Notes under the pieces: generated by a model
Seen by the model: only the letters and a program-made list of their open reading frames with translations
What the model was told of the DNA's origin: nothing
Databases searched by the model: none
Part shown: positions 1 to 42,545 of the stretch, piece after piece
Layout: each line of letters opens with the position of its first letter
How positions within the stretch are numbered: the first letter of the stretch is position 1
Position numbers and translations under genes: made by a program
IMG/VR virus record: IMGVR_UViG_3300046559_000483
Span: 1-42,545 of that record
Strand: one strand, 5' to 3'
Source: a virus
DNA length: 42,545 bases

Positions 1-1
1 G

Positions 2-154
2 GAGGCTTATGACGCGCACCTTCTGACGTCCGGTGCGCCGTACCACGGCTGGACGGGACCGTTGTGCGACGGCTACCCCGGCCCGGCTAGCTCTTGGATG
101 CGGGAGTTCGGGGCGATGGTCGAAAGGACTCGTGGGGGGCCGTCCGATGGATGA
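2..154 (+). CDS. 3' end of an unknown protein (left-truncated)
   Basis: An open frame enters from the left edge and ends at TGA 152-154, giving the last 50 residues of a protein whose start lies outside the window. The fragment is rich in Gly, Pro and Trp (for example GWTGPLCDGY) and matches no family I recognise. Its stop overlaps the start of the methyltransferase gene (ATGGATGA at 147-154), the same 8-nt coupling seen at the next junction, which supports it as a real gene in the same operon. Confidence 0.55.
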   Translation, partial: EAYDAHLLTSGAPYHGWTGPLCDGYPGPASSWMREFGAMVERTRGGPSDG

Positions 155-869
155 GATGACGGCAACAGAGAGAGAGGCGAGGCCGAGGCTGCTGGACCTT
201 TTCTGTGGCGCCGGCGGTGCAGCGGTCGGCTATCACGGTGCGGGCTTCGAGGTTGTGGGTGTGGATATCGAGCCCCAGCCGAACTACCCGTTCGAGTTCA
301 TCCAGGCGGACGCGATGACGTTCGTAGCCGAGGGCCGCATCGACGCGATCCACGCTAGCCCGCCGTGCCAGGCCCACCTGCGCGGGCTGCGGAGCGTGAA
401 CAGGGGCCTTGGCCGCATGGACTCCCATGTCGATCTGATTGAACCTACGAGACAGGCCATCCTTGCCGCCGGGTTGCCCTACGTGATCGAGAACATCGTA
501 GGCGCACCGTTGAGGAACCCGGTGCGGCTCTGCGGCTCGAGCTTCGGGCTGGCTGTGCAGCGGCACCGTTTGTTCGAGAGCAACGTGCCGATCATGGTGT
601 CGCCCTGCGCGCACCATCTGCAGCGCGAGCGCCGCTACTGGACGAGCTGGCGACCGGGCGGCGAGAAGGTGCTGGCGAAGGTCGTGCAGGTCTACGGCAA
701 CGCCGGCGACCACAAGACCTGGGGACCCGCCATGGGCATCGACTGGATGACCCCCAACGAGCTTAGGGAGGCTATCCCCCCCGCCTACACGGAGCACATC
801 GGCTACTTCCTGATGGCCGAGATCCAAGCGCGGTCTGTTGCCTTGGAGGCAGGAGAGCGGGATGGCTGA
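147..869 (+). CDS. C5-cytosine DNA methyltransferase
   Basis: A 240-residue protein with the ordered motifs of DNA (cytosine-5) methyltransferases: SAM-binding motif I (LLDLFCGAGG, near residue 13), the catalytic PCQ motif (ASPPCQ, Cys74), an ENI variant of the ENV motif, a QRHRLFES motif VIII, and a C-terminal motif-X-like segment (AIPPAYTEHIG). It should transfer a methyl group from SAM to cytosine in DNA. It is compact, so its target-recognition region is small. I chose ATG 147, not the upstream in-frame starts, because translation from 147 begins just ahead of motif I and overlaps the preceding stop. No partner restriction enzyme is visible, so protection of phage DNA against host restriction is the likely role (inference). 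Confidence 0.85.
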   Translation: MDEMTATEREARPRLLDLFCGAGGAAVGYHGAGFEVVGVDIEPQPNYPFEFIQADAMTFVAEGRIDAIHASPPCQAHLRGLRSVNRGLGRMDSHVDLIEPTRQAILAAGLPYVIENIVGAPLRNPVRLCGSSFGLAVQRHRLFESNVPIMVSPCAHHLQRERRYWTSWRPGGEKVLAKVVQVYGNAGDHKTWGPAMGIDWMTPNELREAIPPAYTEHIGYFLMAEIQARSVALEAGERDG

Positions 870-1083
870 GGTCCAGACGATCACGCGAGCGCCGAAGGGC
901 GGCTGGCTGCTATTGGAGCCGGAGGACTGTCCGCTGCGCGAGCAGCACACGCCATCGCCGGACGGCTATCTCGCATGGCATGAGTGGGCCGAGCGAATGG
1001 GCAAGACGCATAAGCAGATGCGTTGCGCGGGCTGTCATCGCTGGTCGGTGTGGGTGCCGAAGGTGGAGACAGGAGAGCAATGA
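862..1083 (+). CDS. Small CxxC protein, unknown function
   Basis: A 73-residue protein beginning at ATG 862, inside the last codons of the methyltransferase gene (ATGGCTGA overlap), with an AGGAGA ribosome-binding site just upstream. The C-terminal part contains RCAGCHRW, a CxxCH pair that could be half a zinc site. The only other Cys is CPLRE near residue 25. No family is recognised. Position and coupling suggest an accessory gene of the early operon. Confidence 0.6.
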   Translation: MAEVQTITRAPKGGWLLLEPEDCPLREQHTPSPDGYLAWHEWAERMGKTHKQMRCAGCHRWSVWVPKVETGEQ

Positions 1084-1547
1084 GGGTGAGATGCGATGCG
1101 CCGACCGCTCGCGGCGCTGGCGGGAAATGCGAACGCGAAGCGGGCCACGACGGGGAGCATGGCGGGCGTTCAATGGGGGAAGTCATCGAGGATGCTCGTG
1201 CGCTTGAGCGTCTTGGCCCGACCCCGACGGATGAGCCAGACAGAGAGGCGATGCAGGCGGCGTGGCTGCGGTGGGTAGGGTCGGGGCCAGAGTTCTCGAC
1301 GTCGAACACCAGCCGCGCTCACGATGCGGGACAGACGATGTGGCTAGCCGCCCGCGACTTCTACCGGGCCGAGTCCCGCGAGCAACGGCTACGAGAGCCG
1401 ACCGAGGCGACGATCGAGGCGGCGGCGAAAGCCTACATTGACGCTTGCAACAGCGAGCGGTCATCATCGGGCGCTGGCTCCCTTCGGGATACCCTGCGCG
1501 CCGCCCTCCGTGCCGCCGCCCGAGAGACAGAGGACCCCGATGCCTGA
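1080..1547 (+). CDS. Hypothetical phage protein with N-terminal Cys/His motif
   Basis: A 155-residue protein that starts at ATG 1080, overlapping the previous stop by 4 nt, with an AGGAGAG ribosome-binding site. The N-terminus carries C-x(11)-C-x(5)-H-x(3)-H spacing (RCDAP...KCEREAGHDGEH), a motif often seen at the start of small actinophage proteins and probably metal-binding. The rest is Ala/Arg/Glu-rich and predicted helical. Function is unknown. Confidence 0.6.
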   Translation: MRVRCDAPTARGAGGKCEREAGHDGEHGGRSMGEVIEDARALERLGPTPTDEPDREAMQAAWLRWVGSGPEFSTSNTSRAHDAGQTMWLAARDFYRAESREQRLREPTEATIEAAAKAYIDACNSERSSSGAGSLRDTLRAALRAAARETEDPDA

Positions 1548-1791
1548 CTTGTCTGAGCCGCAGAGACGGACGTTGAGGGAGATTGAGGCCGGGCGCGTCC
1601 AATGGTCGATTAGCGGATTTCGGTTTCGCTCGCTGACGTTCCCGCCTTCGGTGCGATCCGACGTGGTGCAGCGCCTCGTGGATGCCCGGCTGGCTTGTGT
1701 GGGAGCGCAGACGATGGGTGCGGCCGACCTGTATCACGTCGTCCTTACCGACGCTGGCCGTGCCGCTCTCGCCCGAGAGACAGGGCGATGA
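1540..1791 (+). CDS. Small winged-helix-like protein
   Basis: An 83-residue protein from ATG 1540, overlapping the previous gene by 8 nt. The order helix (EPQRRTLREIEAG), second helix (VVQRLVDARLA), beta hairpin and final LTDAGRAALA is the pattern of MarR-type winged-helix domains, in which the last motif follows the wing. I infer nucleic-acid binding; no regulator or target is identified. A similar protein lies at 6410-6658. Confidence 0.5.
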   Translation: MPDLSEPQRRTLREIEAGRVQWSISGFRFRSLTFPPSVRSDVVQRLVDARLACVGAQTMGAADLYHVVLTDAGRAALARETGR

Positions 1792-1982
1792 CCAAACACG
1801 AGGCGGTCCACGCCGAGAACTCCTGGATGCTCTACTGCGCGATCACGGAAGTCTCGGAGGCCACGGTCGGGATGACGCTCGTCTGCCTGCTCGCCCTCGC
1901 CTGGCATCATTGCGCCTACGTGTGGCGGGGCTATTCGGCCCGGCCGGGCACGATGCACGGGAGGGCGTGGGCGCATGGATAG
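1788..1982 (+). CDS. Small membrane protein
   Basis: A 64-residue protein starting at ATG 1788, 4 nt inside the previous gene (ATGA). One hydrophobic segment (VGMTLVCLLALAWHH) sits in the middle and the C-terminus is basic. No family is recognised. It belongs to a run of very short coupled ORFs before the terminase genes. Confidence 0.5.
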   Translation: MTKHEAVHAENSWMLYCAITEVSEATVGMTLVCLLALAWHHCAYVWRGYSARPGTMHGRAWAHG

Positions 1983-2070
1983 CGAGACACGATGGCTGGC
2001 GGTGTTCGTGGTGTGCGGCCTCGCGTTCGCGGTGGCCTGGGAGATCTGGATTCGGGGGCTGGGATCGTGA
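1975..2070 (+). CDS. Very small membrane peptide (31 aa)
   Basis: ATG 1975 opens a 31-residue frame overlapping the previous gene by 8 nt and ending at TGA 2068-2070. After a charged N-terminus it is almost entirely a single membrane-spanning segment (WLAVFVVCGLAFAVAWEIW). The overlap pattern supports translation, but the size leaves doubt. Confidence 0.4.
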   Translation: MDSETRWLAVFVVCGLAFAVAWEIWIRGLGS

Positions 2071-2135
2071 GAGAATGGTTCCGGCGGCTATGGCACTTCC
2101 TGACCGACTGGACAGGCGTCTGGGGAGACCGATGA
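2067..2135 (+). CDS. Possible 22-aa amphipathic peptide
   Basis: GTG 2067 overlaps the previous stop (GTGA) and runs 22 codons to TGA 2133-2135. The product is rich in Trp, Arg and Phe (REWFRRLWHFLTDW), as expected for an amphipathic membrane-active helix. A further 8-codon frame (ATG 2132 to TAG 2156-2158) overlaps it in the same way. Evidence is only coupling and composition. Confidence 0.25.
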   Translation: MREWFRRLWHFLTDWTGVWGDR

Positions 2136-2168
2136 CCTGGCGCTGGCTGTTGGCTTAGCGAGGCGCGC

Positions 2169-2174
2169 TAGCCT
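2169..2174 (+). promoter_or_regulatory. -10 hexamer TAGCCT, leaderless start of terminase genes
   Basis: TAGCCT fits the TANNNT -10 consensus and ends exactly 7 nt before ATG 2182. There is no Shine-Dalgarno sequence before that ATG. The pair therefore fits a leaderless transcript starting at the A of the start codon. The same geometry occurs before the minus-strand HNH gene at 18578. Confidence 0.45.
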
Positions 2175-2181
2175 GTAGTGC

Positions 2182-2706
2182 ATGGCCACGGCCACGCAGA
2201 AGCGCGTATGTAAGCACAGCACCAAGGCTGGCCATCCGTGTAGGGCAACCCCACTCAAGAACAGCGACTACTGCCTGGCGCATACCGACGAGGAAACGCG
2301 GGCTAGCCACGGCTTTGGCGGTAGCGAGAACGGGTCCAAGGGCGGCCGGCCACGTAAGCCGCGTGTCGTGGATGTGATCCTGGCGCAGATAGAGGAGCGC
2401 GCAGACGCGATCTTTGCCGGCCTGTGGGAGATGACCACGGCCACCAAGTGGGTCTACAGCGGCGGCGACAGCCCGGCCATGGAGGTGCCCGACTACACCA
2501 CACGGCTGGCGGCATACCGCGAACTGCTGGACCGCGGCTATGGCAGGCCCAAGCAGGCCGGCGAGCTGACGATCATCACAGAGAGCGAGATAGACCGAGA
2601 GATCCGCAGACTGGAGGCGCAGCTTGACCAGCAGAACGGTGGAGCTGGACCCGGCGATCCCGCCGCAGAAGCTAGAGCGCTACCAGCACCTACGCCGGCA
2701 GGTTGA
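2182..2706 (+). CDS. Terminase small subunit
   Basis: A 174-residue protein placed directly before the large terminase. The N-terminus holds a probable zinc motif (CKH...HPC...YCLAH, residues ~10-35), followed by a basic Gly-rich stretch (GGRPRKPR) and a helical region with YRELLDRGYGRPKQ, typical of phage small terminases that recognise packaging DNA. The C-terminus is acidic and then Ala/Pro-rich. The start has no ribosome-binding site but sits 7 nt after a TAGCCT hexamer, so it is probably leaderless. It overlaps the large subunit gene by 83 nt. Confidence 0.75.
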   Translation: MATATQKRVCKHSTKAGHPCRATPLKNSDYCLAHTDEETRASHGFGGSENGSKGGRPRKPRVVDVILAQIEERADAIFAGLWEMTTATKWVYSGGDSPAMEVPDYTTRLAAYRELLDRGYGRPKQAGELTIITESEIDREIRRLEAQLDQQNGGAGPGDPAAEARALPAPTPAG

Positions 2707-3961
2707 GGCCAACTGGCAGCCCGCGGGCAGGGCACGGCTAGAGCCGCATCAGATCCCGCCGGCCCAGCCCTGGCATCTTTGGCTGCTCGAGGGCGGCCGT
2801 GGGTGCGGCAAGACGGAGGCGTGCGCGCGGTACTTCGCCAGGTACATGCGGGCCAACGCCGGCCATAGGGGTCGCATCGTGGCGCCTACCTTCGGCGATG
2901 CCGTTGAAGCGTGCATCGAGGGGCCTAGCGGCCTGCTGGCCATGGATCCCGACATACGCTGGCTGCCCAGCTCGCCGGGTGGTGCCAAGGTCGTGTGGCC
3001 CAACGGCAGCGAGGCGTTGGTGTTCGGCACGCCGTTCCCCCGCGATATAGACCGCTTCAAGGCCGGCGGGAACCGGCACATCGACTGGTGGGAGGAGATG
3101 GCGGCCAACACGCAGCTGGCAAAGGCGTGGGACCAGGCGGCACTCGGCTTGCGCCTGGGAGAGCACCCGCACAGCATCGCGTCGACCACGCCGCGCGGCA
3201 CGGGCGACTACCGGGCGATCCGCAAGATGCCCGACGTGGTGCGCACGCACGCCACGCTGTTCGACAACCCGCACAACCCCAGCGAGTGGGTGGAGCGGAT
3301 GCGGGCGCGCTACGAAGGCACGCGGCTGGGCCGCCAGGAACTTGCCGGCGAACTGCTAGACGATGCCCTCGGTGCCCTGTGGAGGCGCGAGCTGTTCGAC
3401 GATCGGGCAGACACGCCGCCCACGCTGGTGCGTGTGGTGGTGGCCATAGACCCGGCGGCTACAAGCGGAGAGGACGCAGATGACACGGGCATCGTGATAG
3501 CCGGCCTGGGAGCAGACGGCCACGGCTACGTGCTGGCCGACCGCACGTGCCACCTACCGCCCGACCAGTGGGCTAGGCGCGTGCACGCCGCCTACGAGGA
3601 GTTCAGCGCCGATCGTGTGGTAGCCGAGGTCAACAACGGCGGCGAGATGGTGGGCGTGGTGCTGAAGACGACAGAGACCGGCATGGCCTACAAGTCGATA
3701 CACGCCAGCCGCGGCAAGGCCATCAGAGCCGAGCCTGTAGCCGCCCTCTATGAACAGGGCAAGGTGCACCACGTGGGCGCCTTCCCGCACTTGGAGGACC
3801 AGTGCTGCCAGTGGGTGCCGGGCGAGGGAGAGGACAGCCCAGACAGGCTAGACGCGCTCGTTTGGGCTATAACTGACCTAATGCTGGCAGGTGGCCCCGG
3901 CCAAGTGCTTGTGGCGCAAGGTAGGATTCCTGGTGTGAAAGCTCAGCGGGGTCGGTGGTGA
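2624..3961 (+). CDS. Terminase large subunit (packaging ATPase-nuclease)
   Basis: A 445-residue protein with both terminase domains. The ATPase shows Walker A GGRGCGKT (57-64) and a Walker-B-like HIDWWEE (152-158), then a STTPRG coupling-type motif near 187. The RNase-H-like nuclease shows acidic residues in AIDPA (D276), VVAEVNNGG (E335) and DRLDALVWA (D410). It translocates DNA into proheads and cuts the concatemer. TTG 2624 is chosen because GGAGG lies 7 nt upstream. GTG 2639 is the main alternative. Either start lies inside the small-subunit gene, so the two are probably translationally coupled. Confidence 0.9.
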   Translation: MTSRTVELDPAIPPQKLERYQHLRRQVEANWQPAGRARLEPHQIPPAQPWHLWLLEGGRGCGKTEACARYFARYMRANAGHRGRIVAPTFGDAVEACIEGPSGLLAMDPDIRWLPSSPGGAKVVWPNGSEALVFGTPFPRDIDRFKAGGNRHIDWWEEMAANTQLAKAWDQAALGLRLGEHPHSIASTTPRGTGDYRAIRKMPDVVRTHATLFDNPHNPSEWVERMRARYEGTRLGRQELAGELLDDALGALWRRELFDDRADTPPTLVRVVVAIDPAATSGEDADDTGIVIAGLGADGHGYVLADRTCHLPPDQWARRVHAAYEEFSADRVVAEVNNGGEMVGVVLKTTETGMAYKSIHASRGKAIRAEPVAALYEQGKVHHVGAFPHLEDQCCQWVPGEGEDSPDRLDALVWAITDLMLAGGPGQVLVAQGRIPGVKAQRGRW

Positions 3962-4155
3962 GCGACCACCTAGACCAACTGCGCCAGCTGGCCAAAGAGC
4001 CGCCCGTAACGCACGGGCTGCCCGACCATCTGCGCAAGCTGCACAGACGGGTCATGGAGCACACGCGGCAGGAACGCGCCAGACCACAGGCAACCGATGA
4101 TGAAGGCCGGCGCTGGGGACCAGCGGGCGGTACACGCAAGCACAGGAGCGGATAA
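3958..4155 (+). CDS. Small basic hypothetical protein
   Basis: GTG 3958 overlaps the terminase stop (GTGA); GTG 3955 is also possible. The 65-residue product is strongly charged, with a helical first half (SDHLDQLRQLAKE, DHLRKLHRRVMEH) and an Arg/Gly-rich tail. No family is recognised. Its place between terminase and structural genes suggests a packaging or head accessory role, but nothing in the sequence shows it. Confidence 0.5.
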   Translation: MSDHLDQLRQLAKEPPVTHGLPDHLRKLHRRVMEHTRQERARPQATDDEGRRWGPAGGTRKHRSG

Positions 4156-4799
4156 TGTCAGGCACGAAAGACAACGCAGAGCGGCTGCTGGCGCTCCTAA
4201 ACGGCCCGCCGTCGGTTAGTGGCCTTGGGAACCTCAGGCAGGCAGAAAACGAAGGCTCGGCCGCACGCAGCAACGCCGACTGGCTGGGCGTGCCCATCCT
4301 CGACGAGGCGATGGTGGCAACGGAAAAAGGCACCACGAGCGCGATCCCGGTGCAGATCGGTGACGTCTTCTCCAAGATCCTGCTCCCGTTCGGGAAAACG
4401 TCCGGCAAAAAAGTGGAAAAGGCGTACTGCGCCCTCTACGCCGGCAAAAAAGACGGCGCGCTGCTCGCGCAGTCTAAAGAAGCCAACCTCGTGGAAACGG
4501 CGAAAAAAGAAACCACGCTGCCGTTCACGCTGGAAAGCGCGGTCACGATCACCAGCGCGATGGCGCCCAACGGCTACATCTACGCCCAGTTCGGCTCCGA
4601 AACAGAAACCATGCCCACGGGCATCGGCTGGACGCTCTCGGCGGAAGCCCAGGCGTCGTGGGCGGCCGTGTCGGCTGCCTCGGTGATGGGCCTTGGCGGC
4701 AAAGCAAGCAAAGCCCTGAAAGGCAAAGCCGACGCGAAACTAGGCGAATCGGAAGCCTTCGCGGCGGTCGCGAACGTCATCTGCTTCATCCTGCAATAG
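4155..4799 (+). CDS. Beta-rich structural-type protein, unknown
   Basis: A 214-residue protein whose ATG overlaps the previous stop (TAATG), with AGGAGCG upstream. Residues ~60-160 alternate hydrophobic strands and short turns (KVEKAYCALYAG, LPFTLESAVTITS, YIYAQFGSE), resembling the jelly-roll or adhesin-like domains of phage tail and head-decoration proteins. Lys and Glu are coded almost only by AAA and GAA, unlike the terminase and portal genes on either side but like the inserted domains and fibre genes downstream. I suspect an acquired surface or fibre protein. Assignment is by fold-like pattern only. Confidence 0.5.
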   Translation: MSGTKDNAERLLALLNGPPSVSGLGNLRQAENEGSAARSNADWLGVPILDEAMVATEKGTTSAIPVQIGDVFSKILLPFGKTSGKKVEKAYCALYAGKKDGALLAQSKEANLVETAKKETTLPFTLESAVTITSAMAPNGYIYAQFGSETETMPTGIGWTLSAEAQASWAAVSAASVMGLGGKASKALKGKADAKLGESEAFAAVANVICFILQ

Positions 4800-4847
4800 C
4801 CCCGGCCCCGCGTGCCGGCGCGATAAGGCCGGCGGAAGGGAGGGCAG

Positions 4848-5156
4848 GTGCAGGGCGAGCTACTACGACGAGACGTGCACCCGGCGGAGGTGCTGTTTCC
4901 TGATGGCCGGTTCGTCAAGGACGCGCGTGCGTTCGTGACGAGCCACCGGCTGATCGTGTGGCAGCGCGACGGCCCTAGCAAGATGCACGAGATGCTGCTG
5001 GCCGAGCCCTTCAGCGTCGAAGCCCGGCGCGGCACGCTGGGCGGCAGCCTCGAGGTGGAGACGTCCGAGGGCACGGTGCACCTGAGCCGTGGCTACGGCT
5101 GCGGCTGCGGGTCGCCGCTGCTGGCCCTGGCGCCGCCGGTTGGGTGGACGGGATGA
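4848..5156 (+). CDS. Hypothetical protein with Cys-rich tail
   Basis: GTG 4848 follows a good ribosome-binding site (GGAAGGGAGGG). The 102-residue product has an alternating-strand pattern (HRLIVWQRD, FSVEARRGTL, LEVETSEGTVHL) reminiscent of a small PH-like or beta-barrel domain, and ends with CGCGSPL, a possible metal or lipid site. It starts a tightly coupled run of small genes up to the portal gene. Confidence 0.5.
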   Translation: MQGELLRRDVHPAEVLFPDGRFVKDARAFVTSHRLIVWQRDGPSKMHEMLLAEPFSVEARRGTLGGSLEVETSEGTVHLSRGYGCGCGSPLLALAPPVGWTG

Positions 5157-5338
5157 GGTGGAGGCACGGCATATATGCTGTGCTAACGCTGGCGGTCGGC
5201 TTCTCTCTCGGTGCGTTTGCCTATACGGGCAGCGCCCTGTGGGCTCTATCGGGCGCCCTGCTTGCGTTGGCCTCGGCGCTGTACGACGCCGGTGAACCTC
5301 AGCCGGGAGATCCGCCCAAGCAGAGGTGGACGGGATGA
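5153..5338 (+). CDS. Two-pass small membrane protein
   Basis: A 61-residue protein from ATG 5153, overlapping the previous stop by 4 nt. Two hydrophobic segments (IYAVLTLAVGFSLGAFAY and LWALSGALLALASALY) are joined by a short turn and followed by a Pro-rich polar tail. The two-helix hairpin is compatible with a holin-like or other envelope protein, but it lies far from the lysis genes, so I make no functional call. Confidence 0.5.
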   Translation: MRWRHGIYAVLTLAVGFSLGAFAYTGSALWALSGALLALASALYDAGEPQPGDPPKQRWTG

Positions 5339-5547
5339 GCGACACGCTGATCATGGCCCTGGCCACGGCCATCCACCAAGAGGTGCACGGTACGCGGTTC
5401 GAGGCCTGCCCCGACTGCGTGCGTGCCGCCGGGCGGGTGCACCGCCACCTGCAGGGCCTGGGCTACCGTGCCGGCCTGCCCGACGAACTGCCGGGGCTGT
5501 GCGAACACGCAGAGCACATCGTCTACCCGCAGCTACTCGGCAGATGA
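5335..5547 (+). CDS. Small Cys/His protein, unknown
   Basis: A 70-residue protein starting at ATG 5335 (ATGA overlap). It contains CPDC, then HRHL and CEHAEH, spacing that could bind one zinc ion. The length and coupling fit a small phage accessory protein. No family is recognised. Confidence 0.5.
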   Translation: MSDTLIMALATAIHQEVHGTRFEACPDCVRAAGRVHRHLQGLGYRAGLPDELPGLCEHAEHIVYPQLLGR

Positions 5548-5551
5548 GGGT

Positions 5552-5722
5552 ATGTCGCGGCGAGCCTTCATGCGCGTCCTCGTTGCCGAGGCGCGCAGCT
5601 CGCTGCGGCGTGGTAGGCGGCGCATGGGCAAGCGGTGGGATGAGTGGGGCTGGCGCCGCGACGAACGTAGGCTGCTGCGGGGCTACCGCGGCAGTAACGG
5701 CAGGCGGCGGATGAGGAGCTGA
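5552..5722 (+). CDS. Small Arg-rich protein
   Basis: A 56-residue, strongly basic protein (blocks RRGRRRMGKR, RRDERRLLRGYR) from ATG 5552, with GATGAGGG upstream as a weak ribosome-binding site. Its stop overlaps the next ATG (TGATG). A competing frame from ATG 5544 has the same length but a composition unlike a folded protein, so I prefer this one. The charge suggests nucleic-acid contact. Confidence 0.45.
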   Translation: MSRRAFMRVLVAEARSSLRRGRRRMGKRWDEWGWRRDERRLLRGYRGSNGRRRMRS

Positions 5723-6087
5723 TGCTCACCCCGGTCATCCTCACGGCCAGCTTCCGCAAGGCCGACGGCACGTATGCCGGCGGCTACCTGATCGCCACGC
5801 TCTCAGAGCCGATCGTCAACGGCACCGAGGAGGTCGACACTACGCCGCTGCGGGGCCAGCTAAACGCCGAAGGCGAACTCGTGAACATGCGCGGCGACCC
5901 ATTCATCCTGGTGGCGAACGAGGACCCCGGCACGGAACCCGTTGGCACCGCCTACGAGATCACGCTGCAACTGGATGGAGAGGCTGTGCGCTCCTTCTGG
6001 ATCAAAGTGCCTACGCCGCTACCGCCGGGAGAAGGAGAAGAACCCAAGCCGGCCACCATCGACCTAGCGGAACTGGAGACGCCATGA
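5722..6087 (+). CDS. Phage structural beta-domain protein
   Basis: A 121-residue protein starting at ATG 5722, one base into the previous stop. The pattern F-x-x-ADGTYAGGY...TLSEPIVNGTE...L-x-A-x-G...EDPGTEPVGTAYEITLQLDG...SFWIKVP is that of a beta-sandwich domain found repeatedly in actinophage minor tail and fibre proteins. It probably forms part of a virion surface or connector. Its site between terminase and portal, far from the tail genes, is unusual. Confidence 0.55.
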   Translation: MLTPVILTASFRKADGTYAGGYLIATLSEPIVNGTEEVDTTPLRGQLNAEGELVNMRGDPFILVANEDPGTEPVGTAYEITLQLDGEAVRSFWIKVPTPLPPGEGEEPKPATIDLAELETP

Positions 6088-6413
6088 CCCACGCCTGGTG
6101 GTGGCTCATCGTGGACGCCCTAGCGGTCTACCGGCTCACGGTGCTGGTAACGCGCGACGGCGCGACCGAGGGCCTGCGCAAGCGGCTGGGCCGGCCGTGG
6201 CAGATCAAGGACATGACGGGCGTGATGCTGACGCGCCCCGGCGCAGGGCTGCGCTACTGGCTATGGCAGATGTGCCTGTGCTCATGGTGCACCTCGGTAT
6301 GGGTCGCGCTGGGCGCGGTGCTACTAACGCGCTTCTGGCCCAGCGGCTGGCAGTACCCGGCGCTGGTGCTGGCCTTGTCAGGTGTGGCCGGGTATCTGGA
6401 GGAGCGGCGATGA
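6084..6413 (+). CDS. DUF1360-like membrane protein
   Basis: A 109-residue protein, ATG overlapping the previous stop by 4 nt. Features are an N-terminal hydrophobic segment with YRLTVLVTRD, a central CLCSWCTSVWVAL motif and a C-terminal hydrophobic segment. The RLTxLVTRD plus CxxCxSxW arrangement matches the DUF1360 family common in phages of Gram-positive bacteria. The function of the family is unknown; it is expected in the membrane. Confidence 0.6.
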   Translation: MTHAWWWLIVDALAVYRLTVLVTRDGATEGLRKRLGRPWQIKDMTGVMLTRPGAGLRYWLWQMCLCSWCTSVWVALGAVLLTRFWPSGWQYPALVLALSGVAGYLEERR

Positions 6414-6658
6414 CCGACACCGAGCGGCGCATTCTGCAGTATGTGGCACGCACCAGCGAGAGCAAGCCCTACGCACCCGGCGGCTGGGTCGTCTACGCCG
6501 TGCCGGTGCGCACAGACGGCAGCCAGGCGTGGGAGTGGGACGCCTATAAGCCGCTGGTGGAGCGCGGCCTGCTCAATCGCGGCGAGGACTGGAAGAACAT
6601 CTACTTGCGACTGACCGACGCCGGCTGGCGCGCACTCAGCAAGACTAAGGTCGGCTGA
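6410..6658 (+). CDS. Small winged-helix-like protein
   Basis: An 82-residue protein from ATG 6410 (ATGA overlap). The N-terminal helix (TERRILQYVAR), a middle helix (AYKPLVERGLLNR) and the final LRLTDAGWRALSK give the same order as the protein at 1540-1791, suggesting a winged-helix fold. Function unknown. Its stop overlaps the portal ATG. Confidence 0.45.
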   Translation: MTDTERRILQYVARTSESKPYAPGGWVVYAVPVRTDGSQAWEWDAYKPLVERGLLNRGEDWKNIYLRLTDAGWRALSKTKVG

Positions 6659-9600
6659 TGGCCCCGTGGTTCGGCAAACGCCAGAAGCAGCAGGGCATAC
6701 GTGTCCTGACTGCGGCCGGCAAGCGTATAGACGTAGGCGATCGTCACGAGGCGATGGTCATGCGCGCGTTGCGCCAGGGCTGGCAGGCCGACGCCTGGAA
6801 CTACTGGGCCAGCATCGGTGAGATCCACTACGCCGTGAAGTTCTTGGCCAACTGCGCCGCGCGGATGCAGCTCTACACGGCCGCCTACCCTAACGAAGGG
6901 GAGACGGACAAACCGGCGCCGCTGGCCGAGGTGGCTGGCATACCGCCCGAGGTTGCGTCCATAGCCGAGCAGGCGATGCTCGAGCTAGGGCACGGCAAGC
7001 TGGCGCTGGGGCAGATCATGGCGGCGCTCAGCACCAACACGAGCGTGGCCGGCGAGTCGTGGCTGGTGGGCATACCCGACCCGGTCACAGGCGAGCCGCA
7101 GTGGAAGGTGCGCTCGGTCCACGAAATCGTCATCAAGGACGACCGCTGGACGCTGCGGGAGGTGCCGGCCGACGCACAGGGCATCATCCCGTGGATCACG
7201 CTGGACCCGCGCACTACGGTGCTCTCGCGCATCTGGACGCCCTCGCCGCAGTTCAGCAAGCTGGCCGACAGCCCGATGCGGGCGATGCTGGACGACTGTG
7301 AGAGCCTGCTGATCCTGCGCCGCATGATCCGCGCCGAGGGCCGCTCGCGTCTTGCCACCGCCGGCATCCTGGTCGTGCCCAACGAGCTGTCGATCAAGGC
7401 GCCAACAGACGACAACGCCGACCCACAGGCTGACCCGTTCATGGGGCCGCTGGCTGAAGCGATGATGGAGCCGATCGCGGATGAGGGCGTGGCGTCGGCC
7501 GTGGTGCCCATCGTGGTGCGTGGGCCTGTCGAGGCAGCCAAGGAGCTGCGGCACATAGACATGGCGCGTAGCTTCGATGCCGAGGCGGGCAAGCTGCGCG
7601 AAGAGCTAATCGGCATCATCGCCACGAGCTTCGACCTGCCCAAGGAGGTCATCACGGGCATCGTGGACCTCAACCATTGGAGTGCGTGGCAGGTAGACGA
7701 CAACACCTTCCGCCATCACGTAGAGCCGCACGTCATCGAGTGCTGCGACAGCCTCACGGCCGCATACCTGCGCCCCTACCTCGAAGCCGCTGGTGTAGAC
7801 GCCACGCTGGCCCGGCGCGTCTGTATTTGGTACGACGCCACCGAGCTGGTCACGCATCCCGATCAGACGAAGGATGCGCTGGACCTGCACGACCGCCTGG
7901 TGATCAGTGACGAGGCCCTGCTGCGCGTGGCCGGGTTCGAGGCCGCCGACAAGCCCGGCAAGCCCGAGTTGCAGGTGCGGCTGCTCGAGAAGATGCGGAC
8001 ATGGCCACCTAACCTCGTGATGGCCTTCCTCCACGCTTGGGATCCCACGCTGGTGGCGCCGTCCATGACCGGCCCGCCCGCGATCCCCGGCATAGGCCCC
8101 GGTGGCGTGGAGGCCCCCGAACCACCCCCCGGCACGCCTCCCGCGGCCGGCGCAGCCCCCTCTCCGCCGGCACAGCCGGGGGGTGGACTCCCTTCGCCGG
8201 CCACGGCACCGCCGGGGCACAACGGCACGCCGCCGATGCAACGGCAACTGCCGGCGCCGCCCACGACGGCCAGCGGCGGGTTGGAGGCCGTCGCTACTGT
8301 GCTGGCCGCAGACCCAGAGCGGGCAGAGCAACTGCTGGAGCTGCTGGCCCATGCGCCCATCGCGCACAAGGCTGACGCGGCTGCGCCCGGCGAAGGCTCC
8401 ACAGCGCCCGAAGGTGCCAGCGAAGAAGTGCCCACTGAACCCGTGACGCTGACGCCCGAAGAAACGGAACAGGCCGAAGCGGCGCTGCGGGAATACGAAA
8501 CCAAGACGGACGCCGAACGGGAAAAAGAACGAGAAGAAGCCGAAAAGGCAGGCGAACCGGAACCGGGTGACGCACCGCCCACGGCACCACCAGGCGGCAC
8601 GATCCAGGACCTCCACCCGCGCATACAGCGCGAATGGGCACAGCGGGCCACGCGCGGCGCCAAGCAGCGCCACCACGCCAAGCCCAAGGCCCACAAGGGC
8701 GAGAAACGAGGCAAGGGCGGGCGCTTCGAGCCGCTAACGGCCGCCGGCAAGCGCCGCGGCAAGGGCCTGCGCACGTCACAGCGCCTGGTCGCCATAGACC
8801 AGGACCTGCGCGCCCGGCTGCAGGTGGCGGCCAATGCGGCGATGCTGCGGCAGCTAGAACGCGCCGGCCAGCGCCTGCGCAAGAGCGTGGCGCGCGACGA
8901 GCGGGCGCGCGGGAAGATTGCGCACAAGTCGACCTATCTTGTGGCGGCGGCTCTTGGTCCAGCTGGGGTCGCCGCCACAGGGCTCACACCCACGGACCTG
9001 CTGGGCCGCGACTGGAACGGGCTTAAGGCCCAGTTCGAGGAGTGGGTTGCCGCAGCCCAGCAGCAGGCCGTGCGGCTGGCCCTCGGCCTGGTAGACCCGC
9101 CCAAGGAGGTCGTGAAGGCAGCCGAAGCCCGGCTCGAGGAGCAGCGCGCGCTCGCCTGGCGATCGCTGGCCGCCGAGCTATCGCAGCTGGCCGAACGCCT
9201 GCTCTACCACCCGCACCCCGACGACGAAGGGCCGGCCAACCCAAACACGCTGGTGCCGACGGGCGTGCTGCGCCGTGCGCTGGCCATTGCCGGCGGGGCC
9301 AAGCCGCGTGTCCTGACCGCTGCAGGCGAGGGCGAAGTGAATGAAGGCGCCGTGGCAACGATGCCCACGGAGGGCGTGGACGTGGTGCTGGCCGGCGACG
9401 AACCCAGCGAAGGCGGCAGCGTGTCGGTGGGCGTGGGCCAGATCGGCACGGGCGAAGCGGTGGGCGACCTGATCGAAGCCGGCGGCGGCGGGCAGGAGGG
9501 CTGGGAATGGGTGCATGGCCCGGCGCTCAACCCCTTCGAGCCGCACGTGGACCTGGATGGCACGACGTTCGTCTCTTTCGACGACGAAGCCCTAGCCAAC

Positions 9601-10119
9601 ACGGGCGACTTCCCAGACAACGAGTTCTACATGCCGGGCGACCACGATGGCTGCACGTGCGACTACATGCCGGTGCTGCTGGCGCCCGACGAAGTGCCAG
9701 CAGCCGAAGGGGGACCAAGTTGGGAGGACGCGGTGGCGATGGTGGCACAGGCCAACGAGGGCACGTCCTATGGTACGGCCAACGCCGAGGTCCATGCGGC
9801 ATCAACGACAACCGACCACCCGCAGTTCTTCTACCATCAGAGCAAGGCCAGCAACCGAGAGTCGATCGACGCCACAGGGCTTGAGGCCAATCGATCTCTC
9901 GGCGGCAAGACGACTCGCATATACCTTGCGGAAGAGCGGCCCGTGTTGGTGGCTCGCAGTGACAGCGCCCCGAAAGACCTCTACCGAATTGACACCGCTG
10001 GCCTGCCCCTGCGACCCGACCCAGAGCTGCCCGGCAAGTGGGCCATAGCTGAACAGGACATTGCTGCTGCCCGCCTCAATCTCATAGGCACAACACACCC
10101 CGACGGTCTGCCGGGGTAA
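6658..10119 (+). CDS. Portal-MuF-ADP-ribosyltransferase fusion protein
   Basis: A 1153-residue protein, far longer than a portal alone (about 450-550). Residues ~20-470 are portal-like (WNYWASIGEIHYAVKFLA near 48, IIATSFDLPKEVI near 320). Residues ~470-540 are Pro/Gly-rich, and ~570-650 form an acidic linker rich in GAA codons. Residues ~660-1010 are a MuF-type head morphogenesis region ending in WVHG, FEPHVDLDG, FVSFDDEAL and GDHDGCTCDYMP. Residues ~1055-1145 look like an ADP-ribosyltransferase or KptA-like domain (FFYHQS with H1060, TTRIYLAEE, LYRIDTAGLPLRPDP, WAIAEQDI). LTAAG motifs at 17-21, 693-697 and 886-890 lie at domain borders. DNA passage, head assembly and possibly delivery of the enzyme are the expected roles. 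Confidence 0.8.
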   Translation: MAPWFGKRQKQQGIRVLTAAGKRIDVGDRHEAMVMRALRQGWQADAWNYWASIGEIHYAVKFLANCAARMQLYTAAYPNEGETDKPAPLAEVAGIPPEVASIAEQAMLELGHGKLALGQIMAALSTNTSVAGESWLVGIPDPVTGEPQWKVRSVHEIVIKDDRWTLREVPADAQGIIPWITLDPRTTVLSRIWTPSPQFSKLADSPMRAMLDDCESLLILRRMIRAEGRSRLATAGILVVPNELSIKAPTDDNADPQADPFMGPLAEAMMEPIADEGVASAVVPIVVRGPVEAAKELRHIDMARSFDAEAGKLREELIGIIATSFDLPKEVITGIVDLNHWSAWQVDDNTFRHHVEPHVIECCDSLTAAYLRPYLEAAGVDATLARRVCIWYDATELVTHPDQTKDALDLHDRLVISDEALLRVAGFEAADKPGKPELQVRLLEKMRTWPPNLVMAFLHAWDPTLVAPSMTGPPAIPGIGPGGVEAPEPPPGTPPAAGAAPSPPAQPGGGLPSPATAPPGHNGTPPMQRQLPAPPTTASGGLEAVATVLAADPERAEQLLELLAHAPIAHKADAAAPGEGSTAPEGASEEVPTEPVTLTPEETEQAEAALREYETKTDAEREKEREEAEKAGEPEPGDAPPTAPPGGTIQDLHPRIQREWAQRATRGAKQRHHAKPKAHKGEKRGKGGRFEPLTAAGKRRGKGLRTSQRLVAIDQDLRARLQVAANAAMLRQLERAGQRLRKSVARDERARGKIAHKSTYLVAAALGPAGVAATGLTPTDLLGRDWNGLKAQFEEWVAAAQQQAVRLALGLVDPPKEVVKAAEARLEEQRALAWRSLAAELSQLAERLLYHPHPDDEGPANPNTLVPTGVLRRALAIAGGAKPRVLTAAGEGEVNEGAVATMPTEGVDVVLAGDEPSEGGSVSVGVGQIGTGEAVGDLIEAGGGGQEGWEWVHGPALNPFEPHVDLDGTTFVSFDDEALANTGDFPDNEFYMPGDHDGCTCDYMPVLLAPDEVPAAEGGPSWEDAVAMVAQANEGTSYGTANAEVHAASTTTDHPQFFYHQSKASNRESIDATGLEANRSLGGKTTRIYLAEERPVLVARSDSAPKDLYRIDTAGLPLRPDPELPGKWAIAEQDIAAARLNLIGTTHPDGLPG

Positions 10120-10140
10120 GCCCGTACCATAGGAGGCACC

Positions 10141-12279
10141 ATGAGCCAGAAGACACGCACCGAGCTGATCGCCTCCTACGGGTACGGCGACGAGGCGGCC
10201 AGCCTGGCCGAGGCGCCCGCGCCGCCCAACCCCGAGCCCGCCGAGGCCGGCGACGAGGGCCAGATCCTTGCCGCCATCGAAGCCGCCATCGCCGCACAGG
10301 AAGCAGACGAGGATGTGGCCACGGACCCAAACGACGCCAAGACCTTGGACCTGTTGAAGCAGGCACTGGAGGCACACCTAGCGGACGTGGCAGCAGAGGC
10401 CCCACAAGCGGCGCCTCCCGCCAAGGCAGCACCGCCCGTGGGCACCCCTAAAGGGCCGGCCAAGCCAGCGGCGCACGCAGCGGCTGGCGTGTGCACGATG
10501 TGCGGCGGCAGCGGCAAGACGAGCGAGGGCAAGGTCTGCGCGATGTGCAACGGCAGCGGCAAGCTAGCCCTGACGCCCGGCCCGGAGGCGCCGGGGAAAG
10601 CCAAGATGCCAACCCAAGCACAGGCCGACAAGAAAGGCCCGGAAAACGGCGACGTCTGCCAGAACCAGGACTGCGGGCACACGGCCGCGATGCACGCCAA
10701 CGAACAGGGCGGCGACAACGTAGGCGCGTGCACGGCGCCGGACTGCAAGTGCCCGAACTTCCAGACGGAAGAAGAAGCGTCGTCCGGTGAACCCGGCACG
10801 CCCAACCTGCAGGCAGCCATGCCCGGCACACCGCCTGGCGCGGCGCCCACCGAGGGCGAGCCCAAGACGCAGCAGAACGCACCGCCGCCAGTCGAAGGAG
10901 GAGAAAACATGGGCGCATCGTTCGTCATTCCCGTGGGCATCATCGAGGGCCAGGAGACGGGCGACGGCAGGATGATCGCGCCGGGCGCCCTCACGTGGCG
11001 CGAGCCGCCGATGCCGCTCATGCTGCTCACGACCAGCCCGCACGACCCCAGCGGCATGTCGCCCAACGACCCGGCTGTGATCGCCGGCCGCATCGACAGC
11101 CTCGAGCGCGTCGACGGCGAGGGCGGCACGCAGGTGATCTGCGCCAAGGGCTTCTGCCTGCCCAACGAGGACGGCCAGCAGCTGGCGCAGCTCTGCGAGT
11201 CGATGGGCCGGCTGGGCGTTAGCGGCGACGTGGCCGTGGACGCCACCGAGATCACGGGTGTGGAGATGGACCCGGATATGCCGGGCCTGCCGCTGAACAT
11301 GAACGAGCAGATCACCGAGGGCACCATCATGGGCTTCACGGCCTGCCCGTTCCCGGCGTTCGAGGGCGCCTACATGGTGCTGGGCGACGGCACCGAGGAG
11401 GCGCCCGCGGCCATAGCGCAGCGCAGCCCCGAGAAGTCGGCGGAAGCCAAGCAGACGCCGCCCCTGGCCGCCTCAATCCACTTCATGGCTTACGAGGAGT
11501 GCGTGCCCTGCCAGGAGGGCTTCGACATCATCACGGCGGCCGGTGGCCCGGTGCGCCCGCCCGCGGCGTGGTTCGCAGACCCGGACTTCGTGGTGGGAGA
11601 CGACCGGCTGGTGGAGATCCTGGACAAGCGCGGCAACGGCGACGCCTACGCCTGCCCGCTCACCGTCACCGAGGATGGCCGGGTGTACGGGCACATCGCC
11701 CCGTGGGGCGTCTGCCACACCGGCAAGCTCGGCACGTGCGTGACGGCGCCGCACACGACCACCGACTACGCCTACTTCCGGCTGGGCGAGATCCAGACGG
11801 CCGAGGGCGAGCACATCAAGGTGGGCAAGCTGACGGCCGACGTAGGCCACGCCACCACACAGCCGGGCGTCATGGGCTTCACGGCTCCCGAGGCGATCGC
11901 CCACTACGACAACAGCGCCCTGCAGGTGGCCTACGTAAACATCGGCGAGGACGAGTTCGGCATCTGGGTGGCCGGCGCCGTGGCGCCCACGGCCACCGAA
12001 GAGCAGGTGCAGAAGCTCCGGGCATCGAGCATCAGCGGCGACTGGCGCGGCATCGGCGGCAAGCCTGAGCTGGTGGCGGCCCTGTGCGTGAACCAGCCGG
12101 GCTTCCCGCTGGCCGTCGTGGCGCACGGGCAGCAGGCGCTGGTGGCTGCCGGCGCGTCGGTGATGGCGCACCTGAAGGACCCGCGGCCCAGCGCCACGGG
12201 CCTGCCTCAGTGGGCCGAGGGTCCGCTGCTCGAGCTGGCCGCGCAGCGTGCGCGCGAGCGCGTGCAAGCACTCGGCTAA
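10141..12279 (+). CDS. Capsid maturation protease with zinc-finger extension
   Basis: A 712-residue protein preceded by AGGAGG. Residues 1-256 are an Ala/Pro-rich extension with two DnaJ-type repeats (CTMCGGSG at 118-125, CAMCNGSG at 133-140) and a second Cys/His cluster (C173, C178, H180, H185, C197, C202, C204). Residues ~258-435 resemble prohead proteases of actinophages (SPHDPSG, AGRIDSLERV, GVSGDVAVDATE). After IITAAGG (463-469), residues ~470-685 match the conserved second half of these proteins (PPAAWFADP, GRVYGHIAPWGVCH, TDYAYFRLGE, AIAHYDNSAL, GIWVAGAVAP, SGDWRGIGG). It should cleave scaffold and capsid precursor during head maturation. A strong internal start at 10909 could yield a 456-residue form lacking the zinc region. 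Confidence 0.75.
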   Translation: MSQKTRTELIASYGYGDEAASLAEAPAPPNPEPAEAGDEGQILAAIEAAIAAQEADEDVATDPNDAKTLDLLKQALEAHLADVAAEAPQAAPPAKAAPPVGTPKGPAKPAAHAAAGVCTMCGGSGKTSEGKVCAMCNGSGKLALTPGPEAPGKAKMPTQAQADKKGPENGDVCQNQDCGHTAAMHANEQGGDNVGACTAPDCKCPNFQTEEEASSGEPGTPNLQAAMPGTPPGAAPTEGEPKTQQNAPPPVEGGENMGASFVIPVGIIEGQETGDGRMIAPGALTWREPPMPLMLLTTSPHDPSGMSPNDPAVIAGRIDSLERVDGEGGTQVICAKGFCLPNEDGQQLAQLCESMGRLGVSGDVAVDATEITGVEMDPDMPGLPLNMNEQITEGTIMGFTACPFPAFEGAYMVLGDGTEEAPAAIAQRSPEKSAEAKQTPPLAASIHFMAYEECVPCQEGFDIITAAGGPVRPPAAWFADPDFVVGDDRLVEILDKRGNGDAYACPLTVTEDGRVYGHIAPWGVCHTGKLGTCVTAPHTTTDYAYFRLGEIQTAEGEHIKVGKLTADVGHATTQPGVMGFTAPEAIAHYDNSALQVAYVNIGEDEFGIWVAGAVAPTATEEQVQKLRASSISGDWRGIGGKPELVAALCVNQPGFPLAVVAHGQQALVAAGASVMAHLKDPRPSATGLPQWAEGPLLELAAQRARERVQALG
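10896..10911 (+). promoter_or_regulatory. Internal ribosome-binding site and in-frame ATG in the protease gene
   Basis: AAGGAGGAG lies a few nucleotides before ATG 10909, which is in frame (codon 257) and immediately precedes the protease domain. This is one of the strongest ribosome-binding sites in the window. It would make a short protease without the zinc extension. Confidence 0.55.
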
Positions 12280-12494
12280 ACGCCCTCGCACAAAGTCTCG
12301 GCGGATCGCTGTCAAGCGAACATTTATGTTGGCTTGCTAGTGCGGTTTTCGGCTGCGGGGTTTCCGCAAAGGCCCTGCAAAGGCACAAAGTCCAGAATCG
12401 GCGTTTAGTAGAATTCGTGTACGGCGCGGAAGAAGTTACCCGCCGTGCGGACCTTGACAACTGCATAGCCCGAGCGCTGAAAGGAGGGCCAGCC
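12280..12494 (+). promoter_or_regulatory. Intergenic region with candidate promoter for the metallohydrolase
   Basis: This 215-nt gap is less GC-rich than its surroundings. It holds GCACAAAGTC twice (12290-12299 and about 12383-12392), a TAGAAT -10-like hexamer at 12409-12414, and TTGACA at 12454-12459. The TTGACA has no good -10 partner 17 nt on. AAAGGAGGG at 12481-12489 is the ribosome-binding site of the next gene. I see no gene in the gap. The promoter call is a pattern match only. Confidence 0.35.
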
Positions 12495-13058
12495 ATGGCC
12501 CGTGACAGCCAGCGGTCGAAGGTGTACGCAGCGGAGCGTGCCGCGTTCCCGCAGCGCAACGAAAACCTGACCACCGCAGAGGCGCAGGCGATAATCGACA
12601 AGTGGTCGTCCAGCGCCTACCTACGCAAGCGCTACCCACGTGCTGCGTACCCACTGGAAGTACGCGATGGCCGCGGTCGCAGGAACGCCGCCTACCTGGG
12701 GCACTACAGCCCGAGCGAAAACGGCTACCTAAGCCACGGCCGCTACGCCATTGCGATACCGAAGTGGGGGCGCTCCAAGTGGGTGCTAGCCCACGAGTTC
12801 GCGCATCACCTCGTCGGCATGAGGGATGGTGCGTGGCACGACTGGAAGTTCGTCGAGGCATATCTGTACGTCGTGCGGGTGTTCCTCGGCAAGGGCACTG
12901 AAGAGACGCTCAAGGCCGAGATGAAGGCCCGGCGCGTGAAGTGGCGCAAGCCAGTGAAGCGCCAGATGACGGACGAGCAACGGCAGGCTGCCCGCGAGCG
13001 AATGCTCGCGATGCACGCCACCGGAGCACTCAGCAAGAAGAACGGCCCCGACGCCTAA
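12495..13058 (+). CDS. Zinc metallohydrolase, TIGR04338-like
   Basis: A 187-residue protein from ATG 12495 after AAAGGAGGG. It begins RDSQRSKVYAAE, the signature opening of the TIGR04338 putative metallohydrolases of mycobacteria and their phages. It contains HEFAHHL (H100, E101, H104) with a probable third ligand in AWHDWKF (H115). The N-terminal half has strands preceding the active helix (AAYLGHY, YAIAIPKWG); the C-terminal half is basic and helical. The fold suggests a peptidase, but no substrate of this family is known to me. It lies between the maturation protease and the capsid gene. Confidence 0.75.
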   Translation: MARDSQRSKVYAAERAAFPQRNENLTTAEAQAIIDKWSSSAYLRKRYPRAAYPLEVRDGRGRRNAAYLGHYSPSENGYLSHGRYAIAIPKWGRSKWVLAHEFAHHLVGMRDGAWHDWKFVEAYLYVVRVFLGKGTEETLKAEMKARRVKWRKPVKRQMTDEQRQAARERMLAMHATGALSKKNGPDA

Positions 13059-13074
13059 ACGCCGAGGCCGCAAC

Positions 13075-13326
13075 CTACCCTACACACACGCAGAATGATA
13101 GCCGCTCGGGCTGTGCAGTTGTTTGGTCTGCGCTACGGCGCCCGGCGTCGGGACGCACCGCCGCCCGGCGGTCTGTGCCCAGCCGGCGCTCGACCTCGGC
13201 CAGCGCCACCAGCCACTCGCCGGTCGCCCGGTGGGCCAGCTCCTCGGTTGGATTGGTCTCTAGCGGTCTCATGGCGGGCATCCCGCGCAGAACCTCGAGC
13301 GCATCACCGGCGATGATCTCAGCCAC
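13075..13326 (-). CDS. Small hypothetical protein, second gene of a minus-strand pair
   Basis: GTG at 13326-13324 overlaps the stop of the upstream minus-strand gene by 8 nt (GTGGCTGA). The 83-residue product has a helical middle (ELAHRATGEWLVALAEVERRLGTD) and an Arg/Ala-rich tail. No family is recognised. It converges with the metallohydrolase gene with only 16 nt between stops, and no hairpin terminator is visible there. Confidence 0.45.
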   Translation of the reverse strand: MAEIIAGDALEVLRGMPAMRPLETNPTEELAHRATGEWLVALAEVERRLGTDRRAAVRPDAGRRSADQTTAQPERLSFCVCVG

Positions 13327-13498
13327 GGGTAGCCTCTGGCCACACCACGCCATCGGTCTCGGCTGCGGCCTTGATGGCCTCCCGCATGCAGGCGTCCTTG
13401 GCCTTCTCTGCGTCGCCGAAGTGATCGACCCACACCTCGGCGTTGTAGGCTCGCCAGGCGTCGCGTATGGCTGCGGGGCTGGGGCTGGGGCTAGGCAT
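13319..13498 (-). CDS. Small hypothetical protein, first gene of a minus-strand pair
   Basis: ATG at 13498 follows a good ribosome-binding site (GAAGGAGGC on the minus strand), giving 59 residues. After a PSPSPS start the product is one helical stretch with AWRAYNAEVWVDHFGDAEKAKDACMREAIKAA split by short turns; only its Trp and Asp/His content is distinctive. A TAAGAT hexamer (13533-13528) upstream is a plausible -10. Function unknown. It opposes the surrounding structural genes. Confidence 0.5.
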   Translation of the reverse strand: MPSPSPSPAAIRDAWRAYNAEVWVDHFGDAEKAKDACMREAIKAAAETDGVVWPEATRG

Positions 13499-13654
13499 CG
13501 TGGCCTCCTTCGGGTTCGGGTCTGCACATCTTAGCGCCACCCGTGCTACGCTTGCGACATCGGCGCCATAGGCGCAACGCCCCGCACAGTAGGCCATCGG
13601 CCCCGCGGAGCTTAGGTTCTACATACCTTTCGAGCACCGAAGGAGCCGATCACG
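13499..13654. promoter_or_regulatory. Divergent promoter region before the major capsid gene
   Basis: This 156-nt gap separates divergent genes. Leftward, TAAGAT (13533-13528) sits about 30 nt before the ATG at 13498. Rightward, TACGCT (13547-13552) and TAGGTT (13613-13618) are both TANNNT hexamers upstream of the capsid gene. Clear -35 boxes are missing. GAAGGAG at about 13639-13645 is the capsid ribosome-binding site. Strong capsid expression makes a dedicated promoter plausible. Confidence 0.4.
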
Positions 13655-15406
13655 ATGGATGCGATTCGCGAGCTGCTAGGACGGCTCAACGCGCTTACCG
13701 CGGAGGAGCTTGCGGACCTCCGTCAGAAAATCACAGAGGAGTTCAACGGCCTCGAGCCGGCCGACGGCGAGCAGGTAACGCCCGAGATCGCGCAGGCCAT
13801 GACCGAGCTACGCGAAGCCGCCGACCAGGTCCTGGCCGAGAGCGGCGCACGCGACGAGGCGCAGGCGGCGGCCGAACAGGCAGCCGAAGCGGCACGCGAG
13901 GGCGTGCGCGCGCTGGCGCCGCCCGAGGAGCCCGAGGCCGAAGCCGAGCCAGAAGAGGCAGAGCCCGAGCCCGAGGCAGAGCCGACGGGCGAGACCGAGG
14001 CAGAGGCCCCACAGCCCGAGCCCGTGGCCGCCAGCGGCCAGCGCCTCGCCAGGATGGCGCAGCGCCAGGCCAAGGCCGCGCCCAGCCCCGAGGTATCCGT
14101 GCCCGACACCAAGCGTGGCACGCTGGTAGCAGCTGGCTCGCTGTCAAGCTCGCTCCCACAGGGCAGCGAGATCCACACGCGCGGCGAGCTGGCCGAGGCG
14201 TTCTGCGACACGCTGCAGCGCCTCTCCCGGCAGGGGCCGGCTAAAGGCAACGTCCTAGTTGCCTCCTCGACGTTCGAGTACCCCGAGGAGCGGCGCCTGA
14301 CCGAGGACCCGTTCCGCAACACCGAGATGGTGCTGCGCGAGTGCGGGCCGGCGGCCAAAGGCATCGACCCGGCGACGGGCGCAGAGGCCCTCGTGGCGAC
14401 CGGCGGTATCTGCCTCCCGGTGAACGTCGACTACGCCGTGCCCACGTGGGCGACGGCGGAGCGGCCGGTGCGCGATGCGCTGCCGGCGTTCCAGGCGACC
14501 CGCGGCGGCATCCGCTTCGTCATCCCGCCGGACATCAGCACGTGGGAAGCCGCGACAGGGATCTGGACCGAGGCGACGGACGCCTCGCCGGGCGTCGAAG
14601 TGAAGCCCGTTGTGGCCCTGACGTGCGGGACCGAGGAACTCGTCTACGTCGAGGCCATCTCGACCCGGCTGGGCTTCGGCAACATGCAGAGCCGGTTCGC
14701 TCCCGAGCAGGTGGCGGCCAACACGGACGTGGCCATTGCGGCTGCGGCACGGGTGGCCGAGAACAACCTGCTCAACCTGATCGCAGAAACGTGCGTGAAA
14801 GGCGTCACGGCCGGCACGGCCTCGCAACTGGGCACGGTGCGGGAACTCCTATCCTCGGTGCTGCCGTTGCTCTGCAGCCAGCAGAAGCAGCTGCACAGGC
14901 TCTCCGACGACCAGGCGTTCTCGTTCATCCTGCCCCGCTGGCTCCGTAACGAGATCAAAGCGGACCTGGCCCGCGAGGCGGCGCACGTCTACGCACCGGG
15001 CCGCGATGCGCTGTGCGTATCGGACGCCGACGTGGACGCGCTGTTCGCGCCCTACAACGTGCGGCCGATCTGGCACTTCGACGGGCAGACGGCGGCGGTG
15101 GAAGGCGGCGTGAGCCAGATCTTCGTCGCCCCGGCCAAAGCGGCCATCAAGCCGTTCCCGACCAAAGTGGTGGGCTACTTCTTCGTCGAGGGGGCCATCC
15201 AGTTCCTCGACGCGGGACGGCTCGACCTCGGCGTGGTGCGCGACAGCACCCTGGACGCCACGAACGACTACGAGACGTTCGTGGAGACCTTCGAGGGCAT
15301 CGCGAAACGCAGCTACGCCAACGGCGCGCTCCAGACGGTGATGACCTTCGAGTCGACCGGCACGGCTGCGGCGCCCCTGGACATGAAAGGCAAACCGCCC
15401 GCCTGA
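13655..15406 (+). CDS. Major capsid protein with N-terminal scaffold (delta) domain
   Basis: A 583-residue HK97-type capsid precursor. Residues 1-~155 are acidic, Ala/Glu-rich and coiled-coil-like (LNALTAEELADLRQKI, then a long E/A/P stretch), as expected for a fused scaffold. TLVAAGS (156-162) marks the likely border to the shell domain. The shell region includes GGICLPVNVDYAVPTWATAE, RGGIRFVIPPDIS, a helix-rich AAAARVAENNLLNLIAE segment and a C-terminal FVEGAIQFLDAGRLDLGVVRDS, the conserved end of actinophage capsid proteins. The upstream maturation protease is expected to remove the scaffold. Ribosome-binding site GAAGGAG is present. Confidence 0.85.
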   Translation: MDAIRELLGRLNALTAEELADLRQKITEEFNGLEPADGEQVTPEIAQAMTELREAADQVLAESGARDEAQAAAEQAAEAAREGVRALAPPEEPEAEAEPEEAEPEPEAEPTGETEAEAPQPEPVAASGQRLARMAQRQAKAAPSPEVSVPDTKRGTLVAAGSLSSSLPQGSEIHTRGELAEAFCDTLQRLSRQGPAKGNVLVASSTFEYPEERRLTEDPFRNTEMVLRECGPAAKGIDPATGAEALVATGGICLPVNVDYAVPTWATAERPVRDALPAFQATRGGIRFVIPPDISTWEAATGIWTEATDASPGVEVKPVVALTCGTEELVYVEAISTRLGFGNMQSRFAPEQVAANTDVAIAAAARVAENNLLNLIAETCVKGVTAGTASQLGTVRELLSSVLPLLCSQQKQLHRLSDDQAFSFILPRWLRNEIKADLAREAAHVYAPGRDALCVSDADVDALFAPYNVRPIWHFDGQTAAVEGGVSQIFVAPAKAAIKPFPTKVVGYFFVEGAIQFLDAGRLDLGVVRDSTLDATNDYETFVETFEGIAKRSYANGALQTVMTFESTGTAAAPLDMKGKPPA

Positions 15407-15449
15407 TCGGATACAGGCAAACGGGTAACGGCAAAGGAGGGAGATCGGT

Positions 15450-16799
15450 ATGGCAGCGAACATGGCGATACCTGTACCGACCATCCCTCCACAGCCGCCG
15501 CAGCTCAGCCTGCTCAACAGTGCCGTCAGGCCCGACGATGCGACGGACCCGACGATCGGCACGGACCTGGAGCTTGTCTCCGGGGACCAGCAGGCTCTGC
15601 TGCGGGAACAGGTGCCGGACCTCTACGCGGAGCTACAGCGGCGGCAGGGCGAGGCGTGGGTAAGGGGCATTACTTATGCACCCTATTCCCACGCCGCCGC
15701 CGCTGTGCGCGACCCGTGCGACCTGACGTCGGTGGACCTGCCGGCGCTGCCGGCGCCGACCATCGAAAAAGCGGTGATCAAAGCAGGCGGCGCCCTAGCC
15801 GAAGAAGAATTCGAATACGTTGTAACCGCGATCAACGCCAACGGCGAGACTACGGCATCGGCCGTAGTAGCAGCCACGCCGGCCGGTGCCTCCAAATCCG
15901 TCACGCTGACGGTTTACAAGATCGGCTCGGCGGGCGTCAAATACCGCTTCTACCGCTGCAAAGCCGGCGTGAAAAAACCGCTGCGGATCAAAACGAAAGC
16001 GGTCACGGCCGTGAACCCGTACACGCCCGCGGGCGAAGGCACGACGTTCACGTGGACGGACATTGGCGAAGCAGAAGAAGCCGGCAAAGAAGCGCCCGCG
16101 GAAAACAAATCGGCGGGGCCGGGCGGCTACACCAACCTGGGTCTCATCACGGCGGTGCCCTACCTGATCCGCGTGACCGACCAGTGCTCGACGTTCGCCT
16201 TCGAGGCGCGCGACTTCAAGGGCCGCGCGCTGCGGCTGCTGGAGAACGCGCAGCACCAGGCGATCGAGAAGGAGTTCTGGACGGGCGCGCAGGCGATCAA
16301 ATCGACATGGCCCAACCACTATCTGGCCCAGGAAACGGGCCTGACCGAGCTGGAAGCCGGGAAAAAAGTGAGCCCTACGCGCGGGCTGCAGCTGCTACAG
16401 GATGCCCTCGACACCGGCTTCGGCGGCCAGGGCATGATCCACGTGCAGAAGCAGACGGCCACCAACCTCACAAAGGTGCGCCGGGTGGGCAGCATGATGC
16501 TCGACATGTTCGACAACATCGTGGTGCCAGGCGCGGGCTACCCCGGCACAGGCCCCGACAAAGGCGAAGGCGGCGGCGGCAAAGCACCGGGCGCCGGCTG
16601 CGCCTACATGTTCGCCTCAACGCTCGTGATGGTGCGGGCCGAGAAAGAGGGCACGGTGTTCCCCGACACCTTTGCCGAGGCCGTCGACTGGGGGCAGGGT
16701 GGGTTCCCCAACACGATCCGCTTCTACGCCGAGAAGTTCGCCGTGGCGTACCTGGACAACAGCGCGCGCTACTGCGTGGAAGTGAAACTCGAAGAATGA
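15450..16799 (+). CDS. Second capsid-associated structural protein with inserted beta domain
   Basis: A 449-residue protein following a strong AAAGGAGGG site. The parts before residue ~100 and after ~222 belong together and resemble a conserved actinophage protein encoded just after the capsid gene (DQCSTFAFEARDFKGRA, QGMIHVQKQTATNL, CAYMFASTLVMVRA). Residues ~103-222 are a fibronectin- or Ig-like insertion (FEYVVTAINANGET, SVTLTVYKIGSAGVKYRFYR). The insert uses almost only AAA and GAA codons, while the flanks use AAG and GAG. I infer an HK97-like or connector protein that displays an acquired surface domain. Confidence 0.6.
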   Translation: MAANMAIPVPTIPPQPPQLSLLNSAVRPDDATDPTIGTDLELVSGDQQALLREQVPDLYAELQRRQGEAWVRGITYAPYSHAAAAVRDPCDLTSVDLPALPAPTIEKAVIKAGGALAEEEFEYVVTAINANGETTASAVVAATPAGASKSVTLTVYKIGSAGVKYRFYRCKAGVKKPLRIKTKAVTAVNPYTPAGEGTTFTWTDIGEAEEAGKEAPAENKSAGPGGYTNLGLITAVPYLIRVTDQCSTFAFEARDFKGRALRLLENAQHQAIEKEFWTGAQAIKSTWPNHYLAQETGLTELEAGKKVSPTRGLQLLQDALDTGFGGQGMIHVQKQTATNLTKVRRVGSMMLDMFDNIVVPGAGYPGTGPDKGEGGGGKAPGAGCAYMFASTLVMVRAEKEGTVFPDTFAEAVDWGQGGFPNTIRFYAEKFAVAYLDNSARYCVEVKLEE

Positions 16800-16824
16800 G
16801 CAACCGAGACAAGGAGCCTGACCG

Positions 16825-18075
16825 ATGACCGTAGTCACACCAGGCGCGAGCGTCTTCGTCAAGGCATTCCGCGTCAGCCAGTTGACCGAAGAAGGCACCA
16901 TCGCCCCCGGCGCCGTGACCGTCACGACCAAAGACGGCATGAAACTGAACATCGCGCCCTCGATGCACACGGGCGCCGACATCGCCATCGAGAACGCTGC
17001 CGGTGACCTGGCCACGCTGGCCAAGCACGGCGACATGATCAAGTTCTACACCGTGCAGCTGGAGCTGGCGAAGCCCGACCCGCAGATTGAGCAGATGTGC
17101 TGCGGTGGCACGCTGCTGGGATCGAGCGCGGCGGCGCTGGGCGAACCGGGCGCCCCCGCCGTGGTTTCGCAGAAAACGGAAGGCACGATCCTCGAAGGTT
17201 TCGTCGGCTACCGCACGGCGCAATACAACGTCTACGGCGAGAGCAAAGCCACCGTTGAAGTGCTGGGCGCGAAAACGAACGCCTCCAACACCAACACGGC
17301 CATCGTGACGCCCACGGGCGCAGCGGCTACGGCCATCGGCTACCGCATCTACGGCCGCAGTCCCGCCGCCGGCCAGTTCCTCGGCAACGTGCCGAACATC
17401 GCCAAACCGAAACTGAAAAAAGCGGTGGCGATCAAAGGGCTGAAAAAAGGCACGCCGCTGGTGATCGAAGTGGAAACGGTGACGGTAGGGATCCCCGGCG
17501 GCACCTACCTCGTGACCGAGGCGGCAGCAGAAGGCAAGGCCGTCGTCAAGGTGGTGGGCTACGTGCCCATCGGCGCATCCTCGGCCACCGTCGAAATCGT
17601 GAACGAAACGGAAAACGCCGCTGAATTCAAAATCGGCGAATTCAAAGCGGTGTTCTGGGACACGGGCAGCATCGTGCCCAACGGCAACGTCTCGGAAACG
17701 GACACCACGGGCGGCGCGGGCGAAAACCTGGGCGTGAGCGCCCCGTTGCTTGGCCCCGTAGGCCAGCCCAACGGCGTGAGCATCGAGGCGTGGAGCTACA
17801 ACTACGTGGAAGGCGCCGTGAGCCAGACGCTGCCCTACTGGTGGTGGGTGCTGCCGAGGGTGCGGCACATGCACATCGCCGCACGCGACCTCAACAACGC
17901 CAACACGGCCACGCTCATGGAAGGCATCGGCGTGGGCAACACGGGCTGGGGCACGGGGCCAAGCGGCGAATGGCCGGCCAGCACCTTCTCTGCCGCGAGG
18001 GCCTGGCAGCGGCTACGGTGCGGCGCCGAGGTCGTGCCGGAACCGTCCTACTCGCCGCAGTACGCGACGGTCTAG
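16825..18075 (+). CDS. Major tail-like protein with inserted beta domain
   Basis: A 416-residue protein. The N-terminal part (VTVTTKDGMKLNIAP, IKFYTVQLELAKPDPQIEQMCCGGTLL) and the C-terminal part (NGVSIEAWSYNYVEG, LPYWWWVLPRVRHMHIA, GVGNTGWGTGPSGEWP) match the two halves of actinophage major tail proteins. Residues ~113-285 are inserted: a beta-rich, AAA/GAA-coded segment (NVYGESKATVEV, GYRIYGRSPAAGQFLGN) similar in style to the insert of the preceding gene. The product would build the tail tube with the insert exposed. Lying before the head-tail connector genes is unusual for a tube gene, so a capsid-associated role remains possible. Confidence 0.6.
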   Translation: MTVVTPGASVFVKAFRVSQLTEEGTIAPGAVTVTTKDGMKLNIAPSMHTGADIAIENAAGDLATLAKHGDMIKFYTVQLELAKPDPQIEQMCCGGTLLGSSAAALGEPGAPAVVSQKTEGTILEGFVGYRTAQYNVYGESKATVEVLGAKTNASNTNTAIVTPTGAAATAIGYRIYGRSPAAGQFLGNVPNIAKPKLKKAVAIKGLKKGTPLVIEVETVTVGIPGGTYLVTEAAAEGKAVVKVVGYVPIGASSATVEIVNETENAAEFKIGEFKAVFWDTGSIVPNGNVSETDTTGGAGENLGVSAPLLGPVGQPNGVSIEAWSYNYVEGAVSQTLPYWWWVLPRVRHMHIAARDLNNANTATLMEGIGVGNTGWGTGPSGEWPASTFSAARAWQRLRCGAEVVPEPSYSPQYATV

Positions 18076-18086
18076 ACGTAGCCGTG

Positions 18087-18578
18087 CTAGCTAGCTTGCT
18101 TGCGGGCGTCGCGCCTCCGGGCGTAGCGCCCGCGCTCAAGTTCAGCACGGCGAGCCTTGCGTCGCTGCAATTCCTCGGGCGTTGCTGGGGTCGCGTTTTC
18201 GCGGCGTGTCTGCTCGCGCGCGAGGGCACGCGCACGCTGTGGACCCGAGGACAGGTTGCGCGCCAGGTTGGCGGCGCGTTCCTTTGGGGTTTGCGGAGCC
18301 GGTCGTGGGCCGTAGATGCGCTCGCTGTTTTCAAGCGTCTTGATCTTGTGGCAGTTCGCGCACAGCAGTTGATACTCGCTTGGGTTGGCTGCAATCAGGT
18401 CGTAATAGCGTCGGGTGCCGTGTTTGATGCCAGCACGGCGCTCGGCGTGGCCGCCGCCGTTGACATGGTCAATCTCAAGCACTCGCGGGTCACCATTTCC
18501 GCAGCGCACGCAACACCCGCCCATTTCGCGGAACGCGTCAGCTCTACGGTTTATGTTCATCTGGCGTCGGTCGCTCAC
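18087..18578 (-). CDS. HNH endonuclease
   Basis: A 163-residue protein on the minus strand from GTG 18578-18576. The zinc-supported HNH core is complete: CVRC (C23, C26), LEIDHVNGGG (D37, H38), and LLCANCHKIKT (C73, C76, H77). A long basic helical tail (residues ~95-163, many RRA and ARE repeats) may bind DNA. No ribosome-binding site is clear, but TAGGGT lies exactly 7 nt before the GTG, suggesting a leaderless transcript. Standing alone and antisense between structural genes, it looks like a free-standing homing-type endonuclease. A role in packaging is less likely because the terminase genes are far away. Confidence 0.8.
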   Translation of the reverse strand: MSDRRQMNINRRADAFREMGGCCVRCGNGDPRVLEIDHVNGGGHAERRAGIKHGTRRYYDLIAANPSEYQLLCANCHKIKTLENSERIYGPRPAPQTPKERAANLARNLSSGPQRARALAREQTRRENATPATPEELQRRKARRAELERGRYARRRDARKQAS

Positions 18579-18585
18579 GTGTCCC

Positions 18586-18591
18586 ACCCTA
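18586..18591 (-). promoter_or_regulatory. -10 hexamer TAGGGT, leaderless start of the HNH gene
   Basis: Read on the minus strand, TAGGGT (18591-18586) is followed by 7 nt and then GTG at 18578. This is the same spacing as TAGCCT before the terminase gene. The intervening GGTGGGA could act as a poor ribosome-binding site, so leaderless initiation is likely but not certain. Confidence 0.4.
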
Positions 18592-18618
18592 ACACCACGG
18601 CGGGGAGGGAGTAACCCC

Positions 18619-19500
18619 GTGGCACGTACAGGGCCATGCACACCTTGGACATCGGGCCAGGACGTGGAAGAACTGCAGTGGGTCAAGGAAGCCGCCGACG
18701 CGCTCACGAAAAAGCAGGCGCTAACCGACGGCCAGCTGGAGGCCATCTGCGCCTCCTCTGCCATGGAGGCCAGCGAGGCGCTCTACGAGCAGAGCGGGCG
18801 CCTGTTCACGGGCGAGTGCGGGCCGGCCACGATCCGGCCCGTAAGCCGCCCCACGGACATAGACATGCGCTCCCTGGGCGCCACGCTATCACCCGTCGGC
18901 TGGTACTCGAGCAGCGGCTTTAGCTCGGCCTACGGCAGCTTCGTCCCCGGCGTGCTAACGCACTACGGCCGCAGCGACCCGCCGGAAATCCAGATCCCGT
19001 GGCCGGTGCGCGCGATCGTGCAGGTGCAGATCGACGGCATCGTGATCCCAGACGAAGAGTACGAGTTGCGCGACGCCAAGACGCTGGTGCGGATACGGCC
19101 CACGGCCAGCTACGTGCCCACCGCCCGCTACGGCTGGCCCACGAGCCAGCGCATGGACCTGCCCGACACGCAGCCGGGCACGTTCAGCATCACGTTCCTG
19201 TTCGGGCAGGACCCGCCGGCCTTGGGCACGGCCGCGGCGCTCACGCTGGCGCAGTACATAGCCCTGCCAAAGCTGGGCGATCGCAAGCACATGCCCCAGC
19301 GCGTCACCTCAATGCAGAGACAGGGCATCAGCGCCCAGGTGGTGGACGTGATCGACCTGCTGCGCAAAGGCGCCGGCACGGGCATCTACGAGGTCGACCT
19401 GTTCCTGAAGAGCGTCAACCCCGGCATGGCCGACAGGCAGGGCATGGTGTGGTCGCCGGACATGGGCAGGCCGCGGCGCCAGGCGCAGGCGGCGCCCTAA
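18619..19500 (+). CDS. Head-tail connector (adaptor) protein
   Basis: A 293-residue protein from GTG 18619, after GGAGGGAGTAA. The opening CTPWTSGQDVEEL and the following ASEALYEQSGRLFTGECGPATIRP are typical of actinophage head-to-tail adaptors. The middle is beta-rich (IVQVQIDGIVIPDEEYELRD) and the C-terminal half has helices suited to ring formation (AALTLAQYIALPKLGD, QVVDVIDLLRKG). It should dock on the portal and complete the head-tail joint. Confidence 0.7.
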   Translation: MARTGPCTPWTSGQDVEELQWVKEAADALTKKQALTDGQLEAICASSAMEASEALYEQSGRLFTGECGPATIRPVSRPTDIDMRSLGATLSPVGWYSSSGFSSAYGSFVPGVLTHYGRSDPPEIQIPWPVRAIVQVQIDGIVIPDEEYELRDAKTLVRIRPTASYVPTARYGWPTSQRMDLPDTQPGTFSITFLFGQDPPALGTAAALTLAQYIALPKLGDRKHMPQRVTSMQRQGISAQVVDVIDLLRKGAGTGIYEVDLFLKSVNPGMADRQGMVWSPDMGRPRRQAQAAP

Positions 19501-19553
19501 CCGTGAGCGGCCACAGAACCGCCACGACAGCCCCGTTGGGGCGGTGAGCCGGC

Positions 19554-20030
19554 GTGACGGTAGGGGAGGTGGCCACCAAGGCGCTGGCGGCGTTTGCGGA
19601 CGCGCTCGAGGAGCAGGGCGTGACGTTGCCGGATCGCCGCTATATGGCGCCAGGCTCGATCATCCCGTGGGACGGCGAACAGCTCGTCGTGACGCTGCAG
19701 AGCGTGGGTCAGGGCAAACCCGGCGCCCCACAGGCGCAACGTTACCTGCCGGGCTCTGAGAACTTCTACGCGCAGTTCGCCGTGGCGATCGTGCGCGTCG
19801 TGCCGGCGCTAAGCGACGGCCCCGAAGGCATCCCAGACGAAGGTGAACTCAACGACGCCGGGGTGGTGGCCATGACCGACGCGCTGGCGCTGGTGCGCGC
19901 GGCCGTGACGGTACACGCGGCCTCGGTCGCCACGGGCCTGGGCATGGACTTCGTCGTAGGGCCGTGCACGACGGTCGGGCCAGAGGGCGGGCTGGCGGGG
20001 CACCGGCTGCTGTTCGAGGTGTCGCTATAG
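19554..20030 (+). CDS. Head-tail connector / tail terminator-like protein
   Basis: A 158-residue protein from GTG 19554. It has LPDRRYMAPGSIIPWDGEQLVVTLQ followed by strands (NFYAQFAVAIVRVVP) and a long helix (MTDALALVRAAVTVHAASVAT), a layout shared by proteins encoded between the adaptor and gp10-like genes in actinophages. These are variously called stopper or tail terminator. The 53-nt gap before it contains a small hairpin (GCCCCGTTGGGGC, 19530-19542). The exact structural place is inferred from gene order. Confidence 0.6.
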   Translation: MTVGEVATKALAAFADALEEQGVTLPDRRYMAPGSIIPWDGEQLVVTLQSVGQGKPGAPQAQRYLPGSENFYAQFAVAIVRVVPALSDGPEGIPDEGELNDAGVVAMTDALALVRAAVTVHAASVATGLGMDFVVGPCTTVGPEGGLAGHRLLFEVSL

Positions 20031-20452
20031 CCATCAGGCTCGTCACCGACGGCGCGAAGCTCCAGGCGCTGCTGAAGGGACCGGGCGGCCCCGTGTTCCG
20101 GCACCTATCAGAGCGCGCCACGGTCGTGCAGATGGCCGCGCGGGCCAAAGCGCCCCGGCGCACCGGCTGCCTGCAGGAGAGCATCGTCAAGCGCGTGGAG
20201 TTCGGCGTGCCCTCGGGCTTCATCATCAGGATCGTCTGCGACACCACGCCGTGCAGCCCTACGCGGACGAGCTACAGCCTGTTCGTTCACGAGGGCACGC
20301 AGCCGCACGCGATCTACGGCAACCCGACGCTCAGTTTTTGGTGGGACGCAGGCCCCAACGGGCCGGGCCAATACTTCTTCAGCAGCGTGCAGCACCCCGG
20401 CACGCGCCCGCAGCCGTTTCTGCGGGACGCGCTACCGCTGGCCGCGGGCTAG
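20027..20452 (+). CDS. HK97 gp10-like tail completion protein
   Basis: About 141 residues in a frame whose only canonical start (GTG 19964) would lie 67 nt inside the previous gene. Family-like sequence begins at AIRLVTDGAKLQALL, so I place the start at ATA 20027, which overlaps the previous stop (ATAG) and has GAGGTG 5 nt upstream. Conserved elements are QMAARAKAPRRTGCLQESI, YSLFVHEGTQPHAIYG and HPGTRPQPFLRDAL, characteristic of HK97 gp10-like proteins that join head and tail. The product identity is firmer than the start. Confidence 0.7.
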   Translation: MAIRLVTDGAKLQALLKGPGGPVFRHLSERATVVQMAARAKAPRRTGCLQESIVKRVEFGVPSGFIIRIVCDTTPCSPTRTSYSLFVHEGTQPHAIYGNPTLSFWWDAGPNGPGQYFFSSVQHPGTRPQPFLRDALPLAAG

Positions 20453-20493
20453 CGCCAGCCCTGTGCGCCGAGGGAACTATAGCACACCAATAG

Positions 20494-20754
20494 CTAGGAT
20501 GCAAGCGACCAGTGCTCGGGATTGACGCATTCCCGGTCACCGCAAGCGTTCACGAGCTTGCGGCCTTTGGGCACCGGCCCGACCAGTGCTTCATAGGAGA
20601 ACCTGTGGGCCATGCGGCTGCCCTCGCCCCGGTGCGGGAAGTAGGCGTAGCCGCTCTGCGTGCGTCCCGCCCACTCCCAGCAGCGGCCGAGGCCGCAGCG
20701 ATCGTTGCCGGCGTAGCGCACCCGGCCCAAGAAGCGCTCCATGGTCGTGGGCAT
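20494..20754 (-). CDS. HNH endonuclease, possibly degenerate
   Basis: An 86-residue minus-strand protein from ATG 20754-20752. It has the layout of small phage HNH nucleases: C20/C25 with WEWAG, a Gly-Tyr turn, MAHRFSYEALVGPVPKG, and CGDRECVNPEHW (C71, C76, N78, H81). The His that normally precedes the second cysteine block (as in LDHxC) is replaced by Asn-Ala (LVNAC), and the protein stops right after the PEHW motif. It may be inactive. CAACAT ends 7 nt before the ATG, a weaker version of the leaderless spacing seen elsewhere. GTG 20772 is an alternative start. Confidence 0.65.
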   Translation of the reverse strand: MPTTMERFLGRVRYAGNDRCGLGRCWEWAGRTQSGYAYFPHRGEGSRMAHRFSYEALVGPVPKGRKLVNACGDRECVNPEHWSLAS

Positions 20755-20839
20755 GGCCAAATGTTGCCACACCTGCCTAGCCAGCGGGGAGCCACCCGCG
20801 CATACTGCCCTCACAACCCAACGCAGGAGGCGAGGCACC

Positions 20840-21277
20840 ATGGACATCAACATCGCACCGGGCGAGACGCTAGAGGAGGCACAGGCCGCCGAGCCGATCC
20901 CGTTCAAGGTGGTGGGGCACCAGCGCGACGACAAGGGCAAGGTCAAGGTCGTGGAGTACGGCTACGAGTGCAACTCGACCTACCCGTTCGGCGCGTTCAC
21001 AGACTTTCTGGAGGCGGTGGGGTCGGGCCGCGGCGGCGCACAGCTGCTCGAGTTCGTCCTGGACTGCCTGGCCAACGACGAGGAACGCGAGCGCTTCCGG
21101 GCGATGCTGGACGCCACGCGGCACGGGCTGAGCCTCAACCCCGACCTGCTGGACCTGCTCTCCAACAGCCTGATCGCCGCCTACACAAACCGCCCTACGA
21201 GACGGCCTTCCGCCTCGGCTGGTGGGCCATCGCGCGGCGCGCGGAGATCAGCGGCCGGGGCCAACGGGAGGGCATAG
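20840..21277 (+). CDS. Tail assembly chaperone, short form (G-like)
   Basis: A 145-residue protein from ATG 20840 after GCAGGAGG. It has a beta-rich start (FKVVGHQRDDKGKVKVVEYGYEC) and helical middle (FVLDCLANDEERERFRAMLDATRHG), then LIAAYTNRPTRRPSASAGG, the typical low-complexity end of actinophage G-type chaperones just before the tape measure. It helps the tape measure fold and tail tube assembly start. The frame overlaps an open -1 frame, so it is also the first part of a longer product. Confidence 0.75.
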   Translation: MDINIAPGETLEEAQAAEPIPFKVVGHQRDDKGKVKVVEYGYECNSTYPFGAFTDFLEAVGSGRGGAQLLEFVLDCLANDEERERFRAMLDATRHGLSLNPDLLDLLSNSLIAAYTNRPTRRPSASAGGPSRGARRSAAGANGRA

Positions 21278-21537
21278 CCGACCTGCGCCGTAGGCCGGCC
21301 AGCCTAGCCCTCGATGTGGTCTACACCTACATGCTCGATGAAGTGCCCGTCGAAGCCCGGCAGGCATACCGCGAGTCGCTGGAACACGAGCTGCCAGCGC
21401 CGCTCACACCAGCGGAGCGCGAGGAGTACGAGGAGCAGGAGTGGGGGCTGCGGCCGGCGCAGGTGCGCGAGGCAGAACGGTCGGAGGAGATGCTGGCGCA
21501 GTGGGAGCGGCTGCCCCAGGCGGCAGAGGGGGTGTAG
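20840..21537 (+). CDS. Tail assembly chaperone, -1 frameshift product (G-T-like)
   Basis: The -1 frame downstream of about 21185-21196 encodes conserved-looking sequence (YETAFRLGWWAIARRAE, LALDVVYTYMLDEVPVEARQAYRESL) and has no start or ribosome-binding site of its own. This matches the gpG-gpT arrangement of siphoviruses. Candidate slip sites are ACA-AAC (21185-21190) and CGC-CCT (21191-21196). A slip on CCT would join ...YTNRP to YETAF... and give about 232 residues. No perfect X-XXY-YYZ heptamer is present, so the precise site is inferred. Confidence 0.65.
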
Positions 21538-21540
21538 CCC

Positions 21541-24500
21541 GTGACCGACGTCGTAGGCGCAGCAGAGATCATCATCACGCCGGTCACGGCTGGCTTCGAG
21601 GAGGCGCTGCACGCACAGACGGCCACGCCGCTGGGCAACTTCGGCAAGCGGGCGGAGAAGGCCGGCGAGGAGGGCGGGCAGAAGCTGAGCAAGGGCTTCA
21701 GCTCGGGCACCAGCGGCATAGGCCGCACGCTCAACAACCTGGGCGTGCCGTTCGCCAACTTCGGCGGGCACCTTACGACCACGGCCGACAAGATGGCCAA
21801 GGTCGATCAGAGCGGTTCGCACCTGGGCGCCACCATGGCCACGCTGGGAGGTCACGTCCTGCTGGGCGTGGGCGTGGCCATGGCCGGGGTAGCGGCGGCG
21901 GGCGTCGACCTGGCGGTGAAGCAGGAAAAGGTCACGGCGGCCATAGCCAACAGCGAGGGCATCAGCGTCAAGGCCGCCAACAGCATCAGCAACGCCTTCC
22001 TGGCCACCGCCGGCACCACCATCTTCAGCGGCAAAGCTATCGGTGAAGCCTACGCCAAAGTCGCCGGCGAGCTAGGCGCTGTGGTGGGGCACGCCCTGAG
22101 TGCCGGCGAAGCCACCAAGGTCATGGCGGCATCCATGGACCTAGCCGAGGCGTCGGGCATCGAGCTAGGCGCCGCCACCGACTCGCTGGGCAAGATCATG
22201 CTGGCGTACCACCTGAACGCCGGGCAGGCGGCAGGCGCCTCAGACGTGCTGTTCAACGCCTCCAAACAGACCGGCACGTCGGTGGAGCAGTTGGCCAGCC
22301 AGTTGCAGCGTATGCGGGGCCGCCTGGGCGACCTGGCGCCCTCGCTGGCCGAATCGGGCGGGCTCATGGAGCTACTGGCCAAGCACGGCATCACCGGGCG
22401 TATGTCGCTCATGGCCCTGAACGGGGCCTTCAACACCCTGCTATCGGGCGGCACCAAGACGCAGGAAATGATGAAACAGCTCGGCATTCACGTGTTTGAC
22501 TCGAGCGGTAAGTTCGTCGGCCTGACCAGCGTCATCGCGCAACTGCAGCCGAAGCTAGTCGGCCTGAACCAGCAGAGCCAACTGCAGGCCACGCGCGCGC
22601 TGTTCGGCGCCAGCGCCAATAAGCAACTCCTCGACATCATCCTGCAAGGCCCGCACGCCTACCAGGCCAGCACGGCAGCGGTGCAGAGGCACGGCGCCGC
22701 GGCCGACGCAGCCAAGAAGCAGTCGGAAACCCTTGGCGGGCAGATGAAAATACTGCGCGCCACGGTAGAAGATCTGGCAACCAAGATCGGGCAGGCGCTA
22801 ATCCCGATCATCACCAAACTGGCCAAAGGCCTCAGCGAAGGCATCGACTGGCTGAAAAAGCACGAAGCCGCCGCCAAGGTCCTAGCCGGCGTCATAGCCA
22901 CGGTGCTGGGCGCGGCCATCGGCTCGTTTGTGGCCGTCAAGGTGGCAGCGTTCATCGGTGGCACGAAAAACATGATCGCGGCGATGGTGTCTATGGGCAA
23001 GAAAATGCTCGAGACGGCCGGGATCATGGGCACAGCCGACGCAGCCATTGCCGCCGACGCTGAGGCCACAGCGGTGTCCGTCGATGCCTCGCTGATGGGC
23101 ACCGGCATAGGTGTGGCCGTGGTGGCGCTGGGCATAGCCGCCTACGAGCTTTCCCAGCATTGGGAAGCGGCTATGAAAGGCATGGAAGAAGCCACCGTTG
23201 CAGCCGCCAATTTCATCATCGGGATCCTGAACAGCCTGATCGACGTCTTCAACGAAACCATCGGCGAAATCACTGGCGACATCGGCAAAATCCAGGAAAT
23301 GAGCGTCGAAGCCAGTGGCTTCACTCACAAGCAGGAAGAAGAAAACGAAGCCGAAGGCACACCCCGCGAAGTCGGTGGCAGCAAGTCGGCCACGCAGGGC
23401 GGCATCATGGCGTTCTTCGAATCCAAGGGCCTGACCCGTGCGCAGGCCGCCGGCATCGTCGGGAACATCGAACAGGAGTCGTCCACCAACCCCAACGCGC
23501 CCGGCGGAGGGCTGTTCCAGGGCATCGGCTCGCGCTCGGGGTTGGGGTCGGGCAGTGTCAAACAGCAGATCGAAGCAGCGTGGAAGGAACTGTCGTCCAA
23601 CCCCGAATACGGGCTAGCGCAACTCAAGAAAGCCAAGTCGCCCGAGGAAGCGGCGCGCATCTTCTCGCAGCACTTCGAGAAACCGGGCCAGCCGGAAGTG
23701 CAGAACCGCGAAAAATACGCCCGCGAAGCCCTCAAGCAGCACCCCGCCGAAGCCAAGCACACGTCCGCGATGGAACACCACAGCAAGGCCCTAGAAGGCG
23801 CCGGCCACCTACAGGAAGCCGCCGCCAAGACGCAGCACAAAGCGGCGACGGTGCACCACTCCGCGGCCAAGAAGGTCAGCGAGTCGCCCAAGGAAATCGT
23901 CAAGTGGGCCGAACAGATGGTCGGGCACTTCAAGGAGTCCACCGGCTCCAACCGCGGTCCGGAGCTGGACAAGCTGCAGGGTGAATTCCACACGCGCGCC
24001 GCTGCGTGGTGCGCAGAGTTCGCTACCACGGCAGCCATGATGGGCGGCGCCAACAAAGCCGTGCGCACCGCCAGCGTGAAAACGATCCGCGAATGGGCCG
24101 AGGCGGGCTCGCACGGCTATGAAAAAGGCGTCAAGAAGACGCCCAAGGCCGGCGACCTGATGATGTTCGGTGACTCGCACGTGGGCTTCGTCCAGTCCGT
24201 GCACGGCAGCACCGTGCAGACGATCGAGGGCAACGTGGGCGGCAGCGGCGGCGTGGCGCACGAGACACGCAAAGTAGGCGAAGGCGACTTCGCCCGGCCG
24301 GCGTACAAGAAGCTCGAAACGGGCGCCGTCGAACTGCAGCGGGTGAGCAAGCAGTTCGAAACGGCGCAGAAGGAGTGGGTAGCCAAAGTCTCGGCCGACA
24401 CCAAACAGGGCCAGGACCAGCTCAACAAGATCACGGGCGCGATCCAGTCGGGCGGCGTAAAGGAACTCACGGCCGTGGTGGGCGGCAAGCACGACACGTG

Positions 24501-25203
24501 GCTGAACAAACTCGTGGCCAAGCTGCACTCGGACCACACCGCCGGCCTAGACAAGATGGTCACCAAACTGGTCGACGCCCACAAGAAAGCACTGGAAGCG
24601 CTCAAGGTGGCGCTGGTCAAGGCCGCCGAAAAAGCCACGGCGGAAAAACTCTCCTACGAAGACAAGATCCACACCGACCAGGCCGAGCGCCAGGCCACGC
24701 TGATCGCCAACCAGGCCAAGACGACGCTCGACAGGGCCGCCATGGTGGGCAAGCAGGGCGCAGACCTCTTCGCCGCGCAGGCGCAGGTCGCGCTAGACGA
24801 ATGGAAGGAACGCGATGACGTGGCGATCAGCCTGGCCAAACAGGCGGTGGACGAAACGGAAGGCCACGGCGAACGGGCAGAGGCCGAAGCCAAGCAGCGC
24901 CTCGTCAATACAGAGAACACGGCCAAAGTGAACGAGACCAGCCAGCAGGCGGCCGTCGAGATGGCCAACAACGCGGCGCAGGAAGCCAAGAGCGCCGAAG
25001 AGCGGGACAAGACGGAAAAAGAACGGCTCAAGGTGGAAGAAGAACGGCTGGCGCAGGAAAAGAAGACCACGGCCGAAGGCGCCACGCAGGCGCCGGTCAA
25101 CTTCACCATCACGATCCCAGACGGGACCAAAATGAGTGCTGGCGAACTGCTGCAGGAGATCAGCTGGCACATCCACACGGGCACGCTGCCGGTGGCCAAA
25201 TGA
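21541..25203 (+). CDS. Tape measure protein with lysozyme and CHAP-type domains
   Basis: A 1220-residue protein from GTG 21541. The first 600 residues are helical and hydrophobic in places (GGHVLLGVGVAMAGVAAAG, VLAGVIATVLGAAIGSFVAV), as for tape measures. Residues ~621-739 resemble phage tail lysozymes (AFFESKGLTRAQAAGIVGNI, EQESSTNPNAP, GGLFQGIGSRSG). Residues ~785-920 form a CHAP- or NlpC-like amidase/endopeptidase (AAAWCAEFATTAA with C824, DSHVGFVQSV with H880, TIEGN with E896). Residues ~930-1190 are coiled coil. It sets tail length and should open the cell wall during DNA entry. The stop overlaps the next ATG. Confidence 0.85.
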   Translation: MTDVVGAAEIIITPVTAGFEEALHAQTATPLGNFGKRAEKAGEEGGQKLSKGFSSGTSGIGRTLNNLGVPFANFGGHLTTTADKMAKVDQSGSHLGATMATLGGHVLLGVGVAMAGVAAAGVDLAVKQEKVTAAIANSEGISVKAANSISNAFLATAGTTIFSGKAIGEAYAKVAGELGAVVGHALSAGEATKVMAASMDLAEASGIELGAATDSLGKIMLAYHLNAGQAAGASDVLFNASKQTGTSVEQLASQLQRMRGRLGDLAPSLAESGGLMELLAKHGITGRMSLMALNGAFNTLLSGGTKTQEMMKQLGIHVFDSSGKFVGLTSVIAQLQPKLVGLNQQSQLQATRALFGASANKQLLDIILQGPHAYQASTAAVQRHGAAADAAKKQSETLGGQMKILRATVEDLATKIGQALIPIITKLAKGLSEGIDWLKKHEAAAKVLAGVIATVLGAAIGSFVAVKVAAFIGGTKNMIAAMVSMGKKMLETAGIMGTADAAIAADAEATAVSVDASLMGTGIGVAVVALGIAAYELSQHWEAAMKGMEEATVAAANFIIGILNSLIDVFNETIGEITGDIGKIQEMSVEASGFTHKQEEENEAEGTPREVGGSKSATQGGIMAFFESKGLTRAQAAGIVGNIEQESSTNPNAPGGGLFQGIGSRSGLGSGSVKQQIEAAWKELSSNPEYGLAQLKKAKSPEEAARIFSQHFEKPGQPEVQNREKYAREALKQHPAEAKHTSAMEHHSKALEGAGHLQEAAAKTQHKAATVHHSAAKKVSESPKEIVKWAEQMVGHFKESTGSNRGPELDKLQGEFHTRAAAWCAEFATTAAMMGGANKAVRTASVKTIREWAEAGSHGYEKGVKKTPKAGDLMMFGDSHVGFVQSVHGSTVQTIEGNVGGSGGVAHETRKVGEGDFARPAYKKLETGAVELQRVSKQFETAQKEWVAKVSADTKQGQDQLNKITGAIQSGGVKELTAVVGGKHDTWLNKLVAKLHSDHTAGLDKMVTKLVDAHKKALEALKVALVKAAEKATAEKLSYEDKIHTDQAERQATLIANQAKTTLDRAAMVGKQGADLFAAQAQVALDEWKERDDVAISLAKQAVDETEGHGERAEAEAKQRLVNTENTAKVNETSQQAAVEMANNAAQEAKSAEERDKTEKERLKVEEERLAQEKKTTAEGATQAPVNFTITIPDGTKMSAGELLQEISWHIHTGTLPVAK

Positions 25204-26120
25204 GCTTCCCCGCCCCCTCCGTCCAGCTACCCAACCTCACGCCGTGGCAACTGGCCTACGGCGACTTCTCCTTCGGCGGCGTCGTGCAGGGCAGCACCTT
25301 CCAGCTACAGGAAATCGCGGAAGGCCTCGACCCGCCCGACTACGTGACCGGCGATGTGCAGCGCGCGTTGGACCAGGGCGAATACCTGGGCCTAGACCTC
25401 TCTCCCGGCCGCAACATCGTGGTCAAGCAGGTGATTGCGGCCACCACGGCCAAAGCCCTAGACGTGGCGCGGCAGGAACTAGGCGCTGTGCTGGGGCCTC
25501 GAGGCAACGTAGAGGAACCGCTGTTCCTACAACTGCCCAACGGCCTCTTTGCCAGCATGGCCCGGCCACGGAAACACAAGTGCCCGGTGGGCACGGAGAC
25601 CGTCTTCGGTTACGCCACGATCGCCACTACGGCCTTCCATGCCACGGACCCGCGCTGGTACGCGGTGCCGGTGAACAGCAGCACGGTGGGCCTGCCGGAA
25701 GTGGCCGGCGGCATCAAATTCCCCATCAAATTCCCGATCGTCTTTGCGGCGGCCGGCGGCGGCAACATCGTGACCGTCGAAAACCTGGGCGGCTTCGAGA
25801 CGCGCCCGCTGCTCGTGGTGACCGGCCCGTGCACCAACCCGCGCATCACCTGCCGCTCGCAGCCAGGTGCCCCCGGCATAGGCTTCGAACTGGTGCTCAA
25901 CGCGAGCGACACGCTGACCATAGACCTCGACTGGCAGAGTGCCGTGCTGCGCACAGCCGGCACCGTGCAGGGCAGCAGCAGGCGCAGCTCGGAGCAGCCG
26001 GGGAATGACTGGTTCAACTGCCCGCCGGGCAACACGGAGCTGGCGTTCACGAGTGAAGACAAAGTCAAAGAAGCGGGCACCCTAACCGTGCAGTGGGCGT
26101 CGGCGTACATGGGCCTATGA
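25200..26120 (+). CDS. Distal tail (Dit-like) protein
   Basis: A 306-residue protein starting at ATG 25200, 4 nt inside the tape measure gene. The N-terminal part has beta strands around YGDFSFGGVVQGS and GEYLGLDLSPGRNIVVKQV. The C-terminal galectin-like part has VENLGGFETRPLLVVTGPC and ends NTELAFTSEDKVKEAGTLTVQWASAYMGL in pieces typical of siphovirus distal tail proteins. It should form the ring linking tail tube to baseplate. Confidence 0.7.
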   Translation: MSFPAPSVQLPNLTPWQLAYGDFSFGGVVQGSTFQLQEIAEGLDPPDYVTGDVQRALDQGEYLGLDLSPGRNIVVKQVIAATTAKALDVARQELGAVLGPRGNVEEPLFLQLPNGLFASMARPRKHKCPVGTETVFGYATIATTAFHATDPRWYAVPVNSSTVGLPEVAGGIKFPIKFPIVFAAAGGGNIVTVENLGGFETRPLLVVTGPCTNPRITCRSQPGAPGIGFELVLNASDTLTIDLDWQSAVLRTAGTVQGSSRRSSEQPGNDWFNCPPGNTELAFTSEDKVKEAGTLTVQWASAYMGL

Positions 26121-26140
26121 GGCCCCGGAAGGAGTAGGTC

Positions 26141-26611
26141 ATGGCCGCTGGTGGATCAACAGTGTTTGAGAAGGAAATCGCCGAATACCTGTTCAATGGC
26201 AAAGCGATCAAAGCGATCGCGGCGGAAAAACTCTATCTTGGCTTCTGCGAAAAAGAATCCAAGAAAAACGCCGACTTTGCCACGATGAAAGAACTGAAGG
26301 GTACGACGGGGTACAAAGAACGCATCGAAGTCAAAACAGTTCTGGCTGTTACCGAACAGGAAGGTGTGCTTGGGGAAGCAGGCAAAGGCGCCCTGTTGCA
26401 GAACGCGGCAATCGTCAAAGTCTTCATCGCGGTCCCCGGCGTTGTCACGAACCCGAAAGTGAAATTTGCGTATATCGCCAGAGCAGCGGCTGCCACGTTT
26501 GAAACAGGCGAACTGTTGCAGATGATCCCGGTGGCGCCGGAAGTGACGATCCTCGAAACGACGACGGAATTCAGCTTCGCTGCCAAAGAACTCACGTTTG
26601 AAGTGCTCTGA
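26141..26611 (+). CDS. Tail/baseplate structural protein, beta-rich
   Basis: A 156-residue protein with AAGGAGTAG before ATG 26141. The layout LYLGFCEKES...GTTGYKERIEVKT...NAAIVKVFIAV...VKFAYIARA...TGELL...TEFSFAAKELTFEV is that of a small beta-sandwich protein repeated in actinophage tail regions. Related layouts occur at 27954-28355 and in the first 130 residues of 28359-29585. Lys and Glu are mostly AAA and GAA. Role in the baseplate or fibre is inferred from position. Confidence 0.55.
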   Translation: MAAGGSTVFEKEIAEYLFNGKAIKAIAAEKLYLGFCEKESKKNADFATMKELKGTTGYKERIEVKTVLAVTEQEGVLGEAGKGALLQNAAIVKVFIAVPGVVTNPKVKFAYIARAAAATFETGELLQMIPVAPEVTILETTTEFSFAAKELTFEVL

Positions 26612-26826
26612 TGGCTACCCCGATGGCAGAACTCGCTGCGGCCTGCGACGAATTGCAGAACCTACAGCCGACGAACAACAAGCTGGGGCAGGCTATTCGG
26701 TTCATCGAACTCGGGGAGCAGCTCGGCTTGTTCGATGCGGTCACGCATGAAGTGAACCAGCAGGCGACTGCCAAACTCGCAAAAAGCGTACAGGGGTTGG
26801 TAGCTACCCTTACCGCTAACCCGTAA
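26611..26826 (+). CDS. Small helical protein of the tail cluster
   Basis: A 71-residue protein whose ATG overlaps the previous stop (TGATG). It is predicted to be entirely helical (MAELAAACDELQNLQ, AIRFIELGEQLGLFDAV, ATAKLAKSVQGLVATL). It may be a chaperone or trimerisation helix for neighbouring fibre proteins, but nothing direct shows this. Confidence 0.5.
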   Translation: MATPMAELAAACDELQNLQPTNNKLGQAIRFIELGEQLGLFDAVTHEVNQQATAKLAKSVQGLVATLTANP

Positions 26827-26832
26827 CCCGTC

Positions 26833-27933
26833 ATGCCGCGCCTCGTCGGCAACGAAACCGCCGAAGCAACACTTGTCATAGAGAGTAAAGAACGCCCGTT
26901 TGCCTGTAAGTTCAAAGCGGCGGCGACGGGCACAATCGAAGAACTCAAGGTCACCGTCAAATGCGAAACGGCGGAAACCGACTGTGACATAGGGATCTAC
27001 AGCGAAGGGGCCGGTGTCCCCGGGGTCCTGAAAGCCCATAAAAAAACCGGCAAAATCAAAATCGGGGAAGAACTCACCCTAACGGCCACAGGGTTCTCGG
27101 TTGCTGTGACGGCCGGCACGACGTACTGGCTTGCAGTCGTCCCGACGCTCGGGACGTTCAAACTCAAGTATAAAAAAGAAGCCGGCAAAGAAGATATCAA
27201 GAAAGGCACCACCGGCACGAAAGCCCCCGAACTGGGGGAAGCGACGACATGGGAAGTATTCGCCGAATCGACGTTGATGACGATTTGGGCGCTCGGCACG
27301 GAAACGGGCGGCCAACTCGAAGGCAAAGCCAAAGGGACGATACTCCTTGGCGGGACGTCGAAAGGTGTCGCCGCCAACGTCGTCAAAGGCATAGCGACTG
27401 GGCCGCTGCTGCTGGGGGGCACGGGCAAAGGCGTCGCAGCGAACGTCGTCAAAGGCGTAGGTACTGGTTCCCTGCTGCTGACGGGCAAAGCGAAAGGCGC
27501 GACAGCCGAAGCCCTGAAAGGCAAAGCGGCCGGCGCGATCCTGCTCACGGGCACCGCGAAAGGCACCATCTCGGGGGGGGCGCCGGTCGTCGGCAAAGCC
27601 ACCGGCACTCTGACGCTCACGGGTTCGGCGAAAGGTACTGCGTCCAACCGCGTCGTCGGCAAAGCCACGGGCGCGCTGACGCTGACAGGCACCGCCAAAG
27701 GCACCCTGAGAGCCGTTGTCACAGGCAAAGCCTCGGGCGCCCTGCTGCTCGCCGGCTCGAGCAAAGGCATCGCCTCCAACCGCGTCGGCGGCAAAGCCAC
27801 GGGTGCCCTGCTCCTCGTCGGCCATGCGCGCACACATGAAACCGGCCCGAAGCTGCTGCTGTTCGCCAACGGCGCATCGCAGACAGTCACCCCAGCGGGC
27901 GGTGGCAGCTCGCTGGCACTCGCCTACCCCTAA
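26833..27933 (+). CDS. Tail fibre-type protein with 22-residue repeats
   Basis: A 366-residue protein. Residues 1-~155 are a beta domain (GTIEELKVTVKC, VTAGTTYWLAVVP) resembling the N-terminus of the protein at 29585. Residues ~160-335 are eight imperfect tandem repeats of about 22 residues with the core GKATGxLxLTGxAKGxxxNxV. The C-terminus is a short hydrophobic cap (GPKLLLFANGASQTVTP). Gly/Thr/Leu repeats of this kind are expected to form an elongated fibre. No ribosome-binding site is obvious; the gene follows the previous stop by 6 nt. Confidence 0.6.
   Translation: MPRLVGNETAEATLVIESKERPFACKFKAAATGTIEELKVTVKCETAETDCDIGIYSEGAGVPGVLKAHKKTGKIKIGEELTLTATGFSVAVTAGTTYWLAVVPTLGTFKLKYKKEAGKEDIKKGTTGTKAPELGEATTWEVFAESTLMTIWALGTETGGQLEGKAKGTILLGGTSKGVAANVVKGIATGPLLLGGTGKGVAANVVKGVGTGSLLLTGKAKGATAEALKGKAAGAILLTGTAKGTISGGAPVVGKATGTLTLTGSAKGTASNRVVGKATGALTLTGTAKGTLRAVVTGKASGALLLAGSSKGIASNRVGGKATGALLLVGHARTHETGPKLLLFANGASQTVTPAGGGSSLALAYP
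27316..27837 (+). repeat. Tandem ~66-nt coding repeats
   Basis: Eight copies of a 63-69-nt unit encode the 22-residue repeats of the fibre protein. Each has GGCAAAGC(C/G) near its start and a (G/C)TG-rich Leu-Leu-x-Gly core. Copies around 27595-27830 are most alike (GKATG then TASNRV or IASNRV), suggesting recent duplication by unequal recombination or slippage. Confidence 0.7.
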
Positions 27934-27953
27934 GTGATTGGAGAACAAACGCC

Positions 27954-28355
27954 ATGGCCGACTACAAAGTGCTGAACGATGGGCTGGACTGGCTGCTGAC
28001 AAACTCGCTCGCCGGCACGCCCGTGAAATACGCGCTGTCGACGTTCACGGCAGACGAAATCGTCGCGACCGACAAACTCATCGCAGCCAAAATGCCGGGC
28101 GAGATCACAGGCACCCTCTACGAACAGCAGGCTGAAGCGGAAGCAAACGAGCCGGTGGCCACGCAGATCGTCTCCGACCAGCACGAATGGAAAACGGGGG
28201 CTGCGGTGAACTGGCCAGCAGCCGTGAAGTCGTGTGGCCTGATTGCAGGCGGCGTGCTGATCGCGGTGCGCAACCTGCAGACGAACGGTGTGGCGCGGGA
28301 CATGTCGGGCGCCAACACGACCGAGAAGTTCACGTTCACGTTGGACCTGAGCTGA
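27954..28355 (+). CDS. Tail/baseplate structural protein, beta-rich
   Basis: A 133-residue protein with TTGGAGAAC upstream of ATG 27954. After a helical start (VLNDGLDWLLTNSLAG) it follows the strand pattern of the 26141 and 28359 proteins (ITGTLYEQQAEAEANEP, WPAAVKSCGLIAGGVLIAV) and ends KFTFTLDLS. Probably a baseplate or fibre subunit. Confidence 0.5.
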   Translation: MADYKVLNDGLDWLLTNSLAGTPVKYALSTFTADEIVATDKLIAAKMPGEITGTLYEQQAEAEANEPVATQIVSDQHEWKTGAAVNWPAAVKSCGLIAGGVLIAVRNLQTNGVARDMSGANTTEKFTFTLDLS

Positions 28356-28358
28356 CCG

Positions 28359-29585
28359 ATGGAGGCTCTCCTTTTCGACGGGGGTGCGCGCTTGCTGCTC
28401 AAGGGTGGCCTGGTCGGCGGCGTTGAATTCGCGCTGTCGTTGAAGCCCGTAGAGGGAGAAGGGGCTCACGAACGGGCCGATACCATCGCGGACATTGCCG
28501 AGGTATCCGGCACTGGCTACACGCGCCAGGCCTCGGAAGCCCCCCTGTCGTTCGGTGACGTATTCACATTTCCCCAGGTTGAATGGAATACCGGCAGCGC
28601 GACAAACTGGGAAGACGCTGGGTCTGTGGTGCTGGTCAAGGGAATCACGGCGATCGCCGCGTTCGGGATCAAGCGCGGCTCGGAATACCCTGAACGGCAC
28701 CTGCCGGCGCACTCGGTGTATCGCTACACGGCGCGGCTACGGCTGGGGCCGGAAGTGCCGCCGCCCGAAGAAGGCAAAGAAGGGGAACCACAGCTGACAT
28801 GGATTCCCTACGGGCCTGGCGCGGACAACTCGGAAGACGAAGTGGTAACGGTAGTCTACCCGGCATCGAAACCGGGGCGTCCGGTGGTAGTGATGGTGCA
28901 TGGTGGGAGCTGGTCGTCGGGCAATGCGAAACCGGGCGAAGCGCCGGCCAACGATTCGGCCAACAAAATGCTCCAGAGCACCTACAACTTCTGCGTCATC
29001 GACATCAACTACCCGCTCATCAAAGGGCCGACGGGCACGAATCCGGGGGCGCCGAAGCAAACCGCCGCGTTGCCGCGTGCGTTTCAGTGGGTCGTCGATC
29101 ATTGCGCGGACTACAACGGCGACCCGGCGAAGGTCTGCGCGGTCGGCACGTCGGCGGGTGGCCACGTTGCGATGTGGGGTGCGATCACCGCGAACAAAGC
29201 GCATTCCGGACGAGTGAAGGGTGTGGGCACGCTGAGCGGGCCGGTGGCGCTCGTGACGCTTGAACAGATCGTGCTCGGCGAACTACCGGGCGGGCCATCG
29301 TTGTCGGCGGCGGGCGAGGTTGGGCACGCCTACCCGGCGCGGACTTTCAGCGAAGCCTACGACCCGGCGTCGCACGTCGAGTCCACGTGCCCGAACATGC
29401 TCTGCTTTCACTCGCACGAGAAACTGGTGCCCTTCGCCTTGGCTGAAACGCTGCGGGCGGCGATGGTCGCAGCGGGGTATGGGTCGCGTATAACCATCGT
29501 GCAGAAGGAAGGGACTGGGCACGGCGCGGCGCTAATGGGCGCCTGCAAGGTCGAACTCGCGGCGTTTGTCGAAGCGGTGACGTGA
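28359..29585 (+). CDS. Tail protein with alpha/beta-hydrolase (carbohydrate esterase-like) domain
   Basis: A 408-residue fusion. Residues 1-~135 are the tail beta domain shared with the two smaller upstream proteins (SGTGYTRQASEAPLSFGDV, GITAIAAFGIKRGSEYPE). Residues ~145-408 are an alpha/beta-hydrolase: oxyanion motif HGGSW (181-185), nucleophile elbow GTSAGGH (Ser265), HSHEKLVPF where E354 may be the acid in place of Asp, and catalytic His388 in GTGHG. The closest pattern is the BD-FAE or acetylxylan-type esterase group. A tail-mounted esterase would remove acyl groups from surface polysaccharide during adsorption. Confidence 0.75.
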   Translation: MEALLFDGGARLLLKGGLVGGVEFALSLKPVEGEGAHERADTIADIAEVSGTGYTRQASEAPLSFGDVFTFPQVEWNTGSATNWEDAGSVVLVKGITAIAAFGIKRGSEYPERHLPAHSVYRYTARLRLGPEVPPPEEGKEGEPQLTWIPYGPGADNSEDEVVTVVYPASKPGRPVVVMVHGGSWSSGNAKPGEAPANDSANKMLQSTYNFCVIDINYPLIKGPTGTNPGAPKQTAALPRAFQWVVDHCADYNGDPAKVCAVGTSAGGHVAMWGAITANKAHSGRVKGVGTLSGPVALVTLEQIVLGELPGGPSLSAAGEVGHAYPARTFSEAYDPASHVESTCPNMLCFHSHEKLVPFALAETLRAAMVAAGYGSRITIVQKEGTGHGAALMGACKVELAAFVEAVT

Positions 29586-30388
29586 TGGACCTGCTCGCGG
29601 GCAATGCCACTCCGAAAACGAAAGCACAGTCGATCAGCTCGACGAAACTACAGGTGTTCCAGTTCACCGCGCTTGAATCGGGCACGATCGAAGAAATACA
29701 GATCAGATCATCGGCTGCGTCTGGCTCGTCTACGAGTCAATGGGTCGCGGTCTACGCCGACACGGGCGCTAACGCTCCGGTCACGGGTGCCGCGCCGCTG
29801 GGCAAGGGCAAACACGATACCAAACCCGGCAACAGCGAATGGTGGAAAGTGACGGGCCTGTCCATAGCGGTCCTCACTGGGACGAAGTATTGGGTCGCGG
29901 TGAATCCGCAGGTTGCCGCCACGAGCGTCACGATACGCGAGGAAGCCGGCCTCACTTTCCAGAATAAAAAACCGGCGACGTTCGCCGAACCGGGCGCGGT
30001 CGAAGAATGGGGAACGGTAGCCGTCTCGGGGCCGGTGGACTTTCAGGCGCTCGGCACGAAAGCCGCCATCGTCGCGGTGTCGTGCCTGGGCAATGAGGAA
30101 GAGCAGGTGGAGGACACCGCTACCCTTGTCATCCTGCCGGAAGCGCTCGGCCTAGACGAATACCAGCACGAGGACGCGGGCACGGCCGTCATCGCCACCA
30201 CCGCGGACGGCTCTGATACCTACGTCGTGGCTGGCGTTATCGAATACGGCGACGATGGGGTTGTTGTGATCTACGCGGCAGCTCTGGGAACCGACGTGCA
30301 CCATGTGGGCGAAGCTGGCCCGCTACTGCCGCTGTTCGTCGGCGGCGGTAGCTCTGTTGTCACTCTATCTGGAGGCGCCGTGCAATGA
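29585..30388 (+). CDS. Tail fibre-type protein, beta-rich
   Basis: About 267 residues from ATG 29585 (GTG 29582 also possible), coupled to the esterase stop. Residues ~1-155 repeat the domain plan of the 26833 protein (FTALESGTIEEIQIRS, AVLTGTKYWVAVNPQ). The C-terminal part has short recurring strands (DTATLVI, DAGTAVI, DGVVVIY) and a Gly/Val-rich end. Probably another fibre or baseplate component with a sugar-binding-like fold. Confidence 0.5.
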   Translation: MDLLAGNATPKTKAQSISSTKLQVFQFTALESGTIEEIQIRSSAASGSSTSQWVAVYADTGANAPVTGAAPLGKGKHDTKPGNSEWWKVTGLSIAVLTGTKYWVAVNPQVAATSVTIREEAGLTFQNKKPATFAEPGAVEEWGTVAVSGPVDFQALGTKAAIVAVSCLGNEEEQVEDTATLVILPEALGLDEYQHEDAGTAVIATTADGSDTYVVAGVIEYGDDGVVVIYAAALGTDVHHVGEAGPLLPLFVGGGSSVVTLSGGAVQ

Positions 30389-30729
30389 TTTCATCATGGC
30401 CAGTTGAAAACGAAACACGGCTGCGGTTCTTCTTCGCCGTCCGCGAGCTAACCGACGATGAGTTCGAGCGCTTCATGGAGGGCAACGGGCTTCCCAGCGG
30501 CGTGGGCCGCGACCCAGGCGGCACAGTCAACTGCGTGTACCAGCCGCCGCGCGGCCAAGAGCACACGGTCGTGGCGGTCAGGGATGGCGTGGGCGAATAC
30601 CACCTCGTCGTGGTGCCCACGGCCTCGCAGGCCGGTATGTGGCGGTGGCGCGGGCAGGGCCTAAACGCCGAAGGAGAACCCCAGGTCTCGACACAAGACT
30701 TCCTCTTCAACGCTACGAGGTCCTTCTGA
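30385..30729 (+). CDS. Small Ig-like phage protein
   Basis: A 114-residue protein, ATG overlapping the previous stop by 4 nt. It has LRFFFAVRELTDDEFERF, DPGGTVNCVYQPPRG, GVGEYHLVVVPTASQAGMWRWRGQG, then a short tail. The end matches the last strands of Ig-like domains (GxYxxxxxPTxAGxWxxRW) common in phage structural proteins. It uses GAG/CTG codons more than the fibre genes around it. Confidence 0.5.
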   Translation: MISSWPVENETRLRFFFAVRELTDDEFERFMEGNGLPSGVGRDPGGTVNCVYQPPRGQEHTVVAVRDGVGEYHLVVVPTASQAGMWRWRGQGLNAEGEPQVSTQDFLFNATRSF

Positions 30730-32117
30730 TGGCCACCTACGCCGTACAAACCTGGACGGACGAAGTGACGTGGGCCAACGCGGCCGACATGCAGCACATG
30801 GAGGCCGGCATAGCCCTGATCAACACGCAGGGCCTCCCGGCCGGCGGCACGGCGGGCCAGGTGCTGGCCAAGTCCAGCGGCACCGACTACGCCGTCGCGT
30901 GGAAAGCGGTACTCGGCTCCGAAGTGGTCGAAACGGCCAACATCAAGAACCTGAACGTGACCACCGGCAAGATCGCCGTGGGTGCCGTGACCGAAGAAAA
31001 GCTCACCATCGGCGCCGAAGGCAAGCTGATCCCCACCGCTGGCTTCAAAACCGGCTACATCCTGACGGCCGGGGCGACCGCGGCCGAATGGAAAGCCAAC
31101 ACGGGCGGCACGGGCATCACCGCAGCCGAAGCCGAAGTCATCGCCTCCAACATAGCTCAGCGCGAAAACGTGAGCGCTCGAGTGGTGCTAACGGCCAAAG
31201 TGACGCTGAAAGGCATCCCGGCCAGCGCCGAAACAGACGGGGTGACGCTCCTCGAAGGCGACATCGTCCTGGCCTCCAAACAGACCGGCACCGAAGCGGA
31301 AAACGGCCTATGGGAAGTCAAGAAAGGGACCACGGCCTGGGCACGTCCGGCCTCCTACGCCACGGGCGCTCTGAAGCACGGCATCTTCGTCCCGATCCTC
31401 CAGGGCACGACGCACGGTGGCTCGACGTGGGTGCAGACGAATACGACGTTCATCAAAGTGGACACCGAAGCGTCGTCGTGGGCGGAAAACAGCGCCGGCA
31501 CAGGCGTGATCGGCAACCCCCAGGAATTCAACAAAGAAGAAGCGAAAACGGGCGTGTCGGGCGCCACCAATCTCGACCTCAGTAAAGCCAGCGTGTTCCG
31601 CATCGAACTGACCGGCGCCGCCGTGTTCACGCTGACCAACCTGCCCACCACCTACCCGATGGAAATCACCCTGCTGATCAAGCAGGACGCCACGGGCGGG
31701 CGCACGTGGAGCTTCGCCAACGCTGCCCCGGCGCTGGAATGGATCGGCCCCGAACCAACGTTCGAAACGGCAGCCGGGTCACGTGCGGTGATGCAGCTGG
31801 CGGTGCTCAGCAAAGGCACGGAAATACTCGGCTGGGCCAAGGCTGGCGGCAGCGTGCCGGCCATCAAAGCACCGCCGCCGACGGGGATGATCGTGGGCGT
31901 CAACTGGATGCAGGACGCAGGCTACGTGCTACACCGCTGGTGTCCGCTCCGAACGCATCAACCTGCGCCGCGACAGCCTCAGCAAAGCTCAGGCGGCGGG
32001 CTTCACCAACAACTGTTGCACCATCGGCGACTGGACAAGCGCGGAATCAAACCTGAGCCCCGCGCAGATGTTGGAAGCCCCGAACAAAGCGGCGTGGCTC
32101 ACCAAAGCCGCGGCTGA
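30729..32117 (+). pseudogene. Tail fibre with glycoside hydrolase, 5' part before a +1 frameshift
   Basis: From ATG 30729 the frame encodes a fibre N-terminus (GLPAGGTAGQVLAKSSGTDYA..WK motif near residue 36, helical and beta repeats) and a domain ending near residue 380, then GMIVGVNWMQDAGYV, the first strand of a TIM-barrel hydrolase. After about codon 400 (near 31929) the frame degenerates into His/Gln/Pro-rich sequence and stops at 32117. The hydrolase continues in the +1 frame. As it stands the product is a 462-residue truncated fibre. A sequencing error, a true mutation or programmed +1 shifting are all possible. Confidence 0.65.
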
Positions 32118-33051
32118 ATTCCTGGAAGGTGCCGAAAAAGGCGAACTGATCTTCGAGGTTATCAACGAGACCTACGAAAAGAAAGGCTACGGCACGGGCG
32201 AAGGGGCTGGGACCGAAGCAGAAAAATACGAAAAATGCGCCAAAAACAACGCCAAACTGTTCATCGCCCTGGTCGAAGAACTGAAGGCCAAATACAGCGG
32301 GAAAGGCTGGTGGCCTAACGTCAAATTCCTGATCACCACGTCGGGCAGGACGATCGCCGAATGGCTGACGCCCACACTCGCCGAACTAAACACGGCGGAA
32401 AAGAAAGCGTTCGTCAGCGGGTGGGCCTGCCACCCCTACGGTGGCAGCAACACGACCGGCAAACTTGAAGGCGAAGGCGGGAGCTGCAAGTGGAGCCGGA
32501 TGGAACAGTACCGTACCGAACTCGTGGCGGTGGGCTTCCCCAACACCGACATCTGGGCGACGGAGTGGGGCATCGAATGCAACGGGCCGTGGCTCACGCT
32601 GGACAAAGAAAAAGCCGGGGCGACGGCGCTACGGAAAGTCGGCGAAGAAGGGACGTGCGAAACCGAATTCGCGGCGCTCATCCTGGAACGCCTGGAACGC
32701 CTGAAGGTGCTGACAGCCAAGGGCTCGTGGTACTACAGCGCCCACGACAACACTGGCAAAGCTGCTGCGATCACGGCCGTCAAAGTGAACAAGGGCGCCT
32801 GGAAATCCGAAACGTTCGCGATCGGCGACGCGGTCCAGTCGGTCAAAATCAATGACGCGGAATGGTATGTGTGCATCAAAGCGGGCTCGGCTGTTGAACC
32901 CAGCAAAACCGGGTGGGAAACGTGGTGGGAACCCATCACCCAGGATCGCTGGGGCCTGCTGAAGCCCGAAGCGACCGCGACCGCGTACATAGGGAAACGC
33001 TCGCACGACAAAGCACGCACGGCGCTGGCGACCGTGGCGACGTTCAAATAA
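31930..33051 (+). pseudogene. Glycoside hydrolase domain, 3' part after the frameshift
   Basis: In the frame of ATG 32068, clear hydrolase sequence already begins upstream at about 31933 (TAGVRSERINLRRDSLSKAQ, then NNCCTIGDWTSAESNL), directly continuing the barrel started in the other frame. Catalytic candidates are Glu in FEVINETYE (codon 32167, acid/base) and Glu in IWATEWGIE (codon 32563, nucleophile), the clan GH-A pattern. After ~32790 a small binding-type domain follows (WKSETFAIGDAVQS). ATG 32068 has no ribosome-binding site, so independent translation is unlikely. Function: cleavage of a surface polysaccharide. Confidence 0.65.
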
Positions 33052-33061
33052 GGGAGGCAGC

Positions 33062-33253
33062 ATGGAGAGAGAGTTCAAGCTCGTGAAGGTGCAGCTACAG
33101 ATACACGGCACGCGGGAGGAGGACGGTGCCACGGTGGCCGAGCTGGTTTCCCACCCGATCGCCGTCTACGCCGCGCAGTGGCCCACCTACGCGCGGGATG
33201 GGTTCCCCAAACACCTGGCCGAACTAGAAGAGCAGCTGGCCGCAGAGGGCTAG
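33062..33253 (+). CDS. Small hypothetical protein of the tail cluster
   Basis: A 63-residue protein with AGGGAGGCAGC before ATG 33062. A beta start (FKLVKVQLQIHGT) is followed by a helix (FPKHLAELEEQLAAEG). Codon use returns to GAG. Function unknown; its stop abuts the hub gene. Confidence 0.5.
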   Translation: MEREFKLVKVQLQIHGTREEDGATVAELVSHPIAVYAAQWPTYARDGFPKHLAELEEQLAAEG

Positions 33254-34636
33254 ATGCCGCGCATACCCGCCCGCATCCCGTTTCTCGTAGGTGGCGAACC
33301 CGCCATCCCCGGCGGCGAAGAAGAAGTCGCGGGCGGCGGGTCGGCAGCCGAAGTGGCGGCGGGCCTTCCACCCCAGCCGCCCGGCGGTAACCCGTTCACC
33401 TACCTGGCCAGAGACCTGCTCACCTGGGAGCCCTTGGACTCGCTGCCCTACCAGGGCGTCTCCTTCGGCCGGGTGCTGGACACGCCCGGCTCGTGGCAGG
33501 GCAGCCTGCCGCTATCGGGCATGTACGACGCGCCCAGCCAGACCTACCTGTTCGACTGGAAAGACGCCACGCGGCCCTCGCGCACGGCGCTGTTCGTGGA
33601 CATGAACGGCACGCTGGTGTGGGGCGGGATCATCTGGAACGCCGACTACGAATCCGACGACGCCACGCACAGCCTGAAGGTCAAGGCTGCGGAGTTCGGC
33701 AGCTACTTCCAGCGCCGGCTGCAGGCCGAGGACTACGGCACGATCTGGGCGGCCGGTGAAGACCCCATGAAAGTCGCCAAGCGGGTCACAGAAGATGCCA
33801 TCGGTCGCGAACGGTGGGAAGACTGGCCGGCGGAAACGGTGCCTGGGCCGGGCTACCTGACGGGCGCGAAAATCCCGCTGGTGCTGAACCCCGTGGGCGG
33901 CTCGGGCGCCAAAGTGGAAGCAAGCTACAGCGGCACCAGCCTGCAGACCATAGACAGCATCGTGAGCACGCTGGCGCAGATGGGCTACGGCACGGGCTTC
34001 GACGTCAGTTACGACGTGGCCTACCTGCCGGGCACCAAGACGCCCGCCGTGACGATCAACCTGTGGTGGCCGCTCAAGGGCCGCAACGCCGCGGAAACGA
34101 GCATCGTGATTCTGGGCCGAGACACGGCCAAGTGGGGCTACCCGGAGGATGGCACGCAGCAGGGCACCGAAGTGGTTGAGACGGGCGGGACGGGCACCAC
34201 ACCGGCCTTTGGGCAGGCCCAGCCCACCGGCTACCCGCTGCTGCAGCGCGTGCAGGCCCGTAGCCAGGTGACCTCGGAGGAACTGCTCGAGGAGGTGGCC
34301 ATAGGAGACCTGGCGCTCTACCAGTACCCCTCGGTGACGCCCAGCATCGTCTTGCCCGTGCCGCTGCCGGGCACGCCGGCCGCCGAACGCAGCACCCTGG
34401 CGCTGGGCGAATTCGACGTGGGCGATCGCCTGCTGTTCAGGATCGACCCTGTGACGGCCAACGGGTTCGGCGTGTCCGGCGAGAACACCGACCCGCGGTT
34501 CCCCGAGGGCATGGAGCACGAATGGCGTCTCAACCAGTGGACGTGCACACCTAAAGATCACGGCCTCAGCACCGTGCAACTCGACCTCGGCGTGGCGCCG
34601 CTGCTCAGCACAGCGCCACCAGCGCCCCCCCACTGA
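33254..34636 (+). CDS. Minor tail protein / baseplate hub (Gp37-like)
   Basis: A 460-residue protein from ATG 33254. After a Gly/Pro-rich start, YLARDLLTWEPLDSLPYQGVSFGRVLDTPGSWQGSLPL (in segments) is the conserved opening of siphovirus hub proteins of the ReqiPepy6 Gp37-like type. Later segments include RTALFVDMNGTLVWGGIIW, HSLKVKAAEFGSYFQRR, a long beta middle and a C-terminal FDVGDRLLFRIDP, EHEWRLNQWTCTPKDHG. It should cap the tail tube and organise fibres. Confidence 0.75.
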   Translation: MPRIPARIPFLVGGEPAIPGGEEEVAGGGSAAEVAAGLPPQPPGGNPFTYLARDLLTWEPLDSLPYQGVSFGRVLDTPGSWQGSLPLSGMYDAPSQTYLFDWKDATRPSRTALFVDMNGTLVWGGIIWNADYESDDATHSLKVKAAEFGSYFQRRLQAEDYGTIWAAGEDPMKVAKRVTEDAIGRERWEDWPAETVPGPGYLTGAKIPLVLNPVGGSGAKVEASYSGTSLQTIDSIVSTLAQMGYGTGFDVSYDVAYLPGTKTPAVTINLWWPLKGRNAAETSIVILGRDTAKWGYPEDGTQQGTEVVETGGTGTTPAFGQAQPTGYPLLQRVQARSQVTSEELLEEVAIGDLALYQYPSVTPSIVLPVPLPGTPAAERSTLALGEFDVGDRLLFRIDPVTANGFGVSGENTDPRFPEGMEHEWRLNQWTCTPKDHGLSTVQLDLGVAPLLSTAPPAPPH

Positions 34637-35055
34637 TGCCCGCCCCAGCTCCCAGCGCACGCGACGCCGGCCTAGCGGGTCTCATCGAACTACAGAGCCG
34701 CGTCGCGGCCATCGAGACGTTGCTTCGCGGGCGCCCGCCGTGGGTGGAACCGGCGTTGCTCAATGCTTGGAAAAACGCGGCAGGCAGCGAGCCGGCCGCA
34801 TACACCAAGGACCTGCTGGGGTTCGTCCACCTGCGCGGCAGGGTGCAGTCTGGGGCATCGGGGAAAACGATCTTCGAACTCCCCGAAGGCTTCCGGCCGG
34901 GCAAGCTGAGCGACTACCCTGCCGGCGCCCTGAACGGCGAAACAGCCCTGGCCGCCACGATCATCGTAAGCGAAGCAGGGATCGTCAACGGCTACTACGC
35001 AGCGGGGATGACGGACTTCGGCCTGGGCGGCGTTAGCTTCTTTGCGGAAAACTAG
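34636..35055 (+). CDS. Minor tail protein with knob-type domain
   Basis: A 139-residue protein (TGATG overlap). A short coiled coil (LIELQSRVAAIETLL) is followed by a beta knob: KDLLGFVHLRGRVQSG, IFELPEGFRPGKLSDYP, IIVSEAGIVNGYYAAG, GVSFFAEN. The same plan ends the next protein, so the two are probably paralogous receptor-binding or fibre-tip modules. Confidence 0.6.
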   Translation: MPAPAPSARDAGLAGLIELQSRVAAIETLLRGRPPWVEPALLNAWKNAAGSEPAAYTKDLLGFVHLRGRVQSGASGKTIFELPEGFRPGKLSDYPAGALNGETALAATIIVSEAGIVNGYYAAGMTDFGLGGVSFFAEN

Positions 35056-35067
35056 AATGGAGACACC

Positions 35068-35967
35068 ATGACGCTAGCCATACCGTGGGCGCTGGATGGC
35101 CCCTCAACAGACGCACAGGTGGCCCGCCTAGCCATGGGCTCGCTAATCAGCGCAGCGGGTGGCGTAGTCACGGCGGGAGCCATGGAAGTGAAACAGAAGG
35201 GCACGCCGGACATGCACGTGCTCATCGCGGGTGGCACGGTGGCAGAAGGCGGTGCGTGGGTGCCGGGCACGGTCACGACCACCCAAGGCCCGTTCTTCGC
35301 CTACAACAACGCGAACGTTGAACTAGCCATCGTGGCCGCGGGCGCCACCAACCCGCGAGTGGACACGATCATCGTCCGCGTCTACGACGACGCCACCGAC
35401 AGCACGGGCAAATCGGAATCGAAATTCGAATCCCTCAAAGGTGCCGAAGAACCGGGCTGTACGCTGGAAAACCTGAAAGGCGTGGCGGCCGTGCCCAAAT
35501 CCAGCCTCGTGCTGGGCTACGTGTTGGTCGAAGCAAAAGTGACGAGCATCGTCACGGCCAAGATTCTGAACGTGGCGCGGCCCAGCGGAACAGGCGCTGG
35601 AGCATGGACTGCCATGGAATCCTTTGGGGCCAAATCAGAAGCTCTTAGTGGTGGTGTGACGCCCGGCGCGCGTATAGAGGGAGCGCGAATATTTCTAAGA
35701 GGAGTTATCGCCCCCCAAGTTGGGCAAACCCTCAAAAAGAACGATGTTCTTTGCACCTTGCCAACGGGCCTACGGCCCCTAGAGGGCACTCAACAGCCCG
35801 CGGTATGTCGCGAAGGCGGGGGCGAAGGCGCCTCCTACTTGGCCCCAAGTGCAATTGTCATAGAAACTAACGGTAAAATCAGCTACGCAGGCAACCTAAC
35901 CATCACACGTTCAGTCCTACCCGTGGGAACCATCTCGCTGGATGCCATGAGCTTCAGGCTGTCGTAG
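35068..35967 (+). CDS. Receptor-binding/upper baseplate-type tail protein
   Basis: A 299-residue protein with TGGAGAC before ATG 35068. The N-terminal ~180 residues are the beta-rich scaffold common in actinophage minor tail proteins (MHVLIAGGTVAEGGAWVPG, DTIIVRVYDDATDS). The C-terminal ~110 residues form a knob (ARIFLRGVIAPQVGQTL, LPTGLRPLEGTQQP, AIVIETNGKISYAGNL). From about 35600 the DNA is visibly less GC-rich and codon use changes, suggesting a swapped tip domain that determines host range. Confidence 0.6.
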   Translation: MTLAIPWALDGPSTDAQVARLAMGSLISAAGGVVTAGAMEVKQKGTPDMHVLIAGGTVAEGGAWVPGTVTTTQGPFFAYNNANVELAIVAAGATNPRVDTIIVRVYDDATDSTGKSESKFESLKGAEEPGCTLENLKGVAAVPKSSLVLGYVLVEAKVTSIVTAKILNVARPSGTGAGAWTAMESFGAKSEALSGGVTPGARIEGARIFLRGVIAPQVGQTLKKNDVLCTLPTGLRPLEGTQQPAVCREGGGEGASYLAPSAIVIETNGKISYAGNLTITRSVLPVGTISLDAMSFRLS

Positions 35968-36016
35968 GGGCTTGCCGTGATCGCCTACTCGATGTCTAGC
36001 CGGGTGTCTTAGTTGC

Positions 36017-36208
36017 ATGGCCCTCACTCGCCTCGACCGCGCACTGCGCGTACTAAGCAAGAGCTTCTCTCCCGTGGCCAAATGGGTCGCGCTGATCGGG
36101 ATCATCGTGGGCCTTACGATTGGCAAACCGGCCATCGCGTATTCATTCCTGGGCCTGCTTCTGGCCCCGGCCGTCATCGGCAGCAGAGAGCACGAGCCAA
36201 GCGAGTGA
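36017..36208 (+). CDS. Small membrane protein at start of lysis module
   Basis: A 63-residue protein from ATG 36017 with no ribosome-binding site. An amphipathic basic start (LDRALRVLSKSFSPVAKW) precedes one long or two short hydrophobic segments (VALIGIIVGLTIG, IAYSFLGLLLAPAVIG). The 49-nt gap upstream separates it from the tail genes and may hold a promoter, though no good hexamer is seen. Could be holin-related. Confidence 0.5.
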   Translation: MALTRLDRALRVLSKSFSPVAKWVALIGIIVGLTIGKPAIAYSFLGLLLAPAVIGSREHEPSE

Positions 36209-36291
36209 AGACAGCCATCATTACCCTGTTCTTCGTCCTCTGGATCGGCGGCACGATCCTGCTGGCCCTCTACCCGCCGCCGATGCCATGA
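36205..36291 (+). CDS. Very small membrane peptide (28 aa)
   Basis: GTG 36205 overlaps the previous stop (GTGA), and the frame ends inside the next ATGA. The 28 residues are a single membrane segment (IITLFFVLWIGGTILLALY) with a Lys at the N-terminus and a Pro tail. Coupling on both sides supports translation. Confidence 0.45.
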   Translation: MKTAIITLFFVLWIGGTILLALYPPPMP

Positions 36292-36689
36292 GCCCCCGCG
36301 AGTGGAAGGCCGTAGCGCTGGCATCGCTGGCCCTGTGGATAGGGTCGGCCGGCGTGTTCATCTGGCAGGGCACGCTGATCTCCTACAACACGGACAAGGC
36401 CAACCGTGCGGCGGCGCTGGCCGTCCGCACAGCCGGGCAGCTGGCCGGGCACGACCGCGGGGACAAACTAGCCATCTACGCGACCGACTATCGCATCTGC
36501 ATCCGCCAGATGGAGGTGCGGGCGTCGATCATAATTCACGTCCGGGCTAGCAACGGCACCCTAGACCGCTTCCTGCCGATCTTCGACTGCACGCCAGACC
36601 TAGCCGGCCAAGAGGCGCGCCGGCTCTCTGCCACAGAAGAAGCGGCCTACATCAAGCACTTCGACCACCATGCGGCGTTGGCGCCGTGA
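36288..36689 (+). CDS. Membrane-anchored protein, unknown
   Basis: A 133-residue protein from ATG 36288 (ATGA overlap). One N-terminal membrane segment (AVALASLALWIGSAGVFIW) is followed by a soluble domain with helical spacing (KANRAAALAVRTAGQ) and two Cys (YRICIRQME, IFDCTPDL). This layout is common in actinophage lysis cassettes. A holin-regulator or envelope role is inferred only from position. Confidence 0.5.
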   Translation: MSPREWKAVALASLALWIGSAGVFIWQGTLISYNTDKANRAAALAVRTAGQLAGHDRGDKLAIYATDYRICIRQMEVRASIIIHVRASNGTLDRFLPIFDCTPDLAGQEARRLSATEEAAYIKHFDHHAALAP

Positions 36690-37033
36690 TCGCGTTTCTA
36701 TCCCACGTGCCGTTCACCGAAGCCTGGACCGAAGTCCTGGCGCTGCTGGGCCTTGTGACGCTGCTGGGCGGCCTGTTCAAGCACCTCGAATGCCATCGCG
36801 CCGGCTGCCATCGCTGGGGCCGCTACCCGCACGGGCACTTCAAACTGTGCCGGCTGCACCACCCCCAAGTGCCTAACGACGGGAAGGTGCGGGCCGAGCA
36901 CATAGCCGCCGTGGCCAAGCACGAGGATCGCGTCATGGACCGCGTGGACAAGGTGGGCAAATCGGTGCGCGATCTACACGACGTGCCGCCGCAGCCACCG
37001 CCCTCGAGCCGGTCCGGCAAGGCCGTGGAATAG
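36686..37033 (+). CDS. Membrane protein with Cys/His motif
   Basis: A 115-residue protein from GTG 36686 (GTGA overlap). A hydrophobic segment (VLALLGLVTLLGGLF) is followed by HLECHRAGCHRWGRYPHGHFKLCRLHHP, here read as a metal-binding cluster of 4 Cys and 6 His, then VPNDGKVRAEHIAAVAKHED. This combination recurs next to endolysin genes in actinophages. Function is not established. Confidence 0.55.
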   Translation: MIAFLSHVPFTEAWTEVLALLGLVTLLGGLFKHLECHRAGCHRWGRYPHGHFKLCRLHHPQVPNDGKVRAEHIAAVAKHEDRVMDRVDKVGKSVRDLHDVPPQPPPSSRSGKAVE

Positions 37034-37043
37034 GCGGTAGCCT

Positions 37044-37913
37044 ATGAGAAGGATGCGCGCAGCCCTCGTAGTGCTGTTGGGCGCCGCCCTCTTGGCTGGC
37101 TGTGGGGGCGGCAAGGCGACGCCGCAGCCCAAGCCAGCCTGCCCGCCTGGGCAGGTTGCGATCCCCAGCCACGGCTGCCTGCCCGTCCAGGTGCCCGGTC
37201 CCGGTGGCTCTGGCGTCAGGCCCGAAGGTGCGCCAGCGGTGCCACGCGGCGCGGTGCCACGCACGGTAGCCGGGCTGGCTGTCTCGACGCGCGGGGTGCT
37301 GTTCGTCGCCGGCTTCGAGGGCTTCTCGAGCTGCCCGTATTGGGATCCCTACGGGCGTGTCTCCACCCGCGGCTACGGCGAAACCGACTTCGGCGACACG
37401 TTCGGCGGCCGGTGCATCAGCAGGTCCTTCGGGCTGGCCAATCTACGCAACCTGCTCAACCGCAACTACCTCTACCCCATCCGGCAGATAGGCGGCAGCT
37501 ACAACCAGTGCATGGTCGACGCCATGGGCTCCGCGTCCTACAACCTAGGGCCAGGTATCATCTTCTCGCTCGCCGGCAGCTTCCGGGCGCACAACGCCTA
37601 CCCGCTGCTGGGGTATGTCCATGCCGGTGGGGTCACGCTGCCGGGCCTAGTGCGGCGCAGGCACGCCGAGGTGGCGCTGTTCTACAGCCACGGCTGCACA
37701 CCGCCGGCACCCGAGAGCAGGGCGCACAAGCGGCTGCGGTTATACGCGGCCTACAGGCGCCGCTCGACGCTGCGGTATGCGCTGGCCCACTACGGCTGCC
37801 GGCAGCGCGTCAAGCACCGCCAGCGGGTAGGCCCTACCTGCCGTCGGTGGTTCGCCGAAGGACGGGCACGCAACCACGAAATCGCGCAACTGCACCGAGA
37901 AGGGATCACGTGA
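37044..37913 (+). CDS. GH24 lysozyme (endolysin) with lipoprotein-type signal
   Basis: A 289-residue protein from ATG 37044. The N-terminus is a lipoprotein signal: MRRMR, a hydrophobic core and lipobox LLAGC (Cys20), then a Pro/Gly-rich linker to ~80. The lysozyme part has FEGF (Glu92), PYWDPYG (Asp101) and VSTRGYGETD (Thr108), the E-D-T triad of GH24 muramidases with one extra residue before Thr. Then come SYNQCMVDAMGSASYNLGPG and a basic C-terminus. It should cut the glycan strands of peptidoglycan after export and membrane anchoring. The stop overlaps the next GTG. Confidence 0.8.
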   Translation: MRRMRAALVVLLGAALLAGCGGGKATPQPKPACPPGQVAIPSHGCLPVQVPGPGGSGVRPEGAPAVPRGAVPRTVAGLAVSTRGVLFVAGFEGFSSCPYWDPYGRVSTRGYGETDFGDTFGGRCISRSFGLANLRNLLNRNYLYPIRQIGGSYNQCMVDAMGSASYNLGPGIIFSLAGSFRAHNAYPLLGYVHAGGVTLPGLVRRRHAEVALFYSHGCTPPAPESRAHKRLRLYAAYRRRSTLRYALAHYGCRQRVKHRQRVGPTCRRWFAEGRARNHEIAQLHREGIT

Positions 37914-38410
37914 GCGCAACCGCACTACAGCACGCTGAATGGGCGCACAATGCGGCCGACCACCTCGCAGGGCAGCTCGAGCCCTACGTCTTGGGTGGAG
38001 GCCACGGTGTGGCCGCTGTCGCGGGCTACCTGCCGCCGACACGTGGCATCGAACCGGCACGCAACCCCGTGGCCGGCTTTGACTGCTCGGGGTGGGTCAG
38101 TTCGATCCTGTGGCACGCTGGTCTGCTCGGGCACGCCGAGGCAATCGCCACGCAGGGCTTCGAGGCCTGGGGGCTGCCCGGCATAGGCGAGCATGTAACC
38201 GTTTGGGTCCACGACGACCCGACCCCCAACGAAGGACTGCACCACTGCTTCGCGCACCTCTACGTGGCCGGACGCCCGCACGTCTGGACGGCCGCTACGC
38301 ACACCGGCACGATCTGCGGGTGGCAAGACCAGTGGGGCGATTGGATCACGGCGGGATACACGCCGCGGCGCCCCGACCCGGCAAGGTTCACAGGGAGGCA
38401 GTTCGCATGA
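37910..38410 (+). CDS. NlpC/P60-like cysteine peptidase
   Basis: A 166-residue protein from GTG 37910 (GTGA overlap). The motif NPVAGFDCSGWVSSILWHAGLL (Cys59) is the catalytic start of NlpC/P60 or CHAP-type peptidases; H116 in CFAHLYVAG is the likely base. No signal peptide. It probably cleaves peptidoglycan cross-links alongside the GH24 enzyme, either as a lysis partner or as a virion-bound enzyme. Confidence 0.65.
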   Translation: MSATALQHAEWAHNAADHLAGQLEPYVLGGGHGVAAVAGYLPPTRGIEPARNPVAGFDCSGWVSSILWHAGLLGHAEAIATQGFEAWGLPGIGEHVTVWVHDDPTPNEGLHHCFAHLYVAGRPHVWTAATHTGTICGWQDQWGDWITAGYTPRRPDPARFTGRQFA

Positions 38411-39720
38411 GCACCGTAGACCTCAGCACCGAACAGTGGGCGCGCGTGATTGCCGCTGTGACCGGCGGGCCGGACCTAAGCCCGACCGTCGCCACCGATG
38501 CGGCAATCCTTGCAGTCCTGCAGTCGACACAGCCGCCACCTCCACCGCCACCACCCCCGCCGGCCTCCCAGCTGACGTTCGGGCTGGACGGCAAAGGCGG
38601 CGCCGTAGTCTCCTCGGCACCTGCCGGCACCGTGACCATCGAGCCTGCGTGGAGCAGGACGACGAAACCCGAAGCGGGCGACACGATCTACTCGCAGGCG
38701 GCCGAATGGGTGCCGCCAACGGCAACGATCCTGCCGAAGCCCGGCTACCCAGTCATTGGCGGCCGGGCGCGCGACGCGGCCGGCAAAGTGATCGGCTCGC
38801 CGACGTGGGCGCCACGGCTGCTAGTCGGCGAACCGGCGCCCCCGCCGCCGCCACCTCCGCCGCCACCTCCGCCGCCACCCTCTTCGCTGGTAGTGGCTGC
38901 GGACACCTACCAGCTAGCGCCGACATCCGAAAAGAACGGGATCAAGGCCGGCCCCGATATCGCCGCCTGCGTGACGGCTGTGCGGATGTGCGGCACCTCG
39001 CGGGGCTCGACGGCGGGGCTACCCAACTCAGCCCTGACGGCCTGGCAGAAACAGGGCTGCGGTGTCATCATCACCGACTTCAACGGCGGCATGACGGTCG
39101 CGAGCATCCCGGTGGGCACCTGGACGGGGCGGTTTGTGGAACGTCAGCTGGCGGGCCCGCTCGCGATCGAGGAGGGCAACGAGCTGTACGAACCGCCGTG
39201 GGGTCCGAATCAGACAGCACAGGCCGCGATCGACGCCTACTTCGCCCGTCTGGAAGCGACGCGTGTGGCGATGGACAAAGCCTACGGCCGTGGCAACTAT
39301 GCACCGCTGCTGGCCTGCTGCCAGGGCAGCGAGAAAATGGGCTGGACGAACGCGCTCGCCGCGAAAGGGCTCAAAGACGTGGTTGACGGCGCGGTCGTCC
39401 ACTGCTACCCCAAAGAATCCCAGACCGAAACGACCGGCGCCAGCCTGAGCTTCGAGCGGGCAGGGGAAGTCCACAACGCGACGGGCCTGCCGATCTGGAT
39501 CACGGAGTTCTGTCCGCCCAGCCCCGGCAAGTTCACGCTCGCCAACCAAGCCAGCGATACAGCGGCGTTCGTCGAAAAATGCCGCGCCACGAGCTGGATC
39601 CACGGCTGCTCCTACTTCGCCTACGAGGAACGCAAAGAGGGCACCTACGGCTTCGGGCTGGTCGACGAAAGCTGGAAACACAAGCCGGTCTACGCGGCCC
39701 TACAGGCTGCGGCGAAATAG
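38407..39720 (+). CDS. Glycoside hydrolase-like protein with polyproline linkers
   Basis: A 437-residue protein from ATG 38407. A short helical start leads to a ten-Pro run (~44-53), a small beta domain (~55-140), a second run of 14 Pro (~144-157), then a TIM-barrel-type domain. Clan GH-A acid residues are visible as EEGNELYEPP (Glu259) and IWITEFCPP (Glu367), with GCGVIITDFNGG and VVDGAVVHCYPKE as barrel strands. Related in plan to the frameshifted hydrolase at 30729-33051. It probably degrades surface or wall polysaccharide. Confidence 0.65.
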   Translation: MSTVDLSTEQWARVIAAVTGGPDLSPTVATDAAILAVLQSTQPPPPPPPPPPASQLTFGLDGKGGAVVSSAPAGTVTIEPAWSRTTKPEAGDTIYSQAAEWVPPTATILPKPGYPVIGGRARDAAGKVIGSPTWAPRLLVGEPAPPPPPPPPPPPPPPSSLVVAADTYQLAPTSEKNGIKAGPDIAACVTAVRMCGTSRGSTAGLPNSALTAWQKQGCGVIITDFNGGMTVASIPVGTWTGRFVERQLAGPLAIEEGNELYEPPWGPNQTAQAAIDAYFARLEATRVAMDKAYGRGNYAPLLACCQGSEKMGWTNALAAKGLKDVVDGAVVHCYPKESQTETTGASLSFERAGEVHNATGLPIWITEFCPPSPGKFTLANQASDTAAFVEKCRATSWIHGCSYFAYEERKEGTYGFGLVDESWKHKPVYAALQAAAK

Positions 39721-39729
39721 GAGGAACCA

Positions 39730-39951
39730 ATGCAGACATCGGTACAAATCGGGATCACAACCGTCATCGGCTGGCTGACAGCCGGGCTGGCGGCAATCCC
39801 TGTGGTCATCACGATCCTTGAAGAAGGCAACGCGGCGGTCGCGATCAATGGGCCGACGAAATGGGCGGCGATCCTGTCAGTCGTGTCGTTCGCGATCACG
39901 CAGATAGGCCGCTACTTCCAGGCGCACGCGCAGATCAAGTCCAGCAAGTGA
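39730..39951 (+). CDS. Holin candidate
   Basis: A 73-residue protein with GGAGGAACCA before ATG 39730. Two membrane segments (IGWLTAGLAAIPVVITIL and AAILSVVSFAITQIG) flank a short charged loop, and the C-terminus is polar and basic (YFQAHAQIKSSK), the standard layout of small phage holins. It would permeabilise the membrane at lysis time. It is flanked by hydrolase genes, which supports the call. Confidence 0.65.
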   Translation: MQTSVQIGITTVIGWLTAGLAAIPVVITILEEGNAAVAINGPTKWAAILSVVSFAITQIGRYFQAHAQIKSSK

Positions 39952-40820
39952 GCCGCTCCTACGGGCGCACGCCCAAGACACCCGACCCCCGCGACTTCCT
40001 GCTCGGGGACCACCTAGCGGGCATCGACCCCGTGCAGGCCGTTGCGGGCGCAACCTTCGGCCACGGCAACACCTACGCCAACTGGCGCATGAACGGCAAC
40101 GGGCCGGTGCAGCCGGGCGAAGCGCTACCGGCCAAGTGGAAGGCCGCCAAGGAAGGCGCAGGCGACTGCGTGTATGCCGCCTGGGTCAACGAGGTGAAGG
40201 AGGCACTGACGGACGCCGGCATGGACCCAGCTGCGGCCGAGGCCAAGGTAGGCAACGCCGAGACGGCGATCCGCGCCTACATGAGCACCGGCTACAACCC
40301 CTCGACGGGCGCCCACGACGACGGAGCTGAAGTGCGCGACCGCCTGAAGCGTGCGCAGAAGACCGGGCTGACCCTGGCCGACAAAACCGTGCACAAGATC
40401 GGCATGTATGTGGCGGTCGACTACACAAACCTCGACCACCTGCTGTTCGCACTCAAGTATTTCGAGGGGCTGCCCATCGGCTGCGCGGTCCTGAACGCCA
40501 ACGAGGAAGCCTTCGGGGAGGCGGAAGGCAAGCTCGACCCGGAAGGCCACCCGCTGGCGGCCGTGTGGGACGACGAACCGAACGGCGAGGTCGTGGCCCT
40601 GCATTGCATCCCGCTCGTGGGCCGGCCGGACAGCACGCACATCGCCGCGCTCACGTGGGGGCGGCGCGTGTTCCTGACGCCGGCCTACATGGCCAAGCGT
40701 GTCGAAGAGGTCTGGGCGTACCTGAGCGCAGACCGCATCAGCGCCGTGACGGGCAAGAGCTACGAGGGTGCTAGCGAAGCGGTGCTGGCCGAATACATCC
40801 AGAAGGTAGTGGCGATGTGA
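39948..40820 (+). CDS. Papain-like cysteine peptidase-type protein
   Basis: A 290-residue protein from GTG 39948 (GTGA overlap). GAGDCVYAAWVNEVKEA (Cys74) opening a long helix and a later VVALHCIPLVGR (His219) followed by THIAALTWGRRVFLTPAYM match the C1/C39-like fold of a conserved actinophage protein in lysis or tail regions. Its substrate is unknown; a peptidoglycan or host-surface protein target is an inference. Confidence 0.5.
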   Translation: MSRSYGRTPKTPDPRDFLLGDHLAGIDPVQAVAGATFGHGNTYANWRMNGNGPVQPGEALPAKWKAAKEGAGDCVYAAWVNEVKEALTDAGMDPAAAEAKVGNAETAIRAYMSTGYNPSTGAHDDGAEVRDRLKRAQKTGLTLADKTVHKIGMYVAVDYTNLDHLLFALKYFEGLPIGCAVLNANEEAFGEAEGKLDPEGHPLAAVWDDEPNGEVVALHCIPLVGRPDSTHIAALTWGRRVFLTPAYMAKRVEEVWAYLSADRISAVTGKSYEGASEAVLAEYIQKVVAM

Positions 40821-41914
40821 AGGCCTACGGATGCGGCTTCGACGGGCACTACGAGCTAGGGCAGGGCTGGCCGCGCAAAGCCATGGAAGGCCAGGCGAAG
40901 CTCAAATGGACGCTAATCCCGAACCTCGGCTCCGATAACGCCTGGTGCCACACGCTGTCGTTCTCATCGCTGTTCCTGAAGCAAGGAGCCGTGACGCTGA
41001 CCGACGCCCGCCCTAACACCGTCTATGCGCTCGGGACAACGCTGGCCGGACATCTGCTGCTGGGCTGGAAAGACCAGTCGGCGGTATGGTTCCCGTCCAG
41101 AACGCTGCTCCCGCCATGCGCGCAGATCGCCGGCACCTGCAACCATCCCGTGCATCTGACACTCGACGGGCGGATCGTCACCGGCGGCCCGAACGCCGAA
41201 GGGACGTTAGCCAACGGCGAAAGAGGCACCCGTGAAGAACCGAAAGCAGTTTCCGTGCCGGTGTTCCCCGACCTGTCCGCCTTCGCCGGCAAACGGGTAA
41301 TCGCAGTCGACGGGGGCTACGGCCACTGCGGCTGCCTTTTCGATGACGGGACCACCGCCGGCTGGGGGGAGAACGCCTCATCCCAGGTCGGGGACGGCAC
41401 GCTGACCGACCGGCTGGTGGTCACGCAGACGATCGCCACGGAAGTCGTCGCCTTTGCGTGCCTGTGGAACGCAAAGCTCTACCTGAAAGCTGACGGGCGG
41501 GTTTCGATGGTCGGCAACAACAATCAGAACCAGTCTGCCGGCGCCGCCCCTGCAATCGCCCATTCGATCAAGCAGCCGTTACTGATCCCTGGCCTTGAAG
41601 GGATCATCGCTGTCGCCGGGGCAGGCGGACGTGCTCTAGCCGTCGACGTGAACGGCGACCTGTTCATGTGGGGTGCCGACGAACCCGGTCCGCCGCGGAA
41701 GGTGCTCGATCAGGTGTCTGCGATCAGCGCCGGCTGCTACCAGTGGGCCACAACATGCCTCGCCGTCCGCGACGGGGAAGTCTGGGCACAAGGCCGCGCG
41801 AACTATGGGCAGATTGGAGATGGCACGCGCGACGATAAAGAGGCGTTCGTGCCTACAGGCTTCGGGGCGTCTGTCATCAGCGCCGGGGAAACGCATAGCC
41901 TGGCGCTGGCCTAG
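40817..41914 (+). CDS. RCC1-type beta-propeller protein
   Basis: A 365-residue protein from GTG 40817 (GTGA overlap). Repeats of the RCC1/BLIP-II kind are visible: NTVYALGTT, LDGRIVTGGPNAEGTLANGE, VIAVDGGYGHCGCLFDDGTTAGWGENASSQVGDGT (in parts), KADGRVSMVGNNNQNQSA, VNGDLFMWGADEPG and DGEVWAQGRANYGQIGDGT, ending ISAGETHSLALA. About seven blades fit the length. RCC1 propellers bind proteins or ligands; the partner here is unknown. Coupling to the peptidase gene suggests a joint role. Confidence 0.7.
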   Translation: MKAYGCGFDGHYELGQGWPRKAMEGQAKLKWTLIPNLGSDNAWCHTLSFSSLFLKQGAVTLTDARPNTVYALGTTLAGHLLLGWKDQSAVWFPSRTLLPPCAQIAGTCNHPVHLTLDGRIVTGGPNAEGTLANGERGTREEPKAVSVPVFPDLSAFAGKRVIAVDGGYGHCGCLFDDGTTAGWGENASSQVGDGTLTDRLVVTQTIATEVVAFACLWNAKLYLKADGRVSMVGNNNQNQSAGAAPAIAHSIKQPLLIPGLEGIIAVAGAGGRALAVDVNGDLFMWGADEPGPPRKVLDQVSAISAGCYQWATTCLAVRDGEVWAQGRANYGQIGDGTRDDKEAFVPTGFGASVISAGETHSLALA

Positions 41915-42011
41915 CCGCTACACTCCCTCGCCAGCACCGCAGGACCGCCCCGTAACGGGCGCAGCACGCTGGCCTAACGCCCGCGTGATCCTCGCCACAG
42001 GCCCCAACCTG
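41915..42011 (+). promoter_or_regulatory. Intergenic gap with candidate -10 element
   Basis: TACACT (41919-41924) fits TANNNT. Further on, CCCCGTAACGGGC (about 41949-41961) is a tight palindrome too small to be a confident terminator. No -35 match is seen 17 nt upstream of TACACT. In-frame GTG 41986 and ATG 42012 lie downstream. Confidence 0.25.
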
Positions 42012-42509
42012 ATGGTGTTCCCCAGCGAAGGAGGAGAGCCCATCAGACGGCTACTCGCCCTAGTTGTAGTTGCCCTGTCCATTCCTACCGCAGCGCTCGC
42101 AATGCCCGCCCACAGCAGTGTCTACCACGCCCACAGCCGGGGTTGCCTGACCCGCGCGTGCGATGGGCGCGTAGACCACTGGCTGCGCCGATGGCGGGAA
42201 GCACACCGCCCCAAGGTCACCGGCCCCGAATACGTGGGCATGGCTACCTACTACCAAACCGAAGGCTGCGACGCGAGCGGCGGCGGCGGCACGACCGCCA
42301 TGGGCACGGCGCCCCACTTCGGCGAGGTCGCCAACAGCGTGCTGCCGCTAGGCACCCGCATCTGGGTGGAGCCGGCGATCAAAGGGCGCCACGAATTCCG
42401 CGTCGAGGACCGCTTCGGCGGGCAGCAGGAAGCCGGACGCCTAGACGTGTGGATCCACTGCGGCGAAGAAATCCCCAACCCGACAGAGCGGTTCCACGTG
42501 ATCGGCTAG
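42012..42509 (+). CDS. Secreted 3D/RlpA-like domain protein
   Basis: About 165 residues from ATG 42012. A signal peptide (RRLLALVVVALSIPTAALA) is followed by a spacer and a double-psi-barrel-like 3D domain: VGMATYYQTEGCDASGGG, GEVANSVLPLGTRIWVEP, FRVEDRFGGQ and GRLDVWIHCGEE with the Asp residues of the family. Such domains act on or bind glycan strands. A strong AAGGAGGAG (42028-42036) lies after the ATG, 5 nt before an in-frame ATC (42042) that would give an ideal signal peptide start, so the true start may be ATC. Confidence 0.65.
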   Translation: MVFPSEGGEPIRRLLALVVVALSIPTAALAMPAHSSVYHAHSRGCLTRACDGRVDHWLRRWREAHRPKVTGPEYVGMATYYQTEGCDASGGGGTTAMGTAPHFGEVANSVLPLGTRIWVEPAIKGRHEFRVEDRFGGQQEAGRLDVWIHCGEEIPNPTERFHVIG

Positions 42510-42527
42510 GCCGGGACGAACGGGCAC

Positions 42528-42545
42528 CGAGGGAGGCGCCCAAAG
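42528..42545 (+). promoter_or_regulatory. Ribosome-binding site of a gene beyond the right edge
   Basis: GAGGGAGGCG near 42530-42539 has the form and strength of the ribosome-binding sites used elsewhere in the window, and no ATG or GTG follows before the edge. A further gene probably starts just outside. Confidence 0.35.

Follow-up and report, generated by a model that had tools for sequence, protein, structure and literature searches.

Herpesvirus assemblins cut at sites of the consensus (V/L/I)-x-Ala|Ser. For gp245 of phage SPN3US, the available passages of PMC10052503 describe one motif that the protease itself has in common with the portal, the capsid and further head proteins, with A-X-E sites occurring in several copies per propeptide. 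Polyvalent head proteins, in which MuF or portal domains are joined to enzymatic domains, are proposed in passages of Iyer et al. 2017 (PMC5512222) to be processed by an assemblin-like peptidase, and in Microbacterium cluster EA, according to the portion of PMC7302621 available, portal–MuF fusions are present and the maturation protease gene is absent. Here we analyzed a viral stretch of 42,545 nucleotides (IMG/VR record IMGVR_UViG_3300046559_000483; the window), in which a short motif recurs at domain borders of the portal, protease and capsid precursors. We consider it likely that the head maturation protease of this actinophage-type family recognizes the motif and cuts at it. A literature search over titles and abstract starts, with few subscription papers covered, recognized no cut site named for this family, no paper on the motif and no virion proteomics.

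The strict form of the motif is [LIVMF][TV]A[AS][GAS], and its fuller consensus across sites reads [SAV]-[LI]-[TV]-Ala-[Ala/Ser]-[Ala/Gly/Ser]. The five copies from which a sequence-only reading had proposed a common prohead-protease site were all recovered (pentamers starting at portal 17, 693 and 886, protease 464 and capsid 157), and the same scan detected extra strict copies at protease 667 (LVAAG), portal 761 (LVAAA, inside MuF) and capsid 201 (LVASS), with looser copies in the capsid at 124 (VAASG) and 247 (LVATG). Across 42 likely ORFs of the window, selected by hand and totaling 13,283 aa, ten strict matches were counted, eight of them in the portal, protease and capsid, which hold ~18% of the residues. 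Codon usage differs from site to site, and a DNA repeat was therefore dismissed as the source of the motif. The features discussed below are located in table 1.

Table 1. Precursors, domains and candidate sites in the window, with the basis of each assignment
Feature	Position	Strand	Basis
Portal - linker - MuF - C-terminal region, one 1153-aa protein	6658..10119	+	PHROG 776 portal E 1.3e-102, residues 11-521; MuF aligned to relatives
Candidate cut site before portal core, LTAAG, portal residues 17-21	6706..6720	+	border conservation
Candidate cut site portal/MuF, LTAAG, portal residues 693-697	8734..8748	+	border conservation
LTAAG in MuF loop, portal residues 886-890	9313..9327	+	2/30 distinct segments
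Head maturation protease precursor, 712 aa: low-complexity and Cys-rich N-terminus, S78 domain, linker, C-domain, tail	10141..12279	+	
S78/assemblin-like domain, residues 258-412, invariant Ser361	10912..11376	+	VIA-align fold match; PF04586 in some members
Candidate cut site S78 domain/C-domain, ITAAG, protease residues 464-468	11530..11544	+	border conservation, low pLDDT
C-domain, residues 472-658, invariant His588 (HY), Ser632 (SGDW)	11554..12114	+	confident predicted fold; PHROGs of head proteins
Candidate cut site after C-domain, LVAAG, protease residues 667-671 (absent from the sequence-only reading)	12139..12153	+	
Major capsid protein precursor, 583 aa: N-terminal coiled-coil delta domain, linker, HK97-fold shell	13655..15406	+	PHROG 777; fold matches to HK97-fold capsids
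Outer candidate site VAASG, capsid residues 124-128 (absent from the sequence-only reading)	14024..14038	+	
Middle candidate site LVAAG, capsid residues 157-161	14123..14137	+	
Inner-site variant LVATG next to shell core, capsid residues 247-251	14393..14407	+	

The sequence-only reading had cautioned that chance and Ala richness could produce so short a motif, and had proposed a comparison with other proteins and a survey of homologs; both were carried out. In 16 annotated relatives, the 46 portal, MuF, protease and capsid proteins recognized by profile contain 108 strict matches versus 8.0 ± 2.8 when each protein is shuffled, and the remaining 292 proteins, which include some MuF genes missed by the profile, contain 28 versus 12.2 ± 3.8, a smaller excess. 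The narrower [LI][TV]AAG of that reading gave 26 matches versus 0.8 shuffled in the head set of the same relatives and 7 versus 1.5 in the other proteins. Given the excess in head proteins, neither chance nor Ala richness accounts for the motif. Among homologs, the motif is kept at the portal N-terminal border (32 of 41 non-redundant portals, 0.3 shuffled), before MuF (13 of 29 non-redundant segments, 0.3 shuffled) and in the linker between the S78 domain and the C-domain (40 of 79 non-redundant relatives, 1.1 shuffled), and the border following the C-domain carries the strict pattern in 69 of 79 non-redundant segments versus 1.8 shuffled. Relatives of the protease and portal were found in 836 and 848 cultured phage records, respectively. 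Column usage over 40 portal sites gave Ala 37, Ser 2 and Asn 1 at the third position, and at positions three to six no Glu was among the residues listed.

A matrix built only from portal N-termini was applied to other segments, with the 95% null level as threshold. The share of positive segments was 69% for linkers (n = 72), 88% for post-C-domain segments (n = 72), 48% for pre-MuF segments (n = 29) and 86% for capsid segments adjoining the core (n = 64), against only 1% for S78 interiors (n = 72) and 3% for portal interiors (n = 40). Its response was weak in the two outer capsid zones (17% and 30%; n = 64), and values above the null level were also reached inside the C-domain (32%) and in capsid cores (20%). 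Proteases of the cluster-J type, which are another S78 protease, yielded no motif matches in 28 sequences versus 2.0 expected, 28 downstream ORFs yielded three versus 2.6 expected, hence no excess, and the motif was not found in seven head proteins of Che8 and Lucky2013. These results support the specificity of the motif for the head-protease family of the window phage.

In its predicted structure, the S78 domain of the protease precursor exhibits an assemblin-like fold. VIA-align matched it to T4 gp21 with Z 9.7 (123 residues, 3.3 A) and to herpesvirus assemblins with Z 6.3-8.8, unrelated rows ranging from 5.6 down; Foldseek alone gave only E 0.02. The Pfam profile PF04586 matched 11 of 46 S78 domain members with E values no higher than 1, the best being 1.1e-4; it found no match in the window, and scored over its cut-off in none of seven phage genomes tried, three of which contain the S78 domain according to the profile made in this analysis. 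Ser361 is invariant in all 46 S78 domains, and a loose His-before-GRID pattern occurs in all 46, in keeping with the conserved Ser and His of S78 proteases. The protease site at 464 lies at the edge of a stretch with pLDDT<50 and that at 667 inside one; predicted order is low at capsid 124 as well.

The C-domain of the same precursor may itself be the cutter, because four Gordonia phages retain the motif and the C-domain, and no S78 domain was detected in them. HY and SGDW are conserved in 46 of 46 C-domains, and assigning them a catalytic role would be a guess. Sequence searches of Pfam, NCBIfam and PDB gave the C-domain no assignment, the NCBIfam HK97 proheadase profile being matched by one of 46 members at E 0.17, and the VIA-align fold comparison scarcely covered it. 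With hhalign the C-domain reached 9.5% to HK97 gp4, 1.0% to 16 S78 proteases and 0.5% to the S78 domain, comparisons of low power in which the S78 domain itself scores just 11.3% and 1.3% on the same first two targets.

In the portal–MuF fusion, one of the proposed sites did not hold. The copy in the middle of MuF (portal 885-891), formerly taken for a domain border, lies in a variable loop and is present in only 2 of 30 distinct MuF segments, those of the window and of locus L009; it was rejected as a general cut, and the separate MuF-end/ART piece that it would have released is therefore not a general feature. The proposal of a common site is supported in so far as one motif lies at portal, protease and capsid borders, conserved, family-specific and, in the protease, placed in low-confidence linkers, as expected of a prohead-protease site.

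The capsid precursor is modeled as an HK97 fold with an N-terminal helical scaffold domain (helices 2-87, low confidence at 91-157, mean pLDDT only 61.5). Many relatives carry a site where residues 156-162 had been read as the border of the delta domain, but rival sites lie ~33 residues earlier and just before the core, and a capsid subgroup (L024, L027 and L029) has no 157 site; residues 156-162 are one candidate among several for this border and for the mature N-terminus. Among 69 capsids, the looser pattern gave 43 matches 120-144 residues before the core anchor (outer zone) and 19 at 85-109 residues (middle zone), and the inner zone gave 53 matches 10-14 residues before the anchor. The window's own inner copy is off-pattern, Thr replacing Ala/Ser. 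The inner site is possibly structural, since Ala248, Gly250 and Gly251 are invariant in 21 capsids. The mature capsid of LittleE begins eight residues before GGYAVP, and by analogy the cut in the window capsid might fall beside the core and not at 157; the GGYAVP string does not occur in the Lucky2013 capsid. Solved capsid relatives provided no mature N-terminus, sequence matches in one search covering a C-terminal stretch only and fold matches being distant.

Taken together, these patterns strongly suggest that the precursors are cut at the motif into working pieces by the phage's own head protease. Acting after prohead assembly as part of a multi-domain precursor, the protease would shorten the portal by a small basic peptide at the N-terminus, separate the portal from MuF, sever its own S78 domain, C-domain and tail from one another, and remove the coiled-coil delta domain and linker from the capsid protein, an order of cuts that we infer. 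Either the S78 domain or the C-domain would do the cutting, and by analogy with the assemblin consensus the scissile bond probably follows the first Ala.

The motif could instead remain uncut and act as a docking or encapsidation peptide that attaches portal, MuF, protease and capsid to one shared partner in the prohead. Such a role would suit a brief, conserved stretch within the flexible linkers of proteins brought together in the prohead. We nevertheless find it unlikely on grounds of argument: the motif is repeated within single proteins and stands between folded domains, both in the protease precursor itself and in fused relatives, which better suits cutting; small residues behind a hydrophobic pair suit a protease site; and the capsid would need the same binding peptide as its partners. 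It seems quite improbable that the copies are ordinary structural edges (strand or helix ends) of Ala-rich proteins, alike by appearance only, as the copies at the portal N-terminus, before MuF and in the linker stand outside folded domains at 10- to 100-fold over shuffled, and no excess is seen in phages that have another S78 protease. The sites after the C-domain and at the inner capsid position do sit on domain edges that contain invariant residues, where they could have a structural role, and the small motif excess in non-head proteins also speaks for such edges.

Another conceivable cutter is the product of a head-operon gene that lies between protease and capsid (~12495-13058), a zincin-like metallopeptidase with HEFAHH in its translated sequence; passages of PMC5512222 propose processing of polyvalent proteins by zincin-like peptidases. 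However, blastp against the ORFs of the window and 128 loci retrieved this gene from the window and the identical L001 only, and the motif is far wider, so it was rejected as a conserved cutter and its making the cuts is extremely improbable.

Cutting by the head protease also bears on fused relatives, where the motif stands between MuF, 2H-like, S78 and C-domains and therefore suggests that their head proteins are polyproteins. Jehoshaphat and phiSAJS1 encode proteins in which MuF/portal is joined to 2H-like or HTH domains (with several Pfam matches below cut-off), and these, like the portal–MuF fusion of the window, have the architecture of polyvalent head proteins, MuF/portal fused to further domains. 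A wider scenario, conceivable though on balance doubtful, is that the heads of a large actinophage family are built from self-cleaving polyproteins, in which one Ala-based, assemblin-like site frees portal, MuF, enzyme cargo (2H phosphoesterase, HTH), protease and capsid within the prohead, enzymes being packaged as free domains. In this scenario the C-domain would act as an additional protease of HK97 type that always reads the motif, an S78 domain would be optional, and the specificity would be of the assemblin type and not of the T4/SPN3US Glu type. The motif as defined predicts mature termini and which fused enzymes are freed in the head, and processing of polyvalent proteins by an assemblin-like peptidase becomes directly testable with peptides.

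As in HK97 and D3, an N-terminal scaffold domain precedes the HK97-fold shell in the capsid protein of the window, and in the passages of PMC12749128 an S78 maturation protease removes it; a single capsid cut is described there, whereas the window has several motif copies in three proteins and a portal–MuF fusion. It shares with the polyvalent head proteins of Iyer et al. the joining of MuF/portal to enzymatic domains and the proposed assemblin-like processing, and differs in that the window family shows a motif between domains, the passages of PMC5512222 naming no cleavage motif. The likeness to SPN3US gp245, within the sections of PMC10052503 available, lies in a single short motif common to portal, capsid and protease at propeptide borders, but there the cut follows Glu (A-X-E) and was proven by mass spectrometry, whereas the window motif has Ala, Ser or Gly without Glu and its cleavage is what we infer. 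Among the residues listed, the portal sites lack the Glu of T4/SPN3US-type cuts, and the sharing of one motif among portal, capsid and protease is found. The window motif also fits the (V/L/I)-x-Ala|Ser consensus of herpesvirus assemblins. Further likenesses to assemblin are a related fold and a protease freed from its own precursor (site roles in passages of PMC4498786, which do not mention portal or capsid cutting by assemblin), whereas assemblin is fused to a scaffold protein, with no partner of MuF type, and the window protease to the C-domain. If our reading is true, a phage head protease would have an apparent specificity resembling that of the herpesvirus assemblins.

A residue-level scan confirmed the positions of all five motifs that the sequence-only reading had listed, at domain borders of the portal-MuF fusion (1153 aa), the protease precursor (712 aa) and the capsid precursor (583 aa), as a possible shared prohead protease site. 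The scan also revealed two further candidate sites absent from that list, LVAAG at protease residue 667 and VAASG at capsid residue 124. Among a hand-picked set of 42 likely ORFs of the window, a virus record, the strict pattern [LIVMF][TV]A[AS][GAS] occurred ten times, eight of them in the three head proteins. Across 16 annotated relatives, 46 head proteins (32,627 aa) yielded 108 matches versus 8.0 in shuffled sequences, and the remaining 292 proteins (60,070 aa) yielded 28 versus 12.2, a contrast that is if anything understated because the latter group contains some MuF genes unrecognised by the profile used. The codons at the motif sites are not the same, and therefore the constraint acts on the protein.

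Related proteins were present in cultured phage records (836 for the protease, 848 for the portal and 90 for the capsid), mostly from Mycobacterium, Gordonia and Microbacterium phages; the comparison set comprised 35 environmental loci obtained via the capsid, 80 listed for the protease (a few of them shared with the capsid set) and 16 annotated phage regions. The proposed border at the portal N-terminus was kept, with the strict pattern preceding the core in 32 of 41 non-redundant portals against 0.3 expected (62 ORFs, 57 with a complete start, before reduction). Seven of the nine misses lie one position off the pattern (table); the variant of L088, WAASA, lies two positions off, and the site of L006, VLAASS, is shifted by an insertion. 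The border before MuF likewise held (13 of 29 segments; 0.3 expected), as did the linker between the assemblin-like S78 domain (protease residues 258-412) and the C-domain (472-658), where 40 of 79 proteins, reduced from 119, carry the strict pattern (1.1 expected); after the C-domain it occurs in 69 of 79 (1.8 expected). The MuF-middle site, present in only 2 of 30 distinct segments, did not stand as a conserved border.

Coordinates of genes, domains, motif zones and variants (L numbers denote relative loci)
Feature	Location	Observation
Portal gene	window 6658-10119	PHROG 776, E 1.3e-102
Portal-MuF C-terminus, residues ~1015-1153	window 9700-10116 (+)	Small ADP-ribosyltransferase-type domain by eye; no Pfam match
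Protease gene	window 10141-12279	Matches to several PHROGs (head proteins and unknowns), strongest in the C-terminal part
Protease residues ~117-141	window 10489-10563 (+)	Two CxxCxGSGK repeats, DnaJ zinc finger-like (PHROG 3931, E 0.00041); Cys/His cluster after them, kept in many relatives
Gene between protease and capsid	window 12495-13058 (+)	Encodes HEFAHH, zincin-like motif; identical L001 is sole match among window and 128 loci; no Pfam match
Capsid gene	window 13655-15406	PHROG 777
Gene after capsid gene	window 15450-16799 (+)	PHROG 779 (unknown function), E 3.4e-11; position of annotated major capsid pentamer protein gene in TA17A, KLucky39, Sejanus and others
Capsid zone	120-144 residues before shell core	43 matches; window site 124
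Capsid zone	85-109 residues before shell core	19 matches; window site 157
Capsid zone	10-14 residues before shell core	53 matches; window variant LVATG, outside looser pattern
One-position portal variants	L040, L047, L056, L058	VTAAV, LTAAV, LTSSA, ITSSA
One-position portal variants	L071, L077, L086	LEASS, LMASA, LTAGG
Portal ORF of L006	L006 2571-6245	Long insertion before core, intein-like ends by eye (ends YTGN); no Pfam match
Separate MuF genes of Cinna, Ariadne, Honeyfin	L037 5574-6491, L038 7578-8369, L041 6918-7721	Motif at residue 130-131
Arri gp20	L051 10122-10700	2H/RNA-ligase-like domain as own gene, starts M-TAAG
Second, partial S78-profile match of Cinna	MK937591.1 45011-45340	E 1.7e-11; 186-aa frame, far from head genes

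When the capsids (69 non-redundant sequences, 113 before reduction) were scanned with a somewhat looser pattern, the matches gathered in three zones, measured back from the end of the segment at the shell core. Site 157, offered as the delta-domain reference border, does lie inside a zone, that with 19 matches, but it is missing from the L024/L027/L029 subgroup, which keeps the 124 site. Furthermore, the mature capsid of LittleE begins 8 residues before GGYAVP (PMC3706429). On that analogy the zone adjoining the core would be a better candidate than site 157; this comparison is the main doubt about the capsid reference point.

With a seven-column matrix learned solely from 40 portal N-termini (consensus [SAV][LI][TV]A[AS][AGS]), scores above the 95% level of shuffled sequences occurred in 69% of linkers (n = 72), 88% of post-C-domain segments (n = 72), 48% of pre-MuF segments (n = 29) and 86% of capsid segments adjoining the core (n = 64), but in only 1% of S78 interiors (n = 72) and 3% of portal interiors (n = 40). 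The picture is less clean for the two outer capsid zones, at just 17% and 30%, and for the interiors of the C-domain and the cores of the capsid, where 32% and 20% also passed this level. These percentages are not independent trials because the sequences are related. Outside the family, 28 distinct cluster-J-type S78 proteases held no match (2.0 expected), 28 distinct ORFs downstream of such proteases, taken as capsid genes, showed no excess (3 versus 2.6 expected), and seven Che8 and Lucky2013 head proteins contained no match.

The protease model (residues 250-688) exhibits two confident domains with a linker between them. Its pLDDT falls below 50 at 439-453 and 461-466, in the linker, and at 654-677; motif 464-468 borders one such stretch and motif 667-671 falls within another. 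In VIA-align the first domain scored highest against T4 gp21 (Z 9.7), followed by herpesvirus assemblins (Z up to 8.8), and no unrelated row exceeded 5.6; with Foldseek alone, the Epstein-Barr virus protease came top, at E 0.02 only. The capsid model (mean pLDDT 61.5) matches HK97-fold capsids, with helices within 2-87 and low confidence over 91-157.

Fused relatives also intersperse the motif among domains. Jehoshaphat gp25 runs MuF, motif, 2H-phosphoesterase-like domain, motif, S78, motifs, unknown stretch, motif, C-domain, motif; phiSAJS1 gp17 runs motif, MuF, 2H-like stretch, S78, motifs, AbiEi-like HTH, motif, C-domain, motif, its MuF alone of the fused-relative Pfam domains being above cut-off and its 2H label assigned by eye; Geodirt gp16 runs C-domain, five motifs, unknown stretch, motif, 2H-like domain. 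In Geodirt and Tiamoceli the C-domain protein carries the 2H/RNA-ligase-like domain as a fusion; in Arri this domain has a gene of its own, and the start of gp20 places the gene split at a motif.

Besides the S78 domain, the C-domain is a possible second protease and reader of the motif. Searched with the S78 profile, the complete genomes of Geodirt, GMA2 and Arri gave no match, and that of Tiamoceli gave a 12-bit minus-strand match only; all four retain both C-domain and motif. The Geodirt copies of the motif are in the capsid and gp16, and its portal has the variant VTAAV. Clear S78 matches were obtained in Cinna, Honeyfin and KLucky39. PF04586 gave nothing over cut-off in any of these seven genomes, and this model is therefore no help in the S78 question. 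HY (His588) and SGDW (Ser632) are conserved in the C-domain of all 46 members. The predicted succession of its elements, strand-strand-helix-strand-strand, which places the SGDW Ser in the third strand, is the same as that of the S78 domain. By eye, GIWVAGALRP...LRAS..SGDWR...LELVAALAVNVPGFP tracks HK97 gp4 GLYVRGQLTP...EGMSVGF...LREISVCTFPAN; profile tests of the C-domain gave 0.5-9.5%, and those of the S78 domain itself were also weak (1.3-11.3%).

Together, these observations establish the motif as real, conserved and family-specific, and it most likely represents a head-protease cut site. Our guess, by analogy with the assemblin consensus, is that the cut would fall after the first Ala. 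Cleavage there would divide the portal into a propeptide 1-19 (2.2 kDa), the portal 20-695 (72.6 kDa) and MuF with the C-terminus (696-1153), the protease into a piece 1-466, the C-domain 467-669 (21.3 kDa) and a tail, and the capsid into 1-126, 127-159 and 160-583 (45.2 kDa). Processing was earlier proposed for polyvalent head proteins with assemblin-like peptidases (PMC5512222). In SPN3US, gp245 cleaves after A-X-E, a site of Glu type, and its substrates are the portal, the capsid, ejection proteins and gp245 itself (PMC10052503), whereas the candidate site of the present family is of Ala type.

What the first reader, a model, noticed from the sequence alone, without database searches (positions are those of the whole stretch)
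9700..10119. ADP-ribosyltransferase-like domain fused to portal-MuF
The last ~100 residues (FFYHQS, RIYLAEE, LYRIDTAGLPLRPDP, WAIAEQDI) have the order of KptA/ART-type domains. MuF proteins with C-terminal toxins are known in temperate phages, and T4 packages the Alt ADP-ribosyltransferase in its head. Here the enzyme is part of one polypeptide with the portal itself, so 12 copies would sit at the DNA exit. Delivery into the host with the genome is a natural hypothesis. No immunity gene is visible next to it, which fits a phage effector rather than a competition toxin.
Basis: partly seen in the sequence, partly recalled or inferred. Interest (0 to 1): 0.75.

Follow-up and report, generated by a model that had tools for sequence, protein, structure and literature searches.

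The report
KptA-like enzyme domain on phage portal
A phage protein that joins the DNA portal and an inner-head domain in one chain ends in a small NAD-using (ADP-ribosyltransferase-type) domain, and related phages carry different enzymes in the same place, so this looks like an exchangeable cargo slot at the DNA gate; function and delivery are untested.

Summary
ORF 6658-10119 (1153 aa) is portal (aa 11-521) + MuF (about 700-1003) + a C-terminal domain (1052-1153). Its relatives, an AlphaFold model (pLDDT 80, core above 90; best PDB matches Tpt1/KptA, then PARP and DarT) and profile-profile comparison with KptA (E 3e-8) show that it is an ART-superfamily domain resembling the NAD+ lobe of KptA. 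It lacks KptA's RNA lobe, and no acidic third catalytic residue was found, so it is neither KptA itself nor Alt/VIP2-like. Cargo-free portal-MuF relatives stop where MuF ends. Others carry different cargo in the same slot: exoenzyme-type ARTs (L134, whose portal is 53% identical, and L168), an HNH nuclease (L105), probable metallopeptidases. The motif [LIVM]TA[AS] is enriched at domain boundaries (LTAAG three times here), suggesting maturation-protease sites that could free the cargo. Best reading: a head-packaged early effector swapped in and out of a portal-MuF carrier and probably cut free before ejection. Its target is unknown; relatives fused to a CCA-adding enzyme and a 2H phosphoesterase make RNA or nucleotides the leading guess. 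Effector-MuF/portal fusions are published, so this is a new variant of a known kind. Cleavage, ejection and catalysis are inferred.

The parts
6658..10119 (+). portal-MuF-ART single ORF, 1153 aa
   Evidence: intact in a second contig
6688..8220 (+). portal domain (aa 11-521)
   Evidence: phrog_776 E 1.3e-102; tblastn to 848 phage records
6706..6720 (+). LTAAG, aa 17-21: candidate maturation-protease site before the portal core
   Evidence: [LIVM][TV]A[AS] before the core in 10 of 11 compared portals; 23 of 52 in a wider set
8734..8748 (+). LTAAG, aa 693-697: candidate site between portal linker and MuF
   Evidence: 3 LTAAG in one protein, 0 of 20000 shuffles reach 3; motif enriched in portal-MuF linkers
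8749..9291 (+). helical part of MuF (aa 698-878)
   Evidence: model helices; alignment with L072 and L004
9313..9327 (+). LTAAG, aa 886-890: candidate site at the edge of a disordered linker inside MuF
   Evidence: in relative L004 the two MuF halves are separate overlapping ORFs
9478..9687 (+). MuF C-terminal part (aa 941-1010) with PGDHDGCTCDY (aa 993-1003)
   Evidence: PF04233 E 0.1; shared by 80 loci
9688..9810 (+). linker between MuF and cargo (aa 1011-1051)
   Evidence: partly disordered in model; absent from cargo-free relatives
9811..10116 (+). KptA-NAD-lobe-like ART domain (aa 1052-1153)
9835..9837 (+). H1060, first ART motif (His101 of CthTpt1)
   Evidence: S1062 and I1070 at the spacing of Thr103 and Ile111
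9922..9924 (+). Y1089, second ART motif position
   Evidence: Y or F in most family members
9976..9978 (+). D1107, acidic residue invariant in the 19-row family alignment and not part of the fishing pattern
10141..12279 (+). head maturation protease-like protein, 712 aa, next gene (no immunity ORF between)
   Evidence: phrog_18402 E 3.6e-45 and others
13655..15406 (+). major capsid protein with LVAAG at aa 157
   Evidence: phrog_777 E 8e-61; motif
2624..3961 (+). terminase large subunit
   Evidence: phrog_979 E 3.4e-37

Best explanation
The last ~100 residues are an ADP-ribosyltransferase-superfamily domain of the KptA NAD+-lobe type, carried as cargo in an exchangeable C-terminal slot of a portal-MuF fusion protein. 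Being part of the portal, the cargo is built into every prohead. The maturation protease encoded next door probably cuts the polyprotein at [LIVM]TA[AS] sites (aa 17, 693, 886), leaving a MuF-C+ART fragment of about 265 aa in or near the DNA channel that can leave with the genome. In the new host it would use host NAD+ in the first moments of infection. The likeliest chemistry is KptA-like, acting on a phosphate of RNA or a nucleotide (repairing or blocking host-damaged RNA, or removing a defence signal) rather than killing the cell. Shown here: fold, architecture, cargo swapping, no adjacent immunity ORF. Inferred: cleavage, ejection, activity, target. My estimates: domain identity 0.93, cargo slot 0.85, cleavage 0.5, ejection 0.55, RNA/nucleotide target 0.4.
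For: ART fold: AF2 pLDDT 80.5, pTM 0.72, core above 90; the first 17 Foldseek PDB matches are all Tpt1/KptA (best E 1.9e-3, probability 0.99-1.00, TM about 0.5), then TreX, PARP and DarT. Viral matches include Tonenili gp245 and the PaBG putative RNA 2'-phosphotransferase. The family profile against all PDB sequences hits only KptA (E 3.5e-5) and PARP. Profile-profile with KptA NAD lobes: 96%, E 3e-9; without the KptA found by the fishing pattern 95%, E 3e-8, colinear to the IPPxxL end. Cargo slot: L072 and L143 are homologous up to MuF-C and end there. L134 is homologous to aa 1016 and then carries ADPrib_exo_Tox (E 4e-14), as does L168 (6e-14); L105 carries an HNH domain (1.7e-4, below its curated cut-off). 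Sites: LTAAG x3, 0 of 20000 shuffles; [LIVM]TA[AS] in 60 distinct proteins: N-terminal region 14 against 1.0 expected, portal-MuF linkers 18 against 2.3, MuF 20 against 5.8, portal body 9 against 5.5, not enriched. Next gene is protease-like. RNA link: relatives of the domain are fused to a CCA-adding enzyme (L021) and to 2H + Arr domains (L027).
Against: No experiment of any kind. The third catalytic position has no E/D/Q and KptA's arginine cage is not conserved across the family, so the domain may be weak, differently specialised or a pseudoenzyme. Window against KptA alone is marginal (38%); the strength comes from the family. Internal [LIVM][TV]A[AS] motifs are no commoner in cargo-bearing than in cargo-free proteins (1.21 each), and the portal N-terminal motif is in 23 of 52 of the wider set, so the sites are not cargo-specific and are unproven as cleavage sites. 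The two RNA-linked fusions are distant family members. MuF itself is only weakly matched by Pfam.
Confidence: 0.6

Rival explanations
1. [quoted passage not shown]
For: T4 Alt is head-packaged and ejected (PMC9503650); H and Y positions fit H-Y clade ARTs, and polyvalent-protein ARTs of H-Y-D type are proposed to modify proteins (PMC5512222); family-invariant D1107. Closest cargo-bearing relative L134 has a protein-modifying-type R-S-E ART in the slot.
Against: Best fold and profile relative is KptA, not Alt, VIP2 or PARP. No acidic residue at the third motif; D1107 lies on a different core strand.
Confidence: 0.22
2. MuF-type polymorphic toxin for competition: the domain intoxicates the recipient and lysogens are protected by an immunity protein.
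For: MuF proteins with C-terminal toxin domains, 14% of them putative ARTs, are described from temperate phages (PMC5576092); the C-terminal slot is polymorphic.
Against: No small ORF follows: the next gene is the 712-aa protease-like gene 21 nt downstream, whereas 89% of MuF toxins are followed by an ORF below 150 aa. No lysogeny gene seen in the genes I scanned (not all were).
Confidence: 0.1
3. Non-enzymatic use: a decayed or nucleotide-binding ART fold that serves a structural or DNA/ADP-ribose binding role at the portal vertex.
For: Third catalytic position and Tpt1 tetrad not kept; PMC5512222 describes an inactive PBECR domain at the C-terminus of phage Mu MuF.
Against: NAD-contact signature H-x-[ST]-x7-I and the family-invariant residues are intact in the window; relatives at this slot are exchangeable, often enzymes, and absent from many, so a structural need is unlikely.
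Confidence: 0.15
4. The ART part acts while still attached, on the portal, terminase or packaged DNA inside the infected cell (assembly role or protection of the packaging machine), not after ejection.
For: PMC9503650 raises protection of the packaging apparatus as an alternative; fusion puts it exactly there.
Against: Close relatives presumably package without it (L072, L143, L140 lack it).
Confidence: 0.08

Closest known systems
MuF polymorphic toxins / MuF-effector fusions (PMC5576092, PMC5512222)
   Same: C-terminal enzymatic domain appended to a head-associated MuF domain; exchangeable cargo; ART among the cargo types
   Different: here MuF is itself fused to the portal, no small immunity ORF follows, and the ART is KptA-like
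ARTs, 2H, Nudix and PBECR domains fused to MuF or portal (PMC9503650, PMC5512222)
   Same: same principle, including portal fusions and proposed ejection with DNA
   Different: [quoted passage not shown] a KptA-NAD-lobe-type domain on a portal-MuF fusion was not named in the passages I read
Microbacterium phage fusions (PMC7302621)
   Same: portal-MuF fusions (clusters EA, EB) and MuF-VIP2 ART fusions (clusters EH, EJ) exist in actinophages
   Different: there the two fusions are described in different phages; here all three parts are in one chain, with another ART type
Tpt1/KptA RNA 2'-phosphotransferase (PF01885; PMC6333775)
   Same: fold and colinear motifs of the NAD+ lobe, including H-x-[ST]-x7-I and the IPPxxL-like end
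   Different: no RNA lobe, no Arg-His-Arg-Arg tetrad, Tyr instead of the second His
Mycobacterium phage Tonenili gp245
   Same: closest stand-alone relative in isolated phages (38% over 66 aa), encoded two genes after the major capsid gene
   Different: stand-alone 125 aa with an N-terminal tag shared with gp239 and gp240, not fused to the portal

Membership tests
ART superfamily | ART fold (split beta sheet around the NAD site) | tested here: met
   AF2 model and Foldseek: leading PDB matches Tpt1/KptA, TreX, PARP, DarT
ART superfamily | first-strand H (or R) that binds the NAD ribose | tested here: met
   H1060 with S1062 and I1070 at KptA spacing
ART superfamily | third catalytic position (E/D/Q, or hydrophobic in the H-H-h clade) | tested here: inconclusive
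   no conserved E/D/Q near the IPPxxL motif in 19 sequences; compatible with H-H-h, judged by sequence only
Tpt1/KptA | C-terminal NAD+ lobe | tested here: met
   hhalign family vs KptA lobes 95-96%, E 3e-8 to 3e-9
Tpt1/KptA | N-terminal RNA lobe with Arg18, His19, Arg68 | tested here: not met
   the sequence upstream is linker and MuF
Tpt1/KptA | Arg121 of the tetrad and NAD-phosphate arginine cage | tested here: not met
   not conserved in the family; R1079 and R1100 of the window lie nearby but are not shared
Alt/VIP2 (R-S-E) ARTs | R, STS and E-x-E motifs; PF03496 | tested here: not met
   no Pfam match; motifs absent from the window but present in L134 and L168
MuF toxins | MuF domain followed by a C-terminal effector domain | tested here: met
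   MuF weak by Pfam but homologous to a large MuF-C group
MuF toxins | small downstream ORF as putative immunity gene | tested here: not met
   next gene is a 712-aa protease-like gene
MuF toxins | toxicity in the host cytoplasm | not testable with these tools
   needs expression
Head-packaged ejected effectors (T4 Alt kind) | present in the virion and ejected with DNA | not testable with these tools
   fusion to portal implies virion presence; ejection unknown
Prohead-protease substrates | recurrent cleavage motif at domain boundaries of several head proteins | tested here: inconclusive
   motif enriched at boundaries and present in protease and MCP; no cleavage data

The most novel reading that the evidence does not exclude
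In this lineage the portal ring is a proteolytically processed carrier: a portal-MuF polyprotein with an exchangeable C-terminal cargo slot (KptA-like ART, exoenzyme ART, HNH nuclease, probable metallopeptidases), cut by the maturation protease at [LIVM]TA[AS] sites so that up to 12 copies per virion of an early effector wait at the DNA gate and enter first. The window's cargo would be a head-delivered NAD-dependent RNA- or nucleotide-end enzyme.
Probability: 0.3. Interest if true: 0.75.

Novelty: new variant of a known kind. Interest (0 to 1): 0.52.

Why it matters
It would place an effector at the exact point where DNA leaves the capsid, with copy number fixed by the portal ring, and gives a sequence handle (a MuF-C end motif followed by a cargo slot) for finding ejected phage effectors systematically: of 80 loci fetched with one motif, 19 carry a C-terminal extension of at least 150 aa. 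It also offers a testable cleavage motif for a maturation protease of actinophage-like phages.

Tried and rejected
Pfam and PHROGs on the C-terminal domain and PDB sequence search with the single sequence gave nothing useful (the GhpA hit is low-complexity noise). tblastn in phage records with the domain found only Tonenili; a hand-edited consensus query added no convincing relative. The search for related loci with the domain or the whole protein returned the same phage and one relative. Read-through of a separate neighbouring gene or a contig-assembly artefact: rejected, the ORF is intact in a second contig. TNT fold: no TNT among the 50 PDB matches listed. 'LTAAG sites were acquired together with the cargo': rejected, motif counts do not differ between cargo-bearing and cargo-free proteins. 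LVASGG near aa 250-320 of capsid proteins was set aside as a conserved capsid motif (LVASGGxC.P), not a cut site. Circularity: the family was fished with a motif taken from the window, so significance was re-tested on the other columns only and the KptA comparison repeated without the KptA that the pattern had found. Family members in bacterial chromosomes: 2 of 397 actinobacterial genomes, one of them the query genome.

Full report
WHAT IS THERE. The window is one IMG/VR record with head genes in the usual order: terminase (2624-3961), portal-MuF-X (6658-10119), maturation protease-like protein (10141-12279), major capsid protein (13655-15406), then tail genes. The 1153-aa protein has a portal domain at aa 11-521 (phrog_776, E 1e-102; similar to 848 phage records, mostly of actinobacterial hosts), a proline-rich linker, a helical MuF part (about aa 698-878), a disordered linker, the MuF C-terminal part ending in PGDHDGCTCDY (aa 993-1003), a short linker and the C-terminal domain, aa 1052-1153. 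The same ORF is intact in a second contig with four differences in 15.5 kb.

THE C-TERMINAL DOMAIN IS AN ART DOMAIN OF KPTA TYPE. Single-sequence searches in Pfam, PHROGs and PDB fail. A weak tblastn hit led to Mycobacterium phage Tonenili gp245, a stand-alone 125-aa protein two genes after its capsid gene (38% over 66 aa). The shared motif YHx[ST]xxxNRx[ST]IxxxGL, used as a DNA pattern, found further relatives in IMG/VR and GTDB genomes, with the same later motifs: G[VI]Y, D[VIL]W.V, L..D, IPPxxL. A profile without the window hits aa 1057-1147 at E 7.5e-13. Because the fishing pattern came from the window, I repeated it with only the columns behind the pattern: still the best window ORF at E 3e-4, and 0 of 1000 shuffles close. 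AlphaFold with 19 sequences gives pLDDT 80.5 and pTM 0.72, core above 90. Foldseek against PDB returns Tpt1/KptA in the first 17 places, then TreX, PARP and DarT; against viral models, Tonenili gp245 and an annotated phage RNA 2'-phosphotransferase. The family profile against all PDB sequences matches only KptA and PARP. Profile-profile comparison with KptA NAD+ lobes gives 95-96% and E 3e-8 to 3e-9, colinear to the end. The DNA pattern on GTDB genomes even picked a bona fide KptA.

ACTIVE SITE. In CthTpt1, His101 and Thr103 hold the NAD ribose and Ile111 stacks on adenine (PMC6333775). The window has H1060, S1062 and I1070 at the same spacing. The second position is Tyr1089, as in H-Y ARTs, not the His of KptA. 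No acidic third residue is conserved, as in the H-H-h clade (clades: PMC9503650). D1107 is invariant in the family alignment and was not part of the fishing pattern. The Tpt1 RNA lobe with Arg18, His19 and Arg68 is absent and Arg121 is not conserved, so the domain cannot be filed as KptA, though it may use NAD+ in a similar way.

THE CARGO SLOT. Most end within 80 residues of the motif; 19 have extensions of 150 aa or more, the window's phage included. L143 (46% identical over aa 10-1011), L072 and L140 stop after MuF. L134, whose portal is 53% identical, is homologous up to aa 1016 and then carries an ADP-ribosyltransferase exoenzyme domain (PF03496, E 4e-14) with the R-S-E motifs; L168 likewise (6e-14). 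L105 carries an HNH domain (below Pfam's curated cut-off), and L166 and L169 carry HExxH sequences of metallopeptidase type (not significant in Pfam). So at least two ART clades occupy the same slot. None of the other 79 sequences has this KptA-like type.

POSSIBLE PROTEOLYTIC RELEASE. LTAAG occurs at aa 17, 693 and 886; none of 20000 shuffles gives three. The first lies about 25 residues before the portal core, where [LIVM][TV]A[AS] is found in 10 of 11 compared portals (23 of 52 in a wider set). Similar motifs occur in the protease-like protein and the capsid protein of this and related phages. Across 60 distinct portal-MuF proteins [LIVM]TA[AS] is enriched in the N-terminal region (14 against 1.0 in shuffles), in portal-MuF linkers (18 against 2.3) and in MuF (20 against 5.8), but not in the portal body (9 against 5.5). 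Sites 693 and 886 border disordered stretches in the model, and in relative L004 the two MuF halves are separate overlapping ORFs. This fits maturation-protease sites, but no cleavage was measured, and motif number does not differ between cargo-bearing and cargo-free proteins.

FUNCTION. Fusion to the portal implies presence in the virion; ejection is inferred by analogy with T4 Alt and published MuF proposals. No immunity ORF follows, unlike 89% of MuF toxins. Family relatives elsewhere are fused to a CCA-adding enzyme (L021) and to 2H phosphoesterase plus Arr domains (L027), all RNA- or ADP-ribose-related; with the KptA resemblance this makes RNA ends or nucleotides the leading target, at about 0.4. 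A protein target, a pseudoenzyme and a competition toxin remain open.

NOVELTY. Fusions of MuF or portal with ART, 2H, Nudix or PBECR domains are published (PMC9503650, PMC5512222), as are portal-MuF and MuF-VIP2 fusions in Microbacterium phages (PMC7302621). New here, as far as I could find in the library: a KptA-lobe-type ART on a portal-MuF chain, the exchange of different cargos in one slot among related portals, and the boundary motif.

Noticed in passing
L094:14768-15145, 17085-18683, 18676-19977 (Mycobacterium phage Tonenili gp245, gp240, gp239): Three proteins share the N-terminal tag R[IV][VT]TAREQ[AF]EML[LQ]PW, one of them the ART relative; pieces of the tag match about 188 mycobacteriophage records. 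It resembles an address label such as the T4 capsid targeting sequence (hypothesis).
   Followed up: partly
L010 and L024: Arrays of small genes whose products start M[AGT]RNN[AV]DF, some with ART-like domains; another shared N-terminal tag on otherwise different proteins.
   Followed up: no
L018:1936-2331 and L036:2143-2559 with neighbouring genes: Stand-alone ART-like proteins start MS[HE][ER]AL[SN]P[QR]QF and an adjacent gene starts MS[RQ][ER]ALxxQF: a third possible shared tag.
   Followed up: no
L021:8207-10477: A member of the same ART family is fused to a complete CCA-adding/poly(A) polymerase with HD domain; the gene 286 nt downstream also starts with such an ART domain.
   Followed up: partly
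L027:3-2111: 703-aa polyvalent protein: this ART type, a 2H phosphoesterase and an Arr (rifampin ADP-ribosyltransferase) domain; a further ART-like stretch between them is my reading of the sequence.
   Followed up: partly
L016:2190-4553: 788-aa phage protein with what look like three ART-like domains, one above the Pfam cut-offs for PARP and KptA.
   Followed up: no
L171, L170, L152, L141, L097/L165: A recurrent portal-MuF C-terminal extension of about 300 aa (ending ...RR[IM][ST]WTE[YF]YYA[RK]TG...AAKHA..N) of unknown function.
   Followed up: no
L133, L113, L122 (C-terminal extensions): YRGV...GxGIYGNGTYT[ST]T motifs look like another divergent R-S-E ART; no Pfam match for the two tested, L133 and L122.
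   Followed up: no
L039, L043, L045, L047, L048, L050, L053, L058, L059: A conserved stand-alone ART-like protein of about 110 aa (YHVTSVLNRASISRYGLDW...) in Rhodococcus, Nocardia and Williamsia genome contigs; function unknown.
   Followed up: no
window 40817-41914: RCC1-like repeat protein encoded in the phage late region (PF25390 E 3e-45), unusual for a phage.
   Followed up: no

What the first reader, a model, noticed from the sequence alone, without database searches (positions are those of the whole stretch)
40817..41914. Phage-encoded RCC1/BLIP-II-like beta-propeller in the lysis module
RCC1-type propellers are common in eukaryotes and in some actinobacterial secreted inhibitors such as BLIP-II, but I know of no standard phage role. 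It is translationally coupled to a papain-like peptidase and followed by a secreted 3D protein. It could be a receptor-binding propeller, or an inhibitor of a host wall enzyme or defence protein. No signal peptide is seen, so it acts in the cytoplasm or on the virion.
Basis: partly seen in the sequence, partly recalled or inferred. Interest (0 to 1): 0.6.

Follow-up and report, generated by a model that had tools for sequence, protein, structure and literature searches.

The report
Phage RCC1 propeller, likely virion adhesin
A probable actinobacteriophage carries an accessory gene for a seven-bladed RCC1-type propeller protein, a fold already found in virion and tail-fibre proteins of many unrelated phages; it most likely helps the particle bind cell surfaces and is not a fixed partner of the neighbouring peptidase.

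Summary
ORF 40817-41914 (GTG start, 365 aa, 38 kDa, no signal peptide) is an RCC1-type propeller: Pfam WD40_RLD E=3e-45, AlphaFold2 pTM 0.76, VIA-align Z 39.6 to the HERC1 RCC1-like domain, 34.1 to human RCC1, 24.8 to BLIP-II. It overlaps a papain-fold peptidase gene by GTGA, which overlaps a holin-like gene the same way.

(1) The peptidase-propeller pair is not conserved: the peptidase family occurs in seven other phage records, none with an RCC1 match, including a relative with a 51%-identical peptidase in the same lysis-gene order. (2) RCC1 in phages is not unprecedented: tail fibres (PollyC), fibre-module genes in many viral contigs, and virion proteins of the same size detected by mass spectrometry (W70_237-239, GAP32_001).

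Best reading: an accessory, virion-associated binding propeller encoded beside the lysis genes (confidence 0.5). The function is inferred from relatives about 25% identical; nothing here shows the ligand. BLIP-II-like inhibition of a host enzyme, or a role in lysis, is not excluded. New member of a known kind; modest interest.

The parts
40817..41914 (+). RCC1-type seven-bladed beta-propeller, 365 aa, no signal peptide
40817..40867 (+). N-terminal strand(s) that close blade 1 with the C-terminus
   Evidence: read from sequence and from RCC1-like fold alignment over residues 1-365; this part of the model has low pLDDT
41873..41911 (+). C-terminal VISAGETHSLALA, first strands of the closing blade
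   Evidence: Pfam RCC1 best repeat 319-364
39948..40820 (+). papain-fold cysteine peptidase (phrog_19005), Cys76/His221 (numbering of P0002, which starts at 39942) invariant in 7 phages; GTGA overlap with the propeller gene
39730..39951 (+). holin-like small membrane protein (73 aa), GTGA overlap with the peptidase gene
   Evidence: sequence; no family match above chance
38407..39720 (+). glycosyl-hydrolase catalytic-core-like protein with poly-proline linkers
   Evidence: PF11790 E=1e-7
37044..37913 (+). phage lysozyme with a lipobox-like N-terminus (LLAGC)
   Evidence: PF00959 E=1.6e-10, phrog_7 endolysin; relatives L140-L142

Best explanation
It is an accessory phage gene for a stand-alone RCC1-type propeller that is probably made late, with the lysis genes, and rides on the virion as a minor surface protein whose propeller face binds a host-surface or environmental ligand (sugar or protein), that is, an adhesin or receptor-binding module. 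Shown: the fold, the gene overlap, its absence from the records of relatives that keep the peptidase, and that RCC1 propellers in other phages sit in tail fibres or in virions. Inferred: that this particular protein is in the virion, and that it binds a surface ligand. The overlap with the peptidase gene is read as shared late expression, not as an obligate two-protein machine.
For: Stand-alone RCC1 proteins of 40-43 kDa are in the virion of E. coli phage W70 (three tandem genes, phrog_4219, genes seen) and GAP32_001 is in the GAP32 virion. The present protein matches phrog_4219 (E=8e-11) and is 38 kDa. W70's genes lie among small hypothetical genes, so virion RCC1 proteins need not sit in the tail module. 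RCC1 domain on a fibre scaffold: PollyC gp12 has a weak T7 tail-fibre N-domain match (E=7e-5, 23.1 bits, just under the cut-off) plus RCC1 repeats and sits directly after the internal virion protein; Littlefix gp88 is annotated tail protein; the LIBA6276 RCC1 gene lies between tail-fibre genes; Marinobacter PS6 has a stand-alone 298-aa one two genes after a 4.5-kb gene. In IMG/VR, genes within three of an RCC1 gene match mostly tail-fibre or fibre-assembly families, while genes seven or more away in the same loci match terminase and head families. 45 of 110 complete viral RCC1 ORFs are 330-450 aa like this one. No signal peptide, so external action needs the virion or lysis. Accessory distribution suits a host-range gene.
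Against: No close relative was found, so function is carried over from proteins about 25% identical. The gene lies downstream of the lysis genes and lacks any tail-attachment domain. Tandem stand-alone RCC1 genes in other viral contigs neighbour unknown or enzyme families, not always tail genes. The role of the W70 and GAP32 proteins within the virion is itself unknown.
Confidence: 0.5

Rival explanations
1. BLIP-II-like inhibitor: the propeller binds and blocks a host enzyme (cell-wall transpeptidase, protease or a defence protein) in the cytoplasm or after lysis.
For: BLIP-II is an RCC1-related seven-bladed propeller and aligns with the model (Z 24.8, 249 residues). No signal peptide is compatible with a cytoplasmic target. 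Accessory presence suits an anti-defence gene.
Against: Closer in fold and blade length to HERC/UVR8/RCC1-like domains (Z 34-40) than to BLIP-II. BLIP-II is secreted; this has no signal peptide. PADLOC gives no match, though that library lists defence, not counter-defence. No target gene identified.
Confidence: 0.2
2. Lysis accessory: the propeller works with the overlapping papain-fold peptidase, lysozyme and holin, for example by targeting or regulating the peptidase.
For: GTGA overlaps chain the holin-like, peptidase and propeller genes; late lysis neighbours.
Against: The peptidase family is found in seven further phage records without any RCC1 match, including a 51%-identical one in the same gene order. 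No relative found fuses the two.
Confidence: 0.17
3. Neutral or newly captured cargo (moron) from a bacterium, with no role settled in the phage yet.
For: Absent from the records of relatives; GC and GC3 slightly below its neighbours (0.648/0.781 against 0.675/0.874 for the peptidase gene); bacterial RCC1 proteins on plasmids match at similar identity, 25-39% over the matched parts.
Against: Intact, in frame, tightly overlapped with the late operon; composition close to that of the phage; RCC1 genes are recurrent in phages.
Confidence: 0.13

Closest known systems
phrog_4219 virion RCC1 proteins (E. coli phage W70_237-239) and the RCC1 proteins of Rak2-like jumbo phages (GAP32_001)
   Same: Stand-alone RCC1 propeller of about 40 kDa encoded by a phage, no enzymatic domain, gene away from the tail module (W70).
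   Different: Those in W70 form a tandem array, and those in 121Q and PBECO4 are in multiple copies; all infect enterobacteria, and the W70 and GAP32 proteins were seen in virions. Here there is one copy in a probable actinobacteriophage, about 24% identity to GAP32_001 over the aligned part, virion location untested.
RCC1-bearing tail fibres (Pseudomonas phages PollyC gp12, Littlefix gp88; Clostridioides phage LIBA6276_00039)
   Same: Same RCC1-type propeller in a phage late protein.
   Different: Those are about 870-1630 aa with other parts; here the propeller stands alone.
Eukaryotic RCC1-like domains (HERC1/HERC2, UVR8, RPGR, RCC1)
   Same: Best structural matches, seven blades, Z 34-40 over about 300 or more residues.
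   Different: About 22% identity; no exchange-factor, chromatin or photoreceptor context.
BLIP-II of Streptomyces
   Same: RCC1-superfamily seven-bladed propeller from actinobacteria.
   Different: Shorter (about 270 aa), secreted, lower fold score (Z 24.8).
phrog_19005 papain-fold phage peptidases (neighbour)
   Same: Upstream gene belongs here; Cys/His conserved.
   Different: Elsewhere it occurs without a propeller.

Membership tests
RCC1-type beta-propeller (Pfam PF00415/PF25390) | Family HMM match above the curated cut-off | tested here: met
   PF25390 155.4 bits (cut-off 150), PF00415 42 bits (cut-off 21.7)
RCC1-type beta-propeller (Pfam PF00415/PF25390) | Seven-bladed propeller fold | tested here: met
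   AlphaFold2 pTM 0.76, Z 39.6 HERC1 RLD3, 34.1 human RCC1; residues 6-64 low confidence
RCC1 proper (Ran exchange factor) | Ran/chromatin partner and nucleotide-exchange activity | not testable with these tools
   phage of a bacterium; no Ran; not assigned
BLIP-II | Secreted RCC1-like propeller (signal peptide) | tested here: not met
   N-terminus VKAYGCGFDG starts in the propeller, no hydrophobic leader
BLIP-II | Tight binding of class A beta-lactamase | not testable with these tools
   needs an assay
Phage virion RCC1 proteins (phrog_4219 kind) | Sequence match to the family | tested here: met
   E=8.3e-11, partial stretch of the profile
Phage virion RCC1 proteins (phrog_4219 kind) | Protein present in purified virions | not testable with these tools
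   uncultured phage
Conserved peptidase-propeller two-gene system | Both genes adjacent in several phages | tested here: not met
   peptidase in 8 of 11 records, RCC1 only in the window phage's own contig
Papain-like (C1 fold) peptidase, upstream gene | Catalytic Cys and His in a papain fold | tested here: met
   C76 and H221 invariant in 7 sequences; xylellain Z 12.5, 211 residues, from a low-confidence model (pLDDT 60)
3D-domain protein, downstream gene | Pfam or NCBIfam 3D domain match | tested here: not met
   no family at E up to 1 in Pfam or NCBIfam

The most novel reading that the evidence does not exclude
A cytoplasmic RCC1/BLIP-II-like propeller, made late by an actinobacteriophage, that inhibits a host wall enzyme or a defence protein; no phage-encoded RCC1 inhibitor turned up in the papers searched here.
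Probability: 0.15. Interest if true: 0.6.

Novelty: new member of a known kind. Interest (0 to 1): 0.3.

Why it matters
RCC1 propellers are scattered through phage virions and tail fibres but are usually annotated as 'regulator of chromosome condensation', a name that has led to suggestions of a role in packaging DNA. This case adds a probable actinobacteriophage with a minimal, stand-alone version and a relative that lacks it, which makes the gain/loss comparison clean. It is a reason to test these proteins as adhesins instead of DNA condensers.

Tried and rejected
Close relatives of the propeller: none in phage records, only the identical contig in IMG/VR, none in genome contigs. Host assignment by prophage relatives of the peptidase failed; the major head protein points to actinobacteriophages. 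Relatives of the glycosyl-hydrolase protein: only self. The search with the downstream protein used a wrong frame (42014 in place of 42012), so it says nothing about that gene. The genome search gives no kin for virus records. No tRNA or Rfam family in the window; no promoter-like site and terminator-like sites at chance level near the gene. PADLOC: nothing. DNA condensation as a function was considered and rejected: the protein is acidic (pI 5.75), and the name comes from eukaryotic RCC1 only. Papers matched by 'RCC1' together with prophage or receptor-binding, as far as read, were algal strain names or Rhodobacter gene tags.

Full report
WHAT IS THERE. The ORF at 40817-41914 on the + strand codes for 365 aa from a GTG start. 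It matches Pfam WD40_RLD (E=3.2e-45) and RCC1 (E=1.4e-10), both above the curated cut-offs, and three PHROG families named regulator of chromosome condensation (E about 1e-9 to 1e-10). A profile of viral RCC1 proteins built without it gives 113.9 bits; the best of 200 residue shuffles gives 2.5 bits. The AlphaFold2 model has mean pLDDT 74 and pTM 0.76, with residues 6-64 poorly resolved. VIA-align puts it at Z 39.6 with HERC1 RLD3, 39.4 with HERC2, about 37 with UVR8, 34.1 with human RCC1 and 24.8 with BLIP-II; Foldseek agrees. Seven blades can be read in the sequence and the ring is closed by N- and C-terminal strands. So the propeller is real, and it is nearer to RCC1-like domains than to BLIP-II.

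SURROUNDINGS. The gene follows, in order, minor tail genes, a lysozyme with a lipobox-like leader (37044-37913), a protein I read as NlpC/P60-like (about 37925-38410; no family match), a glycosyl-hydrolase-core-like protein with poly-proline linkers (38407-39720), a holin-like small membrane protein (39730-39951) and a papain-fold peptidase (39948-40820). The holin-like, peptidase and propeller genes are chained by two GTGA overlaps. The major head protein is nearest to phages of Actinomycetia, Gordonia, Arthrobacter and Microbacterium, so the host is probably an actinobacterium. The window record is a 42,545-base virus record; its last 9,729 bases are identical to a stretch of a longer IMG/VR contig (53,651 bases), which continues to the right.

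THE PEPTIDASE. It belongs to phrog_19005 (E=8.5e-18). Six distant relatives share an invariant Cys and His with it. Its model is of modest quality (pLDDT 60, pTM 0.65), but the top matches are almost all papain-family enzymes, led by xylellain at Z 12.5 over 211 residues. In MW202816 it lies next to an amidase gene. That it acts in lysis is inferred from neighbours.

IS THE PAIR CONSERVED? No. Whole-record searches of 11 records found the peptidase family in 8 and the RCC1 repeat only in the window phage's own contig. The telling case is IMGVR_UViG_3300014501_000003 (71,489 bases): it has relatives of the minor tail protein at 35068, the lysozyme, the next small protein and the peptidase (51% identity) in the same order, but no RCC1 anywhere; its peptidase is followed by a small ORF and a secreted transglycosylase-like ORF. 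These records may be fragments, so absence from the record is not proof of absence from the phage; but in that relative the place next to the peptidase is covered. The propeller gene is therefore accessory, gained here or lost there.

WHAT RCC1 PROPELLERS DO IN OTHER PHAGES. The motif is common in viral contigs (at least 120 stretches at one strict pattern). 45 of 110 complete viral RCC1 ORFs are 330-450 aa, that is, of stand-alone size, and 41 of 118 loci hold two or more RCC1 genes. Genes within three places of RCC1 genes match mostly tail-fibre and fibre-assembly families; genes seven or more places away in the same loci match terminase and head families. Among isolates, PollyC gp12 joins a T7 tail-fibre-like N-terminus (weak match, just under the cut-off) to RCC1 repeats, Littlefix gp88 is annotated tail protein, and LIBA6276 has its RCC1 gene between fibre genes. 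Virion mass spectrometry found three stand-alone RCC1 proteins of 40-43 kDa in E. coli phage W70 (PMC11370258) and GAP32_001 in GAP32 (PMC5259590). The W70 paper relays a suspicion that such proteins help encapsulate DNA; nothing seen here supports that, and the present protein is acidic (pI 5.75).

READING. The most likely role is a virion-associated binding propeller, an adhesin, made with the late genes (0.5). This rests on relatives about 25% identical. An inhibitor of a host enzyme (0.2), a lysis accessory (0.17) and unsettled cargo (0.13) remain open.

Noticed in passing
37044-37913; L141:7001-7843; L142:7001-7930: The lysozyme has a lipobox-like leader (LLAGC), and two relatives at 37-39% identity keep an N-terminal leader ending in GC; a lipoprotein endolysin would be unusual.
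   Followed up: partly
38407-39720: Glycosyl-hydrolase-core-like protein with two long poly-proline linkers; the relative L142:8189-9763 has a collagen-like repeat in the same gene position.
   Followed up: no
L058:7355-9911, L113:3045-5600, L122:4697-7228, L106:4377-6903 and others: Tandem stand-alone RCC1 genes recur in IMG/VR contigs: 17 adjacent pairs of genes of about 320-475 aa; some lie beside a phrog_27463 gene of unknown function.
   Followed up: partly
L001:15402-15908 (right of the window, on the longer contig): A small protein of the longer contig is 63% identical to one in the relative G001 (L159) although most genes around it differ; not identified further.
   Followed up: no
L003:11842-12573 (MW202816.1): Papain-fold peptidase of another phage lies directly after an amidase gene; the only annotated phage record with a relative found by tblastn.
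   Followed up: yes
28359-29582: Esterase-like protein (phrog_3341, E=4e-10) encoded after the tape-measure gene; possible surface-glycan esterase.
   Followed up: no
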